From assembly GCA_017456555.1 (NCBI GenBank), contig JAFTJF010000012.1, positions 1 through 64,000 of the forward strand: a stretch of DNA of 64,000 nt, written 5' to 3'. Each line of letters opens with the position of its first letter. The stretch's first letter is position 1. A model generated the notes under the pieces. That model did not search any database, was not told the DNA's origin, and was given only the letters and a program-made list of their open reading frames with translations. This document shows positions 1 to 64,000 of the stretch, one piece after another. Position numbers and translations under genes: made by a program. This DNA is from Clostridia bacterium (GTDB lineage: Bacteria; Bacillota; Clostridia; TANB77; CAG-508).

Positions 1-60
1 CAATTTTAATTTATCTTCTTTTGACCAATATCTATTTGGTTTATTTCTTTTTCCTGCCAT
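1..60 (-). CDS. N-terminus of probable transposase/HTH protein (partial, cut by window edge)
   Basis: Read on the minus strand, an ATG at 60 opens a frame that stays open to the window edge (20 residues, beginning MAGKRNKPNRYWSKEDKLKL). A consensus AGGAGGT lies at 67-73, six bases before the ATG, so this is a real translation start. A short basic N-terminus followed by a W/Y-S-K-E-x-K-L-K-L segment resembles the first helix of the helix-turn-helix in IS3-type transposase OrfA proteins. Only 20 residues are visible, so the family assignment is an inference; any small DNA-binding protein with a basic N-terminus is an alternative. Confidence 0.5.
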   Translation of the reverse strand, partial: MAGKRNKPNRYWSKEDKLKL

Positions 61-97
61 ATTATAACCTCCTATAAATTTATTTTAACACAAAAAA

Positions 98-127
98 ATA
101 AAAGCAGACTTTTGTGTCTACTTTTAT
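98..127. repeat. Inverted repeat (12-base arms, one mismatch)
   Basis: Arms 98-109 and 116-127 pair at 11 of 12 positions around the loop TTTTGT. It lies upstream of the minus-strand gene, so it cannot terminate that gene. It could be a subterminal structure of the putative insertion sequence or a terminator reading from outside the element. Confidence 0.4.
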
Positions 128-412
128 CTTACCACATCATTATACCGGTGGATAATTATACGTTTGATAAAAATAGGAATTATTATCGATTTCTTTTACA
201 AAACTATATAAAATAAACTAAAATTTAAATAAATCTCAGAAAAAGTTTTTAAAAATGTAATATATTTGAAATGAAAAACTGTCAAAAGCTTGATATAACT
301 GGGATTGGAAATTTAACACAAATTTAATATGAAAAATAACGTAAAAAGTAACTTAAGTGCTATGACTGAAACACAGTAGTTACAAGGTTTTGGAAACATA
401 AAAACTATTAAT

Positions 413-440
413 TTGACATTACTTTTTTAAATGTTAAAAT
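413..440 (+). promoter_or_regulatory. nrdD promoter
   Basis: TTGACA (413-418), 16-base spacer, TAAAAT (435-440) with a TGT extension directly upstream of the -10 box. This matches a housekeeping sigma-A promoter and would give a leader of about 75 bases before nrdD. Confidence 0.7.
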
Positions 441-523
441 AAGGACAGATTTGAGTTACGAAAGAAAAAATATAATTTAAAAAGCAAAAAATAAAGTTCT
501 ATAATTGGGGAGGATACAGAGTA

Positions 524-2665
524 ATGAAAGTAATTAAAAGAGACGGAAGAAAAGTTGATTATAACAGCGACAAAATAGTAATAGCTATTAGTAACGCAAA
601 TAAAGAAGTTGGTGGAAAAGATAAAATATCAAGATCATCAATAGAATTTATTACAAAATATATAGAAAGCTTAAACAAACCATCAATGCATGTTGAAGAA
701 ATCCAAGATATTATAGAACGTAAGTTAATGGAATTTGGAAAATTCACATTAGCTAAAAAATATATATTATATAGAGATAAACACGCTATGATTCGTCAAG
801 CAAACTCTACTGACGAAAGTATTTTAACATTAGTTAGAAATGCAAATAAAGAAACAATGGAAGAAAATAGCAATAAAAATGCAGTTCTTGTTTCTACACA
901 AAGAGATTTAATTGCTGGTGAATGTTCAAAAGACTTAGCAGACAGAGTAATGTTACCAGAAAGAATAGTAAAAGCTCATAATGATGGAATTTTACACTTC
1001 CATGATAAAGATTACTTTGTTCAACCAATGCATAACTGCTGTTTAGTAAATATAGGAGATATGCTAGATAATGGAACTGTAATGAACGGAAAAATGATTG
1101 AAAGTCCAAAATCTTTCCAAGTTGCTTGTACAGTTATGACTCAAATTATTGCAGCTGTAGCAAGTAGCCAATATGGTGGACAATCAGTTGATATTCGTCA
1201 TTTAGGAAAATATTTAAGAAAAACTTATGACAAAATATATAAAAAGAGATTTTTAGGATATATTGAAAAAGGATATTCTAAAGAGGAAGCTGATTCAAGA
1301 GCAAAAGAAGATGCTATTGAAAGAAGAGCTGAAGATTTATCATCAGGTGTTCAAACAATTCAATATCAAATCAATACATTAATGACAACAAATGGACAAA
1401 GCCCATTCGTAACAATATTTATGTATTTAGATAAAGATGATGAATACATTGAAGAAAATGCAATGATAATTGAAGAAATCTTAAAACAAAGATTACAAGG
1501 TATCAAAAATGATAAAGGAGTTTATATTACTCCAGCATTCCCAAAACTAATCTATGTTTTAGACGAACACAACTGTTTAAAAGGTGGAAAATATGATTAT
1601 TTAACAAAACTTGCAGTTAAATGTTCTTCAAAAAGATTATACCCTGATTATATCTCAGCAAAAATAATGAGAGAAAACTATGAAGGAAATGTATTTAGTC
1701 CAATGGGATGTAGAAGTTTCTTATCACCATGGAAAAATGAAAAAGGTGAATATGTTTTCGAATCAAGATTTAACCAAGGTGTTGTAAGTATTAACTTACC
1801 ACAAATAGGAATCATTGCTAATGGTGATGAAGATAAATTCTGGAAATTATTTGACGAAAGATTAGATATGTGTTTTGATGCATTAATGTGCAGACACAAT
1901 GCACTTTTAGGAACAATGTCAGATGCATCTCCAATACATTGGCAATATGGTGCTATTGCAAGACTAGGAAAAGGAGAAGTAATAGATCCATTATTAAATT
2001 CATATTTCTCAACAATTTCTTTAGGATATATAGGAATTTATGAATTAACAAAATTAATGAAAGGTGTAAGCCACACAGATCCAGTTGGAGAAGAATTCTC
2101 AGTAAGAGTTATGAAACATATGAGAGAAACTGTTAATAGATGGAAAGAAGAAACAGGACTTGGATTTGCATTATATGGAACACCAGCAGAAAGCTTATGC
2201 TATAGATTTGCAAGAGTAGACAAAGAAAGATTTGGAGATATTGAAGATATCACAGATAAAGGATATTATACAAATTCATACCATGTTGATGTTAGAGAAA
2301 AAATTAGCGCATTTGATAAATTAAAATTTGAATCAAAATATCAACCAATATCTTCAGGTGGTGCAATTTCTTATGTTGAAATACCAAATATGAAAAATAA
2401 TCTAGAAGCATTAGAAGAAATCGTTAAATTTATTTACGATAATATTCAATATGCTGAATTCAATACAAAATCAGATTATTGTCACGTTTGTGGATTTGAC
2501 GGAGAAATTCAAATCAATGATGACAACGAATGGGAATGTCCACAATGCGGTAATAAAGACCACGGCAAAATGAATGTAACAAGAAGAACATGTGGTTACT
2601 TAGGAGAAAACTTCTGGAATGTTGGAAAAACAAAAGAAATAAAATCAAGAGTACTACACATTTAA
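524..2665 (+). CDS. nrdD: Anaerobic (class III) ribonucleoside-triphosphate reductase NrdD
   Basis: Reduces ribonucleoside triphosphates to deoxy forms with a glycyl radical under anoxic conditions. The 713 residues begin with an ATP-cone domain (about 3-95), the usual allosteric site. The catalytic barrel carries the family cysteines in MHNCCLVN and MGCRSFLSPW. The C-terminus holds a zinc ribbon (Cys653, 656, 672, 675) and the radical loop RRTCGYLG, with the radical glycine at 691. GGGGAGG at 507-513 sets the ATG. It has its own promoter and a following hairpin; the activase nrdG lies about 230 bases downstream. Length and motifs are complete, so the protein is expected to be functional and oxygen-sensitive. 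Confidence 0.98.
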   Translation: MKVIKRDGRKVDYNSDKIVIAISNANKEVGGKDKISRSSIEFITKYIESLNKPSMHVEEIQDIIERKLMEFGKFTLAKKYILYRDKHAMIRQANSTDESILTLVRNANKETMEENSNKNAVLVSTQRDLIAGECSKDLADRVMLPERIVKAHNDGILHFHDKDYFVQPMHNCCLVNIGDMLDNGTVMNGKMIESPKSFQVACTVMTQIIAAVASSQYGGQSVDIRHLGKYLRKTYDKIYKKRFLGYIEKGYSKEEADSRAKEDAIERRAEDLSSGVQTIQYQINTLMTTNGQSPFVTIFMYLDKDDEYIEENAMIIEEILKQRLQGIKNDKGVYITPAFPKLIYVLDEHNCLKGGKYDYLTKLAVKCSSKRLYPDYISAKIMRENYEGNVFSPMGCRSFLSPWKNEKGEYVFESRFNQGVVSINLPQIGIIANGDEDKFWKLFDERLDMCFDALMCRHNALLGTMSDASPIHWQYGAIARLGKGEVIDPLLNSYFSTISLGYIGIYELTKLMKGVSHTDPVGEEFSVRVMKHMRETVNRWKEETGLGFALYGTPAESLCYRFARVDKERFGDIEDITDKGYYTNSYHVDVREKISAFDKLKFESKYQPISSGGAISYVEIPNMKNNLEALEEIVKFIYDNIQYAEFNTKSDYCHVCGFDGEIQINDDNEWECPQCGNKDHGKMNVTRRTCGYLGENFWNVGKTKEIKSRVLHI

Positions 2666-2722
2666 TTTGGGAAACTAAAGAAGAATTTGTAAGTACACAA
2701 AAGTGAATAAATTTACAAAGGA

Positions 2723-2770
2723 GCCGTTTGAAAATAAAATAAATTTATAATTCAAACGGCTTGAATTTTC
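2723..2770 (+). terminator. Probable terminator after nrdD
   Basis: A perfect 10-base stem (2723-2732 with 2751-2760) around an 18-base AT-rich loop, followed by a broken T tract. It would separate nrdD from nrdG fully or in part. Confidence 0.6.
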
Positions 2771-2893
2771 TTTTATTATCCTAACTTATAAAATAGAAAT
2801 AAAATATAAGTTGCAGAATTTACTAAATGGACACAATTTAGAAATAGAAAAAACAAACGAACAGTATAAATATACGATTTAAGAGGTAAAATT

Positions 2894-3646
2894 ATGAATT
2901 ACGCAGATATAAAAACAATAGATGTACAAGATGGAACAGGAGTAAGAGTTTCAATATATGTAAGTGGATGTCATTTCCATTGTAAAGGATGCCATAATAA
3001 GGAAGCATGGGATTTTAATTATGGTAAGAAATTTGATGAAAGCACAATAGATTATATAATAGATTTGTTAAAACCAAGCTATATTGCAGGACTTTCAATA
3101 TTAGGAGGAGAGCCACTAGAATTAGTTAATCAACAAGGATTACTTCCACTAGTAAAAAAAGTAAAAGAAATTTATCCAGATAAAAGTATTTGGTGTTATA
3201 CAGGATATGACTTTGAAAAAGATGTGTATGGAAAAATGTATAAAGAATATTCATATACAAAAGAACTTTTAGAAGGAATTGACATTATGGTTGATGGAGA
3301 ATTTGTTGAAGAGAAAAAATTAGTTGATTTAAAATTTAGAGGGTCAACAAATCAAAAGAAAATTGATGTACAAGCAAGTTTAAAAGCTGGTTCTGTAGTT
3401 AGATTAAAATTTGGTGATGAAGCAAGATACGAACAAGAAGAAACTAAAAATCCAAAAATTATATTCTTTAAAGAGTTTAAAGAGAAAGAAGAAAAACAAG
3501 AAATTGCTCATGAAGAAATTAAAGTACCAGTTGCAAGCCAAGATGTTGATAATGTAATACCAATAGTTCCAGCATTTGAAATAAAAGAAACAGAAGAAAG
3601 AGTTGCTGCAGAAGGAATTAATAATAAAGATGATAATAATTTATAA
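2894..3646 (+). CDS. nrdG: Anaerobic ribonucleotide reductase activating protein NrdG, with C-terminal extension
   Basis: Radical-SAM activase that installs the glycyl radical on NrdD. The 4Fe-4S motif CxxxCxxC is Cys26, Cys30, Cys33 (SGCHFHCKGC), followed by LGGEPLEL, the GGE SAM-binding element. AGAGG at 2882-2886 precedes the ATG. Usual NrdG proteins are about 155-180 residues; this one has 250. The extra segment from about residue 168 is charged and Glu/Lys-rich, with a Pro/Val stretch (VIPIVPAF), and resembles no domain I know. It lies after the radical-SAM core, so catalysis should be intact. Position directly after nrdD fits the usual pairing. Confidence 0.95.
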   Translation: MNYADIKTIDVQDGTGVRVSIYVSGCHFHCKGCHNKEAWDFNYGKKFDESTIDYIIDLLKPSYIAGLSILGGEPLELVNQQGLLPLVKKVKEIYPDKSIWCYTGYDFEKDVYGKMYKEYSYTKELLEGIDIMVDGEFVEEKKLVDLKFRGSTNQKKIDVQASLKAGSVVRLKFGDEARYEQEETKNPKIIFFKEFKEKEEKQEIAHEEIKVPVASQDVDNVIPIVPAFEIKETEERVAAEGINNKDDNNL

Positions 3647-3705
3647 TTATTATAAGTTATAGGTAATCTTAAACCTAAATAAAATAAAAGGAGTATATTT
3701 TAGAA

Positions 3706-4653
3706 ATGGAAAATCTAAAAGTATTTGCATGTAGTGATTCAGCAGAAAAATTTACAGAAGAAATTTGTAATTATTTACAAATTGAAAAAGGAAATATTAC
3801 AAGAATGAAATTTAAAAATGATAATAATTTCGTTCAAATAGCAGAAACAGTAAGAGACAAAGATGTATTTTTAGTTCAAACAACACAACCACCAGTAAAT
3901 GAAAGAATAATGGAACTATTAATAACAATAGATGCAGTAAAAAGAGCATCAGCAAAAAGAATTACAGTAGTTTTACCATATTACATGTATTCAAGATCTG
4001 ATAAAAAAGATCAACCAAGAATACCTGTTACAGCAAAATTATTAGCACAATTAATTGAAGCAGCAGGAGCAAATAGAGTTTTAACATGTGATTTGCATAA
4101 TAAAGCAATTCAAGCGTATTTTAATATAAATTGTGATGTTTTAACAGGAGAATCATTACTAGAAAAATACTTTGATTTAAAAGATATAGATAATAAAGTT
4201 GTAGTTGCAACTGATGCAGGAAGTTCAAAAAAAGCATACAAATACGCAGAACATTTCAACTGTCCAATAGCATTAGTTGATAAAAGAAGAGAAGGAAATG
4301 ATGATAGAGCTATAGCAACAAGTGTTATAGGTGATATAAAAGGAAAAAATGCACTAATATTTGATGACGAAGTGGATACAGCAGGTTCAATAATGGAAAC
4401 TGTAGAAGTTTGTAAAAAATTTGGTGCAAAAGATGTATACGTAGGATGCACACATGGAGTGCTTTCTGGACCAGCAATAGAAAGACTTAAAAACTCTGAA
4501 ATTAAAGACTTTGTAATGACAAATACAATACCACTTCCAAAAGAAAAACAAATAGAAAAAATAAGTGTAGTATCTATTTCAGAGCTTTTTGGAGAAGCAA
4601 TTAGAAGAATTCATACAGAAACTTCAATAGGAGAATTATTTGACGTAAATTAA
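3706..4653 (+). CDS. prs: Ribose-phosphate pyrophosphokinase (PRPP synthetase)
   Basis: Makes PRPP from ribose 5-phosphate and ATP for purine, pyrimidine, histidine and NAD synthesis. The 315-residue length is normal. The flexible ATP loop is PYYMYSRSDKKDQPR (from residue 91), the substrate motif DLH is at 129-131, and the ribose-phosphate loop is FDDEVDTAGS (219-228). That loop differs from the usual VDDxIDTAGT by an acidic residue in place of the hydrophobic one and a final Ser, a divergent but recognisable form. AAAGGAG at 3687-3693 sets the start. No terminator separates it from nrdG, and rpsU has its own promoter directly downstream. Confidence 0.95.
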   Translation: MENLKVFACSDSAEKFTEEICNYLQIEKGNITRMKFKNDNNFVQIAETVRDKDVFLVQTTQPPVNERIMELLITIDAVKRASAKRITVVLPYYMYSRSDKKDQPRIPVTAKLLAQLIEAAGANRVLTCDLHNKAIQAYFNINCDVLTGESLLEKYFDLKDIDNKVVVATDAGSSKKAYKYAEHFNCPIALVDKRREGNDDRAIATSVIGDIKGKNALIFDDEVDTAGSIMETVEVCKKFGAKDVYVGCTHGVLSGPAIERLKNSEIKDFVMTNTIPLPKEKQIEKISVVSISELFGEAIRRIHTETSIGELFDVN

Positions 4654-4656
4654 CTA

Positions 4657-4686
4657 TTGACAAAATCCTAGTTCGTAATGTATAAT
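4657..4686 (+). promoter_or_regulatory. rpsU promoter
   Basis: TTGACA (4657-4662), 18-base spacer, TATAAT (4681-4686). It starts a few bases after the prs stop codon and gives rpsU a leader of about 90 bases. Confidence 0.75.
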
Positions 4687-4781
4687 ATTAAGCAGTTAAG
4701 CGAATCTAGAGGATTAATTACATAAAAAGAAATCAATCCCACAAGATGTTTTTTAAGCTTCGGAAGGAGGGGAAAAAATAA

Positions 4782-4952
4782 ATGTCAGAGGTTAAAGTTA
4801 ATAATGGTAATATAGAAGATGCTCTAAAAAGATTTAAAAGACAATGTGCTAGAAATGGAGTATTACAAGAAGTTAGAAAAAGAGAGCACTATGAAAAACC
4901 TAGCGTAAAAAGAAAGAAAAAATCAGAGGCTGCTAGAAAAAGAAAATTTTAA
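4782..4952 (+). CDS. rpsU: 30S ribosomal protein S21
   Basis: A 56-residue basic protein (starting [20 protein letters not shown]) that matches bS21: the [12 protein letters not shown] segment, a [11 protein letters not shown] middle, and a Lys/Arg-rich C-terminus with [13 protein letters not shown]. bS21 binds the 30S platform next to the anti-Shine-Dalgarno helix and assists initiation. GGAAGGAGGGG at 4762-4772 precedes the ATG. It is transcribed from its own strong promoter and ends in a strong terminator, so it is a single-gene unit. Confidence 0.95.
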
Positions 4953-4970
4953 TATAAAGTCTAAAAGAAT

Positions 4971-5008
4971 AAATCCTGAATGTATAACATTCAGGATTTG
5001 TTTTTTTA
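4971..5008 (+). terminator. Terminator after rpsU (possibly bidirectional)
   Basis: Perfect 13-base stem (4971-4983 with 4987-4999), three-base loop, then a run of T. It also lies just beyond the stop of the convergent minus-strand CAP gene. Confidence 0.9.
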
Positions 5009-5755
5009 TTTTCCAACAAATAGTTGTACAATTATTTTTCCATAAGCAATACTATCAACTACTGCAAGGCCAGTATAGTTATAGTCGTTACTTAAAATAT
5101 TCTTTTTGTGAGAATCAGAATTAAGCCAACTATCTAATGCACCAGAAATGCTTGGATTTCCTGCAATATTTTCACTTGCAGTCTTATAAGAAATTTGATT
5201 ATTTCTTAGCATTTCAAAAGGAGTACCATAAGTTGGAGAGATATGTGAGAAATAATTGTTTTCAACTAAATCTTGTGCTTTTAACCTTGCAACATTTTGC
5301 AAGCTTTCATCAATTTTAAAAGCTGATAAATTATTTTTTTCTCTTTCAGCATTTATCAAATTTAATAATTCATTTTCGTCTTCGGTTAAATTCAAAGTAG
5401 AAACAGAATCTATTGTTTCAGTATTAGAAACAGCTGCTTTTTGTTCATCTGTAGGGGTAATATAATCAATATGTGCAGTTCCTATTTGATTTTTTTCATT
5501 TTGAATTATATACCACTCACCAATTTTTCCGAATATTCTGACATAATCATTTTTCTCAAGCACGGTTATGGAATTAAAATTTATTCCAGCACCAGTTCTC
5601 ATATTTAAGTATTCAGTATTTACAATTCCAAGAGAATAATCTAATTGTTCATAGTCTTCCATACCAAAACAAGTAGCAAAAAGACTAACTGTTAGAACAA
5701 TTATAATAGAAATAAGTAAAATTATGAATTTATTTTTTAAAACGAAATCTTTCAT
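5006..5755 (-). CDS. Membrane-anchored SH3-CAP domain protein
   Basis: A 249-residue protein with an N-terminal membrane anchor (about 8-30), an SH3b-like domain (about 42-105, with LNMRTGAGINFNS and WYIIQ) and a C-terminal CAP/SCP domain (about 128-249) of the YkwD type seen in spore and cell-wall proteins. CAP hallmarks are the ENELLNLINAERE helix, the FSHISPTYGTPFEML histidine strand, SENIAG, and SWLNSDSHKKNIL. It acts outside the membrane, probably on or near peptidoglycan; the substrate is unknown. It follows the carboxypeptidase gene on the same strand. Its AAGGAGGT RBS (5763-5770) is the 3' arm of a perfect hairpin in the mRNA, which suggests translational control. Confidence 0.88.
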   Translation of the reverse strand: MKDFVLKNKFIILLISIIIVLTVSLFATCFGMEDYEQLDYSLGIVNTEYLNMRTGAGINFNSITVLEKNDYVRIFGKIGEWYIIQNEKNQIGTAHIDYITPTDEQKAAVSNTETIDSVSTLNLTEDENELLNLINAEREKNNLSAFKIDESLQNVARLKAQDLVENNYFSHISPTYGTPFEMLRNNQISYKTASENIAGNPSISGALDSWLNSDSHKKNILSNDYNYTGLAVVDSIAYGKIIVQLFVGK

Positions 5756-5764
5756 AAATAAAAC

Positions 5765-5785
5765 CTCCTTAAAATATTTAAGGAG
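5765..5785 (-). promoter_or_regulatory. Hairpin covering the RBS of the CAP gene
   Basis: Nine-base perfect arms (5765-5773 and 5777-5785) with a three-base loop. On the minus-strand transcript the 3' arm is the AAGGAG Shine-Dalgarno of the CAP gene, so the folded form hides the ribosome site. Confidence 0.55.
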
Positions 5786-5815
5786 ATTTTACCCATAAAA
5801 AAATATTTTAAACTT

Positions 5816-5889
5816 TATAAATAATAATTTGTATAGTAGGTTTTAACTTGCGGCAATTTTAATAACAGATCGACAAATTATTATTTATA
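5816..5889. repeat. 17-base perfect inverted repeat between dac-type gene and CAP gene
   Basis: Arms 5816-5832 and 5873-5889 are perfectly complementary over 17 AT-rich bases, with a 40-base spacer. One arm overlaps the last codons and stop of the carboxypeptidase gene. There is no T tract, so it is not a normal terminator. Confidence 0.6.
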
Positions 5890-7086
5890 GCACTTAAAGA
5901 TATTTTTAAAATAATATTTCCAATCATTTTTTATTAGTTGATTTCTCTGAATGATATCAACTTCGCAAAGTAATTTGTCTTTGCAATACAAATGTAATTT
6001 TCCAACAACACTTCCAGGTTTTATATTAGGGGTAAAGGAATCAATTGTATAAATTTGAGTATGTAAATTTAAACTATCTGTATCTGAAAGTGGAAAAGTA
6101 TAATTATCAATAGTAGCTAACTCTAAAATTGGCTTATCAAGAGTTTTTTCAAGGTAATAAGAATTTTCAAAATAAGATAAATAGTTATTAAATGAACTAT
6201 TTAATGTGCTTTCAATATTTACATATTTATATGTATTAAAAGTGTAATTGATTAAACTTAAACTATCTTTGGTTCTGATACGTTTTGTATCTGCCCCTAA
6301 GACTACAACGATTATATCTAAATTATTACGTTTGCAAGCAGATACAAGACAACGGCCAGCTTCAAAAGTAAAACCAGTTTTAACTCCATATACTCCTTGA
6401 GTTGTTCCTAATAACTCATTGGTGTTTGAAAGTGTACGGGGATAACCATTTAAAGAAATTGTATATGTTTTACTTGAGACAATTTCTAAAAATTTTTGGT
6501 TCTTTAAGGCATAGTCTGTAAGAATTGCTAATTCATAAGCGGTTGTGAAATGATTTGGATTATCAAGACCATGAGGTGTTACAAAATTTGAATTGGTCAA
6601 ACCAAGTGATGATGCTTTTTGATTCATTAAAACTGAAAAGTCTTCAACACTTCCACTAATATGCTCTGCAATTGCAATAGCACAATCATTTCCCGAACGT
6701 AACATTAAACCATAAATCAAATCATTCATCGAAAGTTTCATATTTGAAGTTAGCCCTAAAGTTGAACCTGAAACAGTAGCAGCTTTTTTTGAAACAGTTA
6801 CAACTTCATTTAAAGCACAGTTTTCTAACGCAATAATACAGGTTAAAATTTTTGTTGTTGAAGCCATTGCAACTTTTGAATAAGCATCTTTTTCATAAAG
6901 TGGTAATAAAGTTTTTCTATCTAATACAATTACATTTTTTGAATTAATAATAGGTTCACTTGAAGAATCCATAGAAGTTTCATATAAAATAGAAGTTTCT
7001 GATTCGCCTAAATCAATACTATCATCAGCAAAAACTGGTGTTGTTAATGATAATAATAAAAATAAGTAAATTATAATCTTTTTCAT
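5881..7086 (-). CDS. D-alanyl-D-alanine carboxypeptidase (peptidase S11, DacF/DacA type)
   Basis: Trims the terminal D-Ala from peptidoglycan stem peptides outside the membrane. The 401 residues begin with a signal peptide (MKKIIIYLFLLLSLTTPVFA). The three penicillin-binding motifs are in order: SxxK in MASTTKILT, SxN in RSGNDCAIA, and KTG in GVKTGFTFEAG. A C-terminal beta-rich domain follows and the protein ends in a basic amphipathic stretch (NDWKYYFKNIFKCYK), usual for membrane-attached S11 enzymes. GGAGA upstream of the ATG is the RBS. The CAP gene lies downstream on the same strand about 125 bases away. Confidence 0.95.
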   Translation of the reverse strand: MKKIIIYLFLLLSLTTPVFADDSIDLGESETSILYETSMDSSSEPIINSKNVIVLDRKTLLPLYEKDAYSKVAMASTTKILTCIIALENCALNEVVTVSKKAATVSGSTLGLTSNMKLSMNDLIYGLMLRSGNDCAIAIAEHISGSVEDFSVLMNQKASSLGLTNSNFVTPHGLDNPNHFTTAYELAILTDYALKNQKFLEIVSSKTYTISLNGYPRTLSNTNELLGTTQGVYGVKTGFTFEAGRCLVSACKRNNLDIIVVVLGADTKRIRTKDSLSLINYTFNTYKYVNIESTLNSSFNNYLSYFENSYYLEKTLDKPILELATIDNYTFPLSDTDSLNLHTQIYTIDSFTPNIKPGSVVGKLHLYCKDKLLCEVDIIQRNQLIKNDWKYYFKNIFKCYK

Positions 7087-7396
7087 TTTAAAATCTCCTA
7101 TGTAAATATATGAAAATTGAAAAAATATATTCTTGTATGAAAAAATAAAAAATACATTTACAAAAAGTCTAAAAAAGCCTTAAAACCCTAGAGAAAAACA
7201 GAAAAAAGTATGTAAAAATATTGATTTTGGATAAAAAATGTAATATAATTGATATGTATTATGCAAAATCTGGGGCTCTAAGCGTTTCAAGAGTTTTAAG
7301 ATTTTCCGTATATTGACATGTAGAAAAACAAAGAGTTACAATATACTATATAATAATATAACTATGTAAAAAACTAAAATAAGGAAGGTAGATTTT
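7087..7396. other. Divergent intergenic region (310 bases)
   Basis: Holds the RBS of the minus-strand carboxypeptidase gene and, on the plus strand, the adhesin promoter (7313-7342) and RBS AAGGAAGG (7381-7388). No convincing minus-strand promoter or riboswitch was recognised. Confidence 0.5.
7313..7342 (+). promoter_or_regulatory. Promoter of the thioester adhesin gene
   Basis: TTGACA (7313-7318), 18-base spacer, TACAAT (7337-7342). A TATACT overlaps slightly downstream as an alternative -10. Confidence 0.6.
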
Positions 7397-10300
7397 ATGT
7401 TTAAAAGAAAAGTTGTAAAAATTACTTTCGTGTTGGCATGTATTATGTCTTTAATTATGCCATATGTTTCACCAGTTCTTGCTGCAGCATTAACACATGA
7501 AGATACTACTGCAGAATTACAAGTACTAGTTGTACACGAAGGTGGAGAAGAATCAAGTAAAACATTAACAGATGAACAAAAAGAATATTATGATATCTCT
7601 CCATATGGATACTCAGTAGGAGAAACAAGAGTATATAAAATAATTCAAAAAGATGATACAGCATATGAAAATATGTTCTATTGTCTTGATGCTACAAAAT
7701 CATTCCCAGGTGTAACAAATGAGGGATACAATAGTTTAGAATATACAAATGTAGCTGATTTAAAAGATTCTATGGATTTAAATGTAAAAGCATTACGTTT
7801 AAGTACAGAATATGATACAGATTCAGAAAAATGGAATTCTAACTACAAATCTTTAATTTGGTTATTAGATAATATGTATCTAGAAAAACAAACACCAGAA
7901 CAAAAAGATGATTTTTTAGCAAAAGCATTTGCTGATTACGAGACATATGATTTAGAAACAGTTAAAGCATTTTTAACTGATGATGATATCGATGTAGTTC
8001 AACAATATGCAATCTGGTATTTTACAAATAATGATGCAACAAATCAAGATGGTGTAGAAATTTATAATCCAGAAAATTTACCAGCTATTAATTTATTGAA
8101 ATTAAATATGGATGCAACAACAGAAGAAGGATCATATAATGATTTAACAGGTTATCCATATCGTCAAGAAATGGCAGCTCATTTATATAAATATTTAGTT
8201 GAGTCTGCTAAAGTTGCAGAAGAGGCTACAACAGTTACATACCCAGCAATGGCTGAAACAACAACTGGAGCTGAGTTATTAGATGATGCAAATTATTATG
8301 TTGCAGGACCATTTAAAGTAACAGCAGGAACAGCTGCTTCAACTGAATATTCAATAAAATTATTAGACCAAGATAGTAATGAAATTTCAAGAGCAGATTA
8401 TAAAATATATATTGAAGGTGAAGAAGACTTTACAGACAAAAATGTAAATGAAATTTTTGATGTTCAATATTACATATATCTACCAAAAGAAAATAAAACA
8501 ATAACAAAAGTAAATTTAGAATTATCTTATTCTAATTATGAAACAGAAGCTTCTTTATGGAAAAATAACACAACAAACGAAGATGGTGTTGAAGTATATC
8601 AACCAGTTGCTTTAGTAACAAGAGCTGAAACACCACATAAAGTAACAGTTGGTTATGATATAGATAGATCAACAGCTGATTTAGCTTTAAGAAAATATAT
8701 AGTAAAAGTTAATGATGAAACTGTAAATAGAGCTCCAGTTGTAGATGTTACAGGATTAAAAAATGGAACAAGTACAACAGCTGTTTATAAACATGCTAAA
8801 GCTCCTGTAAAAGTTTCAAATGGTGATACTATAGTATATGAAATTAGAGTATATAACGAAGCTGATATAGATGCTAGAGGAACAATAATTGTTGATGCAT
8901 TACCAAAAGGATTAGAATTAGTAGAAAACAGTAATATAAATACAACTTATGGATGGACAAAAGTTTCTGAAGGTGAAAATGTAGTAATATACACATCAGA
9001 ATATTTAAGAAATGAAGTAATTAATGCATTTGATAAAGAAAATGATGAAACTTTAAATAGTGCATATGTACAAATCGAATGTAAAGTTACTGATTCTGCA
9101 AAAGCATCAAGTGTATTAACAAATATTGCTGAAGTTAAAGAAGATGAAGTTGAAGATAGAGATTCAACTCCAGACAATAATGATTATACAAAAAATGATT
9201 ATGACTCTACAGGATACACAGGAAATAATGAAAATAAAGAAGATTTAACAGATCCAGATTATTTCTACAAAGGTAGAGAAGATGATGACGATTTTGAAAA
9301 AGTAGAAGTTGTAGGAAAAACATTTGACTTAAGCTTACAAAAATTCGTATCAAAAATAAATAAAAATGCACCAACAACAAGTAGAGAACCAGTTGTAGAT
9401 GTAACAAAATTAAAAAACGGAACAAGTACAAATGCAACATATACAACAGTAAAAACACCTCTAGTAGTTGAAAAAGGTGATATAATAACATATACAATTA
9501 GAGTATATAATGAAGGTGAACTTGATGGATATGCTGAAGAAGTTTCAGATTATTTACCAGAAGGTTTAGGATTCTTAGTAGGACATACAACAAACGTTGA
9601 TAATTACTGGTCAATTCCAGAAAATACAACAACTGTAAAATTAACTTCAATTGAAAATGCAATAAAAAATGTTTCAATAGATGATTTTGCAGATATTGAT
9701 AAATATGAAGATGTAGATGTTGTTATTGGAAAAGTAAAATTAACATCAACAAAATTAAAATCAGCAGATACAGATACAAAAAATCTAATTGAAGGTTTTG
9801 ACAAAGAAAATGGAACAGAATTAAAATACAAAGACATACAAGTTGTTTGTGTTGTATTAACAGATGAAGTTTCAAATTATAACTTAAGAAACGTTGCTGA
9901 AGTAACAAAAGACTCTGATAACAATAGAGAAGATGTTACAGATATAGATTCAAATCCAGATACTGTAAATCCAGATGAATATCCAGGAGAAGAATCAAAA
10001 GAAGATGATAATGATTACGAAAACTTAACAACAGAATCAAAAGAATTTGATTTAAGTTTACAAAAATTCATAACAAAAGTAAATAATGATAAAGTAACAG
10101 GAAGAGAACCAAAAGTAACAGTTACAGATGGAAAAATTCAATATTCTGTAGAAAATGGAGCAACAGATCCATTATATGTAGAAAATGGAGATTTAATAAC
10201 ATATACAATTAGAGTATATAATGAAGGAAACATATCAGGATATGCTAAAGAAATATCAGATAATTTACCAAAAGGTTTAGAATTTGTTAAAGATAATGAA

Positions 10301-11272
10301 ACAAATAAAAAATACGGATGGAAATTATATGATAAAGATGGAAATGTAACAACTGATTTAGATGCTGCAGTTTCAGTAAAAACAGAATATTTATCAAAAG
10401 AAGAAGCTGAAGATAGAAAAGATGATTGTCTATTAGATGCATTTGATAAAGCAACTTCAAAATCACCAGATTATGAAGATATTCAAATCGTTTTCAAAGT
10501 TGTTGAAAATAAAGCTACAGATAAAGCTCAAAGAACAATCAAAAACGTAGCTGAAATAACAGATGATGAAGACGAAAATGGAGATCCAATTGATGATGTT
10601 GACTCAACACCAGATAATAATAAAGATGGTGAAGATGATATAGATGATGAAAGTGTATATGTAAAATATTTTGACTTAAGTTTACAAAAAGATTTAGTTA
10701 AAATAATAATTACAGAAAATGGAACAACAAGAGAAATACCAGTTTCATCAACAGATGGATTACAAAAAGTTGAAATTCATAGAAAAAGAATTGATACAAC
10801 AACTGTAAAATTTGTTTATAATATAACAGTTAAAAATGAAGGAGAAATCGCTGGATATGCAACTGAAATAACAGACTACATACCAGAAGGATTAGAATTC
10901 ATAGCTGAAGAAAATACTCAATGGACAAAAGTTTCTGATAAAAAAATAACAACAAATGCTTTAGAGAAAACAAAATTACAACCAGGTGAAACAGCATCAG
11001 TTCAAGTTGTTCTAAAATGGGTAAATGATGAAAATAACTTTGATAAAAAAGTTAACAAAGCTGAAATAAGTGAAGATAAGAATGATAGTAATACACCAGA
11101 TATTGACTCAACACCAGATAACCAAAAAGATGGTGAAGATGATATAGATACAGCTGAAGTTATTTTATCAATCTCAACAGGTACAGCGCCAACATACATT
11201 TGGTTAGCATTAACTGTATTAGCAATAATGGCAACAGGTATTGCGTTAATTAAAAAATATGTATTAATTTAA
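7397..11272 (+). CDS. Thioester-domain surface adhesin with four isopeptide-type (DUF11-like) repeats
   Basis: A 1291-residue cell-surface protein. A signal peptide (about 1-30) precedes a thioester domain: the motif FYCLD places Cys96, and VQQYAIW places Gln203, the pair that forms the internal Cys-Gln thioester used for covalent host attachment in this family. Four repeats begin near residues 428, 643, 884 and 1092 with (F/A)DLxLxK and end in N(I/V/K)AE(V/I) followed by acidic D-x-DSTPDN-type loops. The Lys and Asn fit intramolecular isopeptide bonds, and the acidic loops look Ca-binding. The C-terminus is a membrane helix and basic tail preceded by SISTGT, with no LPXTG. It has its own promoter and terminator. 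Function as an adhesin is inferred from the domains. Confidence 0.85.
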   Translation: MFKRKVVKITFVLACIMSLIMPYVSPVLAAALTHEDTTAELQVLVVHEGGEESSKTLTDEQKEYYDISPYGYSVGETRVYKIIQKDDTAYENMFYCLDATKSFPGVTNEGYNSLEYTNVADLKDSMDLNVKALRLSTEYDTDSEKWNSNYKSLIWLLDNMYLEKQTPEQKDDFLAKAFADYETYDLETVKAFLTDDDIDVVQQYAIWYFTNNDATNQDGVEIYNPENLPAINLLKLNMDATTEEGSYNDLTGYPYRQEMAAHLYKYLVESAKVAEEATTVTYPAMAETTTGAELLDDANYYVAGPFKVTAGTAASTEYSIKLLDQDSNEISRADYKIYIEGEEDFTDKNVNEIFDVQYYIYLPKENKTITKVNLELSYSNYETEASLWKNNTTNEDGVEVYQPVALVTRAETPHKVTVGYDIDRSTADLALRKYIVKVNDETVNRAPVVDVTGLKNGTSTTAVYKHAKAPVKVSNGDTIVYEIRVYNEADIDARGTIIVDALPKGLELVENSNINTTYGWTKVSEGENVVIYTSEYLRNEVINAFDKENDETLNSAYVQIECKVTDSAKASSVLTNIAEVKEDEVEDRDSTPDNNDYTKNDYDSTGYTGNNENKEDLTDPDYFYKGREDDDDFEKVEVVGKTFDLSLQKFVSKINKNAPTTSREPVVDVTKLKNGTSTNATYTTVKTPLVVEKGDIITYTIRVYNEGELDGYAEEVSDYLPEGLGFLVGHTTNVDNYWSIPENTTTVKLTSIENAIKNVSIDDFADIDKYEDVDVVIGKVKLTSTKLKSADTDTKNLIEGFDKENGTELKYKDIQVVCVVLTDEVSNYNLRNVAEVTKDSDNNREDVTDIDSNPDTVNPDEYPGEESKEDDNDYENLTTESKEFDLSLQKFITKVNNDKVTGREPKVTVTDGKIQYSVENGATDPLYVENGDLITYTIRVYNEGNISGYAKEISDNLPKGLEFVKDNETNKKYGWKLYDKDGNVTTDLDAAVSVKTEYLSKEEAEDRKDDCLLDAFDKATSKSPDYEDIQIVFKVVENKATDKAQRTIKNVAEITDDEDENGDPIDDVDSTPDNNKDGEDDIDDESVYVKYFDLSLQKDLVKIIITENGTTREIPVSSTDGLQKVEIHRKRIDTTTVKFVYNITVKNEGEIAGYATEITDYIPEGLEFIAEENTQWTKVSDKKITTNALEKTKLQPGETASVQVVLKWVNDENNFDKKVNKAEISEDKNDSNTPDIDSTPDNQKDGEDDIDTAEVILSISTGTAPTYIWLALTVLAIMATGIALIKKYVLI

Positions 11273-11284
11273 TTAATATAATGA

Positions 11285-11317
11285 AAAGATGAACTTTAAA
11301 AGTTCATCTTTTTTTAT
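11285..11317 (+). terminator. Terminator after the adhesin gene
   Basis: Perfect 12-base stem (11285-11296 with 11300-11311), loop TAA, then a T run. Confidence 0.9.
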
Positions 11318-11362
11318 GTTTTTTCTACTTACAAAAATTGTATAAAAAGGTATTTTTTTGTG

Positions 11363-11391
11363 TTTACAAGAAAAATGCTATATGATATAAT
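11363..11391 (+). promoter_or_regulatory. Promoter of the Ig-repeat / diguanylate cyclase operon
   Basis: TTTACA (11363-11368), 17-base spacer, TATAAT (11386-11391) with TGA directly upstream (extended -10). Confidence 0.8.
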
Positions 11392-11430
11392 CTAGCTTGA
11401 AGTAAAGGATAAAGAAGAGGGAGTGGACAA

Positions 11431-12639
11431 ATGAATCAAATATTAGATTATAATCCAAACAAAAATTCAGGTGGGAAACCATCAGGATCAGATACGATTG
11501 TAAGAGTATTTGCAGTATTAATTGCATGTTTTGCAATATGTTTAGTAGCAGGAGGAATTTATGGTGTGCATAAAAATAAAACAACTGTTGCAGAAGCACC
11601 AGCAGCGCCAACTGAAGCTGTAATATCAGTAGAACAAGGTGAAACAACAGCAAAAATACTTGTAAGTCATGATAAAGCTATAGAAAAATTAATATATAGC
11701 TGGGATTCTGGAAAAGAAAACAATGTTAAAGGAACTGGAGAAGCTTCAATGGAAGCAGAAGTACCACTTCTAGCCGGAACACATACATTAACAGTAAAAG
11801 TTACAGATATTGATGGTGTTGAAGCTACATATCAAGAAGAAATAACTTCAGAAACAGGAGAAGATAAAATATATCCTGTAATAGATATGGGAGTTACAGA
11901 TCAAAAGAAATTAAAAATAACAGCAACAGACGAAACATCAATTGATTTTGTTACATATAGATGGAATGATGATGAAGAAGTTAAAGTAGAAGTTTCAGAT
12001 AATGATGATAAAGTAATAGAATTTGAAATAGATATATTAAAAGGAAAAAATGATTTATTAATAGTTGCAGTAGACAAAAATAATAATAGCACAACAGAAA
12101 CAAAAACATTTACAGGAGTTACAAAACCAGATATAACAATAACAATTGGTGCTGATAAAAAAACAGGTGATGTAAAAGTATTCCACGAAAATGGAATTAA
12201 AGCTATAACATTAAAAATCAATGATATGGACTACAATGTAGAAATTTCAGAAGAAAGTCCAACAGAAGTATCATTCCCATTACCAGAATTAGCAATAGGA
12301 ACTAATAAGATTTTAGTAACAGCAACAAGTGTTGATGATACAGTAACAGAAGTAACAGAAGAAGTTTCTTCAGAAGCTAGTGCTGAAGATATAGTAATAA
12401 CAATAGAACCAAAAGAAGGAAGTGCTGATTTAGCAGTAGTAACAGCAAAAACTGCTGATGGAATTAAACAATTATTCTTAAATATAAATGGACAAGATTA
12501 TGATGTAACATTGGGAGAAGAAAATTTAAAAGAAACAAGTTTTGATATACCATTAGTAGAAGGTTCAAACACAGTAACAGTAAAAGTTGTAACAGTAAAT
12601 GATTTTGAAAAAGAAGAAGTAAAAGATATAACACGTTAG
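11431..12639 (+). CDS. Membrane-anchored protein with four Ig-like repeats
   Basis: A 402-residue protein with a short cytoplasmic N-terminus, one membrane helix (about 24-46), and an extracellular part of four tandem beta-sandwich repeats of about 85 residues starting near 62, 150, 233 and 318. Each repeat has a strand pattern (xDITITIxxx...IKxLxLxIN) and closes with an (L/K/V)xVxAxDxxx strand resembling bacterial Ig-like domains. No enzyme motif is present. The RBS is AGAGGGAG upstream of the ATG. It is co-transcribed with the diguanylate cyclase gene 15 bases downstream and follows the adhesin, so a role in surface adhesion or sensing is an inference from context. Confidence 0.75.
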   Translation: MNQILDYNPNKNSGGKPSGSDTIVRVFAVLIACFAICLVAGGIYGVHKNKTTVAEAPAAPTEAVISVEQGETTAKILVSHDKAIEKLIYSWDSGKENNVKGTGEASMEAEVPLLAGTHTLTVKVTDIDGVEATYQEEITSETGEDKIYPVIDMGVTDQKKLKITATDETSIDFVTYRWNDDEEVKVEVSDNDDKVIEFEIDILKGKNDLLIVAVDKNNNSTTETKTFTGVTKPDITITIGADKKTGDVKVFHENGIKAITLKINDMDYNVEISEESPTEVSFPLPELAIGTNKILVTATSVDDTVTEVTEEVSSEASAEDIVITIEPKEGSADLAVVTAKTADGIKQLFLNINGQDYDVTLGEENLKETSFDIPLVEGSNTVTVKVVTVNDFEKEEVKDITR

Positions 12640-12654
12640 AAATAAGAGGTATAT

Positions 12655-13584
12655 ATGGTACACGATATATATATAATTGATAATGAGAATGAGTTAAGAG
12701 ATAAATTAAAAGAAAGTTTTAAGAGAGAAACAGATGAATATAAATTTAAATCTGTTAAAACATCAGAGTTAGAAGTTGCTTTAAGAAATATCCCATCTTT
12801 AATTATAATAGATGAAGATACAACAGATATAAATATTGTAGAATTTTGTAAAAGTATTAGATCAAACGAAGATAACAGTATTACACCAATAATTGTTGTT
12901 AGCTCTAATAGAGAAAAAGAACATGCAGTTGATGTTTTAAAAACAGATGTACAATATTATATAAAGAAACCTCTTGATGAAGAATATTTCTTTTATACAA
13001 TAAAAAATATAGTTGGTCTTTTAACTAAAAACAGAAGAATTAGTCCTTTAACAGGTTTACCTGGAAACGTACAAATTCAAGCTGAAATGAAGAAAAGATT
13101 ATTAAATAAAGAAACTTTTGCAATGTTATATTTTGACTTAGATAATTTTAAAGCATATAACGATGTTTATGGATTTGCAAATGGAGATGAAATAATTAAA
13201 TTTACAGCAAGAACAATTTCAAAACATATACATCAAATTCAAGATAGTGATAATTTCATTGGTCATATTGGTGGTGATGACTTTGTTGCTATAACAGGTC
13301 CAACTGATTATGACAAAGTTTGCCAAAATATAATACTAGAATTTGATAAATTCGCAGTAGATTATTATAATGAAATTGATGTTGAAAGAGGTTATGTAGA
13401 AGTTGCAAACAGAAGAGGAATTATAGAGCAATTCCCATTAACAACAATATCAATTGCTGTTTTAGAAGTAGATTCAAAAATATATAAAACAACACTTGAA
13501 ATTGGTGAAGTTGCTGGTCAAATAAAACATAGAGCCAAAACAGTACCAGGAAGTACATATGTAATAAATAAAAGAAGATTTTAA
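12655..13584 (+). CDS. Receiver-GGDEF diguanylate cyclase
   Basis: Makes cyclic di-GMP from two GTP. Residues 1-120 form a response-regulator receiver domain with Asp9 in the acidic pocket, probable phosphoacceptor Asp53 and the KKP lysine near 104. The GGDEF domain follows the usual linker (SPLTGLPGN). Its signature is GGDDF at 206-210, with the metal/substrate motif YFDLDNFKAYND upstream. The product-inhibition I-site RxxD is absent: the expected positions read DSDN, so feedback inhibition at that site is unlikely. It is translated 15 bases after the Ig-repeat gene (AGAGG RBS). No histidine kinase is encoded nearby. Confidence 0.9.
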   Translation: MVHDIYIIDNENELRDKLKESFKRETDEYKFKSVKTSELEVALRNIPSLIIIDEDTTDINIVEFCKSIRSNEDNSITPIIVVSSNREKEHAVDVLKTDVQYYIKKPLDEEYFFYTIKNIVGLLTKNRRISPLTGLPGNVQIQAEMKKRLLNKETFAMLYFDLDNFKAYNDVYGFANGDEIIKFTARTISKHIHQIQDSDNFIGHIGGDDFVAITGPTDYDKVCQNIILEFDKFAVDYYNEIDVERGYVEVANRRGIIEQFPLTTISIAVLEVDSKIYKTTLEIGEVAGQIKHRAKTVPGSTYVINKRRF

Positions 13585-13604
13585 AAAATTATATATATTA
13601 ATAA

Positions 13605-13637
13605 AAGAAGAAATGCTAAAAGGCATTTCTTTTTTTG
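13605..13637 (+). terminator. Terminator after the diguanylate cyclase gene
   Basis: Core stem 13609-13616 with 13623-13630, extended by A-T pairs, loop TAAAAG, then a T run. Confidence 0.85.
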
Positions 13638-13723
13638 TTAATTTTTTTATTTTTAAGATTTATTTAAGTAATTATTTTTATAATAAAATCAAATAAGACA
13701 TTTGAAAGGAATAAAAATAAATT

Positions 13724-14662
13724 ATGAAAAAGAAAATTTTTATTTTACTTATATGCATTATAGTAATGGTAGCAATAATTTTGATAGCTGTAAAATCAAA
13801 AGAAGATACAAGTAAAATAATAGAAACAAACGAAAAAACGGCAGAAGTAAGTACTCAAAGTATTATTACTACATTAACAGCTCCAGGAGAAGTACAATCT
13901 GCTAATGTAGAAAAATTAACTTTAAATACAAGTTATTATTATTTAACAATGTGTGCAGAACAGGATGAACTTGTAAAAGAAGGTGAAAACTTATTAAAAT
14001 ATACAAATGGAACTTATGTAACTGCACCTTATGATTGTGTAATTACAGGATATTCAGTTCCAGAAGTAAAAGATATTTGCACAAGTAGTAATTATATACA
14101 AATATCATCAGTTGAAGATTTATATATGGATATAAATATAGGAGAAGACAAAATAGATAAAGTAACAAGTGGTCAAGAAGTAGATATAGTTGTAAGTTAT
14201 GATGAAACAAAAGAATATAAAGGGACAATAAGCAAAATTAATGCCATAGGAACAAGAGGAAATGGTGCAACAAATTTTGCTGCAATTGCATCAATGAAAA
14301 ATGATGGGAATTTAAAACTTGGAATGTCTGCAACATGTACTATTACTCTAGATAAACATGATGAATTAACATGTCTTCCAATAGAATCAATTATAATTGA
14401 AGATGAAAAAAAATATGTAAATTTATTAAATGGAGATGGAACAACCACTAAAACAGAAGTTGAAACAGGAGTTGCTGATGCAAATTATGTACAAATACTT
14501 TCTGGTTTAGAGCTTGGTGATGAAGTAAAATACGAAACAACAACAGTTACAGTACTTGAATCAGAAGAAGAGGAAGATACAGAGAATCCTTTAAGTTCAA
14601 TGTTTAATATGGGTGGCGGAAAAGAAAATAGAGGAACTAGATCAAACAGAGGAGGTTTTTAG
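13724..14662 (+). CDS. ABC exporter adaptor subunit, HlyD/MacA-like (first paralog)
   Basis: A 312-residue protein with an N-terminal membrane helix (about 4-23) and an extracellular beta-barrel/lipoyl-like adaptor fold. It connects the MacB-like transporter encoded next to it with the cell exterior. The lipoyl half is reduced: the coiled-coil hairpin of Gram-negative MacA is missing, as usual in Firmicutes. Two cysteines (105 and 119) are conserved at identical spacing in the second adaptor at 17756 and may form a disulfide. The C-terminus is acidic and then Gly/Arg/Asn-rich. It starts the operon; a weak TATAAT (13679-13684) lies upstream. The substrate is not evident. Confidence 0.85.
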   Translation: MKKKIFILLICIIVMVAIILIAVKSKEDTSKIIETNEKTAEVSTQSIITTLTAPGEVQSANVEKLTLNTSYYYLTMCAEQDELVKEGENLLKYTNGTYVTAPYDCVITGYSVPEVKDICTSSNYIQISSVEDLYMDINIGEDKIDKVTSGQEVDIVVSYDETKEYKGTISKINAIGTRGNGATNFAAIASMKNDGNLKLGMSATCTITLDKHDELTCLPIESIIIEDEKKYVNLLNGDGTTTKTEVETGVADANYVQILSGLELGDEVKYETTTVTVLESEEEEDTENPLSSMFNMGGGKENRGTRSNRGGF

Positions 14663-14665
14663 ACA

Positions 14666-15355
14666 ATGGGTGTAATGCTTGATTTAAAAAATATAAAAAA
14701 GTATTTTACAATGGGGGATGAACAAATAAAAGCCTTAGACGATATTTCTCTTTCCGTTGAAAAAGGAGAATATGTATCAATAATAGGACCTTCTGGTAGT
14801 GGAAAATCAACACTTATGAATATTGTAGGACTTTTAGATATTCCTGATAGTGGAGAATATTTACTAGATGGGGTAAATATAAAAGAACTATCAGATGGGA
14901 ATTTAGCAAAATTAAGAAATCAAAAAATAGGATTTGTATTTCAAAATTTTAATTTGTTAACAAAATTAACAGCCTGGGAAAATGTTCAAGTACCTTTAAT
15001 ATATGCAGGAATGTCTGCAAAAGAATCTAAAAAGATTGCTTATGAATATTTAGCAAAAGTTGGATTAAAAGGAAGAGAAAATCATCTTCCAAAACAATTA
15101 TCTGGTGGTCAACAACAAAGGGTTGCAATAGCTAGAGCTTTAGCTAATAAACCAGAAATTATTTTAGCAGATGAGCCAACAGGTGCATTAGATTCTAAAA
15201 CAGGAACTGAAATAAAAAAATTATTAAAAGACTTAAATGCAGAAGGTCAAACTATAGTATTAATTACTCATGATAATAGTATGGCAGAAGAAGCAAAAAG
15301 AATTGTAAGAATAGCAGACGGAAAATTATATGAATATGAAAGGAAGACAAATTAA
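14666..15355 (+). CDS. ABC transporter ATP-binding protein, MacB/LolD-like
   Basis: The ATPase of the exporter. Walker A is GPSGSGKST (41-49), the signature LSGGQQQRVAIARALA lies near 145, Walker B is ILADEPTGALD near 165, and the switch histidine is in LITHDNS. The 229-residue length is normal. Its RBS AGAGGAGG (14648-14655) is inside the end of the adaptor gene, only three bases separate the two reading frames, and translation is probably coupled. It pairs with the permease gene immediately downstream. Confidence 0.95.
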   Translation: MGVMLDLKNIKKYFTMGDEQIKALDDISLSVEKGEYVSIIGPSGSGKSTLMNIVGLLDIPDSGEYLLDGVNIKELSDGNLAKLRNQKIGFVFQNFNLLTKLTAWENVQVPLIYAGMSAKESKKIAYEYLAKVGLKGRENHLPKQLSGGQQQRVAIARALANKPEIILADEPTGALDSKTGTEIKKLLKDLNAEGQTIVLITHDNSMAEEAKRIVRIADGKLYEYERKTN

Positions 15356-15360
15356 TAGTT

Positions 15361-16527
15361 ATGAAAATACTTAATATTATAAAGATGGCTTTTAAAAATA
15401 TAAAAAGCAATAAATTACGTTCTGGACTTACAATGCTTGGATTAATTATTGGTATTGCTTCTGTTATTGTTTTAGTTGGAATAGGAACTGGAGCTACAAG
15501 TTCAGTAACAGATAGTGTTAAAAGTTTAGGAACAGATATATTAACACTTACAATTTCATCATCTGATGTAACCTATGAGTATGAACAGGTTGATGAATTA
15601 TTAGAAATAACAAATGTCGAAAAAGTTGCACCATATAAAAGCATTTCAGCAACTGCAAGTCGTGGAACGACAACTTCATCAAGAGCAAGTATTTTAGCAA
15701 CAAATGATAATTACTTAGAAATAACAAATACAGATTTAGCAAAAGGAAGAAGAATTTCTTTAATAGATATAGAAAATAGTACAAAAGTATGTATTTTAGG
15801 AAGTGAAATTGCAGAAACTTTATTTAGCCTAACAGAACCTGTTGGGCAAACAATTAAACTAGATGGTGATAAATATACAGTAATAGGTGTTTTGACAGAA
15901 CAAGGAACAAGTATGGGAAATAATGTGGATGATATGATATTAATTCCATTAACAACAGCAGTATATTTTGATGAAGATACTTCAATATCAGATATTTATA
16001 TTAAAGTAGAAGATGAAGATAAAATTGATATGACATCTACTTTAATAGGAAATTATTTAAGAGATACACTTTTAATTTCAAGTGATTACTACAGTGTATC
16101 TTCACAAGATTCAATGCTTGATACAATGGACAGTATAACAGATACATTAACATTATTACTTGGAGGAATAGCTAGTATTTCACTAATTGTTGGTGGTATT
16201 GGTGTTATGAATGTAATGCTTGTATCAGTGACTGAAAGAACTAAAGAAATAGGTATAAGAAAATCTTTAGGAGCAAGAAAAAGAGATATATTAATTCAAT
16301 TCTTAATTGAAGCATTAGTACTTAGTCTTTTAGGTGGATTAATTGGCGTTGTATTTGGACTTGGAATAGGAATTGTTGTAGAAAACTTTGGATTAACTTT
16401 CACTGCATCAGGTTCAATTATTTTAATAGCATTTTTATCAAGTGCTGGAATTGGAATGATTTTCGGAATTTTCCCTGCATATAGAGCTGCTTGCTTAAGA
16501 CCAATTGATGCTTTAAGAACAGATTAA
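15361..16527 (+). CDS. ABC transporter permease, MacB/FtsX-like
   Basis: A 388-residue permease with a first membrane helix (about 18-45), a long extracellular MacB_PCD-type domain (about 50-265), and three C-terminal helices carrying the FtsX-family signature (GIGVMNVMLVSVTERTKEIG, then IRKSLGARKRDIL). Such mechanotransmission-type transporters usually move or extract substrates outside the membrane. It starts six bases after the ATPase stop, with AAAGGAAG about 16 bases upstream, so coupling to the ATPase gene is likely. Together with the two adaptors it forms a complete tripartite-like exporter. Confidence 0.93.
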   Translation: MKILNIIKMAFKNIKSNKLRSGLTMLGLIIGIASVIVLVGIGTGATSSVTDSVKSLGTDILTLTISSSDVTYEYEQVDELLEITNVEKVAPYKSISATASRGTTTSSRASILATNDNYLEITNTDLAKGRRISLIDIENSTKVCILGSEIAETLFSLTEPVGQTIKLDGDKYTVIGVLTEQGTSMGNNVDDMILIPLTTAVYFDEDTSISDIYIKVEDEDKIDMTSTLIGNYLRDTLLISSDYYSVSSQDSMLDTMDSITDTLTLLLGGIASISLIVGGIGVMNVMLVSVTERTKEIGIRKSLGARKRDILIQFLIEALVLSLLGGLIGVVFGLGIGIVVENFGLTFTASGSIILIAFLSSAGIGMIFGIFPAYRAACLRPIDALRTD

Positions 16528-16567
16528 TAAATATTTAATAAGTAAAAAATATAAAGGAGAAGAAAAA

Positions 16568-17698
16568 ATGAAAAATACCAAAAAGATTTTAATTATTTTT
16601 TTGATAACGTTAATTAGTCTTTTAAATTATTCATTTGGAGCTGAACTGCCTAAAGATGTAATTGCAAGTGTTCCAGCAAATACAATTGTTTCTTTAAGTA
16701 GTCAAACTGTAAATACCAAAACAGAATTTTATTTAGTGCTTAATTTATCAAATATAAACTACACAAAATTTAAAGTTGATATAACCAATACAAATAGTTT
16801 AACTGTAGATAAAGTAACAGAAGATGTATCTGGACTTTCTACAAATAATGTTGCAACAAGTTTTATAGTAGATAAAAATTCAATTAATCTTGAAAAATTA
16901 GGTGTTGTATATACCTCACCAGAAGAAGAAACAGTAATAAATTTTTCTGTTAAAATAACAAATTTAGATGAAACTAAAGAAGAAATAAAAACTGATATTT
17001 CAGATTTAGAATTAACAATACAAGGTTTAGAAGAAACTTTAAAAAGTTTAAATGAAATTTTAGGTGGGATAGAAGATACAGAATCAGATTTATATCAATC
17101 AACTCAAAGCTCTATAAAAGAAGCAACAGATGCTATTGGAGCAAAAGAACAAGAAAAAGCAAATTTACAAGAAAAATTAGATAATTTTTCAGAAGGAACT
17201 TCTGGTGAAGCTTCAATAAAAGTTTTAAATGAAAAAACAGAAACAAATATGCCAAATGCTGATGATAAGGAAAATCCTTGGGGTGATAAAGATTCTATGT
17301 TAAGCAAAGAGAAAGAAAAAGAAATGAATGCAAGCATGAAGAAAATGATGGAGCAAATGACTGGTTTAGAAAAAGATCTTCAAAATGCTAATGATAGAAT
17401 TTCAACTTTAACACAAGGAGAAACTTATAAAGGTTCTCAAAACAATTATTTAAAATCTCTAAGCATTACTGGAGTCGAATTCAAAAATGAATTCAAAAAA
17501 ACTACAGCAGATTATTTTGCAAGATTAGAGGATGATGATTTAGAGAAAGTAACAGTAAATGCAGTTGCAGAAGATTCTACTGCAATAGTTACAATATATG
17601 GAAATACTAATTTAGAAGATGGTAAAAATAAAATTTTAATAAATGTTACTGCAGATAATGGTGCAGTTAGAACTTATAGAATTTACCTTACAAAGTAA
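16568..17698 (+). CDS. Secreted coiled-coil protein with C-terminal cadherin-like domain
   Basis: A 376-residue protein with a signal peptide (about 1-23), an N-terminal beta-rich region (about 30-135) of cohesin-like character, two coiled-coil stretches (about 137-215 and 245-285), and a C-terminal domain (about 290-376) that fits the cadherin-like beta-sandwich family (YLKSLSITG, then GKNKILINVTADNG, then YRIYLTK). Methionines are dense in the second coil. It sits between the permease and the second adaptor, so it probably works at the outer face of the exporter, but nothing in the sequence fixes its role. GGAGA upstream of the ATG is the RBS. Confidence 0.75.
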   Translation: MKNTKKILIIFLITLISLLNYSFGAELPKDVIASVPANTIVSLSSQTVNTKTEFYLVLNLSNINYTKFKVDITNTNSLTVDKVTEDVSGLSTNNVATSFIVDKNSINLEKLGVVYTSPEEETVINFSVKITNLDETKEEIKTDISDLELTIQGLEETLKSLNEILGGIEDTESDLYQSTQSSIKEATDAIGAKEQEKANLQEKLDNFSEGTSGEASIKVLNEKTETNMPNADDKENPWGDKDSMLSKEKEKEMNASMKKMMEQMTGLEKDLQNANDRISTLTQGETYKGSQNNYLKSLSITGVEFKNEFKKTTADYFARLEDDDLEKVTVNAVAEDSTAIVTIYGNTNLEDGKNKILINVTADNGAVRTYRIYLTK

Positions 17699-17722
17699 TT
17701 AATATAAATTTTAAACAAATAG

Positions 17723-17758
17723 AAAGGAATATGTTAAAAACATATATTAAAGATTATG
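17723..17758 (+). promoter_or_regulatory. Separated RBS, hairpin and start codon of the second adaptor gene
   Basis: AAAGGA (17723-17728) lies 27 bases before the ATG at 17756, too far for normal initiation. A 7-base stem (17729-17735 with 17739-17745, loop AAA) sits exactly between, which would leave about 10 bases from RBS to ATG when folded. Confidence 0.45.
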
Positions 17759-18748
17759 AAAAAAGAAAAAAATCCAGTTACAATTGCAATTATTGTTTTG
17801 GCAATTGTACTAATTGCAATTATAGTTTTATATGTTAATCCATTTGGAAATTCATCAAACACAGGAAATACAGAACAAACTTCTATTACAAATCAAGCAA
17901 CAGCAAGTATTCAAACAATAGAAAATACATTATCTAGTTCTGGCCAAGTTAGTTCAGGACTAACAGAAAATCAATATCTACATACAGGATATTATTTTGA
18001 AGAATTTTTAGTTGAAGAAAATGTTTTAGTAGAAGAAGGTGCCAATATAATTGAATATACAAATGGAACATATTTAACAGCACCTTATGATTGTGTAGTA
18101 ATAGAAACAAACCTTCCAAATGAAGATGAAATATGTTCATCAAGTCATTATATTCAAATTAGTTCTACAGAAACTTTATGTATGAGCTTAAGTGTTAGTG
18201 AAACTGACATAAATAAAATAGAAGTGGGAGACACTGTTGATATAACAATGACAGCATCTGGCGAACAAATTGAAGGATTTATAACTTCAGTTTCAGAAGT
18301 AGGAAGTTATAGTTCAAGTGGTTCTTATTTTACAGCAGTAGTTACTTTTGATAATAATGGAAATCAAAAAATAGGAATGTCTGCTACTTGTGAAATTATA
18401 ATCGAAAGTGCAGAAGATGTTGTAGCAGTCCCAGTTGAAGCAATTCAAACTTCAGATGAAGGAAAATATGTAATAGTAATAAATGATGATGGAACAACTA
18501 CAAATACAATTGTTGAAACAGGAATATCAAGTGATGCATATATAGAAATTAAATCTGGTATAACAGAAAATACAAAAGTTCAAGTTGTAGAATCCACAGA
18601 TAGTTCTTCTAGTTCATTTGGTGATAGAATGAATGGAAGAGGAGGAAATTTCGAAGGTTTCTCAGGAGGCGGAGGAATGCAAGGAGGAATGCCATCAGGT
18701 GGTAGTATGCCAAGTATGCCTTCTGGTGGAATGCCAAATATGCCATAA
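17756..18748 (+). CDS. ABC exporter adaptor subunit, HlyD/MacA-like (second paralog)
   Basis: A 330-residue paralog of the adaptor at 13724: membrane helix (about 8-27), the same YTNGTY(V/L)TAPYDCV lipoyl-like strand, the same cysteine pair (113 and 127, spacing 14), the same KIGMSATC barrel strand and the same ending pattern, followed by a Gly/Met/Pro-rich tail rich in SGG and MPS units. It probably arose by duplication within the operon. Two different adaptors for one ATPase-permease pair could form a hetero-oligomer or serve different partners. The start is the ATG beyond the hairpin; no other in-frame start fits better. Confidence 0.85.
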   Translation: MKKEKNPVTIAIIVLAIVLIAIIVLYVNPFGNSSNTGNTEQTSITNQATASIQTIENTLSSSGQVSSGLTENQYLHTGYYFEEFLVEENVLVEEGANIIEYTNGTYLTAPYDCVVIETNLPNEDEICSSSHYIQISSTETLCMSLSVSETDINKIEVGDTVDITMTASGEQIEGFITSVSEVGSYSSSGSYFTAVVTFDNNGNQKIGMSATCEIIIESAEDVVAVPVEAIQTSDEGKYVIVINDDGTTTNTIVETGISSDAYIEIKSGITENTKVQVVESTDSSSSSFGDRMNGRGGNFEGFSGGGGMQGGMPSGGSMPSMPSGGMPNMP

Positions 18749-18769
18749 CTTAAAATCCCTATAGATTAA

Positions 18770-18825
18770 AGAATATATTTTTCAAGTTTGTAACAAAAAT
18801 CTTGGAAAATATATTCTCTTTTTTT
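18770..18825 (+). terminator. Terminator of the exporter operon
   Basis: A 17-base stem with one G-T pair (18770-18786 with 18801-18817), loop 14 bases, then a T run at 18819-18825. Confidence 0.88.
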
Positions 18826-18876
18826 CTAATTAAGTATATAATACAAATAGATTTTGTAAAGGAAAGTAAAAAACTA

Positions 18877-20169
18877 ATGAGGAATAAAAGTTATTTAGTA
18901 CCATTATTAGGTTTTGTCCTAATAAGTATCATAGGAGCTGTTGTTCTGTGCTTACCGATTTGTAATAAAGCAGAAATAACTTTTCACGAAGCGTTTTATG
19001 CATCTGTTTCAACCGTTACGGGAACAGCACTTTTAAAGACTCCTATAGTAGAACAATTTAGTGTTATTGGACAAATTGTTATATTAATGCTAATGGAAGT
19101 TGGAGCTTTAGGATTTATTGTTTTCATTTCTTATTTCTGGGCAAAAAGAAATAAAAAAATGAAAATGTCAGATATTATAATGGTAAATGATAATACTGGT
19201 GGAGATAATAATTATAATACTATTAAAGAACATTCAATGTTTGTTTTTAATTTAGTATTAAGAGTACAAATTATTGGAGCTGTATTATTAGGTATTAGAT
19301 TTATACCAGAGTTTGGCTTAATAAAAGGAATATGGTATGGAATATTCCATTCAATATCTGCATTTACAAATGTAGGCTATGATATTATAGGAACAAGTAG
19401 TTTGTATAATTATAAATCAGACATATATTTACAAATAGTTTTAATGATATTAATGCTTTTGGGAAGTATTGGTATATTTGCAATAGAAGACCTAAAGAAA
19501 CATAAATTTAAAAGTTTTAATAAGCTTAGATTACAAACAAAAATTATATTAGTATATTCTTTGATTTTTACACTTGTACCAGCTATTTTACTTAAGATTT
19601 TTGAACCACAAATGTCAATCTTAAATAGCTTGTTTATGGCACTAACAGCTCGTTCAGCTGGTTTTACACTAATAAATTTAGAATCATTTTCTATTGCTAG
19701 CAAATTATTGTTAATAGTAGTAATGTTTATAGGTGGTTCACCAGCATCTACTGCGGGTGGTATGAGAGTTATAGTACCAGCAATAATATTTTCAACTGTA
19801 ATTTCAACTTTGAGAGGAAGAGAAAATACAGTTATGTTTTGGAAAAAGATTCCAAATATTGTAGTAAGAAAAGCATTTGCAATATTTATAATATTTTTAA
19901 TGTTATCAATTTTGGCTAGTATGTTACTTGCTTATTGTAATAAAGAAGTAACTTTATTAGAAGTGATTTTTGAAACTGTTTCAGCATTAACAAATGCAGG
20001 GCTTGCAGTTGCAGAAACTACAAGTGTAAATGCAATTGGAGATTGGTTATTATTAATATTAATGTTTATTGGAAGAATAGGACCAATTGCTATGGTAATG
20101 GCATTTGTCCATGATGAACCAGTGGACAAGCTAGTTGATTATCCAACAGAAAATGTAATGTTATACTAA
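18877..20169 (+). CDS. ktrB: Potassium uptake transporter subunit KtrB/TrkH
   Basis: Ion-translocating subunit of a Ktr-type K+/Na+ symporter. Four pore-loop repeats are visible: TVTGTAL, SAFTNVGYD, TARSAGFT and SALTNAGLA, each with the selectivity glycine. The 430 residues span about eight to ten membrane helices. An upstream in-frame ATG at 18802 is rejected because it lies inside the preceding terminator and before a TATAAT (18837-18842). The ATG at 18877 has GGAAAG at 18861-18866. The following gene encodes its nucleotide-binding partner, 13 bases downstream. Confidence 0.93.
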   Translation: MRNKSYLVPLLGFVLISIIGAVVLCLPICNKAEITFHEAFYASVSTVTGTALLKTPIVEQFSVIGQIVILMLMEVGALGFIVFISYFWAKRNKKMKMSDIIMVNDNTGGDNNYNTIKEHSMFVFNLVLRVQIIGAVLLGIRFIPEFGLIKGIWYGIFHSISAFTNVGYDIIGTSSLYNYKSDIYLQIVLMILMLLGSIGIFAIEDLKKHKFKSFNKLRLQTKIILVYSLIFTLVPAILLKIFEPQMSILNSLFMALTARSAGFTLINLESFSIASKLLLIVVMFIGGSPASTAGGMRVIVPAIIFSTVISTLRGRENTVMFWKKIPNIVVRKAFAIFIIFLMLSILASMLLAYCNKEVTLLEVIFETVSALTNAGLAVAETTSVNAIGDWLLLILMFIGRIGPIAMVMAFVHDEPVDKLVDYPTENVMLY

Positions 20170-20182
20170 AGGAGAATGTTTA

Positions 20183-20599
20183 ATGAAAAAACAATGTATT
20201 ATAGTAGGACTTGGAAAATATGGAAAAACAATTGCTAAAAAGTTAAGCGATTCTAAAATAGAGGTTTTAGCGGTTGATTCTGATATGCATATTGTAGAAG
20301 AAGTAGCTCCATATGTTACAAAAGCAGTATGTATAGATGTAACTTCAGAAGATGCATGGGAACAATTACCAATAAAAGATTTTGATATAGGAGTTGTCTG
20401 TTTTGGTGAAAATTTATCTGCAAGTATATTATCTTGTATGATTCTTCAAGAACGTGGAGTAAAATATATTATAGCAAAAGCCGGAAATAAACTTCACAAA
20501 AATATTTTGAATAGATTAAATATAGATGAGGTTGTTTTTCCAGAAGAATTTGTGGGAGAAACAACTGCTGAAAATATTTTGAATTTAGAAGTTGAATAA
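20183..20599 (+). CDS. RCK_N-only potassium channel regulator (KtrA-like, lacks RCK_C)
   Basis: Cytosolic gating partner for KtrB. The 138 residues hold one Rossmann RCK_N (TrkA_N) domain: GxGxxG at 9-14 (GLGKYG) and the acidic end of strand 2 (VDSD near 30-33) for the adenine nucleotide. Typical KtrA is about 220 residues with a C-terminal RCK_C domain that binds cyclic di-AMP. Here the frame stops after the RCK_N domain with no continuation in other frames, so the ligand-sensing half is absent. GGAGAA precedes the ATG. Whether it still forms the octameric ring is unknown. Confidence 0.85.
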   Translation: MKKQCIIVGLGKYGKTIAKKLSDSKIEVLAVDSDMHIVEEVAPYVTKAVCIDVTSEDAWEQLPIKDFDIGVVCFGENLSASILSCMILQERGVKYIIAKAGNKLHKNILNRLNIDEVVFPEEFVGETTAENILNLEVE

Positions 20600-20675
20600 A
20601 ACATATATTAATGATAGAATAAACAAATATTGTAAAAGAGAGGAGTTTAGATATTAATATCTAGAAATAAAGAAG

Positions 20676-21197
20676 ATGAGCGAAAAAATAGTAGGTGCAA
20701 TGATAGGAGCATTTGGAGGATTAACTTCAATTGCTTATGGAAAAGAGATATTGGTTTTTATAATTTCTTTAATGCCAATACTTGAATTAAGAGGTGGTAT
20801 ATTAGCAGCAGCTTTATTGGGGTTAGATCCACTTCCAGGTTATATAATTAGTATTATAGGAAATGTACTTCCAGTACCATTTATTTTATTATTAATAACA
20901 AAAATTTTAGCATGGATGAGAAATAGTAAAGTTAATCTTTTCAACAAAGTTGCTAATTGGTTAGATGAAAAAGTAGAAAAACATAAAGGTCAAATAGAAA
21001 AATATGGTTACTGGGGAGTTGTAATATTTGTTGGAATTCCACTTCCAGGAACAGGAGCTTGGACAGGATCTTTAATAGCATCTGTACTTAATATGGAGAA
21101 AAAGAAAACTTTTGTTGCAGTTTTAGCAGGAATAGTTATGGCAAGTGTAATAATGATGCTTTTATCATATGGTCTTTTAGCAAACTTAATCCATTAA
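20676..21197 (+). CDS. COG2426 family small membrane protein (putative small multidrug export protein)
   Basis: A 173-residue membrane protein that matches the Sm_multidrug_ex/COG2426 family: an N-terminal re-entrant or helical segment, ISLMPILELRGGILAAALLG, ISIIGNVLPVPFILLL, a conserved cytosolic helix (VNLFNKVANWLDEKVEKHK), and VIFVGIPLPGTGAWTGSLIAS. The conserved ELRGG and PLPGTGAW motifs are the family signature and resemble DedA/VTT-like repeats. The transport role in the family name is poorly supported experimentally. It follows the potassium genes on the same strand and ends at a strong terminator. Confidence 0.85.
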   Translation: MSEKIVGAMIGAFGGLTSIAYGKEILVFIISLMPILELRGGILAAALLGLDPLPGYIISIIGNVLPVPFILLLITKILAWMRNSKVNLFNKVANWLDEKVEKHKGQIEKYGYWGVVIFVGIPLPGTGAWTGSLIASVLNMEKKKTFVAVLAGIVMASVIMMLLSYGLLANLIH

Positions 21198-21201
21198 AAA
21201 T

Positions 21202-21245
21202 AAAACACTTTAGATTTAGGAAACTAAATTTAAAGTGTTTTTTTG
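21202..21245 (+). terminator. Strong terminator after the COG2426 gene
   Basis: A stem of about 17-19 pairs (from 21202 to 21241) capped by a GAAA loop at 21220-21223, followed by T residues. Confidence 0.93.
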
Positions 21246-21323
21246 TTTGTTAATATATAGGAAATGTACAAAAAGATTTGATGAAAAATACACCTAGCCA
21301 AAGAAATTGGATTTTATGATATA

Positions 21324-21352
21324 TTGAAAAAATCTAAAAAATGTGTTATTAT
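21324..21352 (+). promoter_or_regulatory. Promoter of the DUF1836 regulator gene
   Basis: TTGAAA (21324-21329), 17-base spacer, TATTAT (21347-21352) with a TGT extension. The tandem repeat at 21349-21382 overlaps its -10 box and transcription start. Confidence 0.7.
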
Positions 21353-21382
21353 ATAGCATATCAAGTTATATAGCATATCAAG
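21349..21382 (+). repeat. Perfect 17-base tandem repeat at a promoter (candidate operator)
   Basis: TTATATAGCATATCAAG occurs twice without a gap (21349-21365 and 21366-21382). It overlaps the -10 box and covers the likely transcription start of the DUF1836 gene, so it is well placed to be an operator bound by a repressor, possibly the encoded protein. Confidence 0.75.
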
Positions 21383-21400
21383 AAAAAAGAGGTATTAATA

Positions 21401-21943
21401 ATGTCAAAAAATGAAAAAAAATTTGAAGATTATTTTACAATAATAAAACATAAATTACCATATTGGGATGAGCTACCAGAAATCGATTTATATATGGACC
21501 AAGTTGTCGCATTAATGGAAAGATATATGTCATTTCATAAAACAGATGAAAATACAAAAATCATCACAAATTCAATGATAAACAACTATGTAAAACTTGG
21601 AATAATGCCAGCACCAATAAAGAAAAGATATTCAAGAGAACATATAGCTTATTTAATTATAATTTGCTGTTTAAAGCAAGCATTACCAATTTCAGATATA
21701 AAAGATTTAATAGAAAGTAGAGTAAAAAGAACATCAATAGAAGAAACATTAAATTTCTTTAGTGATTTATATGATTCTGTATTTAATACAGTAGTTGCTA
21801 TAGGAAAAAAATATAGCCAAAGAAATTTAGATGAAGATTCATTATTTACAGACACAGCATTATACTTAGCAATGGGGTCAAGCAGTAGTAAATATATTGC
21901 TTCTCAAATAGTAGAATTAAATAAGAGTGAAAATAAAGAATAA
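21401..21943 (+). CDS. DUF1836 domain protein (probable DNA-binding regulator)
   Basis: A 180-residue protein matching DUF1836: LPYWDELPEIDLYMDQVVALM, then TNSMINNYVKLGIMPAPIKKRYSREHIAYLI, a MerR-like winged helix layout (a helix-turn-helix with NNYVK.G and the YSREHIAYL strand/helix) and a following helical segment (CLKQALPISDIKDLI). By analogy with MerR-type folds it should bind DNA. It has its own promoter with a tandem repeat over the start site, consistent with autoregulation. AGAGG precedes the ATG. Targets are not evident. Confidence 0.85.
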   Translation: MSKNEKKFEDYFTIIKHKLPYWDELPEIDLYMDQVVALMERYMSFHKTDENTKIITNSMINNYVKLGIMPAPIKKRYSREHIAYLIIICCLKQALPISDIKDLIESRVKRTSIEETLNFFSDLYDSVFNTVVAIGKKYSQRNLDEDSLFTDTALYLAMGSSSSKYIASQIVELNKSENKE

Positions 21944-21956
21944 CAGAGTAATGAAA

Positions 21957-21988
21957 GTAGGTTGAGAAATCAGCCTATTTTTGTTTTT
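21957..21988 (+). terminator. Terminator after the DUF1836 gene
   Basis: Eight-base stem with one G-T pair (21958-21965 with 21970-21977), GAAA loop, then a T-rich tail. Confidence 0.85.
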
Positions 21989-22026
21989 ATGTAGAAAAAT
22001 AGAATATTAATATTTAATTAATGCAG

Positions 22027-22054
22027 TTGAAAAAAATGGGATTAATGATAAAAT
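22027..22054 (+). promoter_or_regulatory. Promoter of the low-molecular-weight phosphatase gene
   Basis: TTGAAA (22027-22032), 16-base spacer, TAAAAT (22049-22054) with a TGA extension. It overlaps the upstream in-frame ATG at 22021 and so supports the later start. Confidence 0.65.
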
Positions 22055-22077
22055 ATAAGGGTATAGGAGAGAAGAAT

Positions 22078-22530
22078 ATGATAAAAGTAATGTTCGTATG
22101 TTTAGGAAATATATGTCGTTCACCTATGGCTGAATTTTTTTTAAAAGATTTAGTAAGAAAACAAGGCTTAGAGAGTGAATTTTATATAGAATCAAGTGCT
22201 ACAAGCTACGAAGAAGTTGGAAATGATGTACATTATGGAACTGTTAGGAAATTAAATTCTGTAGGAATTCCAGTTGAACATAGAGAAGCAAAAAGATTAA
22301 GTAAAAGTGATTATGACAAATTTGACTATATATTAGGAATGGAAGAATCTAATATAAGAAATATATTAAGAATTGTTGGACAAGATAATGATAATAAAGT
22401 ATATAGATTATTGGATTTTTCAGATAATCCAAGAGATATTGCAGATCCTTGGTATACAGGGAATTTTGATAAAACTTATGAAGATATATTAGAAGGATGT
22501 AAAGCTTTTTTAGAAAAAGTAATATCTTAA
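22078..22530 (+). CDS. Low-molecular-weight protein tyrosine phosphatase
   Basis: A 150-residue cytosolic phosphatase. The catalytic P-loop CLGNICRS starts at Cys8, with Arg14 binding phosphate, and the general acid is Asp123 in DPWYTGNF. Length is typical. The start at 22078 follows AGGAGAG; the frame extends upstream to 22021, but that ATG lies within the promoter. Homologs act on tyrosine or arginine phosphates; nothing here distinguishes them. The GT51 gene follows about 70 bases downstream. Confidence 0.93.
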   Translation: MIKVMFVCLGNICRSPMAEFFLKDLVRKQGLESEFYIESSATSYEEVGNDVHYGTVRKLNSVGIPVEHREAKRLSKSDYDKFDYILGMEESNIRNILRIVGQDNDNKVYRLLDFSDNPRDIADPWYTGNFDKTYEDILEGCKAFLEKVIS

Positions 22531-22603
22531 AATTCATTAATTTATTCAATAGATATAACTATCTAGATTTCAAAAGATAATATGCTAAGAGAGGAGGAAA
22601 CAT

Positions 22604-23314
22604 ATGATAAAATTTATAAAAAGATTATTGTTATTAGTAATTATTGCTATTATTGCAGTGGCTGGAGTGTTTATATACCAAGGCTATCAATTATATGAAG
22701 AAGCAATAAATGAAACAAGTATTAGTGAAAAAATAGAAGAAATAAAAAATGAAAAAACAAATTATATAGAATACGAGAATTTACCAGAAGATTATATAAA
22801 TGCAATTGTTGCAGTAGAAGATAGACGTTTTTTTGAGCACAATGGAGTTGATATAATTTCAATTGCAAGAGCAATTATAAAAGATATTCAAACAATGAGT
22901 TTAGCAGAAGGTGGAAGTACAATAACTCAACAACTTGCTAAAAATACATATTTTACTCAAAGAAAAGAATTAACCAGAAAAATAGCAGAAGTATTTATGG
23001 CTTTTGAATATGAGAAAGCTTGTACAAAAGAAGAAATTTTAGAATTATATGTAAATACTATATATTTTGGTGATGGATATTATTGTGTTTATGATGCAGC
23101 ACAAGGCTATTTTGAAAAAGAACCAAAAGATATGAATTTATATGAATCTACTCTTTTAGCTGGAATACCAAATGCACCATCAGTTTATGCACCAACAAAG
23201 AATCCAGAACTTGCAAAACAAAGACAAGCTCAGGTTTTGAGTAAAATGGTAAAATACAAATATTTAACACAAGAAGAGGCAGACAAAATATTAAGTGAAG
23301 ATATGTTTAAATAA
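22604..23314 (+). CDS. Monofunctional peptidoglycan transglycosylase (GT51)
   Basis: Polymerises lipid II into glycan strands. A 236-residue protein with an N-terminal membrane helix (about 6-28) and a GT51 domain: catalytic Glu72 in VAVEDRRFFEHNG, then GGSTITQQLAKN, the KEEILELYVNTIYFG motif, and YESTLLAGIPNAPS. There is no transpeptidase domain and no truncation, so it is an MtgA/Sgt-type enzyme. AGAGGAGG precedes the ATG. It ends at a bidirectional terminator shared with the convergent mscL. Confidence 0.95.
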   Translation: MIKFIKRLLLLVIIAIIAVAGVFIYQGYQLYEEAINETSISEKIEEIKNEKTNYIEYENLPEDYINAIVAVEDRRFFEHNGVDIISIARAIIKDIQTMSLAEGGSTITQQLAKNTYFTQRKELTRKIAEVFMAFEYEKACTKEEILELYVNTIYFGDGYYCVYDAAQGYFEKEPKDMNLYESTLLAGIPNAPSVYAPTKNPELAKQRQAQVLSKMVKYKYLTQEEADKILSEDMFK

Positions 23315-23342
23315 AAAACTTCCTGTAAAAAGGAAGTTTTTT
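23313..23342. terminator. Bidirectional terminator between GT51 gene and mscL
   Basis: Twelve-base perfect stem (23313-23324 with 23331-23342), six-base loop, A-rich on one side and T-rich on the other, serving both convergent genes. Confidence 0.9.
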
Positions 23343-23346
23343 GTTA

Positions 23347-23817
23347 TTATTTTGATTCAACTTTTTCAAGTTCAGATGTACAGTGTGCACATCTTGTTGC
23401 TTTATAGGGAATTTCACTATAGCAGAATGGGCAGATTTTTACAGTTGGCTCTGGAGCTGGTTCTTCTTTTTTGGTTCTACCTAATTTTTTGTTGATTTTT
23501 TCAACTTGTCCTAAACTAATTGCTTCCATTTTTTTGCTAAGTTTATTCATATATGTAATTGCTAAGAATATTGAGAAAGCTATTATTAAAAAGTTTACTA
23601 TTGCTGTTATAAAGTTTCCATATTTAATTGATGCTTCTCCAACAGTAAACATCATATCTGAAAAGTCTACTTTTCCAGTAATAATTGATATTGCAGGCAT
23701 TATAATATCATTTACTAAAGAATTGATAATTGATTGGAATGCACCACCTATTACAACACCGACAGCTAAGTCCATAATATTGCCTTTTGTTGCAAATTTT
23801 TTGAATTCTTTTAACAT
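23347..23817 (-). CDS. mscL: Large-conductance mechanosensitive channel MscL with C-terminal zinc ribbon
   Basis: Opens under membrane tension to release solutes after osmotic down-shock. The family N-terminus is intact (FKKFATKGNIMDLAVGVVIGGAF), two membrane helices are at about 15-45 and 68-90, and the cytosolic bundle helix follows. A C-terminal extension carries a zinc-ribbon pattern, Cys129, 132, 143, 146 (CPFC and CAHC), a variation known in some Firmicutes. RBS is GGAGG on the minus strand (near 23822-23828). Its promoter (23854-23882) faces away from the DJ-1 gene. Confidence 0.95.
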   Translation of the reverse strand: MLKEFKKFATKGNIMDLAVGVVIGGAFQSIINSLVNDIIMPAISIITGKVDFSDMMFTVGEASIKYGNFITAIVNFLIIAFSIFLAITYMNKLSKKMEAISLGQVEKINKKLGRTKKEEPAPEPTVKICPFCYSEIPYKATRCAHCTSELEKVESK

Positions 23818-23853
23818 AAGAACCTCCTAAATTTATTGATTTTCTTCAAAAAA

Positions 23854-23882
23854 TTTATATAACAGTTGTCGATTTTTGTCAA
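23854..23882 (-). promoter_or_regulatory. mscL promoter
   Basis: On the minus strand TTGACA (23882-23877), 17-base spacer, TATAAA (23859-23854). Confidence 0.7.
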
Positions 23883-23933
23883 TAATAAATAACAATTTGT
23901 AGAGTCATTATTTATTAATATGAAATAAAATGA

Positions 23934-23939
23934 TATAAT
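23934..23939 (+). promoter_or_regulatory. -10 box of the DJ-1 family gene
   Basis: TATAAT preceded by TGA (extended -10). The -35 region (TTTATT) is poor, as is common for extended -10 promoters. Confidence 0.5.
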
Positions 23940-23971
23940 GAATTCGAAAAAAAGAATATTAGGAGGTAGAA

Positions 23972-24538
23972 ATGAAGAAAGTTGCAGTATTTTTAGCAGA
24001 AGGCTTTGAAGAAATTGAAGCATTAACAGTTGTTGATGTTGTAAGAAGAGCTGGTATGCAATGTGATATGGTTTCAATTAAAGATGAAGATGTAAAAGGT
24101 GCTCATAAAGTTGTTGTAAAATCAGATAAAAAATTATCTGATGAAATAAAAGAATATGATATGATTGTTTTTCCAGGAGGATTACCTGGGGCAGACAACT
24201 TAGCAAAAGATGAAAAAGTATTAGAATTAGTTAGATATTTTAACAATGAGAAAAAATATATAGCAGCAATTTGCGCTTCTCCAGCAATGGTTTTATCAGC
24301 TGCAGGAATAGAAGAAAATAGATATATAACAGCATATCCTGGAGAAGATTTTGAAGCTATGCTTGATAAAGCAAATTATGTAGAAGAACTAGTTGTAGTA
24401 GATGAAAATCTTATTACAAGTAGAGGACCTGCAACAACATTATTATTTGCTTATAAAATTGTAGATGTTTTAGGTGGAGATAGCGAGAGCTTAAAAGAAG
24501 GTATGCTTTGGAATGCTGTTGAGGATGAAAAAGAATAA
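23972..24538 (+). CDS. DJ-1/PfpI family protein (YajL/ThiJ-like)
   Basis: A 188-residue protein of the DJ-1 superfamily. The conserved nucleophile is Cys101 in the elbow AAICASP, the partner Glu is in GFEEIEA (about 11-17), and ITSRGPATTLLFAYKIV matches the C-terminal family block. Members are protein/nucleotide deglycases, glyoxalases or chaperones, and the exact activity cannot be read from sequence. AGGAGG precedes the ATG. The ldh promoter begins at its stop codon. Confidence 0.9.
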   Translation: MKKVAVFLAEGFEEIEALTVVDVVRRAGMQCDMVSIKDEDVKGAHKVVVKSDKKLSDEIKEYDMIVFPGGLPGADNLAKDEKVLELVRYFNNEKKYIAAICASPAMVLSAAGIEENRYITAYPGEDFEAMLDKANYVEELVVVDENLITSRGPATTLLFAYKIVDVLGGDSESLKEGMLWNAVEDEKE

Positions 24539-24539
24539 C

Positions 24540-24568
24540 TTGAAGTGAACGAAAAAAAGTGTTATAAT
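24540..24568 (+). promoter_or_regulatory. ldh promoter
   Basis: TTGAAG (24540-24545), 17-base spacer, TATAAT (24563-24568) with a TGT extension. Confidence 0.8.
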
Positions 24569-24610
24569 TTATAGCCGAAAGAAAACTAAAACAAAAGGGA
24601 GAAATAAATT

Positions 24611-25573
24611 ATGATAGGAAAAAGAAAAGTAGTTCTAGTTGGAACAGGTTTCGTAGGAATGAGTATGGCATATGCAATATTGAGCCAAGGTTCTTCAAGT
24701 GGTGTTAATGAAATGGTTTTAATAGATGTTTTAAAAGATAAAGCAATCGGTGAAGCAATGGATTTATGTCATGGTTTACCTTGTTCTTCAAGCCATATGA
24801 AAATAAAAGCTGGAGAATATTCTGAATGTGCAGATGCAGATATGGTTGTAATTACTGCAGGATTAAATCAAAAACCAGGTCAAACAAGACTTGAACTTTC
24901 AGAAGCTAATGCAAAAATAATGAAAGATATAACAATTCAAGTTGTAAATAGTGGATTTAAAGGAATATTCTTAATTGCATCAAACCCAGTAGATTTAATG
25001 ACAAAAGTTGTTCAAGAAGTTTCAAAATTTCCAACAAGTAGAGTAATAGGGTCAGGAACAGCATTAGATACAGCAAGATTAAGATATATGGTTGGAGAAT
25101 ATTTAAATGTATCAAATAAAAATGTGCACGCATATATAATGGGTGAGCATGGAGATTCATCATTTGTTCCTTGGGAACATGCTTATGTTGGATGTAAAAA
25201 AATATCTGATATCATTGAAGATGCAGGAAAAAGCTTAGAAGATTTAGATAAAATTTATGTGGAAGTTAGAGATGCTGCATATGAAATTATAAATAGAAAA
25301 AAAGCAACTTACTATGGAATTGGACTAGGTCTTGCTAAAATTGTTAGAACTGTTATGAATAATACTAATGAAATACTAACAATATCTGCATACTTAAATG
25401 GAGAATATGGACATAAAGATATTTATATAGGAATGCCAGCTATTGTAAATAGTAATGGAGCAAGAGAATTGCTTGAACTAGATCTTTCAGAAGAAAACCA
25501 AACAAAACTTGATGAAAGTTGCAAAATATTAAGTGAAAATATGGAAAAAATAAGAGAAGCTTTAAAAGCTTAA
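24611..25573 (+). CDS. ldh: L-lactate dehydrogenase
   Basis: Reduces pyruvate to L-lactate with NADH, regenerating NAD in fermentation. The Rossmann motif is G11-T-G13-F-V-G16, with Asp39 for NADH. The specificity loop carries Gln87 (LNQKPGQTRL), which marks lactate rather than malate dehydrogenase; Arg93 and Arg156 bind substrate and His180 (GEHGDS) is catalytic. The 320-residue length is normal. GGGAG precedes the ATG. It is a single-gene unit with its own promoter and terminator. Confidence 0.95.
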   Translation: MIGKRKVVLVGTGFVGMSMAYAILSQGSSSGVNEMVLIDVLKDKAIGEAMDLCHGLPCSSSHMKIKAGEYSECADADMVVITAGLNQKPGQTRLELSEANAKIMKDITIQVVNSGFKGIFLIASNPVDLMTKVVQEVSKFPTSRVIGSGTALDTARLRYMVGEYLNVSNKNVHAYIMGEHGDSSFVPWEHAYVGCKKISDIIEDAGKSLEDLDKIYVEVRDAAYEIINRKKATYYGIGLGLAKIVRTVMNNTNEILTISAYLNGEYGHKDIYIGMPAIVNSNGARELLELDLSEENQTKLDESCKILSENMEKIREALKA

Positions 25574-25580
25574 TAAAACT

Positions 25581-25616
25581 AAAAAAGACTTGCTAAAAAA
25601 GCAGGTCTTTTTTATA
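25581..25616. terminator. Terminator between ldh and the convergent DUF445 gene
   Basis: Stem 25581-25593 with 25601-25613 including one G-T pair, T run on the plus strand and A run on the other side, so it can serve both genes. Confidence 0.85.
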
Positions 25617-25675
25617 TTTCTATACATATATATTTTAATGTGTTTGAAAATATATAATAAGCAGTTATAAGATTT

Positions 25676-26572
25676 TTAAAATAATAAATTAAAAAATCCT
25701 AAAACAAATCCTATTAAAGCACCTAAATTAACAAGTGCATTTAATTCTTTTTTCATAATTAAAAGTAATATTTTTTCAAGTTCTAAAACGTCCATTTTAT
25801 TTATTTTATCTGTTACTATTTGAGAAATATTAATACATTTTAATAAATTAGATATTTGCTCAGTAACAACTTTTTCATAGATGTTCATAACAAATGAAAC
25901 AAAATCAATTCCTGAATCTGATAATTTTGCCATTACTTCAGAAACAGGTTTTGTTGCATATGAAGAAATTTCTTTTTTTACTATGCTAGAAACTAATTCT
26001 TCGCCATTTGAATTTAAATATTCATCTAATTTGGTTGATATAGTTGAAGTGAAAGATGAAATAATAGCATTTCCGCCCAACATTCCAAGCATAGAACCTT
26101 TTAATTTTTCTTTTGCTGCAATTTCAATTTGTTCCGCTATTAATCCTGCAAGATTTGCTTCTATAACAGAATTATAGATTTTGTTTGTTATTAGTTTTTC
26201 AATATTTGAAATTGCCCTATTAAAATCTTCTTTCTCAATATGAGTACAAATAAATTCTTCTAAAGAACAATCTTTTTCAGAAATACCATTTAAATAGTTA
26301 ATGATTTTTTCTTTTATTTCACTTTTAACAGAGTCGGATAAAAGTACATTTTTAAAATCTTCGTCTGTTAATAAATCTTTGCTTATAGTGTTACCAATTG
26401 TTTCTGCTAAACGTGGTTTATTTTTTGGAATAATTCCTGGTGTGAAGGGAAGAGTAAATTTTCCAATTTTAATTGGTTTCAATGGTCTAAACATCATTTT
26501 TACTGCAATCCAATTTGTAATATATCCAATTCCTGCACCAATTAAAGGTCTAATTAAAATATTATAATCCAT
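25676..26572 (-). CDS. DUF445 family membrane protein (YheB-like)
   Basis: A 298-residue protein of the DUF445 family: the N-terminal helix with GAGIGYITNWIAVKMMFRPLKP and the FTPGIIPKNKPRLAETIG block are the family signature. A long alpha-helical middle follows, and a C-terminal membrane helix (NLGALIGFVLGFFNLLF) closes it, so both ends are in the membrane. Function is unknown; homologs in Bacillus are sporulation- or envelope-associated. GGAG on the minus strand precedes the ATG. Confidence 0.88.
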   Translation of the reverse strand: MDYNILIRPLIGAGIGYITNWIAVKMMFRPLKPIKIGKFTLPFTPGIIPKNKPRLAETIGNTISKDLLTDEDFKNVLLSDSVKSEIKEKIINYLNGISEKDCSLEEFICTHIEKEDFNRAISNIEKLITNKIYNSVIEANLAGLIAEQIEIAAKEKLKGSMLGMLGGNAIISSFTSTISTKLDEYLNSNGEELVSSIVKKEISSYATKPVSEVMAKLSDSGIDFVSFVMNIYEKVVTEQISNLLKCINISQIVTDKINKMDVLELEKILLLIMKKELNALVNLGALIGFVLGFFNLLF

Positions 26573-26875
26573 TTGTTTCTCCTAATATTAATTTGAATAT
26601 AAAAAATTATACATCCTTTTGAAATAAAATGCAAATTGGAAACGTTTATATAATATAAATTATGTAAAGAAAGTTTGAAATACCTATTTTAAAAGAAAAA
26701 AATATAAAATTTCACAAAAAAATTACAAAAAAGTATTTATTTTAGACACAAAGTGTGATAAAATAATTATGTCGTGTTCGTCAAAAAAAGATGAGTATGA
26801 CAGGTACATATGAAAAAATAGCAAAATATTGCTTTTTAAAAATCTATAAATGTAACTACATGTATAGGAGGATTT
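26573..26875. other. Divergent intergenic region (303 bases)
   Basis: Contains on the plus strand an extended -10 (TGA TAAAAT at 26759-26764, weak -35) and a small hairpin with T tail at 26820-26837 in the leader of the next gene, which might act as an attenuator. No gene is supported. Confidence 0.45.
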
Positions 26876-28027
26876 ATGCCAAAAAGTTATATGAATTTTA
26901 CTGTAAATGGTGATTCAATAGTATGTAATATGTTAAATGGGGAAGTTCAAGGAAGATTAAGATCTGCCAAAGATCCTGAGATGAAGAGAAGATACATCGA
27001 AAATGGTGTAGTAGAATCAAGTCCAGTAATCACAGATTTTATTTTAAGAAATCCAAAAACTTTCGGAAACGCAAAATTGATACAAAGGAGAAATGGAATA
27101 AACTTTTTAGATAGTGTATTAGCACATTCACCTTTGACAGGAACAGAAGAATCTAGAAAATCATTAGCAACAAGAATGAAAATTGAATATGATTTAACAG
27201 ATTCAGAAACTGCAAGAATGGAAAGCTTTTTAGAGGATTTCCATAGCTTAACAGAAACACCTGAAATCAAACAAATTGTAAGTGATACAGAAGATTATAA
27301 AAAATCTATAGAAGGAGCTTGGAGAAATTTTGAACAACCATTAATTGCTTGTGTTAAAGAAATTCTAGGCTATGAACCAGAGAAAGTTGGAAATATAAAT
27401 ACATACATTTTATATCCAACATTTGATGTGCATAGAGCTCACCAAGTTTCAGGAAATAGAACTAGTTTATTTTTCGCTAAAAGAAATGATAATGACATAA
27501 ATAAAATATTAGCCTATCTAACACATCAAGCTGTTCACCAACCAATGCTACCATACAAAAACACAATGACACAAAGTCAAAAAGAAATCTTCAATTCTTT
27601 TGTAAATTTCTTAACAGATAAAGAAATCTATAGTAGACTTTCAGAAAAAAGTGGTTTAGATATAGTAGCACAAAACGAAAATGGTGAAATAATGGGAAAA
27701 ATATACCCATTCTGGCTAGGATATAGATATAGAAATGCAGATAAAGATGGATTAGATCCAGTAGAAGAAATAAGAGAGACAATAAAAAGAGATAAAGAAT
27801 ATTATGATTCTTTACCAGAAGGTTCTAAGAAAAAGAAATTATATTCTGCATATGAATTTGAAAAATTAGATCCAGAAAAAATTGCAATACTTTTTAGAGA
27901 AAGAAGAGGAATAACACCTTACCAATTTGCTGAAATTGATTTCGAACAAAAAGATCTTGTAATTAAAGACAGATATTTAAAAAGCAAAAAAATGTCAACT
28001 GTTTCTGGAACAGAAGAAGGAAGATAA
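26876..28027 (+). CDS. Unassigned protein with HxxxH motif (possible inactive peptidase fold)
   Basis: I do not recognise a family. The 383 residues are soluble, without signal peptide or membrane helix. Around 205-226 the sequence (INKILAYLTHQAVHQPMLPY) resembles the zinc-binding helix of gluzincin metallopeptidases, but the catalytic Glu of HExxH is Gln (His217-Gln218-Ala-Val-His221). An acidic LTDKEIYSRL segment follows about 30-40 residues later. This could be a pseudo-peptidase or a coincidence. AGGAGG lies seven bases before the ATG. It has its own extended -10 promoter and terminator and stands alone between a DUF445 gene and a ComEC-like gene. Confidence 0.7.
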   Translation: MPKSYMNFTVNGDSIVCNMLNGEVQGRLRSAKDPEMKRRYIENGVVESSPVITDFILRNPKTFGNAKLIQRRNGINFLDSVLAHSPLTGTEESRKSLATRMKIEYDLTDSETARMESFLEDFHSLTETPEIKQIVSDTEDYKKSIEGAWRNFEQPLIACVKEILGYEPEKVGNINTYILYPTFDVHRAHQVSGNRTSLFFAKRNDNDINKILAYLTHQAVHQPMLPYKNTMTQSQKEIFNSFVNFLTDKEIYSRLSEKSGLDIVAQNENGEIMGKIYPFWLGYRYRNADKDGLDPVEEIRETIKRDKEYYDSLPEGSKKKKLYSAYEFEKLDPEKIAILFRERRGITPYQFAEIDFEQKDLVIKDRYLKSKKMSTVSGTEEGR

Positions 28028-28035
28028 TAAAATTA

Positions 28036-28072
28036 GCTCGAGATATTAGTTTTGATAATATCTCGAGTTTTT
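28036..28072 (+). terminator. Terminator
   Basis: Perfect 12-base stem (28036-28047 with 28055-28066), seven-base loop, T run 28067-28072. Confidence 0.93.
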
Positions 28073-28129
28073 TATATTCTGGGAAAAGTCTTTAATTCGT
28101 TTTTTTATGTTTGTAACTATAATTATTTC

Positions 28130-28158
28130 TTGATAAAACTTAAGTTTATTGTTAAAAT
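28130..28158 (+). promoter_or_regulatory. Promoter of the ComEC-type hydrolase gene
   Basis: TTGATA (28130-28135), 17-base spacer, TAAAAT (28153-28158). Confidence 0.65.
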
Positions 28159-28183
28159 TTTATAAGAAAATAAAGAGGTAATT

Positions 28184-29203
28184 ATGGGAAGAAAAAAGAA
28201 AAGAAAAATTAGTAAAAAATTAAAAAATGCATTGATAACAATTGCAATTACTATATTAATATATTTATTATCAAAAACAGGAGTACTAACAGCAATTGAT
28301 AAAGCTATTGCTGAAACTGGACTTGCTGATATAGTAGATACTACTGATACATCTGTTGTATCTACAAAACCAACAGTAAAAACAAATACAGAAATTGTTG
28401 AAAAAGTAGCTCAAAATATACAAATAGACTCTAATAAATTAAATATATTATTTTTTGATGTAGGGCAGGCAGATTGTATCTTAGTTTTAAACAAAGGAAA
28501 AAGTGTTTTAATAGATGCTGGGAATAGTGGAGATGGAGAATTTATTGTAAATGGAATAAAGGCATTAGGAATAGAAAAAATAGATTATGTTGTTGGAACT
28601 CACGTACATGAAGATCATATAGGCGGAATGAGCTATATAGTTGATTCTTTTGATGTTGGAGAATTTTATTTACCATATAATGAAACAACAACTACAACAT
28701 ATTATAAAAAATTATTAACTTCACTTACAGAAAAAGAAGAATCAATAATTGAAATTAATGTTGGTGATAAATTTTCAGTAGAAGGTGCAAATTTTGAAGT
28801 TATGGCAGTCGACCATTCTGAGCCAGAAAATGCAAATAATACATCAATTGTTTTGGAATTGGCTTATGGAAATCAAAAATATTTATTTATGGGAGATGCA
28901 GAAACAGAAGTCGAAGAGGGAAGAAAATGGAATGATGTAGATGTTTTGAAAGTTGGACATCATGGTTCAAATACAAGTACATCTCAAGAATTTTTAAATC
29001 AAGTAGCTCCAGAAATTTCAATTATTTCTGTTGGTGAAGGCAATAGCTATGGATTACCAAAAGATAAAATATTAACAAGACTTGAAAAAATAGGAACAAC
29101 AATTTATAGAACAGATAATGATGGAACAATACAATTAATTAGTGATGGAACTTCAAATGAAATAGTAAAAATAGACGTCAACTTTGATAGTTCTCAAAAT
29201 TAA
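28184..29203 (+). CDS. Membrane-anchored metallo-beta-lactamase-fold hydrolase, ComEC C-domain type
   Basis: A 339-residue protein with a basic N-terminus, one membrane helix (about 14-32), a linker, then an MBL domain (about 85-335). Metal ligands are in HVHEDH (His140, His142, Asp144, His145), FMGDAE, and GHHGSNTS. The FFDVGQADCILV opening and the GHHGS(N) motif are those of the ComEC/Rec2 hydrolase domain, whose likely substrate is DNA. The competence channel part is not present here, so this is the free-standing secreted form common in Firmicutes. The DUF3006 gene next to it is a frequent neighbour of this family. Confidence 0.9.
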   Translation: MGRKKKRKISKKLKNALITIAITILIYLLSKTGVLTAIDKAIAETGLADIVDTTDTSVVSTKPTVKTNTEIVEKVAQNIQIDSNKLNILFFDVGQADCILVLNKGKSVLIDAGNSGDGEFIVNGIKALGIEKIDYVVGTHVHEDHIGGMSYIVDSFDVGEFYLPYNETTTTTYYKKLLTSLTEKEESIIEINVGDKFSVEGANFEVMAVDHSEPENANNTSIVLELAYGNQKYLFMGDAETEVEEGRKWNDVDVLKVGHHGSNTSTSQEFLNQVAPEISIISVGEGNSYGLPKDKILTRLEKIGTTIYRTDNDGTIQLISDGTSNEIVKIDVNFDSSQN

Positions 29204-29221
29204 ATGAATATCAAGGAAATA

Positions 29222-29251
29222 AAAAAGGAATACATTTTTGTATTCCTTTTT
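29222..29251. terminator. Bidirectional terminator between MBL and DUF3006 genes
   Basis: Thirteen-base perfect stem (29222-29234 with 29239-29251), TTTT loop, A-rich and T-rich flanks suited to both convergent genes. Confidence 0.9.
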
Positions 29252-29264
29252 GAGTTTTACATTA

Positions 29265-29582
29265 TTAGTTTTTCCTTTTAAAAAGATTTGAAACCATATT
29301 TTTAACGTTTTCTTGTTCTTTTTTTGTTTCTTCAATATCTAAAATATATTTTCCATTTTCGAATTTTAAAATAGAACCAGGCTTGCAACTTTCTGGTAAC
29401 TCTGATTTTGGAATGTTAACAAATTCACCAGTTTCACGGTTTTCGCAAACAGCAAATTCTCCTTCGAATCTATCTATAGAAAAACTAGATTTTGTTTTAT
29501 TTATATAATTTGTTAACTCAGAAGAAAAGTTATTTGCCTCTGGGTTAATATTAGTTTTATTTGTATTTATTTCTAAATTCAT
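29265..29582 (-). CDS. DUF3006 family protein
   Basis: A 105-residue soluble protein. The segment SIDRFEGEFAVCENRETGEF and the GSILKFENGKYILD block match DUF3006, a small beta-barrel-like domain often encoded beside ComEC-type MBL proteins, as here. The start at 29582 follows AAAGGA; a TTG further upstream at 29603 is in frame but overlaps that RBS and is rejected. It is convergent with the MBL gene and shares its terminator. Function is unknown. Confidence 0.85.
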   Translation of the reverse strand: MNLEINTNKTNINPEANNFSSELTNYINKTKSSFSIDRFEGEFAVCENRETGEFVNIPKSELPESCKPGSILKFENGKYILDIEETKKEQENVKNMVSNLFKRKN

Positions 29583-29689
29583 AAGTAATCCTTTCTTTTC
29601 CAATATTTATAGGAAGATATAAATATTGAAGTTTTGTAATATAAAATATTTTAATATGATTGTAAATAATATAGCACAAATTATTGTTA

Positions 29690-29718
29690 TTTACAAATAA
29701 AATGTTTATTGATAAAAT
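29690..29718 (+). promoter_or_regulatory. Promoter of the thioredoxin-like gene
   Basis: TTTACA (29690-29695), 17-base spacer, TAAAAT (29713-29718) with TGA extension. Confidence 0.75.
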
Positions 29719-29746
29719 AAAGAAAAATCAAAACAAAGGAGGAAGC

Positions 29747-30316
29747 ATGAAAAAAAATATTTTAATAATAGTTTGTTCAATTTTATTATTAGCAGCTGCA
29801 ATTGTTTTTTATATGTATGTTAATTCAATGCCAGTAGAAAATGAAAAAGTTGGAAATGAAGTTGAAAATCAAGTAGTAGTTGAAGAAGAAGTATCAAAGA
29901 CAAAAGATTTAGAAAATGTTGAATATACTGATTTTTCTGTTTATACATCAGATGATACAGAAGTAAAACTTTCAGAACATAAAGATAAAGCAGCAATGTT
30001 ATTATTTTTTGATCCGAATAATCCAGATTCAATGGAAGTTTTAGATAAAGTGGAATCTATGTATTCAAATTATGAAGATAAAATAGAATTTTTTATGATA
30101 AATACAGCAGAAAAAGTTGGTACTAGTTTAGATGACGAATATACAATTGAAATTTATTATGACACATATAAAGAAGCTGCTCAAAATTATAATATAACAG
30201 AAGTACCATCTATGATTTATATTGATAAACAAAATGAAGTATTTAATGCAAAATCTGGTTTTACAACTACAGATGCATTAGAAGCAAACTTGGATATTTT
30301 ATCTGAAAACATTTAA
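29747..30316 (+). CDS. Membrane-anchored thioredoxin-like protein lacking the CxxC motif
   Basis: A 189-residue protein with an N-terminal membrane anchor (about 4-26), an acidic linker and a TlpA/AhpC-TSA-type thioredoxin fold (about 58-189). The strand AAMLLFF and the cis-proline loop TEVPSMIYID (Pro154) are intact, but the active-site turn reads FFDPNNPDSMEVL, so both redox cysteines are replaced (Asn92 and Ser95 by alignment). It should be redox-inactive and may bind rather than reduce a partner. The start at 29747 has AAAGGAGG; an upstream in-frame ATG at 29684 lies before the promoter. The 3' end overlaps the convergent gene by 18 bases. Confidence 0.85.
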   Translation: MKKNILIIVCSILLLAAAIVFYMYVNSMPVENEKVGNEVENQVVVEEEVSKTKDLENVEYTDFSVYTSDDTEVKLSEHKDKAAMLLFFDPNNPDSMEVLDKVESMYSNYEDKIEFFMINTAEKVGTSLDDEYTIEIYYDTYKEAAQNYNITEVPSMIYIDKQNEVFNAKSGFTTTDALEANLDILSENI

Positions 30317-30787
30317 GAAAAATTTAAAATATATGATGTAGTAAATTATATCACAAATAGGAAATGAATATAAAATTCCTTTTGTGTTGAAAAGACTATA
30401 TCCAATTAAAATAAAAATAAGATTAACAGTAATTTTTGATAAAACAAGAATTGCTGTTTTTTTTGAGTCTTTTTTTGATATATATGCAGGAAGTAAAATT
30501 TTAAAACTATACAAACTACTAGAAATAAAAAGAATTTTTGATGCATAGACTGCGTAATTAATTACTCCTTTGGTAGCAGTGAAAATTGAAAAAATATTTT
30601 TTGAAAAATTGTGAAATAAAATAGATAATACTATTTCTAAAATTGTTGAAATAATAAGCCAAAATACAAATTTTTCTTTGGTTTCATAAATAGATTTTTT
30701 AAAAGATATGAAAATAATAGGTAAAATCATTATTATATAAATTATTAAATTAAGAAATAATCCATTGATTTGTACTTGATTTAACAT
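30299..30787 (-). CDS. Small polytopic membrane protein, family not recognised
   Basis: A 162-residue very hydrophobic protein with four to five predicted membrane helices. The last segment (GYSLFNTKGILYSFPICDI) loosely resembles the end of MATE-type transporters, so it could be a half-size relic or an independent family; I cannot decide. GGAGAA on the minus strand precedes the ATG at 30787. Its last 18 bases overlap the convergent thioredoxin-like gene and no terminator separates them. Confidence 0.65.
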   Translation of the reverse strand: MLNQVQINGLFLNLIIYIIMILPIIFISFKKSIYETKEKFVFWLIISTILEIVLSILFHNFSKNIFSIFTATKGVINYAVYASKILFISSSLYSFKILLPAYISKKDSKKTAILVLSKITVNLIFILIGYSLFNTKGILYSFPICDIIYYIIYFKFFLNVFR

Positions 30788-30853
30788 TATTTTCTCCTAA
30801 AATTTTATATAAAAAATTTATCATAAAGATTTAAATTACACAAGAGCACAACG

Positions 30854-30952
30854 AATTATTATTTACAAAGTTTGAATTAGAAGAAGACAACCATATTAAC
30901 TGTCTGTATTTCATTACGTTCAAACAGACAGTAAAATTATTATTTGCAAAGT
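30854..30952 (+). mobile_element. Hairpin element A with 18-base flanking direct repeats (candidate miniature mobile element)
   Basis: Direct repeats 30854-30871 and 30935-30952 match at 17 of 18 positions. Between them lies the core AAGACAACCATATTAACT (30884-30901), identical to the copy at 57905-57922, then a 9-base stem (30899-30907 with 30924-30932) whose loop contains TTCATTACGTTC. The stem sequence differs from that of the other copy but pairs perfectly in both. Confidence 0.6.
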
Positions 30953-30975
30953 GGAGGGAATAAGAAATAAATTAG

Positions 30976-31003
30976 ATTAAATATTTTTATAAAAATATTT
31001 AAT
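30976..31003. repeat. 28-base perfect palindrome
   Basis: An AT-only perfect palindrome centred between 30989 and 30990, about 130 bases upstream of the mraZ -35 box. No T tract; possible protein site or cruciform. Confidence 0.6.
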
Positions 31004-31134
31004 TTTGAAATGAAAATATGGAAATTGAAAAGAAAAATATGAAATAAAAAATAACTTAAAAGTAGGCATTTTGCAAGAATATTTTATGGATTATAATAAA
31101 GAATTAAAAAAAATAAAAAAATATGAAAAAATGC

Positions 31135-31163
31135 TTGCAAAATAAAATGTTATATATTAAAAT
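31135..31163 (+). promoter_or_regulatory. mraZ operon promoter
   Basis: TTGCAA (31135-31140), 17-base spacer, TAAAAT (31158-31163). The predicted start (~31170) falls at the first MraZ-box-like repeat. Confidence 0.75.
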
Positions 31164-31169
31164 TTAATT

Positions 31170-31200
31170 GAAGTGGAGAGAAGTGGTACAAAGTGGTAGA
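31170..31200 (+). promoter_or_regulatory. Three tandem MraZ-box-like repeats
   Basis: AAGTGG occurs three times at an exact 10-base period (31171, 31181, 31191), right after the -10 box. MraZ proteins bind tandem GTGG-containing repeats at their own promoters, so this is a strong candidate autoregulatory operator. Confidence 0.8.
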
Positions 31201-31222
31201 AAAAGGAAAGGAGTTGTAGCCA

Positions 31223-31648
31223 TTGTTAATTGGTGAATATGAGCATTCTCTAGACGCTAAAGGCAGATTAATAATGCCAGCAAAGCTAAGAGAAGATATT
31301 GGTGAAAAGTTCATAATAACTAAAGGTTTAGATGGTTGCTTATTCGCTTTTTCTATTGAAGAATGGAAAAATTTTGAAGCAAAACTAAGATCACTTCCAA
31401 TTTCTAATAAGGATGCAAGAGCGTTCTCTAGATTTTTCTTCGCTGGTGCTATGGATTGTGAAATCGATAAGCAAGGAAGATTCCTAATTTCAAGTAATTT
31501 AAGAGACTTTGCAGGACTTACTAAAGAAGTAGTAATTGTAGGTATGGACTCAAGAATTGAAATTTGGAGCAAAGAAAAATGGCAACAATGTGATGAAGAC
31601 ATTTCTGCAGATGAAATTGCAGAGAAAATGGAAATGCTTGGTATATAA
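31223..31648 (+). CDS. mraZ: Transcriptional regulator MraZ
   Basis: The conserved first gene of the division/cell-wall cluster, a DNA-binding ring protein made of two SpoVT-AbrB-like halves. Both halves show the DxxGR motif: [16 protein letters not shown] near 9-24 and [17 protein letters not shown] near 81-96. The 141-residue length is normal. Start is TTG, with AAAGGAG at 31207-31213. Three tandem boxes at its promoter fit autorepression of the operon. A repeat-rich 323-base gap and a hairpin separate it from rsmH. Confidence 0.96.
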
Positions 31649-31971
31649 CTTGCTAAAGTTTATATAAAAAGCCAAAGATAAAATTTTAAGATACAAAAGA
31701 TTTTTAAAGTACGAAAGAAAAAGCATACAAAAGAAAAAACTTTAGGAAACTAAAGAAAAGTAGAAAAGTTACAAAGGATATTTTGTAATACGAAAGAAAA
31801 AATATATAATTTACCAAGGTAAAACTATATAATACAAAAGAATTTTTAAGATACGAAAGAAAAAGTTTTTAATTACAAAAGATAAAATTACAATGAAGCA
31901 AGACAGTTGGTATAAAAAATACCAACTGTTTATGCTAATTTAAGAAAAAATTTTATCATGAGGGGAATAGT
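31649..31971 (+). repeat. mraZ-rsmH spacer with degenerate TACRAAAGA repeats (323 bases)
   Basis: About nine copies of a degenerate TACRAAAGAAAAA-like unit begin at 31692, 31710, 31726, 31770, 31789, 31812, 31833, 31852 and 31874, mostly 16-23 bases apart. A GAAA-loop mini-hairpin (TTTAG-GAAA-CTAAA) is at 31741-31754. No ORF is supported. One unit is identical over 18 bases to the nrdD leader (457-474). A hairpin (31903-31929) ends the region. Confidence 0.7.
31903..31929 (+). terminator. Hairpin between mraZ and rsmH (possible partial terminator)
   Basis: Perfect 10-base stem (31903-31912 with 31920-31929), seven-base loop; only a weak T-rich tail, so attenuation rather than full termination is likely. 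Confidence 0.5.
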
Positions 31972-32898
31972 TTGGAATTTAATCACAAATCAGTAATGCT
32001 TGAAGAATGTATCCAAGGACTAAACATAAATCCTGATGGAATTTATGTTGACGGAACAATGGGCGGTGCAGGGCACAGCAAAGAAATTGTAAAAAGAATA
32101 TCAAAAAATGGGCTTCTTATTGGAATAGATAGAGATCAAGAAGCTATTTGTGTTGCAAAAGAAAGATTAAAAGAATTTCAAAATGTTAAATATGTTCATG
32201 ATAATCATGACAATATAAAAAACATTCTAGAAAATTTAGAAATCCCAGGAGTTGATGGAATTTTACTTGATTTAGGTGTTTCATCATATCAATTAGATGA
32301 AAGAAACAGAGGATTTAGTTATATGGGAAGTGGAGAGCTTGATATGAGAATGGATCAAACTCAAACTTTGACTGCAAAAGAAGTAGTAAACACTTATAAA
32401 GAAGAAGATTTAGCTAGAATTATTTTTGAATATGGAGAAGAAAAATTTTCAAGACCAATTGCTATAAAAATTGTTGAACATAGAAAATTAAAAGAAATAG
32501 AAACAACAGAAGAACTTGTAAATATAATTGAGGAAGTTTTACCAAGAAGAAAAGGCGAAGGACATCCAGCTAAAAGAACATTTCAAGCAATTAGAATTGA
32601 AGTAAATGATGAAATAAAACCATTATATAATACAGTAATGGATTCGATAGACGCTTTAAAAAGTGGTGGAAGACTTTGTATATTAACTTTTCACTCTTTA
32701 GAAGATAGGGCAGTAAAAAATGCGTTTAATGATGCAGCAGGAAAATGTACATGTCCACCAGGATTACCATATTGTATGTGTGGTGCTGTAAGTAAAGGGA
32801 AAGTTATAACAAGAAAACCAATGCTTCCAACAGAAGAAGAAATGGAAGAAAACTCAAGAAGTAAAAGTGCAAAATTAAGAATATTTGAGAAAAAATAA
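31972..32898 (+). CDS. rsmH: 16S rRNA (cytosine1402-N4)-methyltransferase RsmH
   Basis: Methylates C1402 of 16S rRNA using SAM. The 308 residues carry the family motifs [12 protein letters not shown] (SAM loop), [33 protein letters not shown], and [15 protein letters not shown], plus a Cys-rich loop ([12 protein letters not shown]). Start is TTG at 31972 with AGGGGA at 31961-31966. It is the second gene of the mraZ cluster, and ftsL follows 34 bases downstream. Confidence 0.96.
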
Positions 32899-32932
32899 TG
32901 ATTTTTGAAGTACTAAAGAAAGGAGGAACATT

Positions 32933-33496
32933 ATGCCAAGTAGACAATATGCATATCAGTATGAAACAAGCCCAAGAAAAATAAAACCAGATTATAGTAA
33001 ACCTAAGAAAAACGCAAATCAATATAATAAAGCAAAACCAAAGAAACAAGAAGTTAAAAAACCAAATCAAGATGAAATAAATAAAACAAAGAAAAAACAA
33101 GAAGAACAAAAAGCTAAAAATGCATTAATAGCCAAAACAAAAGTAGCAGTATTTTTTAAATGTGCAATATTGTTTGTTATAGTGTTTTTCATGTTATTTA
33201 TGAATTCAAGAATTAGTGAATCATTTTCTCAAGTTCAAAATTTGAAACAAAAAATAACAGAACTTCAAAAAGCAAATGACCAATTAGAAATAAATATTCA
33301 AAATAGTTTAAACTTAAATAATGTTGAACAAAAAGCAAAAGAACTATTAGGAATGCAAAAATTAAGTAATAAACAAACTTCATATATAAGTCTTTCTAAA
33401 AAAGATTTTGTTGAACCAAGAACAGAAAAGGTTATAATTGAAGAAGAAACAAATTGGTTTGATGAATTAATAGAAAAAATACAAAAAGTGTTTTAA
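32933..33496 (+). CDS. ftsL: Cell division protein FtsL-like
   Basis: A 187-residue bitopic protein: a long basic cytosolic N-terminus (about 1-62, rich in Lys, Gln and Asn), one membrane helix (about 64-88) and an extracellular leucine-zipper-like coiled coil (SFSQVQNLKQKITELQ onward) ending with KAKELLGMQK. This topology and the position between rsmH and a class B PBP identify FtsL, a divisome scaffold, although its sequence is poorly conserved. AAAGGAGG precedes the ATG. Two terminators follow, so downstream pbp may be separately transcribed. Confidence 0.85.
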   Translation: MPSRQYAYQYETSPRKIKPDYSKPKKNANQYNKAKPKKQEVKKPNQDEINKTKKKQEEQKAKNALIAKTKVAVFFKCAILFVIVFFMLFMNSRISESFSQVQNLKQKITELQKANDQLEINIQNSLNLNNVEQKAKELLGMQKLSNKQTSYISLSKKDFVEPRTEKVIIEEETNWFDELIEKIQKVF

Positions 33497-33497
33497 A

Positions 33498-33538
33498 AAT
33501 AGATTTTCTAAAATAATTAGAGAATCTATTTTTGTTTT
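33498..33538 (+). terminator. Terminator after ftsL
   Basis: Stem 33498-33509 with 33519-33530 (one G-T pair), then a T-rich tail. Confidence 0.85.
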
Positions 33539-33575
33539 ATACGAGTAAAAAATAAATATAATTTAAAAAATATCT

Positions 33576-33609
33576 AACGCTAATTTTTATTAGCGTTTTG
33601 TTCTTTTTT
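33576..33609 (+). terminator. Second terminator before the PBP gene
   Basis: Perfect 9-base stem (33576-33584 with 33589-33597), TTTT loop, T-rich tail. Two terminators in a row within the cluster imply separate control of mraZ-rsmH-ftsL and the PBP gene. Confidence 0.85.
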
Positions 33610-33658
33610 AGTGAATAAATAATATTATTATATTAATTACTAAAGTAGGAGGATGAAT

Positions 33659-35437
33659 ATGTCCAAAAGTAATTTAGATTCTAAAAAAAGAATAATAATT
33701 ATATTAATAATAGTTACAGTAATTTGGATAATTTTATGTGTAAGGGTTGGAATAATTCAATTTGTTGAAGGCACTAAATGGAAAGAAAAATCAGAAAATC
33801 AACAATATGTTAGTAGAAGTATAACTGCAAATAGAGGTACTATATATGATACAACAGGAGAAATAGTATTGGCGCAAAGTAGTACAACTCAAAAAGTAAC
33901 TGTTAATCCAGTAAACATATCTAAAGAAAATAAAGAAAAAGTGGCTAGAGTTTTATCAGACATTTTTGAATTGGATTATGAAAAAGTATTAAAAAAAGTG
34001 AACAAAAATAGCTCGATAGAAACAATTGTAAAAAGAGTTGAAAAAGAAAAAACAGACCAATTAAGAATTTGGATGGAAGAAACTAATTTATATACTGGGA
34101 TAAATATAGATGAGGATACAAAAAGATTTTATCCATATGGTAATTTAGCATCACATATTATCGGATTTGTTGGCTCTGATAATCAAGGGTTAGATGGGAT
34201 TGAAGCAAAATATAACGATATATTGACAGGAGAAAATGGAAGTATTAGCAAAATGCTAGATGCAAAAGGAAATATTATAGGTGATTCGGGAGAAGCTTAT
34301 GAAGAATCCATTCAGGGATGTGATTTGATATTAACAATAGATATGAATATTCAAGCTATTGTAGAAAAATATTTAGAAGAAGCGTGTATTGACAATGTGT
34401 GCACAGATGGTGGAAACATTATAATGATGAATCCGAAAAATGGGGATATTTTAGCAATGGCAACATATCCATATTATGATTTAAACAATCCATATGAAAT
34501 TAATGATCAAGAAATAAAAGCAATATGGTCAGAACTGGATTCTTCACAAAAATCTACATATCTTCAAGGAATGTGGAGAAATAAAGCTGTTGCAGATACT
34601 TATGAACCAGGATCAACTTTTAAATTAGTAACAGCTTCTGCAGCTCTTGAGGAAAATTTAGCAGAAGCTGATAGAAGTGGAGCATTTTGTTGTACTGGAG
34701 GAATTGAGATTGCTGGAAGAAGAATAAAATGTTGGAGATATTATAGACCTCATGGAAGTCAAAGTTTAAGAGAAGGATTAATGAATTCTTGCAATCCGGT
34801 TTTTATTGGTTTGGGACAGAAAATAGGAGTTAGCAAATACTATGAATATTTAAGAAAATTCGGATTTCTGGAAAAAACAGGAATAGATTTAATAGGAGAA
34901 GCTGGTTCTATTTTCCTAAAAGAAGAAAAGGTTGGACCAGTAGAACTTGCTACTATAAGTTTTGGTCAAAGATTTGAAGTGACACCAATTCAAATGATTA
35001 CAATGGTGTCAGCTATTGCAAATAACGGAAAATATGTAAAACCAAGAGTTGTTAAAGAAATTCGAAATCACCAAACAGGAGAAACTCAAATTATAGAACC
35101 GGTTTATAAAAATCAAGTAATATCAGAAGAAACAGCAAAACAAGTTTTGAGTATGATGACTTCAGTTGTAGCAGAAGGAACAGGGAAGAATGCAAGGGTA
35201 CAAGGATATAATGTTGGTGGGAAAACAGGAACATCAGAAGATGGTGTAAATACAGGAAAATATGTTACTTCTTTCATAGGAGTTGCTCCAACAGATGATC
35301 CTCAAATGTGTATTTTGGTTACTTTGTATAATCCAACAGGACTATCAGGACATCAAGGTGGAACTGTTGCTGCACCAGTGGCTGGAAAGATTTTAAGTGA
35401 AGTAATAGATTATTTAGAAATAGAAAAATCAGAATAA
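33659..35437 (+). CDS. Class B penicillin-binding protein (FtsI/SpoVD type transpeptidase)
   Basis: Peptidoglycan D,D-transpeptidase for division or sporulation septa. The 592 residues have a membrane anchor (about 12-35), a PBP dimerisation domain with ANRGTIYDTTGE, and the transpeptidase domain with SxxK (EPGSTFK), SxN (SCN) and KTG (GGKTGTSE). No C-terminal PASTA repeat is present, which argues for FtsI rather than classical SpoVD. AGGAGG (33647-33652) abuts an ATG at 33653, so the third codon, ATG at 33659, with six-base spacing, is chosen. The next gene is a compositionally foreign insert, then murE. Confidence 0.94.
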   Translation: MSKSNLDSKKRIIIILIIVTVIWIILCVRVGIIQFVEGTKWKEKSENQQYVSRSITANRGTIYDTTGEIVLAQSSTTQKVTVNPVNISKENKEKVARVLSDIFELDYEKVLKKVNKNSSIETIVKRVEKEKTDQLRIWMEETNLYTGINIDEDTKRFYPYGNLASHIIGFVGSDNQGLDGIEAKYNDILTGENGSISKMLDAKGNIIGDSGEAYEESIQGCDLILTIDMNIQAIVEKYLEEACIDNVCTDGGNIIMMNPKNGDILAMATYPYYDLNNPYEINDQEIKAIWSELDSSQKSTYLQGMWRNKAVADTYEPGSTFKLVTASAALEENLAEADRSGAFCCTGGIEIAGRRIKCWRYYRPHGSQSLREGLMNSCNPVFIGLGQKIGVSKYYEYLRKFGFLEKTGIDLIGEAGSIFLKEEKVGPVELATISFGQRFEVTPIQMITMVSAIANNGKYVKPRVVKEIRNHQTGETQIIEPVYKNQVISEETAKQVLSMMTSVVAEGTGKNARVQGYNVGGKTGTSEDGVNTGKYVTSFIGVAPTDDPQMCILVTLYNPTGLSGHQGGTVAAPVAGKILSEVIDYLEIEKSE

Positions 35438-35518
35438 ACTTGCAAAATCGAAGAAAATGCAGTATTATGTTTTCGGCGCAAACTTAGTTCTCAAAAAAAC
35501 AATATGGAGGTAAGCAAA

Positions 35519-36211
35519 ATGACTGAGAATCGTGTCTTTGAATTGCGCGTGCCTGCATGCGCAGTAATCGAAAAGATAATTTCTAGTCCTAAGTATGGAG
35601 TTGTTGCTGCAACAATGAAATATCTGGGCCGGGAAATTACCTTCTTCCGCACAGATTTCCTGAAACTCGAAAGAGTTGCATGGGATGCTGCAGAAATTTT
35701 TTCTGAAACGTGGTTTCACGAAGAAGTTCCTGCAGAAGTACTGGAGAGTGTAAGAAAGAATCATGGTTTCTTTCTTACTAAGGATTTCTTGGAAAAAAGC
35801 GAAAACGAAAAAACAGGAAGCAATTATGAGGAAGCAGTTCAGCTGGCTGAGAGCTTGGAAATTCCTGAACTCAATGCCACTCTTCCTTATGGTGTTATTT
35901 ATGACACCTTGGGAAAATGGCTTATTGAAACAGAGTTCTTAACTGAACAATAATGGCTTTTCAGTCCGCTGAATAAAAAAGAACAAGAAAAACTTCTCAA
36001 AAGGGACTGCTGCGGCGCCAACATAAGCGAATTGCTCGGAGACATTTTCAAAATGGAATGGACCAATGAAAAGTTCGCAAATAAAGTGGTCGCAAGAGAA
36101 GGCAAACCATTTAATGATGGTGAAAGCAACTATGTTGCAAGAAAACGCTATATTTACAGCCAGGATTTTAGGATTCCTGAAGCGAAAGCAAGAGCATTTT
36201 TGTATTTTTAA
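35519..36211 (+). pseudogene. Foreign-composition gene interrupted by one in-frame TAA
   Basis: The ATG at 35519 (TGGAGG at 35505-35510) opens a 144-codon frame ending in TAA at 35951-35953. The same frame then stays open for another 85 codons to a second TAA at 36209-36211. The downstream part has the same codon style and no RBS or start of its own, so the ancestral product was about 230 residues. A CAA or GAA changed to TAA would explain it. The protein is soluble and I recognise no family. Codons such as CTG, GGC, GCC and TTC are far commoner than in neighbours, and the unit ends in its own GC-rich terminator. It splits the cell-wall cluster and was probably acquired. Confidence 0.7.
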
Positions 36212-36230
36212 TAAGTTTTGATGAGGACAC

Positions 36231-36276
36231 TTGGAGGGAGAAACGAGAATTCGTTCTCCCTCCAATAATTGTTTTT
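36231..36276 (+). terminator. GC-rich terminator of the foreign unit
   Basis: A 15-pair stem with one bulged A (36231-36246 with 36251-36265), GAAT loop, then TAATTGTTTTT. Its G+C-rich stem is unlike the other terminators in the window. Confidence 0.9.
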
Positions 36277-36562
36277 AAAGTTGTAATAATATTAAAAAAT
36301 ATTAATAAAATTATTATAGAAAAGTATAAGTTTATTAAAAATATGTGATAGAAAATAGAAAAATAATACAGGAAAAATATGAGCTTTTTAAAAGCAAAAT
36401 ATTATTAAAATTTATAGAATAATTCAAATATTTTCTGTACAAAAAAAAGTTTTTGCTATATAATAACTTTGAGTAAATATAAAATGGAAATTTTGTGTTT
36501 ACAAACTTAAAAAAATGATGTAAAATTTTACATTTTTTGAAAAAAATTCGGAGGAATTTCAA
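36277..36562 (+). promoter_or_regulatory. AT-rich murE promoter region
   Basis: Two candidate promoters: TGTACA-17-TATAAT (36436-36464) and TTTACA-17-TAAAAT (36498-36526). GGAGG at 36551-36555 is the murE RBS. Nothing else is recognised in this stretch. Confidence 0.65.
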
Positions 36563-38035
36563 ATGGAATTAAAAAAACTTTTAACAGGAATTGAAAATTT
36601 TAAAACAAAGGGAGATGTAGATATTGATATAAAGAAAGTTGAGTGCAATTCAAAAAAGATTGTACCAGACTCTTTATTTATTGCTATAAGAGGATATGAT
36701 TTTGATGGTCATGAATATGTAGCAGAAGCAATTGAAAACGGAGCAACAGCAGTAATGCTAGATATGTCAGCTGACTTCAAAAAAATAAAAATACCAAGTG
36801 GAGTAACAGTAATTATTACAGATGATACAAGAAAAGCATTAGCTAGAGTATCATGTAATTATTTTGGAAATCCATCAAGATATTTTAAACTTATAGGGGT
36901 TACAGGAACAAAAGGAAAAACAACAACAACACATATGATAAAAGCAGTTCTAGAAAAAGCTGGATATAAAGTTGGCTTAATAGGAACAATTGCAAATTAT
37001 ATAGGTGAAGAATGCTTAGGATATAGTAATAGAACAACACCAGAAAGCTTAGAGCTTCAAGGATTATTCTATAAAATGGCAAAAGCAAAATGTGATTATG
37101 TTGTTATGGAAGTATCTTCACAAAGTTTAAAATTATCTAGAGTTGAAGGATGTAATTTTGATTATTGTGTATTTACAAACTTATATAAAGATCATATCAG
37201 CACAAAAGAACATGCAGATATGAATGAATATTTTGAATCAAAACTAAAATTATTCCAAATGTGTCCAAGAGGATTTGTAAATAGTGATGATTTCAAATGT
37301 CCAAAAATAATAAAAAATGCTCCAAACTGCAATATAACAACATATGCAGTAGATAATAAAGCAGATTTATTAGCCAAAGACATAACAATAACAAATGTAA
37401 GTGTTGATTTTAAAGTAAAACTTGGAACAAGAAATGAAAGAATTAAAGTAAACATTCCAGGAAGATATAGTGTTTATAATGCATTAGCAACAATAGCTGT
37501 TGCATCTGCATTAGGAATAGATGTAGAAAAAATTAAAGAAGCATTAGAAACAATATTGGTACCAGGAAGAAACGAATTAGTACCAAATAAAGCAGATTTA
37601 CCAATAATGTTAGACTATGCTCACACAGCAGAAAGTTTAGAAAATATTCTTCAAGCAACAAAAACATATACACCAGGAAAAGTAATTTGTGTATTTGGAT
37701 GCGGTGGAGATAGAGATAAAGAAAAAAGACCTCGTATGGGTGAAGTTGCAGGTCGTTTAGCAGATTACACAATAGTAACAACAGATAACCCAAGATCAGA
37801 AGAACCAGAAGATATAATAAAAGATATCGAAAAAGGAATTGAAAAAACAAAAGGAAAATATGAAATAGTAGTAGACAGAAGAGAAGCTATAGAAAAAGCT
37901 ATAAAAATGATGGGAAAAAGAGATTTAGTTATATTAGCAGGAAAAGGTCATGAAATTTATCAAGAAATCAAAGGTGAAAAATTCCCATTTGATGAAAGAG
38001 TAATTGTAAAAGAAATATTAGGAGAGAAAAAATAA
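36563..38035 (+). CDS. murE: UDP-MurNAc-L-alanyl-D-glutamate-2,6-diaminopimelate ligase MurE
   Basis: Adds the third residue to the peptidoglycan stem peptide. The 490 residues hold the three Mur-ligase domains; the ATP loop GVTGTKGKTTTT is at 112-123, and the specificity motif DNPR is at 408-411 followed by SEEP. DNPR indicates meso-diaminopimelate rather than L-lysine, which predicts A1-gamma peptidoglycan. Its TAA overlaps the mraY ATG by one base, so translation is coupled. murF, usually between murE and mraY, is absent here. Confidence 0.97.
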   Translation: MELKKLLTGIENFKTKGDVDIDIKKVECNSKKIVPDSLFIAIRGYDFDGHEYVAEAIENGATAVMLDMSADFKKIKIPSGVTVIITDDTRKALARVSCNYFGNPSRYFKLIGVTGTKGKTTTTHMIKAVLEKAGYKVGLIGTIANYIGEECLGYSNRTTPESLELQGLFYKMAKAKCDYVVMEVSSQSLKLSRVEGCNFDYCVFTNLYKDHISTKEHADMNEYFESKLKLFQMCPRGFVNSDDFKCPKIIKNAPNCNITTYAVDNKADLLAKDITITNVSVDFKVKLGTRNERIKVNIPGRYSVYNALATIAVASALGIDVEKIKEALETILVPGRNELVPNKADLPIMLDYAHTAESLENILQATKTYTPGKVICVFGCGGDRDKEKRPRMGEVAGRLADYTIVTTDNPRSEEPEDIIKDIEKGIEKTKGKYEIVVDRREAIEKAIKMMGKRDLVILAGKGHEIYQEIKGEKFPFDERVIVKEILGEKK

Positions 38036-39006
38036 TGACAACACAGATAATATATTTAGTTTTATCTTTTGTATTAACAGCTATTTTAGGTAAGATTATA
38101 ATTCCAATTTTAAAAAAATTAAAAGTTGGTCAAAATGAAAGAGCCTGTGGACCTAGAGCACATTTAAAAAAACAAGGAACACCAACAATGGGAGGAATCA
38201 TGATGATGATTTCAATAATTGTTTTTGTTTCAATATATTGCATATTAAATCCAAATAAAGAATCAATAGTTCCAATTTTAGCAGTAGCAATAGCAAGTTT
38301 AGGATTTGGAATTGTTGGATTTGTAGATGATTTTAAAAAAGTAGTTTTAAAAAATACAGAAGGATTAAATCCAAAACTAAAAATGTTTGGACTTTTAATA
38401 ATTTCAGTAATATATACAATGTTTTTAATAAATTATGCAGGAATAGGAACAGACATAATAATACCAATAATTGATTATAATTTAACATTACCAATTTGGG
38501 CATATATACCATTTACAATACTTGTAATGCTTGCAAGTACAAATGCAGTAAACTTAACAGACGGAGTAGATGGTTTAGCAGGAAGCGTTAGTGCAATAAT
38601 GGTTACAGCAATATCAATAATTGCAATGAAACTTGGATTTCCAAGTATATCTGTTTTCGGAGCAATTGTTGTTGGATGTTGTGCAGGATTTTTAATATAT
38701 AATTTCCATAAAGCAAAAGTAATGATGGGAGATACAGGATCATTATTACTTGGTGGAGTTATATCAAGTATGACAATATATTTAAAACAACCATTAATGT
38801 TACTTTTAATAGCAATAGTTCCAGTAATTGAAACATTATCTGTTATTATGCAAGTAGTATATTTTAGATTTACTGGAAAAAGATTGTTTAGAATGTCACC
38901 ATTACATCACCATTTTGAATTAACAGGATGGAGAGAAAATAAAGTTGTAGCAGTATTTTCACTAATAACTTTAATTGCTGCAATATGTGCAATTCTAATA
39001 GTATAA
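38035..39006 (+). CDS. mraY: Phospho-N-acetylmuramoyl-pentapeptide transferase MraY
   Basis: Makes lipid I from UDP-MurNAc-pentapeptide and undecaprenyl phosphate in the membrane. The 323 residues give about ten membrane helices with the family motifs KKQGTPTMGG, FVDDFKK, NLTDGVDGLAGS and SPLHHHFEL. It overlaps the murE stop by one base. ftsW begins 63 bases downstream; murD, usually between them, is missing from this locus. Confidence 0.97.
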   Translation: MTTQIIYLVLSFVLTAILGKIIIPILKKLKVGQNERACGPRAHLKKQGTPTMGGIMMMISIIVFVSIYCILNPNKESIVPILAVAIASLGFGIVGFVDDFKKVVLKNTEGLNPKLKMFGLLIISVIYTMFLINYAGIGTDIIIPIIDYNLTLPIWAYIPFTILVMLASTNAVNLTDGVDGLAGSVSAIMVTAISIIAMKLGFPSISVFGAIVVGCCAGFLIYNFHKAKVMMGDTGSLLLGGVISSMTIYLKQPLMLLLIAIVPVIETLSVIMQVVYFRFTGKRLFRMSPLHHHFELTGWRENKVVAVFSLITLIAAICAILIV

Positions 39007-39069
39007 AGGTTTATAGATTTCCCTTAAAATCTAAATAAACTAAGGAACTATATTTATATAGGTAAGAAA

Positions 39070-40230
39070 ATGGCAAATAAAACAAAAGCAAAAAAATTTA
39101 GTTTTTTTCTAAATGGAAAATTTGATTATTCAATTTTAATTATAACCCTATTACTATTAAGTATAGGGTTAATAATGTTATTATCAGCAAGTGCGCCAAC
39201 ATCATTTGCAGAAAATCAAAACAGCTATAACTATGTTTTAAAACAAGGAATAGTTGCAGCAGTTGGGCTTGTTTTAATGATGGCATTATCAAAAGTAGAT
39301 TATAGAATTTATAGAAAATTAAAATGGATAATTTACATAGGATTTGTTATTTTACTTATTCTAGTTGGATTCATTGGTTCAGGCGCTGGTGGAGCTAGAA
39401 GATGGATTAATATTTTAGGATTTTCTTTTCAACCATCAGAATTTGCCAAAGTAGGATTTATAATCTTTTATGCAGCACTTTTAAGTGACATGAAAGAAAA
39501 AAATAAAATTAAAAAATTAGTACCAGGATATTTATATCCTCTAATTTTCTTATTACCAGTTGTTTATGCTGTATATAAATTACAAAATCACTTTAGTGCA
39601 ACTTTTATAATTGCAGCAATCACACTTGTTCAAATGTTTGTTGCTGGTTCTGCTTTTAAATATTTTGTAGGAACAGGAGTAATAGGGGTAATAGGGGTTG
39701 CTGCGTATGTTGTAAAAGGAATGGCATCAGGAGATGGCGACTTCAGAATGGGAAGAATTCAAACATGGCTTAATATAGAATCAGATTTAACAGGAACTGG
39801 ATGGCAAATAAATCAAAGTTTATATGCAATAGGTTCAGGTGGTCTATTTGGATTAGGACTTGGAAACAGTAAACAAAAATATTTATATTTACCAGAACCA
39901 CATAATGACTTTATATTTGCTGTTTTAGCAGAAGAATTAGGATTTGTGGGATCAATATTTGTAATAATATTATTTGCATTATTTGTATGGAGAGGAATTG
40001 TTATTGCAATAAAAGCAGAAGATACATTTGGAACTTTAATAGCAATAGGTATTACAACTATGATTGGACTACAAGCATTAATAAATATAGCAGTTGTAAC
40101 AAACACAATACCAGTAACAGGTATGCCACTACCATTCTTTAGTTATGGAGGATCTGCAATGCTTGCAGACTTAATTGCAGTAGGTATATTGTTAAGTATA
40201 TCTAGAAATAGTAAGAAAGGAAGTATATAA
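39070..40230 (+). CDS. ftsW: SEDS peptidoglycan polymerase FtsW
   Basis: Lipid II polymerase of the divisome. The 386 residues form about ten helices, with the SEDS signatures GGARRWINILGFSFQPSE (catalytic-site loop), LPEPHNDFIFAVLAEELG and MPLPFFSYGGSAM. Position among cell-wall genes favours FtsW over RodA or SpoVE, but the three are not separable from sequence alone. Its stop overlaps the murG start by one base. Confidence 0.94.
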   Translation: MANKTKAKKFSFFLNGKFDYSILIITLLLLSIGLIMLLSASAPTSFAENQNSYNYVLKQGIVAAVGLVLMMALSKVDYRIYRKLKWIIYIGFVILLILVGFIGSGAGGARRWINILGFSFQPSEFAKVGFIIFYAALLSDMKEKNKIKKLVPGYLYPLIFLLPVVYAVYKLQNHFSATFIIAAITLVQMFVAGSAFKYFVGTGVIGVIGVAAYVVKGMASGDGDFRMGRIQTWLNIESDLTGTGWQINQSLYAIGSGGLFGLGLGNSKQKYLYLPEPHNDFIFAVLAEELGFVGSIFVIILFALFVWRGIVIAIKAEDTFGTLIAIGITTMIGLQALINIAVVTNTIPVTGMPLPFFSYGGSAMLADLIAVGILLSISRNSKKGSI

Positions 40231-41348
40231 TGAAAGTTATAATTTCTGCAGCAGGAACAGGAGGACACATAAATCCTGGAATTGCTATAGCAAATAAAAT
40301 TAAAGAAAAAGATCCCAAATCAGAAATACTTTTTATAGGAACAAATAGAGGTCTAGAAAATGATTTAGTTCCAAGAGCAGGATATAAATTAAAAACTATT
40401 GATGTATATGGACTAAAAAAAGAATTTTCTTTAACAAATTTAAAACACATATTCCAAACAATAGCAAGTAGAAAAGATGTTAAAAAGATTTTTGATGAAT
40501 TCAAACCAGATCTAGTATTAGGAACTGGAGGATATATATGTGGACCTGTGTTTTATGTAGCAACTTCTAGAAAAATTCCAACAATATTGCATGAAAGCAA
40601 TGCATATCCGGGAAAAGCAGTAAAAATGTTTTCTAAAAAAGTAGATGCAGTATTAGTAGGATTTGAAGATACAAAATCAAAATTAGAAGGTTGTAAAAAA
40701 GTTGTTGTAACAGGAACACCAACCAAAATAAGAAAAATAGAAATTTCAGAAAAAAGAAAGAAAGAAATCTTAGAAGAAATTGGAATAAGAAATGACCTAC
40801 CAATAGTTTTAATATATGGTGGAAGTCAAGGGGCTCAAAAAATAAATGAAGCAGTAACAGAATTAATAAAATCAGGAAAAAATGAAAAATATCAGATAAT
40901 TTGGGCAACAGGACCAAAACAATACGATATAGTAAAAGAGCATTTTGAAAAAGAAAATATTTATATAAATAACTTGAAAAATGTAAAAGTATTGCCATAC
41001 ATATATAATATGGAAGAATTAATGAATATTTCAGATTTAATGGTATGCAGAAGTGGAGCAATGACAATAACAGAAGTTTCAATTGTTGGAAAACCAGCAA
41101 TATTTATTCCGCTTCCATCAATATCTGCAAATAGACAAGAAGATAATGCACTTGTTTTAAAGAAAATAGGCGCAGCAAAAATGATTTTAAACCAAGACTT
41201 AAATGGACAAATACTTTCAGAAGAAATTGATGACATAATATTAGATAAATTAGAACTTGAAGAAATGGGAAAAGTTGCAAATTCAATTGCACCAAAGGAT
41301 GTAGAAGAAAAGATTTTTGAAGAGATAGAGAAAGTACTTAAGAGATAA
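40230..41348 (+). CDS. murG: UDP-GlcNAc:lipid I N-acetylglucosaminyltransferase MurG
   Basis: Converts lipid I to lipid II at the inner membrane face. The 372 residues show the N-terminal glycine loop AGTGGHINPGIAIA and the C-terminal donor-site motifs GGSQGAQKIN, RSGAMTITE and SISANRQEDNA. Start overlaps ftsW (ATG shares a base with its TAA), so the two are coupled. The large hydrophilic gene follows after 27 bases without a terminator. Confidence 0.96.
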   Translation: MKVIISAAGTGGHINPGIAIANKIKEKDPKSEILFIGTNRGLENDLVPRAGYKLKTIDVYGLKKEFSLTNLKHIFQTIASRKDVKKIFDEFKPDLVLGTGGYICGPVFYVATSRKIPTILHESNAYPGKAVKMFSKKVDAVLVGFEDTKSKLEGCKKVVVTGTPTKIRKIEISEKRKKEILEEIGIRNDLPIVLIYGGSQGAQKINEAVTELIKSGKNEKYQIIWATGPKQYDIVKEHFEKENIYINNLKNVKVLPYIYNMEELMNISDLMVCRSGAMTITEVSIVGKPAIFIPLPSISANRQEDNALVLKKIGAAKMILNQDLNGQILSEEIDDIILDKLELEEMGKVANSIAPKDVEEKIFEEIEKVLKR

Positions 41349-41375
41349 GGAATATACAATATAAAGGAGAAAATT

Positions 41376-43229
41376 ATGGCTCAAGAAAATGGAAATATAG
41401 ATGATATTATTGAACAAATTGTTTGTACATCATTGCTTGGAGATAAAGAATATCAAAATACAGAAGATAAATCTAAAAGAAGATTATTACGAGATAAAAG
41501 TAAAGCAGAAATTATAATGAATATAGATATAATTTCTAAAAGTATAAAAAAAGAGTTACCTAGAGAACTTGAGACGTTAGGAAATGTTGAATATTTAGTA
41601 GCGACACAAATGCTTAATCAAATTGAAAGAAATAATTCAACACCGATTACTCAGATTAAAATAAATGATGAACAAATATTAGAAGATATATATTCTAGAA
41701 ATAATAGAAACCATGATTTTAATGAGAAACTTATGGAGGAAAATCTAAATCTTTATATGGGTTCAGAAAATGGTGATGAAAAATTAAATAATGAAAAATA
41801 TATAGATGGTTTAAATAATAAAATTTCAAACACTAGAAGTAGTATTTTCGAAAATGGCGGAAATCTTAATGCAACGAGTGAACAAAAAAGAGATGCTGTT
41901 ATGATGATTGGTAGTAAGAAATTCATTAATTACTTGAAACAAGGTAAAAGTTATCAAGATTTAGATACAATTGATGCTTGTGAATTAATTGGTGTGATAG
42001 AAGCTTTAAAAAGAAATGGAGACTTAGAAAGTGCTAATAATTTAATTAACAAATTTCAAATACCAGAAGAAAAATTATCTGAGAAAAGTGGTATTACTGT
42101 TAATAATAAAGGTGTTGAAACAACTGAACAATTAGAAGAACAAAATAGAATTGCCGATATGAGTGCGGACATAAAATTTATGTTTGAAGAATTTCCTAAA
42201 ATGTCACCGAGCGAAAGAAAAGAACAATTTAGCAAAAAGATTGAAGAGTTAAAGAATGATTCATTAGGTATTGATTCTATTCTATATTTTATTAGTCAAG
42301 AGGCTAATAAAGATATAATGAAGCATCCAGAGTTTGGTGAATTAATACAACATTTAAGTAACGAACTTGTAAACCCAAATTCAATTTTAGAAATAGATGG
42401 TTATACTATGTTATATACTATACAAGGATTAGTAAATTTAGAAAAAAATGGAATAAAAGGGGGAAAAACTTTATTAGAAAGTTTTAACTCAAGATTAGAT
42501 GAAAAACATAAAATTACACAAGAAATGATAGATTTACCACTAAATGACCGTAATGTATTTCACCAATATAGTCAAATTTTTTACGAAGCCACAAGAGCTT
42601 TGCAAGGTGATAATGCTTTAGATAATTTTATGATTGAAATTAAAGAGAGAATAGAAAGAGGAAAAAGTGTTACAGAGAATGAAGAAAAGGCTTCTAAATC
42701 TATAAATACAAACACACAAAATAAAATTTGTGTTTCTCCAGTGTTTGTAGAAGAAACATTGCAAAATTTATTCGAAGAAAGGCCTGAGTGTAAATTAGAA
42801 TCTTGTCACACTTTAGCAAGAAAACTTATAATTAATGCAAATGAAGAGGAAAAAGAACTTACAATACAAGCGGCACTAGCTTATTTTGAAAAGCAAGAAT
42901 ATGAAGGTAAAAATAAATACTCTGAAAAAATGACAAGAGTTGGATTTTATAAAACTATTATAGAATCTGGAGTTGAAAATCCTGCAATCTTTGAAAAAAT
43001 GAAAGAAAAAGATTCAGAGGCATTATTAATGGCTGCTAATTTGGTTAAAAAACAAAATGAAAGTGAAAGAAAAGATTTTGCAGAAAAAATTATTGAGCAA
43101 CTTGAGAATGATGATAAAGAAAAGAATAGTGATTCTAAAATTTTTTCAGCATCAGATGTTGATATAGGTGAACTAGCTGAAAAAATAGGACAAAAAGGAT
43201 TAACAGAGTACGATGATGAATCACGTTAA
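41376..43229 (+). CDS. Large hydrophilic alpha-helical protein, unassigned (1 of 5)
   Basis: I do not recognise this 617-residue protein. It has no signal peptide or membrane helix and is rich in Glu, Lys, Asn and Ile. The pattern suggests an all-helical cytosolic protein with a less ordered acidic stretch near 440-460. No enzymatic motif is visible. GGAGA precedes the ATG, and it follows murG by 27 bases, so it is probably the last gene of the murE transcript. It resembles in style the products at 45788, 48725, 52788 and 55312 but lacks the aromatic-basic patch found in those four. Confidence 0.75.
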   Translation: MAQENGNIDDIIEQIVCTSLLGDKEYQNTEDKSKRRLLRDKSKAEIIMNIDIISKSIKKELPRELETLGNVEYLVATQMLNQIERNNSTPITQIKINDEQILEDIYSRNNRNHDFNEKLMEENLNLYMGSENGDEKLNNEKYIDGLNNKISNTRSSIFENGGNLNATSEQKRDAVMMIGSKKFINYLKQGKSYQDLDTIDACELIGVIEALKRNGDLESANNLINKFQIPEEKLSEKSGITVNNKGVETTEQLEEQNRIADMSADIKFMFEEFPKMSPSERKEQFSKKIEELKNDSLGIDSILYFISQEANKDIMKHPEFGELIQHLSNELVNPNSILEIDGYTMLYTIQGLVNLEKNGIKGGKTLLESFNSRLDEKHKITQEMIDLPLNDRNVFHQYSQIFYEATRALQGDNALDNFMIEIKERIERGKSVTENEEKASKSINTNTQNKICVSPVFVEETLQNLFEERPECKLESCHTLARKLIINANEEEKELTIQAALAYFEKQEYEGKNKYSEKMTRVGFYKTIIESGVENPAIFEKMKEKDSEALLMAANLVKKQNESERKDFAEKIIEQLENDDKEKNSDSKIFSASDVDIGELAEKIGQKGLTEYDDESR

Positions 43230-43241
43230 TAATTAGGTAAG

Positions 43242-43277
43242 AATACATCTTAAACAAATGGTTTGGGATGTATTTTT
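43242..43277 (+). terminator. Terminator of the murE operon
   Basis: Stem of 14 pairs including two G-T pairs (43242-43255 with 43261-43274), then TTTTTT. Confidence 0.85.
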
Positions 43278-43298
43278 TACATATATATAAGAAGGGAC

Positions 43299-43327
43299 TT
43301 GCAAAAAGTATAATAATGATTTAAAAT
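43299..43327 (+). promoter_or_regulatory. topA promoter
   Basis: TTGCAA (43299-43304), 17-base spacer, TAAAAT (43322-43327), the same hexamer pair as at mraZ and tuf. Confidence 0.75.
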
Positions 43328-43363
43328 ACATACGTAATAAAAAATCTTTAGGGGAGAAAATAA

Positions 43364-45487
43364 ATGATTGATAAATTAGTTATAGTGGAGTCGCCTGCTA
43401 AAGCAAATACAATTAAAAAATTCCTTGGCGGAAAAAGTAAAGTAGTTGCTTCAATGGGACATATAAGGGATTTACCAAAATCAAAAATGGGTATCAATAT
43501 CGAAAATGATTTTGAACCTGAGTATATCAATATACGTGGAAAAGCTAGTTTAATTAATTCTTTAAAGAAAGACGCAAAAGATGCAAAAAAAGTTTATCTT
43601 GCAACTGACCCTGATCGTGAAGGAGAAGCAATTGCATGGCATTTAGCATATATTTTAGGAATAGATCCTGAAAGTGTATGTAGAGTAACTTTTAATGAAA
43701 TAACAAAAGATGCAGTAAAAAATGGAATTAATAATCCAAGAAAAATAGATTTAAATTTAACTGATGCGCAACAAGCAAGACGTGTATTAGATAGAATAGT
43801 TGGTTACAAAATAAGTCCAGTATTATGGAAAAAAGTAAAAAGAGGTTTATCAGCAGGTAGAGTTCAATCTGTTGCTGTTAAATTAATAGTAGATAGAGAA
43901 GAGGAAATTGAAAAATTTATTCCAGAAGAATATTGGAATATCAATTTAATGGTTTCTGATAAAAAAACAAAATTTAACTGTAAATTTGTCGGAAAAAATG
44001 GAGAAAAAGTAGAACTTCATTCTAAAGAAGAAGTTGATACAATATTAGCAGATTTAGAAAAAGCAAAATATAAAGTTGTAGATGTAAAAAAAGGAGAAAG
44101 AAAAAGAAATCCAGCACCACCATTTACAACAAGTACTCTTCAACAAGATGCTTCTAGAAAATTAAATTTTGCATTAAAGAAAACAATGTCTGTAGCTCAA
44201 ACATTATATGAAGGTGTTAAGTTACCAGAAATAGGAGATACAGGTCTAATAACATATATGAGAACTGATTCTACAAGAATTTCAGATGAGGCAAGAAGAG
44301 CAGCCAAAGAACATATAGTAAATACTTATGGTGAAAGCTATTATGAGAATAGATTTTATAAAACAAAATCAGAAGCACAAGATGCACACGAGGCAATAAG
44401 ACCATCTCATGTGGAATTAACGCCTGAATCAATAAAAGATAGTTTAACTCCAGATCAATATAAATTATATAGATTAATATATAATAGATTTATGGCAAGT
44501 CAAATGGCTTCAGCTGTATATGATACAGTAACAGTTTCAATTGATGGAAATGAATATAACTTTAAAGCAAATGGTCAAACTATGAAATTTAAAGGATACA
44601 TGACTCTATATGTTGAAAATGAAGAAAAAGAAGAGTTTGAAAAAATTCCAGAATTAGTAGTTGGAGAAGAAGTAAAAAAAGAAGAAATTGATGCAAAACA
44701 AAGTTTCACAGAACCACCTGCTAGATATACAGAAGCAAGTTTAGTTAAGACTTTAGAAGAAAAAGGAATTGGAAGACCAAGTACTTATGCGCCAACAATA
44801 ACAACAATATTAATGAGAAGATATATCGAAAAAATTCAAAAACAATTAATGCCAACAGATTTAGGAAGAGTTGTTAATAAGTTGTTGATTGAAAACTTTG
44901 GAGATGTAATAAATGTAGAATTTACAGCAAAGATAGAAGAAGAATTTGATAAAATAGCTGTAGGTGAAGAAAAATGGAAAAAAGTAATAAGAGAGTTTTA
45001 CACACCTTTTGGACAAACAGTGGAAAAAGTTGAGAAAGAATTAGAACATGTAACTCTTACTTATGAAGAATCAGACACTCCATGTGAAAAATGTGGAAGA
45101 ATGATGGTTATAAAATATGGAAGATTTGGAAAATTCTTAGCTTGTCCTGGGTATCCAGAATGTCAAAATGCAAAACCAATTATTGAAACAATTGAAGAAC
45201 CATGTCCTGTATGTGGTGGAACAGTGCAAATTAGAAAAACAAAGAAAAGACGTAATTACTATATTTGTGAAAAAAATGGTGGAATTGGTCAAGGATGTTA
45301 CTATATTTCTTGGAATAAACCAAAACCGGGTGAAAAATTTGTACCAAATAACGAAATAGATATGGAACTTTATGAACAAGATGAGAAAAAGGCTGCAAAA
45401 AAATCAACAAAGAAAACAACTACAAAAAAAGCAGCAACTAAAAAATCAGCTGCAAAGAAAGCGACAACAAAAAAGAAAACTAAATAA
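43364..45487 (+). CDS. topA: DNA topoisomerase I (type IA)
   Basis: Relaxes negative supercoils. The 707 residues have the Toprim domain (VIVESPAKANTIKKFLGG, then the TDPDREGEA acidic motif), the active-site Tyr298 in ITYMRTDSTRIS, the core gate domains, and two C-terminal zinc ribbons (CEKCG...CPGYPEC and CPVCGG...C). The tail is a Lys/Ala/Thr-rich low-complexity stretch likely to bind DNA. GGGGAG precedes the ATG. It is a single-gene unit. Confidence 0.97.
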   Translation: MIDKLVIVESPAKANTIKKFLGGKSKVVASMGHIRDLPKSKMGINIENDFEPEYINIRGKASLINSLKKDAKDAKKVYLATDPDREGEAIAWHLAYILGIDPESVCRVTFNEITKDAVKNGINNPRKIDLNLTDAQQARRVLDRIVGYKISPVLWKKVKRGLSAGRVQSVAVKLIVDREEEIEKFIPEEYWNINLMVSDKKTKFNCKFVGKNGEKVELHSKEEVDTILADLEKAKYKVVDVKKGERKRNPAPPFTTSTLQQDASRKLNFALKKTMSVAQTLYEGVKLPEIGDTGLITYMRTDSTRISDEARRAAKEHIVNTYGESYYENRFYKTKSEAQDAHEAIRPSHVELTPESIKDSLTPDQYKLYRLIYNRFMASQMASAVYDTVTVSIDGNEYNFKANGQTMKFKGYMTLYVENEEKEEFEKIPELVVGEEVKKEEIDAKQSFTEPPARYTEASLVKTLEEKGIGRPSTYAPTITTILMRRYIEKIQKQLMPTDLGRVVNKLLIENFGDVINVEFTAKIEEEFDKIAVGEEKWKKVIREFYTPFGQTVEKVEKELEHVTLTYEESDTPCEKCGRMMVIKYGRFGKFLACPGYPECQNAKPIIETIEEPCPVCGGTVQIRKTKKRRNYYICEKNGGIGQGCYYISWNKPKPGEKFVPNNEIDMELYEQDEKKAAKKSTKKTTTKKAATKKSAAKKATTKKKTK

Positions 45488-45520
45488 TGAAAAAAAGTTT
45501 AGTTAAATATGAAAATCAAT

Positions 45521-45574
45521 AAAAGAGTATATATTAAGTAAGAATTAATAAACTTGGTGTATGCTCTTTTTTTC
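45521..45574 (+). terminator. topA terminator
   Basis: Long stem of about 19 pairs with several G-T pairs (45521-45539 with 45552-45570), followed by T residues. Confidence 0.85.
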
Positions 45575-45722
45575 AATTTAATAATTAAATATTGAGTGGG
45601 GGAATTTGCACGAAAAATAAAATTTTATCTAAAGATAAATTTTATAGAAAAAAGAAAATATAGGGAAATAAAAGGAACAGAAAATTTAAAGAAAATGCAC
45701 GAAAAATGTAATCTTTTTGTAA

Positions 45723-45751
45723 TTGCAAATTGAGTTGTATATATCTATAAT
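45723..45751 (+). promoter_or_regulatory. Promoter of the second hydrophilic gene
   Basis: TTGCAA (45723-45728), 17-base spacer, TATAAT (45746-45751). Confidence 0.75.
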
Positions 45752-45787
45752 AAAATTATTAAATTATAAGTATATGGTGGGGAAATT

Positions 45788-48706
45788 ATGCCTGAAAACA
45801 CAAATGAGCAAATAGAAAATGAAAAAGTAGAAACACAAGAAGAAGCTGATAGAAAAAAAAGAACTGAAAAAAGAGATCAAAGTACGCTTGTTACAGAGGC
45901 CGAACATACAAACCTTGGAGAAGATAGTGGGAACTTTTTTGAAAATCGTGTTTTTGATGTTGAAGAATTATTAAATACTGGAACAGAAGATGAAATTCAA
46001 AAATTAAATAGATTGAAAGAATATGGAGTAACAGACGAAATGATTATATCGATTTATAAAGATATGTCAGGACATGTTACTACAAAAACTGCTGCGCTAG
46101 ATACATTATCTACAATTTTTGATAGACTTGTTATATATATATCAAAATTACCAAATGGGATTGTTATTAATCCAGAAACAGGTGAAATTGATTTGAAAGC
46201 AAGTATTAATCAGAGGTATGAGCTTGGAATATATTCGGATAGTAATGAATTTGTCCACTCGGCAGATTTACCAGAAGATTTTTGGCATAATCTTTCGGAT
46301 AATATTGTAAAGGAATTTTTGGATACTTCTAAAGACAAAATGAATGCCGAGTCATATAATGAATTTGTAGATTATATGTTTTTGATGGAGAACTTTAATG
46401 ATGAACATCTTAAAGAAGAAATGGCAGAAAACATTGATGATTCACTTGATAAAAGTATTGAAGACTTAAAGGTTTCTGACGAATTAAAATATGCTGCAAT
46501 GAGAATAAGAGAAAACATAGAAAATAGTGAATATGAGAAAGATCCTGATTTATATGAAATTACATCTTTAGAACTTGAACACGCTAAAGCAAAAGAACCA
46601 ACTAAAAGTATATTGAAATCAGAAATAGATGATTTTTATAAAAATCATCCGAGCTATGAAGGAAAAGTCAAAATAAATCATAATAAACAAGGTAAAACTG
46701 TACTGAATGGACAACTAAATGGATTGAGTAAGTTCGAAAATTTTAAAAATTTATACAAATTTGAGTCTATAGTTTATCAGTTAGACAGAATTGCAGATTT
46801 AACTCCAGAACAATTTGAAAAATTAGATCTCAAAGACAAACAAGTAATAACGATGGCATTGTTTAAAGGATATTCGTTTGATAGAAACGCGGATTATAAA
46901 TTATTAGCTGATGCCTGCGGAGAAAAAATAAAAATACTTTTTCCAAATTTAGATATAGACAAAAAAAATCAGAAAGCTAACAGAGTTGAACTTGCAAATA
47001 TTGCCAGAGATATATTAGAAATTCCTGTTGAAGGAGAAGAGTTATCGTTTAAAGGCTTTTATGACTTTAATAATGATAAAATGGAACTTGCGACAGATGC
47101 TTATTTAAGAAAAAATAAAGAGTCATATAGAAATAAAGCATTTGACTTGCAAGATGCTAATCTTACCGCTTCACATATTTCAGCAGTAGATAATTTTTTT
47201 GCTGGAACTGGAATTGAATTGGATGAAAATATTCAGCAAAGATATGACTTTTTATATAAATCATACACTGTTAACTCATGGTTAGAAGATAAAGATAAAG
47301 CTATAAGACTAAGATATATGTCAATACAATCAATGAAAGAAAATTATCAAAGATCTCCAGAAACTGATTATACTAGAAAAAGAATTGCTGAATTGGAAAA
47401 AGATGAAAAAGAATTTTGGGAAAAATATGGTGAAGATTTCATAAGGAAGAATGGTGATCCAAAAGAATGGTCAGAAAAAAAGAAAAAGTATAACATAGCT
47501 GAATATAATCATTATAAAAATAATAAAGTTTTAGCGGGAATAACGAAATACTATACTAGAGATATGATAGACTTTCAACAAGGTCTTACATATGAAAAGA
47601 TGGATCCTGAGGAAAAAAAAGCTTATATAAGGAACTCTTTAGCAATTTATAGTATGGTAAAGGATGAAGGTAATGATAAAAACTCAATACTTGCCAAAAC
47701 AGTTCTTAGAAGATTTGAGTTGATGAATACTGATGATAAAAAATTTGTTACACTTGATGAAAATGGAAAAGCTATCATTAATGAAGAATTAATTTTTGAA
47801 GAGTATAAAATGCACTCATCTAAACAACATGAGTGGACTAGCTTTGAAGAATTACTTCAAGCATCAGAACAAAAAAAAGAAAAATATGTTGTTAAAAATT
47901 TAGCAGAAATTTGTGAACAAACAAAACTACAAAAGATTGGTTCAAAGCAAGATTTAGATAGAGCATTTGATAGAATCAATAGTACAAAAATAAAAATAAA
48001 GGAAGAAAGATTAAAAGCCGAAAATGAAAAGAAACTTACAAATGGAGATTTAGATTCTGCAATTAAAGCTGGAAAAGTTCCTGTTGAACAGTTAGATGCT
48101 TCGGCTGTGAGAGATGCACAAGAAAATGCTAAGAAAAAAGAAGTAAAAACTAGAGAAGAAGCAGAAGAGGGGAAAAAAGAAAATCCGGATAAAAGTACTG
48201 ATGGAGAAGAAAATAAGAAAAAAGATGAGGAAGAATCAATTAATAATCCAAATGGAAGTGATGCCAATATAAATAGTATAAAAGAACTAATCAATGCAGA
48301 AGAACAAGAACAAAACGGACAATTAGTTGATACAAGAAGATTTGGTCTTTTTGGTAGAATTAAACAAATATTTGGAAAAATAAGAGATTTCTTGATTGGA
48401 AGACGTACAGCAAATCAAGAGCCTAGTCGAAAAACAGAAAATGTAAAAAAAGAAAATAAAAAGAAAAATGAAAATTCAAAAGATACAAAACAAGATAAAA
48501 GGATTAATCAAGAACAAACAATGAATGATAATGATCGAATTAATGGACCAAAAGATTTTAACGCAAGAATCAAAGAAGGAGTTTCTCAACCGATAGTTCC
48601 TCAAATAGGGCAATCAAATGATTCTGCACAATCTAGTCATTCGGAAAATCAAGTTGGACAACAAGAAGGTGTATTGAAAAATGATGAAGAACCTGAAATT
48701 GAATAA
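45788..48706 (+). CDS. Very large hydrophilic protein with amphipathic aromatic-basic patch, unassigned (2 of 5)
   Basis: A 972-residue cytosolic-type protein without known motifs. Residues about 45-700 look helical and folded; 760-850 and 875-972 are low-complexity (Lys/Glu/Asn). Between them, at about 852-873, is a short segment rich in Phe, Ile, Lys and Arg (FGLFGRIKQIFGKIRDFL) that would form an amphipathic, positively charged helix fit for membrane or nucleic acid contact. GGTGGGG precedes the ATG. It has its own promoter and is followed after 18 bases by the next hydrophilic gene. Confidence 0.75.
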   Translation: MPENTNEQIENEKVETQEEADRKKRTEKRDQSTLVTEAEHTNLGEDSGNFFENRVFDVEELLNTGTEDEIQKLNRLKEYGVTDEMIISIYKDMSGHVTTKTAALDTLSTIFDRLVIYISKLPNGIVINPETGEIDLKASINQRYELGIYSDSNEFVHSADLPEDFWHNLSDNIVKEFLDTSKDKMNAESYNEFVDYMFLMENFNDEHLKEEMAENIDDSLDKSIEDLKVSDELKYAAMRIRENIENSEYEKDPDLYEITSLELEHAKAKEPTKSILKSEIDDFYKNHPSYEGKVKINHNKQGKTVLNGQLNGLSKFENFKNLYKFESIVYQLDRIADLTPEQFEKLDLKDKQVITMALFKGYSFDRNADYKLLADACGEKIKILFPNLDIDKKNQKANRVELANIARDILEIPVEGEELSFKGFYDFNNDKMELATDAYLRKNKESYRNKAFDLQDANLTASHISAVDNFFAGTGIELDENIQQRYDFLYKSYTVNSWLEDKDKAIRLRYMSIQSMKENYQRSPETDYTRKRIAELEKDEKEFWEKYGEDFIRKNGDPKEWSEKKKKYNIAEYNHYKNNKVLAGITKYYTRDMIDFQQGLTYEKMDPEEKKAYIRNSLAIYSMVKDEGNDKNSILAKTVLRRFELMNTDDKKFVTLDENGKAIINEELIFEEYKMHSSKQHEWTSFEELLQASEQKKEKYVVKNLAEICEQTKLQKIGSKQDLDRAFDRINSTKIKIKEERLKAENEKKLTNGDLDSAIKAGKVPVEQLDASAVRDAQENAKKKEVKTREEAEEGKKENPDKSTDGEENKKKDEEESINNPNGSDANINSIKELINAEEQEQNGQLVDTRRFGLFGRIKQIFGKIRDFLIGRRTANQEPSRKTENVKKENKKKNENSKDTKQDKRINQEQTMNDNDRINGPKDFNARIKEGVSQPIVPQIGQSNDSAQSSHSENQVGQQEGVLKNDEEPEIE

Positions 48707-48724
48707 TAATGATAAGGAAAATAT

Positions 48725-51046
48725 ATGAATAATAAATCAATTATTGATGCGGAAATGGACTCTTTTTTTGAGCTTGATGATAAAAGAGCTATGGTAGGCA
48801 GAATTTATGCAGATAAAGTAATAAAGCTAGAAGAAGAAATTCTACAGACAGCTCATGGAAAGAGAATAAGAGCATTTGAAAAATTAGGAATAGGTTTAAA
48901 TTTAGAAGATATAATTGAAAAATATATAGAAATTTCTGGAATTCAAACTGATGAAGTTGGTAATGTTGTTTTAGAACAGCAAACTTTAAATGAAGTTTAC
49001 CAAGAGAATTTAGGAGTTATAAGTAAACAATTAGGATATGATGTTTCTGCTTTAAATATTCAGCAATTAAATAAAGTTATAAATAGAGTAGATCATGCAT
49101 CAAGAATTGAGGAATTCGGAAAAATTGAACAAGCAAATATTTCGGAAATTGAAAAAGACAAGAAGATTCCAATAGAAATCATTATGGATATAAAATTTAA
49201 TGAATTGTCAGAACTTCGTAATTCTCTTGGAATAAAAAATGATGGTTCCATTATGAGAACAAATGATTTACGTAATTTGCTTTTAGCAACAATAGGTCCT
49301 CAAGAAGTTGTAGATAAATATATTGAAAAATATGAAAATGATACAATAAATACATTCTTAGAAAATGAAGCAGATGTAAATATCATAGAAAATTTAGTTA
49401 GATTACAAAATCGTATAAATTCAGGAGAAAAAATTGATGAAAGTGTGGAACAAGAAGAGTTCATTAATAATTTAGAATTATATAAAGATTCTAAATATTT
49501 TTCAGAAATATGTGATGAAAGTGGAAAATTTAATCTTCATAAAGCTTTGGATTTTTATGAAAAATTTAAAAAGGTAAGAAACGAAAACGATATTTCTACT
49601 AAAACGAATGAATTTTTAAAAAAGGATGAACTTACAGAGGAAGATCATAGAGATTTTGCAACATTATTATTAAGATTAACTAAATCAAGTGATGAAGTGA
49701 CTATAAGAAATGCTATAAATGTTGCAAAGAATTTTGGAATAGATGTTTTAGATAAAAATGAAAATTTAGATACATCTAAAGTTGAAAATCTTTGTAGAGA
49801 CACATTTTGCAAAAATGCAGATATGAAGTTAATGCTAGAATGGGCAGATTTTACTGATAAATCAGCTTTGTTTCAATTGGATAGAATTAGAAATTCGATT
49901 AAAAGAGATGTGCTAGAAGCTCCAAAAAATGCAGATGAAGTAAATCAATATAAGGAAAATGCAAAGAAGAAAGAAAAAAGATTATGCAATAAAAAAGAAG
50001 CTGCAATATTTAAAGTATTAGATTCACCTAATGCATTAAATATAAAACATAATTATTATGCAAATGAGGAAAATGCAAAACAACTAATATTATTATTTTG
50101 CACTTTTAGACAAGAAGAAATTGTAGCAAATAAAAAAATAAGTAAAGATGAACATAATTTTAATGCAATGTCAATTAATACAGGAAGAGACCCAACGGCC
50201 AATTCTGCAATTGTACAAAGATATATAATGCAAAATAGACAATATTTTGAATCGTATTTAAATGAATATGGTGGTTTTGATGTTGATAAAGTAATGCAAC
50301 TAGTGGAAGAACATAAATTAGATATAAACAGAACTGCAAATCAAATGATTGCATATGAGCAAATAAAAAAGAGAACAGATAAAATCGAAGAAGAAGAAGT
50401 TGAGTACAAAAATAAAATAAAATTAATTAATAATAAAATAGTAGATGCAAGAGAATCTCAAAATGGCGATATAGATATTGATGAGATTTTTGAAGCTGCA
50501 AAAGGAATACCAGCAGAGTTGCTAACTACTGAGACATTAGAATTTTTAAAAAATGCAGATGAAAAAAGATTTCATAAAATATTTGATGTAGATAAGGCTG
50601 TACATACAGTGGGTCAAAATTCATGGGGATCGATATATTTTTCAGCAGCTAAATTTTTTGTAAAAGGTGCTGCTTTAACTAAAATGATATTAGATAAAGA
50701 AGCAAGAAAAAAATATATGACTAATATTAAAAAAACTGTTGGAGAAGTTTTGTCAAAAAAAGAAGATAATAAAGAAGGAGAAAATAAAACTTCGTCGAAT
50801 AAAAGAAAAGGTTTCTTCAGTAAAATATTCAAGAAAGACAAGACTGAATTGCTACCTGAAGGAAGTGATGTTCAAAAAGAGGAAAATAATTCAGAACATT
50901 GGAATAAAAACCAACAGGCATTTGATATAAATGAAAAACATCATGTGGATCATTTTAAATCATTGCAAGAAACTGAGGAAGCCAAAAAAGTAAAGGAAAG
51001 TAGACAACAAGAATTAGACGAGTCTGAGTCAGACAGAAATGTATAA
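48725..51046 (+). CDS. Large hydrophilic protein with amphipathic aromatic-basic patch, unassigned (3 of 5)
   Basis: A 773-residue protein of the same style as the one encoded before it: long helical body (about 1-680), then a short patch at about 696-707 (GFFSKIFKKDK) inside a charged, probably disordered C-terminus. No enzyme motif, signal peptide or membrane helix. AAGGAAA precedes the ATG, and the gene follows its neighbour by 18 bases, so the two are co-transcribed; trmFO follows only 12 bases downstream. Confidence 0.75.
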   Translation: MNNKSIIDAEMDSFFELDDKRAMVGRIYADKVIKLEEEILQTAHGKRIRAFEKLGIGLNLEDIIEKYIEISGIQTDEVGNVVLEQQTLNEVYQENLGVISKQLGYDVSALNIQQLNKVINRVDHASRIEEFGKIEQANISEIEKDKKIPIEIIMDIKFNELSELRNSLGIKNDGSIMRTNDLRNLLLATIGPQEVVDKYIEKYENDTINTFLENEADVNIIENLVRLQNRINSGEKIDESVEQEEFINNLELYKDSKYFSEICDESGKFNLHKALDFYEKFKKVRNENDISTKTNEFLKKDELTEEDHRDFATLLLRLTKSSDEVTIRNAINVAKNFGIDVLDKNENLDTSKVENLCRDTFCKNADMKLMLEWADFTDKSALFQLDRIRNSIKRDVLEAPKNADEVNQYKENAKKKEKRLCNKKEAAIFKVLDSPNALNIKHNYYANEENAKQLILLFCTFRQEEIVANKKISKDEHNFNAMSINTGRDPTANSAIVQRYIMQNRQYFESYLNEYGGFDVDKVMQLVEEHKLDINRTANQMIAYEQIKKRTDKIEEEEVEYKNKIKLINNKIVDARESQNGDIDIDEIFEAAKGIPAELLTTETLEFLKNADEKRFHKIFDVDKAVHTVGQNSWGSIYFSAAKFFVKGAALTKMILDKEARKKYMTNIKKTVGEVLSKKEDNKEGENKTSSNKRKGFFSKIFKKDKTELLPEGSDVQKEENNSEHWNKNQQAFDINEKHHVDHFKSLQETEEAKKVKESRQQELDESESDRNV

Positions 51047-51058
51047 TAGAGGATGTAT

Positions 51059-52441
51059 ATGAAAGAAATAATAGTAATAGGAGCAGGACTTGCTGGAAGT
51101 GAAGCTGCACTACAAATAGCAAAAAGAAAAATTAAAGTAAAATTATATGAAATGAAACCAGCAAAGTTTTCAGACGCTCATTCAAATGAAAATTTTGCTG
51201 AAATTGTTTGTAGTAATTCTTTTAAATCAAATTTACTTACAAATGCATGTGGCTTATTAAAAGAAGAGTTAAGAATATTAGGAAGTGAACTAATTCCTAT
51301 AGCAGATTCAGTAAGTGTTCCGGCAGGTCAAGCACTTGCTGTTGATAGGGAAAAGTTTGCAGAGGAAGTAACGAAAAGAATAAATGAAAATGAATATATT
51401 GAAGTTATAAGAGAAGAAGTTACTGAAATCCCAGAAGATGCAATTGCAATTATAGCAACTGGACCATTAACATCAGAAAAGCTTTCAGAAAAAATTGCTG
51501 AAATTACAGGTAATGACAAGTTATATTTTTATGATGCAGCAGCTCCAATAGTGGAAAAAGATTCAATAAATATGAATATTGCTTTTTATGGTGATAGATA
51601 CTCTCAAGAGAGAGGAAAAGAAGAATCTATAGAAGACTGGAAAGAAAGAACCAAAAATCAAGAAGGAAGTTATATAAATCTTCCTATGAATAAAGAAGAA
51701 TATGAAGCTTTTTATAATGAATTAGTGAATGCAGAAGTGGTAACACTACATGAATTTGAAAAAAGAGAAATTTTTGAAGGATGTATGCCAATTGAAATAA
51801 TGGCTAAAAGAGGTATAGATACTTTAAGGTTTGGTCCGTTAAAACCAGTTGGATTTACTGATCCTAGAACAGGAAGAAGACCTTATGCAGTTATTCAACT
51901 AAGACAAGATAATAAAGAAGGAAACATATATAATATAGTAGGTTTTCAAACTAATCTAAAATATGGTGAACAAAAAAGAGTTTTTTCTATGATACCTGGT
52001 TTAGAAGATGCCAACTTCATTAAATATGGTGTTATGCATAGAAATACATATATAAATTCACCAGAAGTTTTAGATAATACATATAATATGAAAGAAAATA
52101 GAAATATTTTCTTTGCAGGACAAATTACAGGAGTGGAAGGATATGTTGAATCTATATCATCTGGATTTGTTGCTGGAATAAATGCTGTAAAATTATTTGA
52201 ATTATATAAGGATACAGAAATTGATATATATAATAAATATAAAGAAAATAAAATTGTTTATAATAATGAAACAGTAATTGGAGCATTAGCTCAATACATA
52301 TCAATGCCAAATGATAATTTTCAACCAATGAATGCTAATTTTGGAATATTGCCATCATTAGAAGAAAAAATAAAAGATAAAAAAGAGAGATATAGCGTTC
52401 TTGCTGAAAGAAGTTTACAGAAAATAAAGAATCAGACTTGA
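51059..52441 (+). CDS. trmFO: Methylenetetrahydrofolate-tRNA-(uracil54-C5)-methyltransferase TrmFO
   Basis: Makes ribothymidine 54 in tRNA using methylenetetrahydrofolate and FAD. The FAD loop [16 protein letters not shown] opens the protein; [29 protein letters not shown], and [16 protein letters not shown] are family blocks. The start at 51059 (six bases after AGAGG) is preferred to the ATG at 51053, which abuts the RBS. Stop is TGA, showing the standard code. In most Firmicutes trmFO follows topA; here two large hydrophilic genes lie between them. Confidence 0.96.
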
Positions 52442-52499
52442 ATATATAGTAAAATGTGGAAATATTAGAAAAATATTTTAAAAAAATTATGTAAATCTA

Positions 52500-52528
52500 T
52501 TGAAAAAATAATTTGGGTGTGGTACAAT
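52500..52528 (+). promoter_or_regulatory. Promoter of the 39-residue ORF / coiled-coil operon
   Basis: TTGAAA (52500-52505), 17-base spacer, TACAAT (52523-52528) with TGG extension. Confidence 0.7.
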
Positions 52529-52592
52529 GATAACAGTTGTATTTATGCGTATTTGACAAAATAAGTATTAAATATGAAAGGAGAAGTTCATA

Positions 52593-52712
52593 ATGGAAAA
52601 AGAATTAAACAAAAAAGGAAAAGAACTTGTTGAAAAAATTGCAGAAGCAAGTGCAAGACTTGCTACAATGGAGGCAGAAATTAATGCTGAAATAGAGGCA
52701 AACAAAGAATAA
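52593..52712 (+). CDS. 39-residue helical small protein
   Basis: An ATG preceded by AAAGGAGAAG (52577-52586) opens a 39-codon frame with a promoter at 52500-52528. The product is one Lys/Glu/Ala-rich helix (MEKELNKKGKELVEKIAEAS at the start) with heptad-like hydrophobic spacing, so it could pair with the long coiled-coil protein encoded 75 bases downstream. The strong RBS, promoter and codon use support translation. No family is recognised. Confidence 0.7.
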   Translation: MEKELNKKGKELVEKIAEASARLATMEAEINAEIEANKE

Positions 52713-52740
52713 TATATTTAAATAAGTAAATAAAAAAATA

Positions 52741-52790
52741 AAAGGAGGATGTTAAGTAACTGCGATATGTTACTTAATAAATTTAAAATG
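52741..52790 (+). promoter_or_regulatory. RBS, hairpin and start codon arrangement of the coiled-coil gene
   Basis: AAAGGAGG (52741-52748) abuts an ATG at 52749, too close to use. A perfect 9-base stem (52752-52760 with 52769-52777, eight-base loop) follows, and the ATG at 52788 lies 10 bases after it. Folding would bring the RBS to about 13 bases from that ATG. Confidence 0.5.
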
Positions 52791-55247
52791 GCAAGTTTAA
52801 ATGAATTATTAAAAAGATTTAATGATGTAAACGAAAGATTAGCTGGTCACGAAACAAGATTAACTGATGCTAAAGCAAAATTAAAGGAATGTAACGATAT
52901 AATTGAGCAACAAGAATTAATAATTGAAGAGTTAGAAGGTTATATAAACGATACACAGGAAATACTAAACTCTGGAAAAAAATATACAGAATCAACAATT
53001 GCAGCAGCAAAAAAATCAATTGAAGAACTAAATGGCAAAAAAGAAGCGGCTCAAAAAATAATTGAAGAACAAAAACGTCTAAGAGAGGGACCATTAGCAA
53101 TAGAAGGAGAAATAAAAGCTGATCAACAAGAACTTGACTCAATAATGGTTCAATTTGCTGCTGATCTTGTAATAAATAAACATTTACAAGATGAAATTGA
53201 AATTAAATATGCAGAAGAAATATCTAAGCAAGATGAAAAAATTGATGGATTAAATTCTAAAAAAGATGAAATTGTAAAGGGATTAGTGAATGATTCTGAA
53301 TTAAAAGAAAAAATTGTTAAGTTAAAAGAACTTAATAAGGAATATATAAGTGTGAGAAAAGCTCCAATTTTTAGTGATGAAAATCAAGAAAAACTTACTA
53401 ATCTTATAAATTCAGTGAAAGTTTCTAAAGAAGAATTAAAAAATGCTATAGAAGCAAAATATCAAATTAAATTAACAGATAGAGATGTAACAAAAATCGT
53501 TACAACTGAAGAAGGAAAATCTTATACAATTCCTTCGATAGATGAAGAAATAAAAGGGGCACAAGATACAAAAAAGAGTATTGCTGTTAGAGAAAAAGAG
53601 GAAAAAGCAAAGATAAAAGGTGCTTTGAGTAGAAAAGTAGAACCAATTCTAAGAAAACAACAATTGGAAGGATTAATAAAAACAGAAAACAATATAGTAG
53701 AATCTTCTACACAAGAGATTGAAGATTTATCTAGAAAAATTAGAGAAATAGAAACTCAACTTTCAGTTGATACAACAGCAGAAGAAAAAGACTTTAATGC
53801 TAAAAATCAAGCATTTACAGAAGCTGAACAAGCAGAAAAAGCAAAAACAGAAGAAATAGAAGGATTAGATAATGAAATAGAAAATTTAGATACTCAAATG
53901 AGTGGATTGATATCTGAAGAAGAAAAAACAAAATTAGCTGAATTGGAAGGAAAAATTCCTGCAGATTTATTAAAAAGAAAAAATGAATTAATAGAAGAAA
54001 TAAAGAACTTAAACGAAGAAGGGTCAGAAGATATAACAAAAGAAACGTTTAATGAATTTATAAAAACTGATTCTAATAAAGAATTATGGAATAATTTTAA
54101 AAAAGCAGATGTGGCCCTTAGAGAAGCATTTGTAAACTGTCAAACATGTCAACCAGAAGATTTAGAAGATGCGAAAATAAAATTAGCAGCGGCTATACAA
54201 AAATATAAAGAAAGTTCACAAGCTTTAGCTGATGCTTCTGGATTTAATGTAAAACAATTGCACAATTATTTATTAAAAGCTAAAAATAATATGCTTGTTA
54301 ATGGAAAAGATGTTGAAGATGTTTATTTTGCGGAAAATATGCAAAATAAATTAGATGTAATAAAAAATACATATCCAGATGCATTTAAAGAAGATGGAGC
54401 GGCAGTAACAAAATTTAATAATTTAGCAGATTCATCAAAAGAAATTATGGATTTACAAGAAAAAGTTCTAAGTGGTGAAGATGTTGAATTAGGACATATA
54501 ACAGGCAAAGTTGACAATTATAGAAATGTAATGGAAGGCTTATTTGAAAAATTAAAAACTAAAGGGTTCAGTTCGTTAGAAAGTGTAAAAGACTTATTTG
54601 GAATTATTTCTGGAAAATTGAAAATTCAAGGTAAATTTAATTTATTTAAATGGATTGGAAATTTAGGTAGAAATTTATTTGGAAAAGGAAATAAAAATAC
54701 TATTAGTGGATACAAAGAAAACACTAAAGTATCAGAAAAATCTCGTAAACAAAAAGAACTTAGAGATGTTGAGAAAGCAATTGACGAGAATTTTGATGAA
54801 GGCGAATTAAATGAATTAAAAGCTCTAAGAGAAAAGAAAGAACAGTATGATAGTTTAAAACAACAACGTGATGCAAAATCAGAAAAAAGAAATGCTAAAG
54901 CAGGAGAATTAGTTGAATTAACTAACAAAAAGAATGTTGCAGAAAATGCAATGAAAGATGCTAAAAAAGTTTTAGAAGATGCAAAAAATAAATCTGGAAA
55001 AGCTACTCCAGAACAAGAAAGTGAATTAAAAGAATTAAAAGCACAAAAAGCAAGAGCTGAATCAAGAAAAAGAGCAGCAGAAACAAGAAGAAGAACTTAT
55101 GAATACGAAAATGAAGATTTGGGCGTAATTAGAGATTCGAAGTTAATAAATGGTCATGCATCAGAGAGTGAGTACATGGGATATAAAAAAATGACTGCTG
55201 AAGCTTTAAGAAGAATAGAAGAAAATGCAGATGAAGAAAGAGAATAA
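52788..55247 (+). CDS. Long coiled-coil protein with amphipathic patch, unassigned (4 of 5)
   Basis: An 819-residue protein (from ATG 52788) dominated by heptad-type coiled coils at about 1-120, 150-210 and 265-415, and again at 665-780, with a helical middle. A CxxC (FVNCQTCQ) lies near 450. At about 617-636 there is a Phe/Trp/Lys patch (FNLFKWIGNLGRNLFGKG) comparable to the patches in its hydrophilic neighbours. It resembles SMC- or myosin-like coils but has no ATPase head. In-frame ATGs at 52749 and 52767 are less likely starts. A weak hairpin separates it from the next gene. Confidence 0.72.
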   Translation: MASLNELLKRFNDVNERLAGHETRLTDAKAKLKECNDIIEQQELIIEELEGYINDTQEILNSGKKYTESTIAAAKKSIEELNGKKEAAQKIIEEQKRLREGPLAIEGEIKADQQELDSIMVQFAADLVINKHLQDEIEIKYAEEISKQDEKIDGLNSKKDEIVKGLVNDSELKEKIVKLKELNKEYISVRKAPIFSDENQEKLTNLINSVKVSKEELKNAIEAKYQIKLTDRDVTKIVTTEEGKSYTIPSIDEEIKGAQDTKKSIAVREKEEKAKIKGALSRKVEPILRKQQLEGLIKTENNIVESSTQEIEDLSRKIREIETQLSVDTTAEEKDFNAKNQAFTEAEQAEKAKTEEIEGLDNEIENLDTQMSGLISEEEKTKLAELEGKIPADLLKRKNELIEEIKNLNEEGSEDITKETFNEFIKTDSNKELWNNFKKADVALREAFVNCQTCQPEDLEDAKIKLAAAIQKYKESSQALADASGFNVKQLHNYLLKAKNNMLVNGKDVEDVYFAENMQNKLDVIKNTYPDAFKEDGAAVTKFNNLADSSKEIMDLQEKVLSGEDVELGHITGKVDNYRNVMEGLFEKLKTKGFSSLESVKDLFGIISGKLKIQGKFNLFKWIGNLGRNLFGKGNKNTISGYKENTKVSEKSRKQKELRDVEKAIDENFDEGELNELKALREKKEQYDSLKQQRDAKSEKRNAKAGELVELTNKKNVAENAMKDAKKVLEDAKNKSGKATPEQESELKELKAQKARAESRKRAAETRRRTYEYENEDLGVIRDSKLINGHASESEYMGYKKMTAEALRRIEENADEERE

Positions 55248-55263
55248 TTATAACACAAAAATT

Positions 55264-55295
55264 AAGGCTATATCGTTTGATATAGCCTTTTAAAA
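55264..55295 (+). terminator. Hairpin between coiled-coil and next gene (weak terminator)
   Basis: Perfect 11-base stem (55264-55274 with 55279-55289), GTTT loop, short T tail. Confidence 0.6.
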
Positions 55296-55311
55296 ATATA
55301 GGAGAAAATAT

Positions 55312-56145
55312 ATGACAGAAAATCAAATGGATACTATAAAAAAATATTTTGCTGGTATAGGTATTACAGATTCACGAGCGTATGATATAATTTTTGCTGA
55401 ATTAGTAAGAATAGAAAATGATGAAAGAGAAGACGTGAAGCAAAAAGGCTCTAGAATTATAGTCAAGAGTAAAACAGATAAATATATAGCAGAATCGATA
55501 ATATCAATGATAAATAAGCAAAGGACTTCAAAATATGATTATTCGACTACTAAAGGAATTGAAGTTGTTGTCGGAAAAGAAGATGAAGATAAAAAAGATT
55601 TTAAAGTTATTGATTTTTCAAAATTTGATTATGAATCTGAATGTGATAAATTGATGAGAAGATATGATGAAACAATCGTTTCTAATGCCCAAATAAACGA
55701 AGGTCTTCAAAAAGAAATATCAAAAAGTGAGAAGGCTAAATCTGCATCTTCTGATTATGAATTTGATATTGTAAGGAAAAATTTAAGAATAAAAGAACTT
55801 ACAGAGCAAATAGTAGAAGATCAACATAGCATATTTAGTATATTTAGACAAAGAAGGATTCAAAGAAATCAAACTGAAAAAAATGAATTACAAGAGTCAG
55901 TAACAAGATTAAAAGAACATATACAAAGTAACTTTGAGTCTCAAATTGCTAATGAAGATAAAAATAGAAAAAAGATAGCTAAAATAGATGAAAGACAAAA
56001 AGCTTTATTAGGAATAAAGTATGTTTTTACAAGAAAACGTTCAAAACTTCAAAAACAAATTGATGGAAATGGAAATGATATATATATTGTGAGCACAATT
56101 GACGAAAATGATAATTCTAAGGCTAGAGAATATGAAGAAAAATAA
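55312..56145 (+). CDS. Hydrophilic coiled-coil protein with amphipathic patch, unassigned (5 of 5)
   Basis: A 277-residue protein. A small N-terminal region (about 1-105) is followed by coiled coil (about 108-240) that is broken by a short basic/aromatic patch at about 172-186 (HSIFSIFRQRRIQR). No family, signal peptide or enzyme motif is recognised. GGAGA precedes the ATG. It probably forms one unit with the preceding coiled-coil gene, since the hairpin between them is weak, and it ends in a strong terminator. Confidence 0.72.
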   Translation: MTENQMDTIKKYFAGIGITDSRAYDIIFAELVRIENDEREDVKQKGSRIIVKSKTDKYIAESIISMINKQRTSKYDYSTTKGIEVVVGKEDEDKKDFKVIDFSKFDYESECDKLMRRYDETIVSNAQINEGLQKEISKSEKAKSASSDYEFDIVRKNLRIKELTEQIVEDQHSIFSIFRQRRIQRNQTEKNELQESVTRLKEHIQSNFESQIANEDKNRKKIAKIDERQKALLGIKYVFTRKRSKLQKQIDGNGNDIYIVSTIDENDNSKAREYEEK

Positions 56146-56150
56146 TACCC

Positions 56151-56199
56151 AAAAGATTAAATTATAGAAAATGTAAAACGCTATAATTTAATCTTTTTT
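56151..56199 (+). terminator. Terminator after the fifth hydrophilic gene
   Basis: Perfect 17-base stem (56151-56167 with 56181-56197), 13-base loop, T run. The T run overlaps the -35 box of the next promoter. Confidence 0.92.
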
Positions 56200-56226
56200 G
56201 ATTTTTATATCAAAATATGGTATAAT
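56198..56226 (+). promoter_or_regulatory. Promoter of the small foreign membrane-protein gene
   Basis: TTGATT (56198-56203), 17-base spacer, TATAAT (56221-56226) with TGG extension. Confidence 0.75.
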
Positions 56227-56230
56227 ATAA

Positions 56231-56311
56231 ATATATAGCCAGTGAGCTTTTAGATGGATTTTATCTAGCTAAAAAGCAAAAACTAACACTGGTACCGAAA
56301 GGGGTAGTATA
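56231..56311 (+). promoter_or_regulatory. Structured leader with RBS in a small hairpin (riboregulator candidate)
   Basis: An outer stem CCAGTG/CACTGG (56239-56244 with 56287-56292) encloses an inner stem (46-51 with 72-77 of the 562xx numbering, plus AGAT/ATCT). Directly after, TACC/GGTA (56293-56296 with 56303-56306) loops around GAAAGG, the RBS AAAGGGG (56298-56304). No known riboswitch class was recognised. Confidence 0.45.
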
Positions 56312-56572
56312 ATGATTAAGAAAAACCTGAAAGCTCTGAAGAACCCGATTGTACGGAATGTGGCGATCATAATTGGCGTCATCGTTGCACTCGTGGCCGT
56401 AGGCCTCGTGGCTTCCATTATCAAAGCTCTGCTTGCTTGGGTCTTGACCCTGGGCTGGAAAATCTTGATGGCTATCGCCATCACTGCTCTGTTGTGTGGA
56501 GCGATTTTCGGCTATGCCGAGATGAAGAGATTTGGCAATAAGGAAGACGATTACGAGGAATATGATGAGTAA
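56312..56572 (+). CDS. Small two-helix membrane protein of foreign composition
   Basis: An 86-residue protein with a basic N-terminus (MIKKNLKALKNP), two adjacent membrane helices (about 13-36 and 40-68) and an acidic cytosolic tail (DDYEEYDE). No family recognised. Codons use CTG, ATC, GCC and GGC heavily, unlike neighbouring genes, which suggests recent acquisition. It has its own promoter, a structured leader that includes the RBS and a complex terminator, so it forms a self-contained cassette between the hydrophilic genes and the str operon. Confidence 0.75.
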   Translation: MIKKNLKALKNPIVRNVAIIIGVIVALVAVGLVASIIKALLAWVLTLGWKILMAIAITALLCGAIFGYAEMKRFGNKEDDYEEYDE

Positions 56573-56581
56573 TTATTACAG

Positions 56582-56650
56582 GTAAACCAGACTTCTGGTT
56601 TGGCTCTGGCTACTAGGCGAGTAAAATCGCCCTGTAGACCAGGGTTTTTT
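56582..56650 (+). terminator. Compound GC-rich terminator of the small membrane-protein cassette
   Basis: One hairpin (AAACCAGA/TCTGGTTT at 56584-56601) followed by a long interrupted stem (CTGG, CTAC, GGCGA pairing with TCGCC, GTAG, CCAG at 56606-56642) and TTTTTT. Confidence 0.85.
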
Positions 56651-56733
56651 ATGTAAAAAAACTAAAAAATAAATGATAAATTAAATTGAAATTTACTAGG
56701 GAAATCAATAAAAATTAAACTTTAAGGAAAGTA

Positions 56734-56762
56734 TTGACAACATGTTACAAAGGTGATAAAAT
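56734..56762 (+). promoter_or_regulatory. str operon promoter
   Basis: TTGACA (56734-56739), 17-base spacer, TAAAAT (56757-56762) with TGA extension; about 70 bases of leader precede rpsL. Confidence 0.85.
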
Positions 56763-56836
56763 AGATACGCTGTAATATAGGGAAACTTGTATTTAGAGCA
56801 TATTATATATAAAAGAAACGAGGTGAAAAAAGAAGA

Positions 56837-57250
56837 ATGCCAACAATTAATCAATTAGTAAGAAAAGGAAGAAAAACTTCTACAACAAAATCAACAGCTC
56901 CAGCTCTACAAAAAGGTTATAACTCTAGAAAAAAAGTTCAAACTGATCATAGAGCTCCACAAAAAAGAGGTGTTTGTACAGTTGTAAAAACAGTTACTCC
57001 TAAAAAACCAAACTCAGCTTTAAGAAAAGTAGCCAGAGTTAAACTTTCAAACGGATATGAAGTAACATCTTATATCCCAGGTGTAGGACATAACTTACAA
57101 GAACACAGTGTTGTACTTATCAGAGGTGGAAGGGTAAAAGACTTACCTGGTGTTAGATACCACATCATCAGAGGTACATTAGATACAGCAGGCGTTAAAG
57201 ATAGAATGCAAGCTAGATCTAAATACGGAGCAAAAAAACCTAAAAAATAA
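56837..57250 (+). CDS. rpsL: 30S ribosomal protein S12
   Basis: Decoding-centre protein uS12, 137 residues. [11 protein letters not shown] opens the protein; the decoding loops [17 protein letters not shown] and [29 protein letters not shown] are intact, with lysine (streptomycin-sensitive type) in [11 protein letters not shown] and PKKPNS unaltered. An Arg/Lys-rich C-terminus ends it. The RBS is GAGG before the ATG. It starts the rpsL-rpsG-fusA-tuf order. Confidence 0.97.
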
Positions 57251-57417
57251 AAATTAGGCAAATTTATTAATTGATAATAGTGCATAATTCTTTTTTATTA
57301 ATAATATATATTGTAAAAAATAATTTGCGCTATTACGGGAAAGTAAAACTTTCCAGAGTACCTTTAGTGTTACAAATATTTAAACACTAAACAAAATTTT
57401 ATAAGGAGGGAAGAATA
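57251..57417 (+). other. rpsL-rpsG spacer with hairpins
   Basis: 167 bases holding two small hairpins: GGAAAG/CTTTCC (57339-57355) and TAGTGTT/AACACTA (57368-57389). No T tracts, so they may be processing or regulatory structures rather than terminators. Confidence 0.45.
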
Positions 57418-57888
57418 GTGCCAAGAAAAGGATTTATAGCAAAAAGAGATGTGTTACCAGATCCATTATATAATAGCAAAGTTGTTACAAAATTAATTAA
57501 CAACGTAATGTTAGATGGTAAAAAATCAGTTGCTCAAGGTATCGTTTATGGTGCATTTGATATTATCAAAGAAAAAGAACAAAAAGATCCATTAGAAGTA
57601 TTTGAAGCAGCATTAGAAAACATAATGCCAGTTCTTGAAGTAAAAGCAAGAAGAGTAGGTGGAGCAACATACCAAGTACCATTAGAAATTAGACCAGAAA
57701 GAAGACAAACTTTAGGTTTAAGATGGTTAGTAACATATGCTAGAAAAAGACATGAAAAAACAATGGCTGAAAAACTAGCAGGAGAAATAATCGATGCTAT
57801 CAACGGAAACGGTGGAGCATTCAAGAAGAAAGAAGATACACATAGAATGGCTGAAGCTAATAAAGCTTTCGCACATTACAAATGGTAG
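57418..57888 (+). CDS. rpsG: 30S ribosomal protein S7
   Basis: uS7, 156 residues, nucleates assembly of the 30S head. [19 protein letters not shown], the [17 protein letters not shown] helix, and [15 protein letters not shown] are the family blocks. GTG start after AAGGAGGG. The coding end (HYKW-stop) is duplicated as a 20-base direct repeat downstream, where hairpin element B is inserted. Confidence 0.97.
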
Positions 57889-57978
57889 AATTCAGAAGTC
57901 GTTAAAGACAACCATATTAACTAACTGTAACTTCACTTTGTTCGTAACAGTTAGTTAAATTACAAATGGTAGAATTCA
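57875..57978 (+). mobile_element. Hairpin element B with 20-base flanking direct repeats (candidate miniature mobile element)
   Basis: ATTACAAATGGTAGAATTCA occurs at 57875-57894 (including the last codons and stop of rpsG) and again at 57959-57978. Between the copies lie AAGACAACCATATTAACT (57905-57922, identical to copy A) and a perfect 12-base stem (57917-57928 with 57947-57958) around a loop with TTCACTTTGTTC. The right arm touches the second direct repeat exactly. Confidence 0.65.
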
Positions 57979-57983
57979 AAATC

Positions 57984-58001
57984 TAAGCCAAGTTGCTTAG
58001 G
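57984..58001 (+). promoter_or_regulatory. Small hairpin before fusA
   Basis: CTAAGC/GCTTAG six-base stem with loop CAAGTT, about 13 bases before the fusA RBS. Role unknown. Confidence 0.4.
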
Positions 58002-58026
58002 TATTCAAAAAAATAAGGAGGATAAC

Positions 58027-60111
58027 ATGGCCGGAAGAGAGTATCCATTAGAAAGAACAAGAAATATAGGAATAATGGCTCATATAGATGCTGGAAAAAC
58101 AACAACAACAGAGAGAATACTTTTCTATACAGGAAAAGTTCACAAAATAGGTGAAACACACGAAGGTGCAGCAACTATGGACTGGATGGCTCAAGAACAA
58201 GAAAGAGGTATTACAATTACTTCTGCTTGTACAACATGTTTCTGGAACAATAATAGAGTAAATATTATTGACACTCCAGGACACGTTGACTTTACAGTAG
58301 AAGTTCAAAGATCTTTAAAAGTTCTTGACGGAGCTGTAACAGTATTAGCAGCTAAAGGTGGAGTTCAACCACAAACAGAAACAGTTTGGAGACAAGCTGA
58401 TAAATACATGGTACCAAGAATGGTATATGTAAACAAAATGGACATCACAGGAGCTAACTTTATGCTTTGTGTTGACCAATTAAAAAATAGATTAAAAGCA
58501 AATGCTGTTCCAATTCAATTACCAATCGGAGCAGAAGATAACTTCCAAGGAATCGTTGATTTATTAAAAATGAAAGCTTTTGTTCACAAAGATGATTTAG
58601 GAAAAATCGTTGAAGAAATAGAAGTTCCTGCTGATATGGTTGATTTAGCAACAGAATATCGTGAAAAATTAATCGAAGCAGTTGCTGAACAAGATGAAGA
58701 ATTAATGATGAAATACTTAGAAGGTGAAGAATTAACAATAGAAGAAATTAAATTAGGTTTAAGAAAAGGAACAATAGCTAATAAAATCGTTCCTGTAACT
58801 TGTGGTTCTTCATACAAAAACAAAGGTGTACAAGAACTATTAAATGCAATAGTTGACTATATGCCATCACCACTTGATATCGCTGATATCAAAGGTGAAA
58901 CATTAGATGGAACTGAAACAGTTGCTAAAACATCTGATGCTGAACCATTTGCTGCATTAGCATTTAAAATTGCAACAGATCCATTCGTTGGAAAATTATG
59001 TTTCTTTAGAGTTTATTCTGGAACATTAGAATCTGGATCAACAGTTTTAAATTCAAGCAAAGATAAAAAAGAAAGAATCGGAAGAATTCTTCAAATGCAT
59101 TCAAATTCAAGACAAGATATTGATAAAGTATATGCTGGAGATATCGCAGCAGCTGTAGGATTAAAAGAAGTTACAACAGGAAACACATTATGTGATCCTG
59201 ATCATCCAATAATCCTTGAATCAATGGAATTCCCAGAACCAGTTATTGATATTGCTATCGAACCAAAAGATAAAGCAAATCAAGAAAAAATGGGTATTGC
59301 ATTAGCAAAACTTGCTGAAGAAGATCCAACATTCAAAACATATACAAACCATGAAACTGGTCAAACAATCATCGCTGGTATGGGTGAATTACACTTAGAT
59401 ATCATCGTTGATAGATTAAAAAGAGAATTCAAAGTAGAGTGTGCTGTAGGTAAACCATCTGTAGCATACAAAGAAACTATCAGAAATGCAGTTAGAGTTG
59501 AAGGAAAATTCATTAGACAATCTGGTGGTAGAGGACAATATGGTCACGTTTGGCTAGAAATGGAACCATTAGAGCCAGGAACAGGTATTCAATTTGAAAG
59601 CAAAATCGTTGGTGGTGTTGTTCCAAAAGAATACGTTAAACCAGTTGAAGAAGGAATTAGAGAAGCTGCTGAAAGTGGAACATTAGCTGGATACCCAGTT
59701 ATCGACTTCAAAGCTACTTTAGTTGATGGTTCTTACCATGATGTTGACTCTTCAGAAATGGCATTCAAAATTGCTGGATCTATGGCTTTCAAAGAAGGTT
59801 GTAAAAAAGCTAAATCAGTTATATTAGAACCAATTATGAAAGTTGAAATAGTTGTTCCAGAAGAATACATGGGAGATGTTATTGGTGACGTAAACTCTAG
59901 ACGTGGTAGAATGGAAGGTATGGATGCAGTTGATGGATTACAAGAAATTCACTCATTTATTCCACTTTCTGAAATGTTCGGTTACGCAACAGACTTACGT
60001 TCAAAAACACAAGGTAGAGGAACATACTCTATGGAACCTTCTCACTATGAAGAAGTTCCAAAATCAATTCTTGAAACAATCGTTGCTTCAAGAGCTAAAA
60101 ATGAAGATTAA
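58027..60111 (+). CDS. fusA: Elongation factor G
   Basis: Translocase GTPase. The 694 residues show G1 [16 protein letters not shown]3 DTPGHVDF and G4 NKMD in the G domain, then domains II-V with the [14 protein letters not shown] and [14 protein letters not shown] blocks of domain IV. Length is standard and no feature of the spirochaete-type paralog is seen. GGAGG precedes the ATG. It follows rpsG with hairpin element B in between and is followed by two hairpins and a separate tuf promoter. Confidence 0.98.
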
Positions 60112-60119
60112 TTAAAAGC

Positions 60120-60157
60120 TCAAAACGAGCTATTCCTTAAGAAATAGTTCGTTTTGA
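60120..60157 (+). terminator. Long hairpin after fusA
   Basis: Fifteen paired bases (60120-60134 with 60143-60157, one G-T) around an eight-base loop; what follows is A-rich, so it may be a processing or stability structure rather than a terminator. Confidence 0.55.
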
Positions 60158-60168
60158 AAAATATATTT

Positions 60169-60196
60169 AATAAAGGTTATTTAGCTAACCTTTATT
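60169..60196 (+). repeat. Second hairpin in the fusA-tuf gap
   Basis: Perfect 11-base stem (60169-60179 with 60186-60196), loop TTTAGC; weak T tail. Confidence 0.55.
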
Positions 60197-60219
60197 GTAA
60201 TTAAATTGTAAAAATCTAC

Positions 60220-60248
60220 TTGCAATTTTCATAATTATAGTGTAAAAT
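60220..60248 (+). promoter_or_regulatory. tuf promoter
   Basis: TTGCAA (60220-60225), 17-base spacer, TAAAAT (60243-60248). Confidence 0.75.
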
Positions 60249-60325
60249 GCAAGTGATTGTAAAAGTCATTAAATTTTAAAAATAAATAAAGAGATCAAAT
60301 CTCAAAATTAAAGGAGGATTTTAAA

Positions 60326-61525
60326 ATGGCTAAAGCTAAATTCGAAAGAACAAAACCACACGTTAACATTGGTACAATCGGACACGTTGACCATGGAAAA
60401 ACAACAACAACAGCAGCTATTACAAAATATTTAGGATTATTAGGACAAGCTCAATTCGCAGCTTATGATCAAATCGACGGAGCTCCAGAAGAAAAAGCAA
60501 GAGGAATCACAATCAACACAGCTCACGTAGAATATGAAACAGATAACAGACACTATGCACACGTTGACTGCCCAGGACACGCTGACTATGTTAAAAACAT
60601 GATTACTGGTGCTGCTCAAATGGACGGAGCTATATTAGTTGTTTCAGCAGCTGATGGACCAATGCCTCAAACAAGAGAACACATTCTTTTAGCTAGACAA
60701 GTTGGTGTTAAATACATCGTTGTTTACTTAAATAAATGTGATATGGTTGACGATCCAGAATTATTAGAATTAGTTGAAATGGAAGTTAGAGATTTATTAT
60801 CTAAATATGATTTCCCAGGTGACGAGATTCCAATTATCAAAGGATCTTCATTAAAAGTATTAGAAGGACCAAACGATATCAATGATGCTGTTTACGCTCC
60901 AATGAAAGAATTAATGGCAGCTGTAGATAGCTATATCCCAACTCCAGAAAGACCAACAGATCAAGCTTTCTTAATGCCTGTTGAAGACGTATTCACAATC
61001 ACAGGTAGAGGAACAGTTGCTACTGGTAGAGTTGAAAGAGGAATCGTTAAAGTTCAAGAAGAAGTTGAAATCGTTGGATTATCAACAGAAAGAAGAAAAA
61101 CAGTTGTTACTGGTGTTGAAATGTTCAGAAAATTATTAGATCAAGCTGAAGCTGGAGATAATATAGGTGTTCTTTTAAGAGGTGTTGATAGAAAAGACAT
61201 CGAAAGAGGACAAGTTATTTCTAAACCAGGATCAATCAACCCACATACAAAATTTAAATCAGAAGTATACGTTTTAACAAAAGAAGAAGGTGGAAGACAT
61301 ACACCATTCTTCAATGGATATAGACCACAATTCTATTTCAGAACAACAGACGTAACAGGTGTTATTGATTTACCAGCTGGTGTTGAAATGGTTATGCCAG
61401 GAGATAACGTATCAATGACAATCGAATTAATTACACCAATCGCTATCGAAAAAGGATTAAGATTCGCTATTAGAGAAGGTGGAAGAACAGTAGGTTCTGG
61501 TGTAGTTTCTGATATCATTGCTTAA
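60326..61525 (+). CDS. tuf: Elongation factor Tu
   Basis: Delivers aminoacyl-tRNA to the ribosome. 399 residues with [16 protein letters not shown] (G1), [12 protein letters not shown] (G3) and NKCDMVD (G4), then barrel domains 2 and 3 with the standard RTTDVTGVI ending. AAAGGAGG precedes the ATG. Codon use is the most strongly biased in the window, as expected. It has its own promoter in addition to any read-through from fusA, and a strong terminator. Confidence 0.98.
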
Positions 61526-61545
61526 TTTTATCAAAAATTATAAAT

Positions 61546-61578
61546 AAAAAGGATTACTTTTAAAGTAATCCTTTTTTG
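61546..61578 (+). terminator. Terminator after tuf
   Basis: Perfect 14-base stem (61546-61559 with 61563-61576), TTA loop, T run. Confidence 0.93.
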
Positions 61579-61628
61579 TTTGCTTTTATATGAATTGTGT
61601 CAAATACGTGATTTTTTGAAATTAAATA

Positions 61629-61657
61629 TTTACAACAAAATGAATTTTGTATACAAT
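61629..61657 (+). promoter_or_regulatory. Promoter of the 252-residue unknown gene
   Basis: TTTACA (61629-61634), 17-base spacer, TACAAT (61652-61657). Confidence 0.65.
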
Positions 61658-61697
61658 GTATTCGTATTAAAGTTTTAATATAAAGGAAAGAAGAATT

Positions 61698-62456
61698 ATG
61701 GAAAAATCTGTATTTGTAAATTTAGTAAAAGAAATTGAAAATGGTATTAATCAAAACAAAGATAAAGTTAATCAAGCTTTAAATAAAGAAGTAAGTAAAG
61801 GAAATCTTATAACTCTTGATAGAGTTATTTCTGCATTGAAATACTATAAAAATGTTGATGGCTTTTTTAACGAAGGAAAATCAATAGCAGTATCTTATCC
61901 AGGAAGACCTGAAATTACTGTAAGTTATATATTAGACTCAATATTATATAATAATCAAATAACATTATGTGTTAATGAGAATAAAATTGTAAATGATGTT
62001 TTGATAACAATTATTGTAGAATGTATGAGAAGACTAAATATAAAAAATATGTGGATTAATTATAATTCAACATATAATGAAATATACTTAAGAGATAATG
62101 AAAAAGAATACGATGAAATTGTTTATATTGGTGATTTTTATGAATATCAAATGTTTAAATCATTCTTTAAAAAAGAAGTTGAATACAATAATTATGGCTA
62201 TATAAAATTATTAATTGATAAATCAAAAAATCAAGATGAATATCAAAAAATTATGCAATATGCTTCAAAAGAAAATGTTTGCTTAGAAACATATACAGAT
62301 ATTGATGAATTTGTAAACGAAAGTAAAGAAACAGATTTTTCAGTAGCATTTATTAATGATTTTAAAGACATTAATAAATTACAAAAAGAAATGAGATCAG
62401 AAGAATTGTTAATAAATACATTTCCTTATGATACATATAATTTCAAAATAAGATAA
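61698..62456 (+). CDS. Unassigned protein, possibly a degenerate ALDH/ProA-like Rossmann domain
   Basis: A 252-residue soluble protein without signal peptide. The segment near 62-90 (SIAVSYPGRPEITVSYILDS) resembles the N-terminal fold of gamma-glutamyl-phosphate reductase and other ALDH-superfamily enzymes (YxARPxVT motif), and YDEIVYIGDFYEYQMF resembles a later Rossmann strand-helix. The catalytic cysteine domain is missing, so if related it is not an active dehydrogenase. The similarity is by eye only. AAAGGAAAG precedes the ATG. It stands alone between tuf and plsX. Confidence 0.6.
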   Translation: MEKSVFVNLVKEIENGINQNKDKVNQALNKEVSKGNLITLDRVISALKYYKNVDGFFNEGKSIAVSYPGRPEITVSYILDSILYNNQITLCVNENKIVNDVLITIIVECMRRLNIKNMWINYNSTYNEIYLRDNEKEYDEIVYIGDFYEYQMFKSFFKKEVEYNNYGYIKLLIDKSKNQDEYQKIMQYASKENVCLETYTDIDEFVNESKETDFSVAFINDFKDINKLQKEMRSEELLINTFPYDTYNFKIR

Positions 62457-62728
62457 TAAATTTAAAGTTTATAAATATATTATAATTAAACAAAAGTAAA
62501 ATATAAAAATAAAACTAAAAATAATGCAAAATCATAAAAAGCAAACTTCAAAAAATAAATATAAAAAATATATAAACAAAATATAAAATATAATATATAA
62601 AAGATAAAATATAATATAGAAAATATAAATTGTACTTATTGGTCGAATTATTAGAAAAGTATTGATTTTTTTGAATAAAGCACTTAAAATAGAAATATCT
62701 AGACTATAAATTATTGGAGGGGAAAACT
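62457..62728 (+). other. AT-only spacer before plsX
   Basis: A run of almost pure A/T at 62460-62630 with no gene, then the plsX promoter (62662-62690) and RBS. No FapR-like operator was recognised with confidence. Confidence 0.5.
62662..62690 (+). promoter_or_regulatory. plsX promoter
   Basis: TTGATT (62662-62667), 17-base spacer, TAAAAT (62685-62690). Confidence 0.65.
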
Positions 62729-63748
62729 TTGAAAATATTATTAGATGCTATGGGTGGAGATAATGCACCAGATGCAGTAATTAAAGGAGCAGTAAGAGCT
62801 TCTAAAGAAATTGAAGCAGATATTATTTTAATTGGAAATGAAGAAATTATTAATAAAAAAATAAAAGAATTTTTTGATAAAGATAACATTTCAGAATTAA
62901 CAAATAAAATAACAATAAAACACACAACAGAACAAATAGAAATGGAAGATACACCAACAGTTGCTATAAAACACAAGAAAGACTCTTCAATGGTTGTTGG
63001 ATTTAAAATGCTAAAAGAAGGTGAAGGAGATGTATTTATATCTGCTGGAAACTCAGGAGCATTATTAACTGGAGCAACACTTTTAGTTGGAAGAATTAAA
63101 GGAATAGATAGACCAGCTATAGCACCAATGTTACCAGCTTACAAAAAAAGCTTTATGCTTATGGATGCTGGAGCAAATACAAATTGCAAACCTTTAAATT
63201 TAGTTCAATTTGCTCAAATGTCTACAATATATTTAAAAAATACATTTGGAATTGAAAATCCAAAAATTGGTTTATTAAATATTGGAACAGAAGAAACAAA
63301 AGGTAATGATTTAGTAAAAGAAACATATAATTTATTAAAAGAAAATGCTGAAGAATATGGTGTTAATTTCGTAGGAAATGTTGAAGGAAGAGATTGCTTC
63401 TCTGGAGAAATTGATGCTGTAATAACAGATGGATTTACAGGAAATGTTTTTCTAAAAACAACAGAAGGACTTGGAAAACTTGTAAAAAGAAATTTAACAG
63501 AAAGTTTAAAAAGAAATTTCTGGACTACATTATGTGCAATTCCATGTTTGCCAGCAATAAAAAGATTTTCAAAAACAATGGATTATAAAGAATATGGTGG
63601 AGCATTATTTTTAGGAGTAAAAAAACCAGTTGTAAAAGCTCATGGAAGTAGTGATGAATACTTATTCTACTTTACTTTAAAACAAGCTGAAAACTTTGTA
63701 AAAAGTGGAGCTGTTGAGAAAATGAAAGAAGAATTTGAAAAAAGATAA
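62729..63748 (+). CDS. plsX: Phosphate acyltransferase PlsX
   Basis: Converts acyl-ACP to acyl phosphate, the first step of phospholipid synthesis in Gram-positives. LLDAMGGDNAPDAVIKGA is the family opening; SAGNSGALLTGATLLVGRIKG and DGFTGNVFLKTTEG are further blocks. A TTG start at 62729 is chosen because GGAGGGG (62716-62722) gives six-base spacing; the upstream in-frame TTG at 62714 overlaps that RBS. The product has 339 residues. acpP follows, a usual partner. Confidence 0.95.
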   Translation: MKILLDAMGGDNAPDAVIKGAVRASKEIEADIILIGNEEIINKKIKEFFDKDNISELTNKITIKHTTEQIEMEDTPTVAIKHKKDSSMVVGFKMLKEGEGDVFISAGNSGALLTGATLLVGRIKGIDRPAIAPMLPAYKKSFMLMDAGANTNCKPLNLVQFAQMSTIYLKNTFGIENPKIGLLNIGTEETKGNDLVKETYNLLKENAEEYGVNFVGNVEGRDCFSGEIDAVITDGFTGNVFLKTTEGLGKLVKRNLTESLKRNFWTTLCAIPCLPAIKRFSKTMDYKEYGGALFLGVKKPVVKAHGSSDEYLFYFTLKQAENFVKSGAVEKMKEEFEKR

Positions 63749-63827
63749 TAAAGTACTTGACAATTTAATGAACATATAATAAAACTAGATTATAAAATTT
63801 AGTAACTAAAAAAGGAGGGTAACTTAA

Positions 63828-64000
63828 ATGAATACAGAAGAAGTTTTCGAAAAAGTAAAAGCAATAATAGTTGAACAATTAGGTGTTGTAGAATCTTCAG
63901 TAGAAATGGAATCATCATTTATAGATGATTTAGGAGCAGATTCATTAGACATCGTTGAATTAGTTATGGCTTTAGAAGAAGAATTTGATATGGAAATCCC
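63828..64000 (+). CDS. acpP: Acyl carrier protein (partial, cut by window edge)
   Basis: The ATG at 63828 follows AAAGGAGGG and the frame remains open to the window end (57 residues). [19 protein letters not shown] contains the DSL serine that carries phosphopantetheine. It directly follows plsX; a TTGACA with a poor -10 (63757-63785) may add a promoter. Acyl-ACP made on this protein is the substrate of PlsX. Confidence 0.96.

Follow-up and report, generated by a model that had tools for sequence, protein, structure and literature searches.

Two short hairpin elements in the window (the whole stretch of 64,000 nucleotides analyzed here) are probably members of a non-autonomous, gene-less family of mobile DNA that inserts with duplication of its target. 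As the first-pass annotation had reported, both copies share an identical 18-base core, AAGACAACCATATTAACT, which is exact at 30884-30901 and 57905-57922, and both are bounded by direct repeats, which are 18 bases long with one mismatch in copy 1 (30854-30871 / 30935-30952) and 20 bases long and identical in copy 2 (57875-57894 / 57959-57978). The repeats are 81 and 84 bases apart, respectively, from start to start. The features of the two loci are as follows; the conserved hairpin of each copy is designated hairpin 2.

30854..30871, + strand: left direct repeat, copy 1 (AATTATTATTTACAAAGT)
30872..30883, + strand: non-conserved segment between left repeat and core, copy 1
30884..30901, + strand: conserved 18-base core, copy 1 (AAGACAACCATATTAACT)
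30899..30932, + strand: hairpin 2, copy 1, with arms at 30899-30907 and 30924-30932 and TTCAYTNNRTTC in the loop
30935..30952, + strand: right direct repeat, copy 1 (AATTATTATTTGCAAAGT), starting directly past hairpin 2
31223..31648, + strand: first gene downstream of copy 1, which we take to be mraZ
57418..57888, + strand: gene upstream of copy 2, presumably rpsG (ribosomal protein S7)
57875..57894, + strand: left direct repeat of copy 2, including the final codons and stop codon of rpsG
57895..57904, + strand: segment between left repeat and core, copy 2, with a counterpart (AAGTYTGAT-like) seen by eye in rpsG-fusA orthologues
57905..57922, + strand: conserved 18-base core, copy 2
57917..57958, + strand: hairpin 2, copy 2, with arms at 57917-57928 and 57947-57958
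57959..57978, + strand: right direct repeat, copy 2; same sequence as the left one
58027..60111, + strand: gene downstream of copy 2, presumably fusA (elongation factor G)

When up to three mismatches are allowed, the core matches the window at just these two places (0.22 matches are expected, and two of 100 shuffles reached two). The whole 13-contig genome contains five such matches, of which the exact ones are the two window copies only, and because a reversed control pattern gave 16 matches in the same genome, the other three look like chance. A comparable direct-repeat pair is present in a single tile (131 bases) among the 492 of the window; by its coordinates this is the tile of copy 2, and in this control copy 1 is split by a tile edge. 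Folded alone as DNA, both hairpins are more stable than their shuffles (z of -3.61 for copy 1 and -4.71 for copy 2), and when folded as RNA with flanks included, copy 2 is significant (z -3.46) and copy 1 is not (z -0.16). The stem sequences of the two copies are unlike (ACTGTCTGT and ACTAACTGT), yet they are paired in both. We note that three spaced GTGG motifs lie directly upstream of mraZ (31170-31199), and we take these to resemble MraZ operator boxes.

Stem covariation and extent of the family

The hairpin family to which the window copies belong is dispersed, and these copies make up a small subgroup within it. The element consists of hairpin 2 with its conserved loop, preceded in the window subgroup by a short conserved stretch, AAGACAWCCRTA, and in some other members by an additional hairpin, of variable sequence (hairpin 1). 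With a covariance model built from six copies (R1), seven of the 53 genomes of the genus have matches at E≤1e-6, 13 in total; at E≤0.1, 22 of the 53 have a match, with many of the weaker matches inspected being other hairpin repeats or chance. By inspection, the wider family has a common loop near GTAAYTCRCTTYGYTCRAAC, and a model of hairpin 2 from ten chosen sequences (R2) matched 78 of 243 genomes of the taxonomic family at E≤1e-4, in 16 of 39 genera, with as many as 23 matches in one genome (G218). In an order-level draw of 287 genomes, for which the family's share is not given, matches at E≤1e-5 were obtained in 75, with 74 of them within the same family and one (G305) elsewhere. It had been predicted in the first-pass annotation that such a model would return many copies with a conserved loop and variable stems, and this is borne out by the R2 matches and by the behavior of the stems, which had been said to differ in sequence while preserving their pairing. 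Among 106 distinct aligned hairpins, 10 of the 12 pairs are changed on both sides, and the number of cells changed on both sides is 106, as compared to 18.3 in shuffles, none of 500 being as high; pairings that are slid along the stem score far lower than the true pairing. This alignment was fitted to the model and leans toward structure, and related sequences inflate its counts, but a smaller MAFFT alignment (A3) agrees, with eight cells versus 1.8.

For hairpin 1, 29 of 108 copies score 9 or more, where 4.3 are expected from mononucleotide shuffles; only some members of the family therefore have it, and the window copies have no clear hairpin 1. Two loci hinted that hairpin 1 could be an inverted copy of the target, an idea that was dropped since in G023 the stems of hairpin 1 seem to be variations on a single sequence. 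In the window subgroup, no terminal inverted repeats were seen. An outer stem (TTCTTAGGAAA / TTTCCTAAGAA) does enclose a longer relative, of about 120 bases and with hairpin 2 in its middle, at L119, L179, L221, and L227-L229 of G218 and among relatives in g20; its several near-identical copies have perhaps been active recently. Separately, R1 has 25 matches in G037 (L028, L053), where the repeat matched is longer and has a comparable loop but an AT-rich stem.

The exact core occurs in three stretches of a wider contig collection, and two of these (from Lutibacter and a proteobacterium) have no hairpin by eye and look like chance. The phage and viral collections gave no match to the element, and a plasmid search gave one weak match, to Aerococcus tenax plasmid CP127381.1 (E 0.07), which belongs to a different order and has a similar loop with a CTGT/ACAG stem (L274, ~2000-2045), at two places in the record. 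The view of the first-pass annotation that this is not a named element stands with regard to Rfam, in which five loci gave four hits, all far under the gathering scores and none on the element, and a literature search on the loop letters and Rfam found no description of hairpin 2.

Border repeats and the rpsG-fusA site

Among recognized members, border repeats span from 11 to about 37 bases and are present at a minority of copies, with lengths that are uncertain because the copies have diverged. In addition to rpsG-fusA, they are seen at the following loci.

mraZ (G000, the genome of the window): repeat of 18 bases
lspA (G017): repeat of 11 bases, outside its tandem
tRNA-Leu(CAA) (G016 and G017): repeat of 13-18 bases
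tRNA-Cys (G263): repeat of 16-17 bases
tRNA-Leu(CAA) (G239, another genus): repeat of 27 bases
tmRNA (G239): repeat of 31 bases, tandem
tmRNA (G023): repeat of ~37 bases, diverged

The duplicated target ends thus include those of tRNA-Leu, tRNA-Cys, the tRNA-Leu of another genus, and tmRNA, and the earlier picture of a dispersed element with locus-specific repeats applies at several unrelated loci. A refuting case that had been raised with it, in which the core is a conserved part of one gene family's leader, fails, as cores lie beside rpsG-fusA, mraZ, lspA, and a tRNA-Leu gene. The left repeat begins 52-53 bases before the loop at five independent loci (rpsG, mraZ, lspA, tRNA-Leu, and tRNA-Cys), with one alignment extending to 55.

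Ungapped repeats abutting hairpin 2 with a score of at least 15 were found at nine of 94 copies, as compared to ~0.05 expected from pairing the left and right flanks of different copies, and at a score of at least 9 at 12 of 94, compared to ~2.2 expected; these counts include tandem or longer arrays (L006, L022, L053, L178) and orthologues (L002 with L019, L022 with L047), and are not all independent. With gaps allowed, 11 of 108 copies score at least 12, where 1.0 is expected, whereas a score under 10 was obtained for 95 of the 108; most copies thus have no recognizable duplication, for which age may be the reason. We considered a fixed 30-base duplication with a decayed inner end, but the gapped alignments are only suggestive and the recognizable lengths are given instead. 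Tandem arrays of the element plus one target repeat are present at three loci, with units of 106 bases (G239 L178, 508-664, after the tmRNA gene), 83 bases (G016 L022), and 82 bases (G017 L006).

The tRNA-Leu(CAA) gene was located, with the pattern used, in 16 of the 53 genus genomes. In G049 (L309), a hairpin at this gene lies between 21-base repeats 67 bases apart and its sister G048 has a single copy, and in G001 (L295) a 40-base repeat continues into its hairpin. Because R2 recognizes neither hairpin clearly (E 2.7 for G049 and 0.06 for G001), we count both as look-alikes and not as duplications by members. The region upstream of tRNA-Leu(CAA) may attract several kinds of small hairpin.

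An empty site for recognized members is available at one locus, rpsG-fusA, where 30 loci were compared, 29 of them readable. Seven genomes are filled (G000, G007, G017, G020, G021, G022, G044), and the outgroup G030 has a single repeat that reads CATTACAAATGGTAAAATTAGAAATATAAGC, equivalent to the right repeat and downstream sequence of G000. The first-pass annotation had held that an empty locus with one copy of the repeat would prove insertion; such a locus is provided here by G030, whereas for the mraZ copy no alignable empty site was found. In a tree constructed from rpsL, rpsG, and fusA DNA, all of the filled genomes lie within one clade of 11 (support 93/90), and four genomes of that clade are without the element (G004, G026, G048, and G049), with the emptiness of G026 being less sure because only ~130 bases of its spacer are covered. 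G004 is sister to the filled G007 (100/99) and keeps one copy of the repeat, as expected after recombination between repeats. The tree requires four changes, most simply one insertion and three losses, and the four empty genomes are therefore most simply losses and no proof of insertion. Comparing left with right repeat within each of five genomes gives 0 to 4 differences over 18 positions. In G022 (L020, 1565-1614) and G017 (L165, 696-746), a second element of the wider family sits in reverse orientation beside the window-type copy, which makes the rpsG-fusA spacer a landing site used repeatedly.

These same loci bear on an explanation without any dedicated transposition, in which a conserved regulatory RNA or neutral hairpin happens to be bordered by repeats that result from ordinary tandem duplication or from template switching in replication. 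The orthology of the rpsG-fusA copy in seven genomes, the tandem units of 82, 83, and 106 bases, and the strong structure would all fit, and in a distant relative, G037 (L081), the rpsG end is present as a 38-base tandem duplication with no hairpin between, which indicates that repeats at rpsG can arise without the element and counts against the insertion reading. Nonetheless, we regard this explanation as improbable; homologous cores occur at unrelated loci within unrelated repeats, orientation to flanking genes is mixed, relatives nested in the filled clade lack the element, and there is no Rfam match.

Orientation and candidate mobilizers

Open reading frames of at least 90 residues contain only four of 108 copies. 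Of the 104 outside, 26 are antisense to both neighbors, 10 are sense to both, 13 are mixed, and 55 have at most one neighbor seen. The use of both orientations argues against a cis-regulatory RNA, which would be expected on one strand, and mobile DNA is the better reading.

One candidate mobilizer for small extragenic hairpins with compensatory changes is a RAYT, a Y1 HUH transposase, as compensatory changes are described for REPINs (PMC3116915). Y1 genes are present in 29 of the 53 genus genomes and in 10 of 12 high-copy genomes, and in 15 of 111 copies the hairpin foot has CTAC directly on its 5' side, such that GTAG follows on the opposite strand. However, among 45 Y1 loci there is one good but partial hairpin 2 match, ~0.4 kb from a RAYT (L158), together with two weak ones (E 0.06 and 2), and by eye a different, GGGAC/GTCCC-type repeat is beside 13 of the 16 RAYT flanks viewed. 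GTAG is within 8 bases of the foot in none of 111 copies and CGTC in one, and the carriers G020 and G039 have no Y1 match. Moreover, target duplications are not expected from Y1 transposition of the IS200/IS605 type, and a derivative of such an element would not account for repeats of 11 to ~37 bases at a minority of copies. Flank inspection and model searching thus give no support to RAYT/Y1 as partner, and we consider a REP/REPIN-like repeat moved by RAYT to be very improbable. As a separate matter, RAYT genes at L146, L150, L156, L158, and other loci adjoin GGGACAGTCCC-type palindromes, which constitute a separate repeat family.

Variable-length duplications around a structured element would also be consistent with a SINE-like element, whose RNA copy is inserted by target-primed reverse transcription. 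The search for reverse transcriptases covered the RVT_1 family in genomes that are incomplete; RVT_1 was not found in G000 (88.5% complete) nor in 30 of the 78 carriers, and it is not associated with the element (48 of 78 carriers versus 113 of 165 non-carriers, p=0.31). A run of six A residues within 15 bases 3' of hairpin 2 is absent from all 111 copies. With no RVT_1 association, reverse transcriptase was set aside as partner, and we judge a SINE-like origin to be highly improbable. The mixed orientation and the lack of RVT_1 association argue mildly against a structured RNA as the moving form, which the first-pass annotation had entertained.

Related systems and a possible insertion mechanism

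The interpretation in the first-pass annotation is partly supported overall, and the part that is not supported in itself is the suggestion of unusual insertion chemistry from duplications of 18-20 bases. A close comparison is with YPAL/RU-2 of Yersinia, a host that belongs to another phylum. Target duplications of 3-26 bp, with both filled and empty sites, are already in print for YPAL/RU-2, and duplication of variable size by small palindromic elements is to that extent already known (PMC2229807). That element is likewise small, intergenic, and palindromic, with internal inverted repeats and variable target duplications, and the section describing it names no mobilizer (PMC2229807). It differs, by description, in being ~168 bp and not AT-rich, as compared to 63-64 bases beyond the repeat here (PMC2229807). 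The family described here has corresponding duplications of variable length at filled sites, and a single copy at an empty one for one locus, rpsG-fusA, in G030.

Other small repeats share some of these features. REPs and REPINs are described as small palindromes with compensatory stem changes that occur as doublets and clusters (PMC3116915, PMC3733652), and the present family differs in having no GTAG at the foot, no linkage to RAYT, and long border repeats. Bacterial MITEs are short, AT-rich, and non-coding, with flanking repeats that fade with age (PMC10969869). Our elements are also short, AT-rich, and non-coding, with a target duplication at a minority of copies, but in the window subgroup the ends of the element carry no terminal inverted repeats, and no parent IS was found among the Y1 families, which the search covered. 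Some mitochondrial elements of Allomyces have two hairpins. The mitochondrial repetitive or double-hairpin elements and the yeast GC clusters are tiny dispersed hairpins for which the mechanism is described as unsettled, and the Allomyces elements are said to be without flanking duplications and the yeast ones to have AG or ACT (PMC2800124, PMC4478555). The present family is in contrast bacterial, with duplications of 11 to ~37 bases.

For a mobile family that duplicates its target, we envisage that a recombinase acting in trans would recognize the folded hairpin, and that the element end just 3' of hairpin 2 would be joined to a target with staggered nicks ~11 to 37 bases apart. Filling of the gap by host repair would then produce the duplication. 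Insertions that duplicate the end of a gene, as with rpsG, tRNA, and tmRNA, would keep the gene intact and therefore survive, and the duplications may later recombine to give either tandem arrays or clean loss. A stronger version holds that this lineage-restricted family uses neither DDE nor HUH chemistry. The folded hairpin would then be read by a factor through its conserved loop, with the stem sequence left free, and nicking of opposite target strands at a distance of 11 to 37 bases would restore full tRNA and tmRNA genes after insertion; we regard this version as speculative and, on balance, unlikely.

Bacterial intergenic regions often contain small palindromic repeats, and for many of them neither the mobilizing enzyme nor the insertion chemistry is established. 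This family makes the question of the mobilizer testable, as it has many copies and a sharp right border, individual copies are present in some related species and absent from others, and there are high-copy genomes (G218, G403, and G023). If the family does indeed use neither DDE nor HUH chemistry, it would be a bacterial counterpart of the mitochondrial double-hairpin elements.
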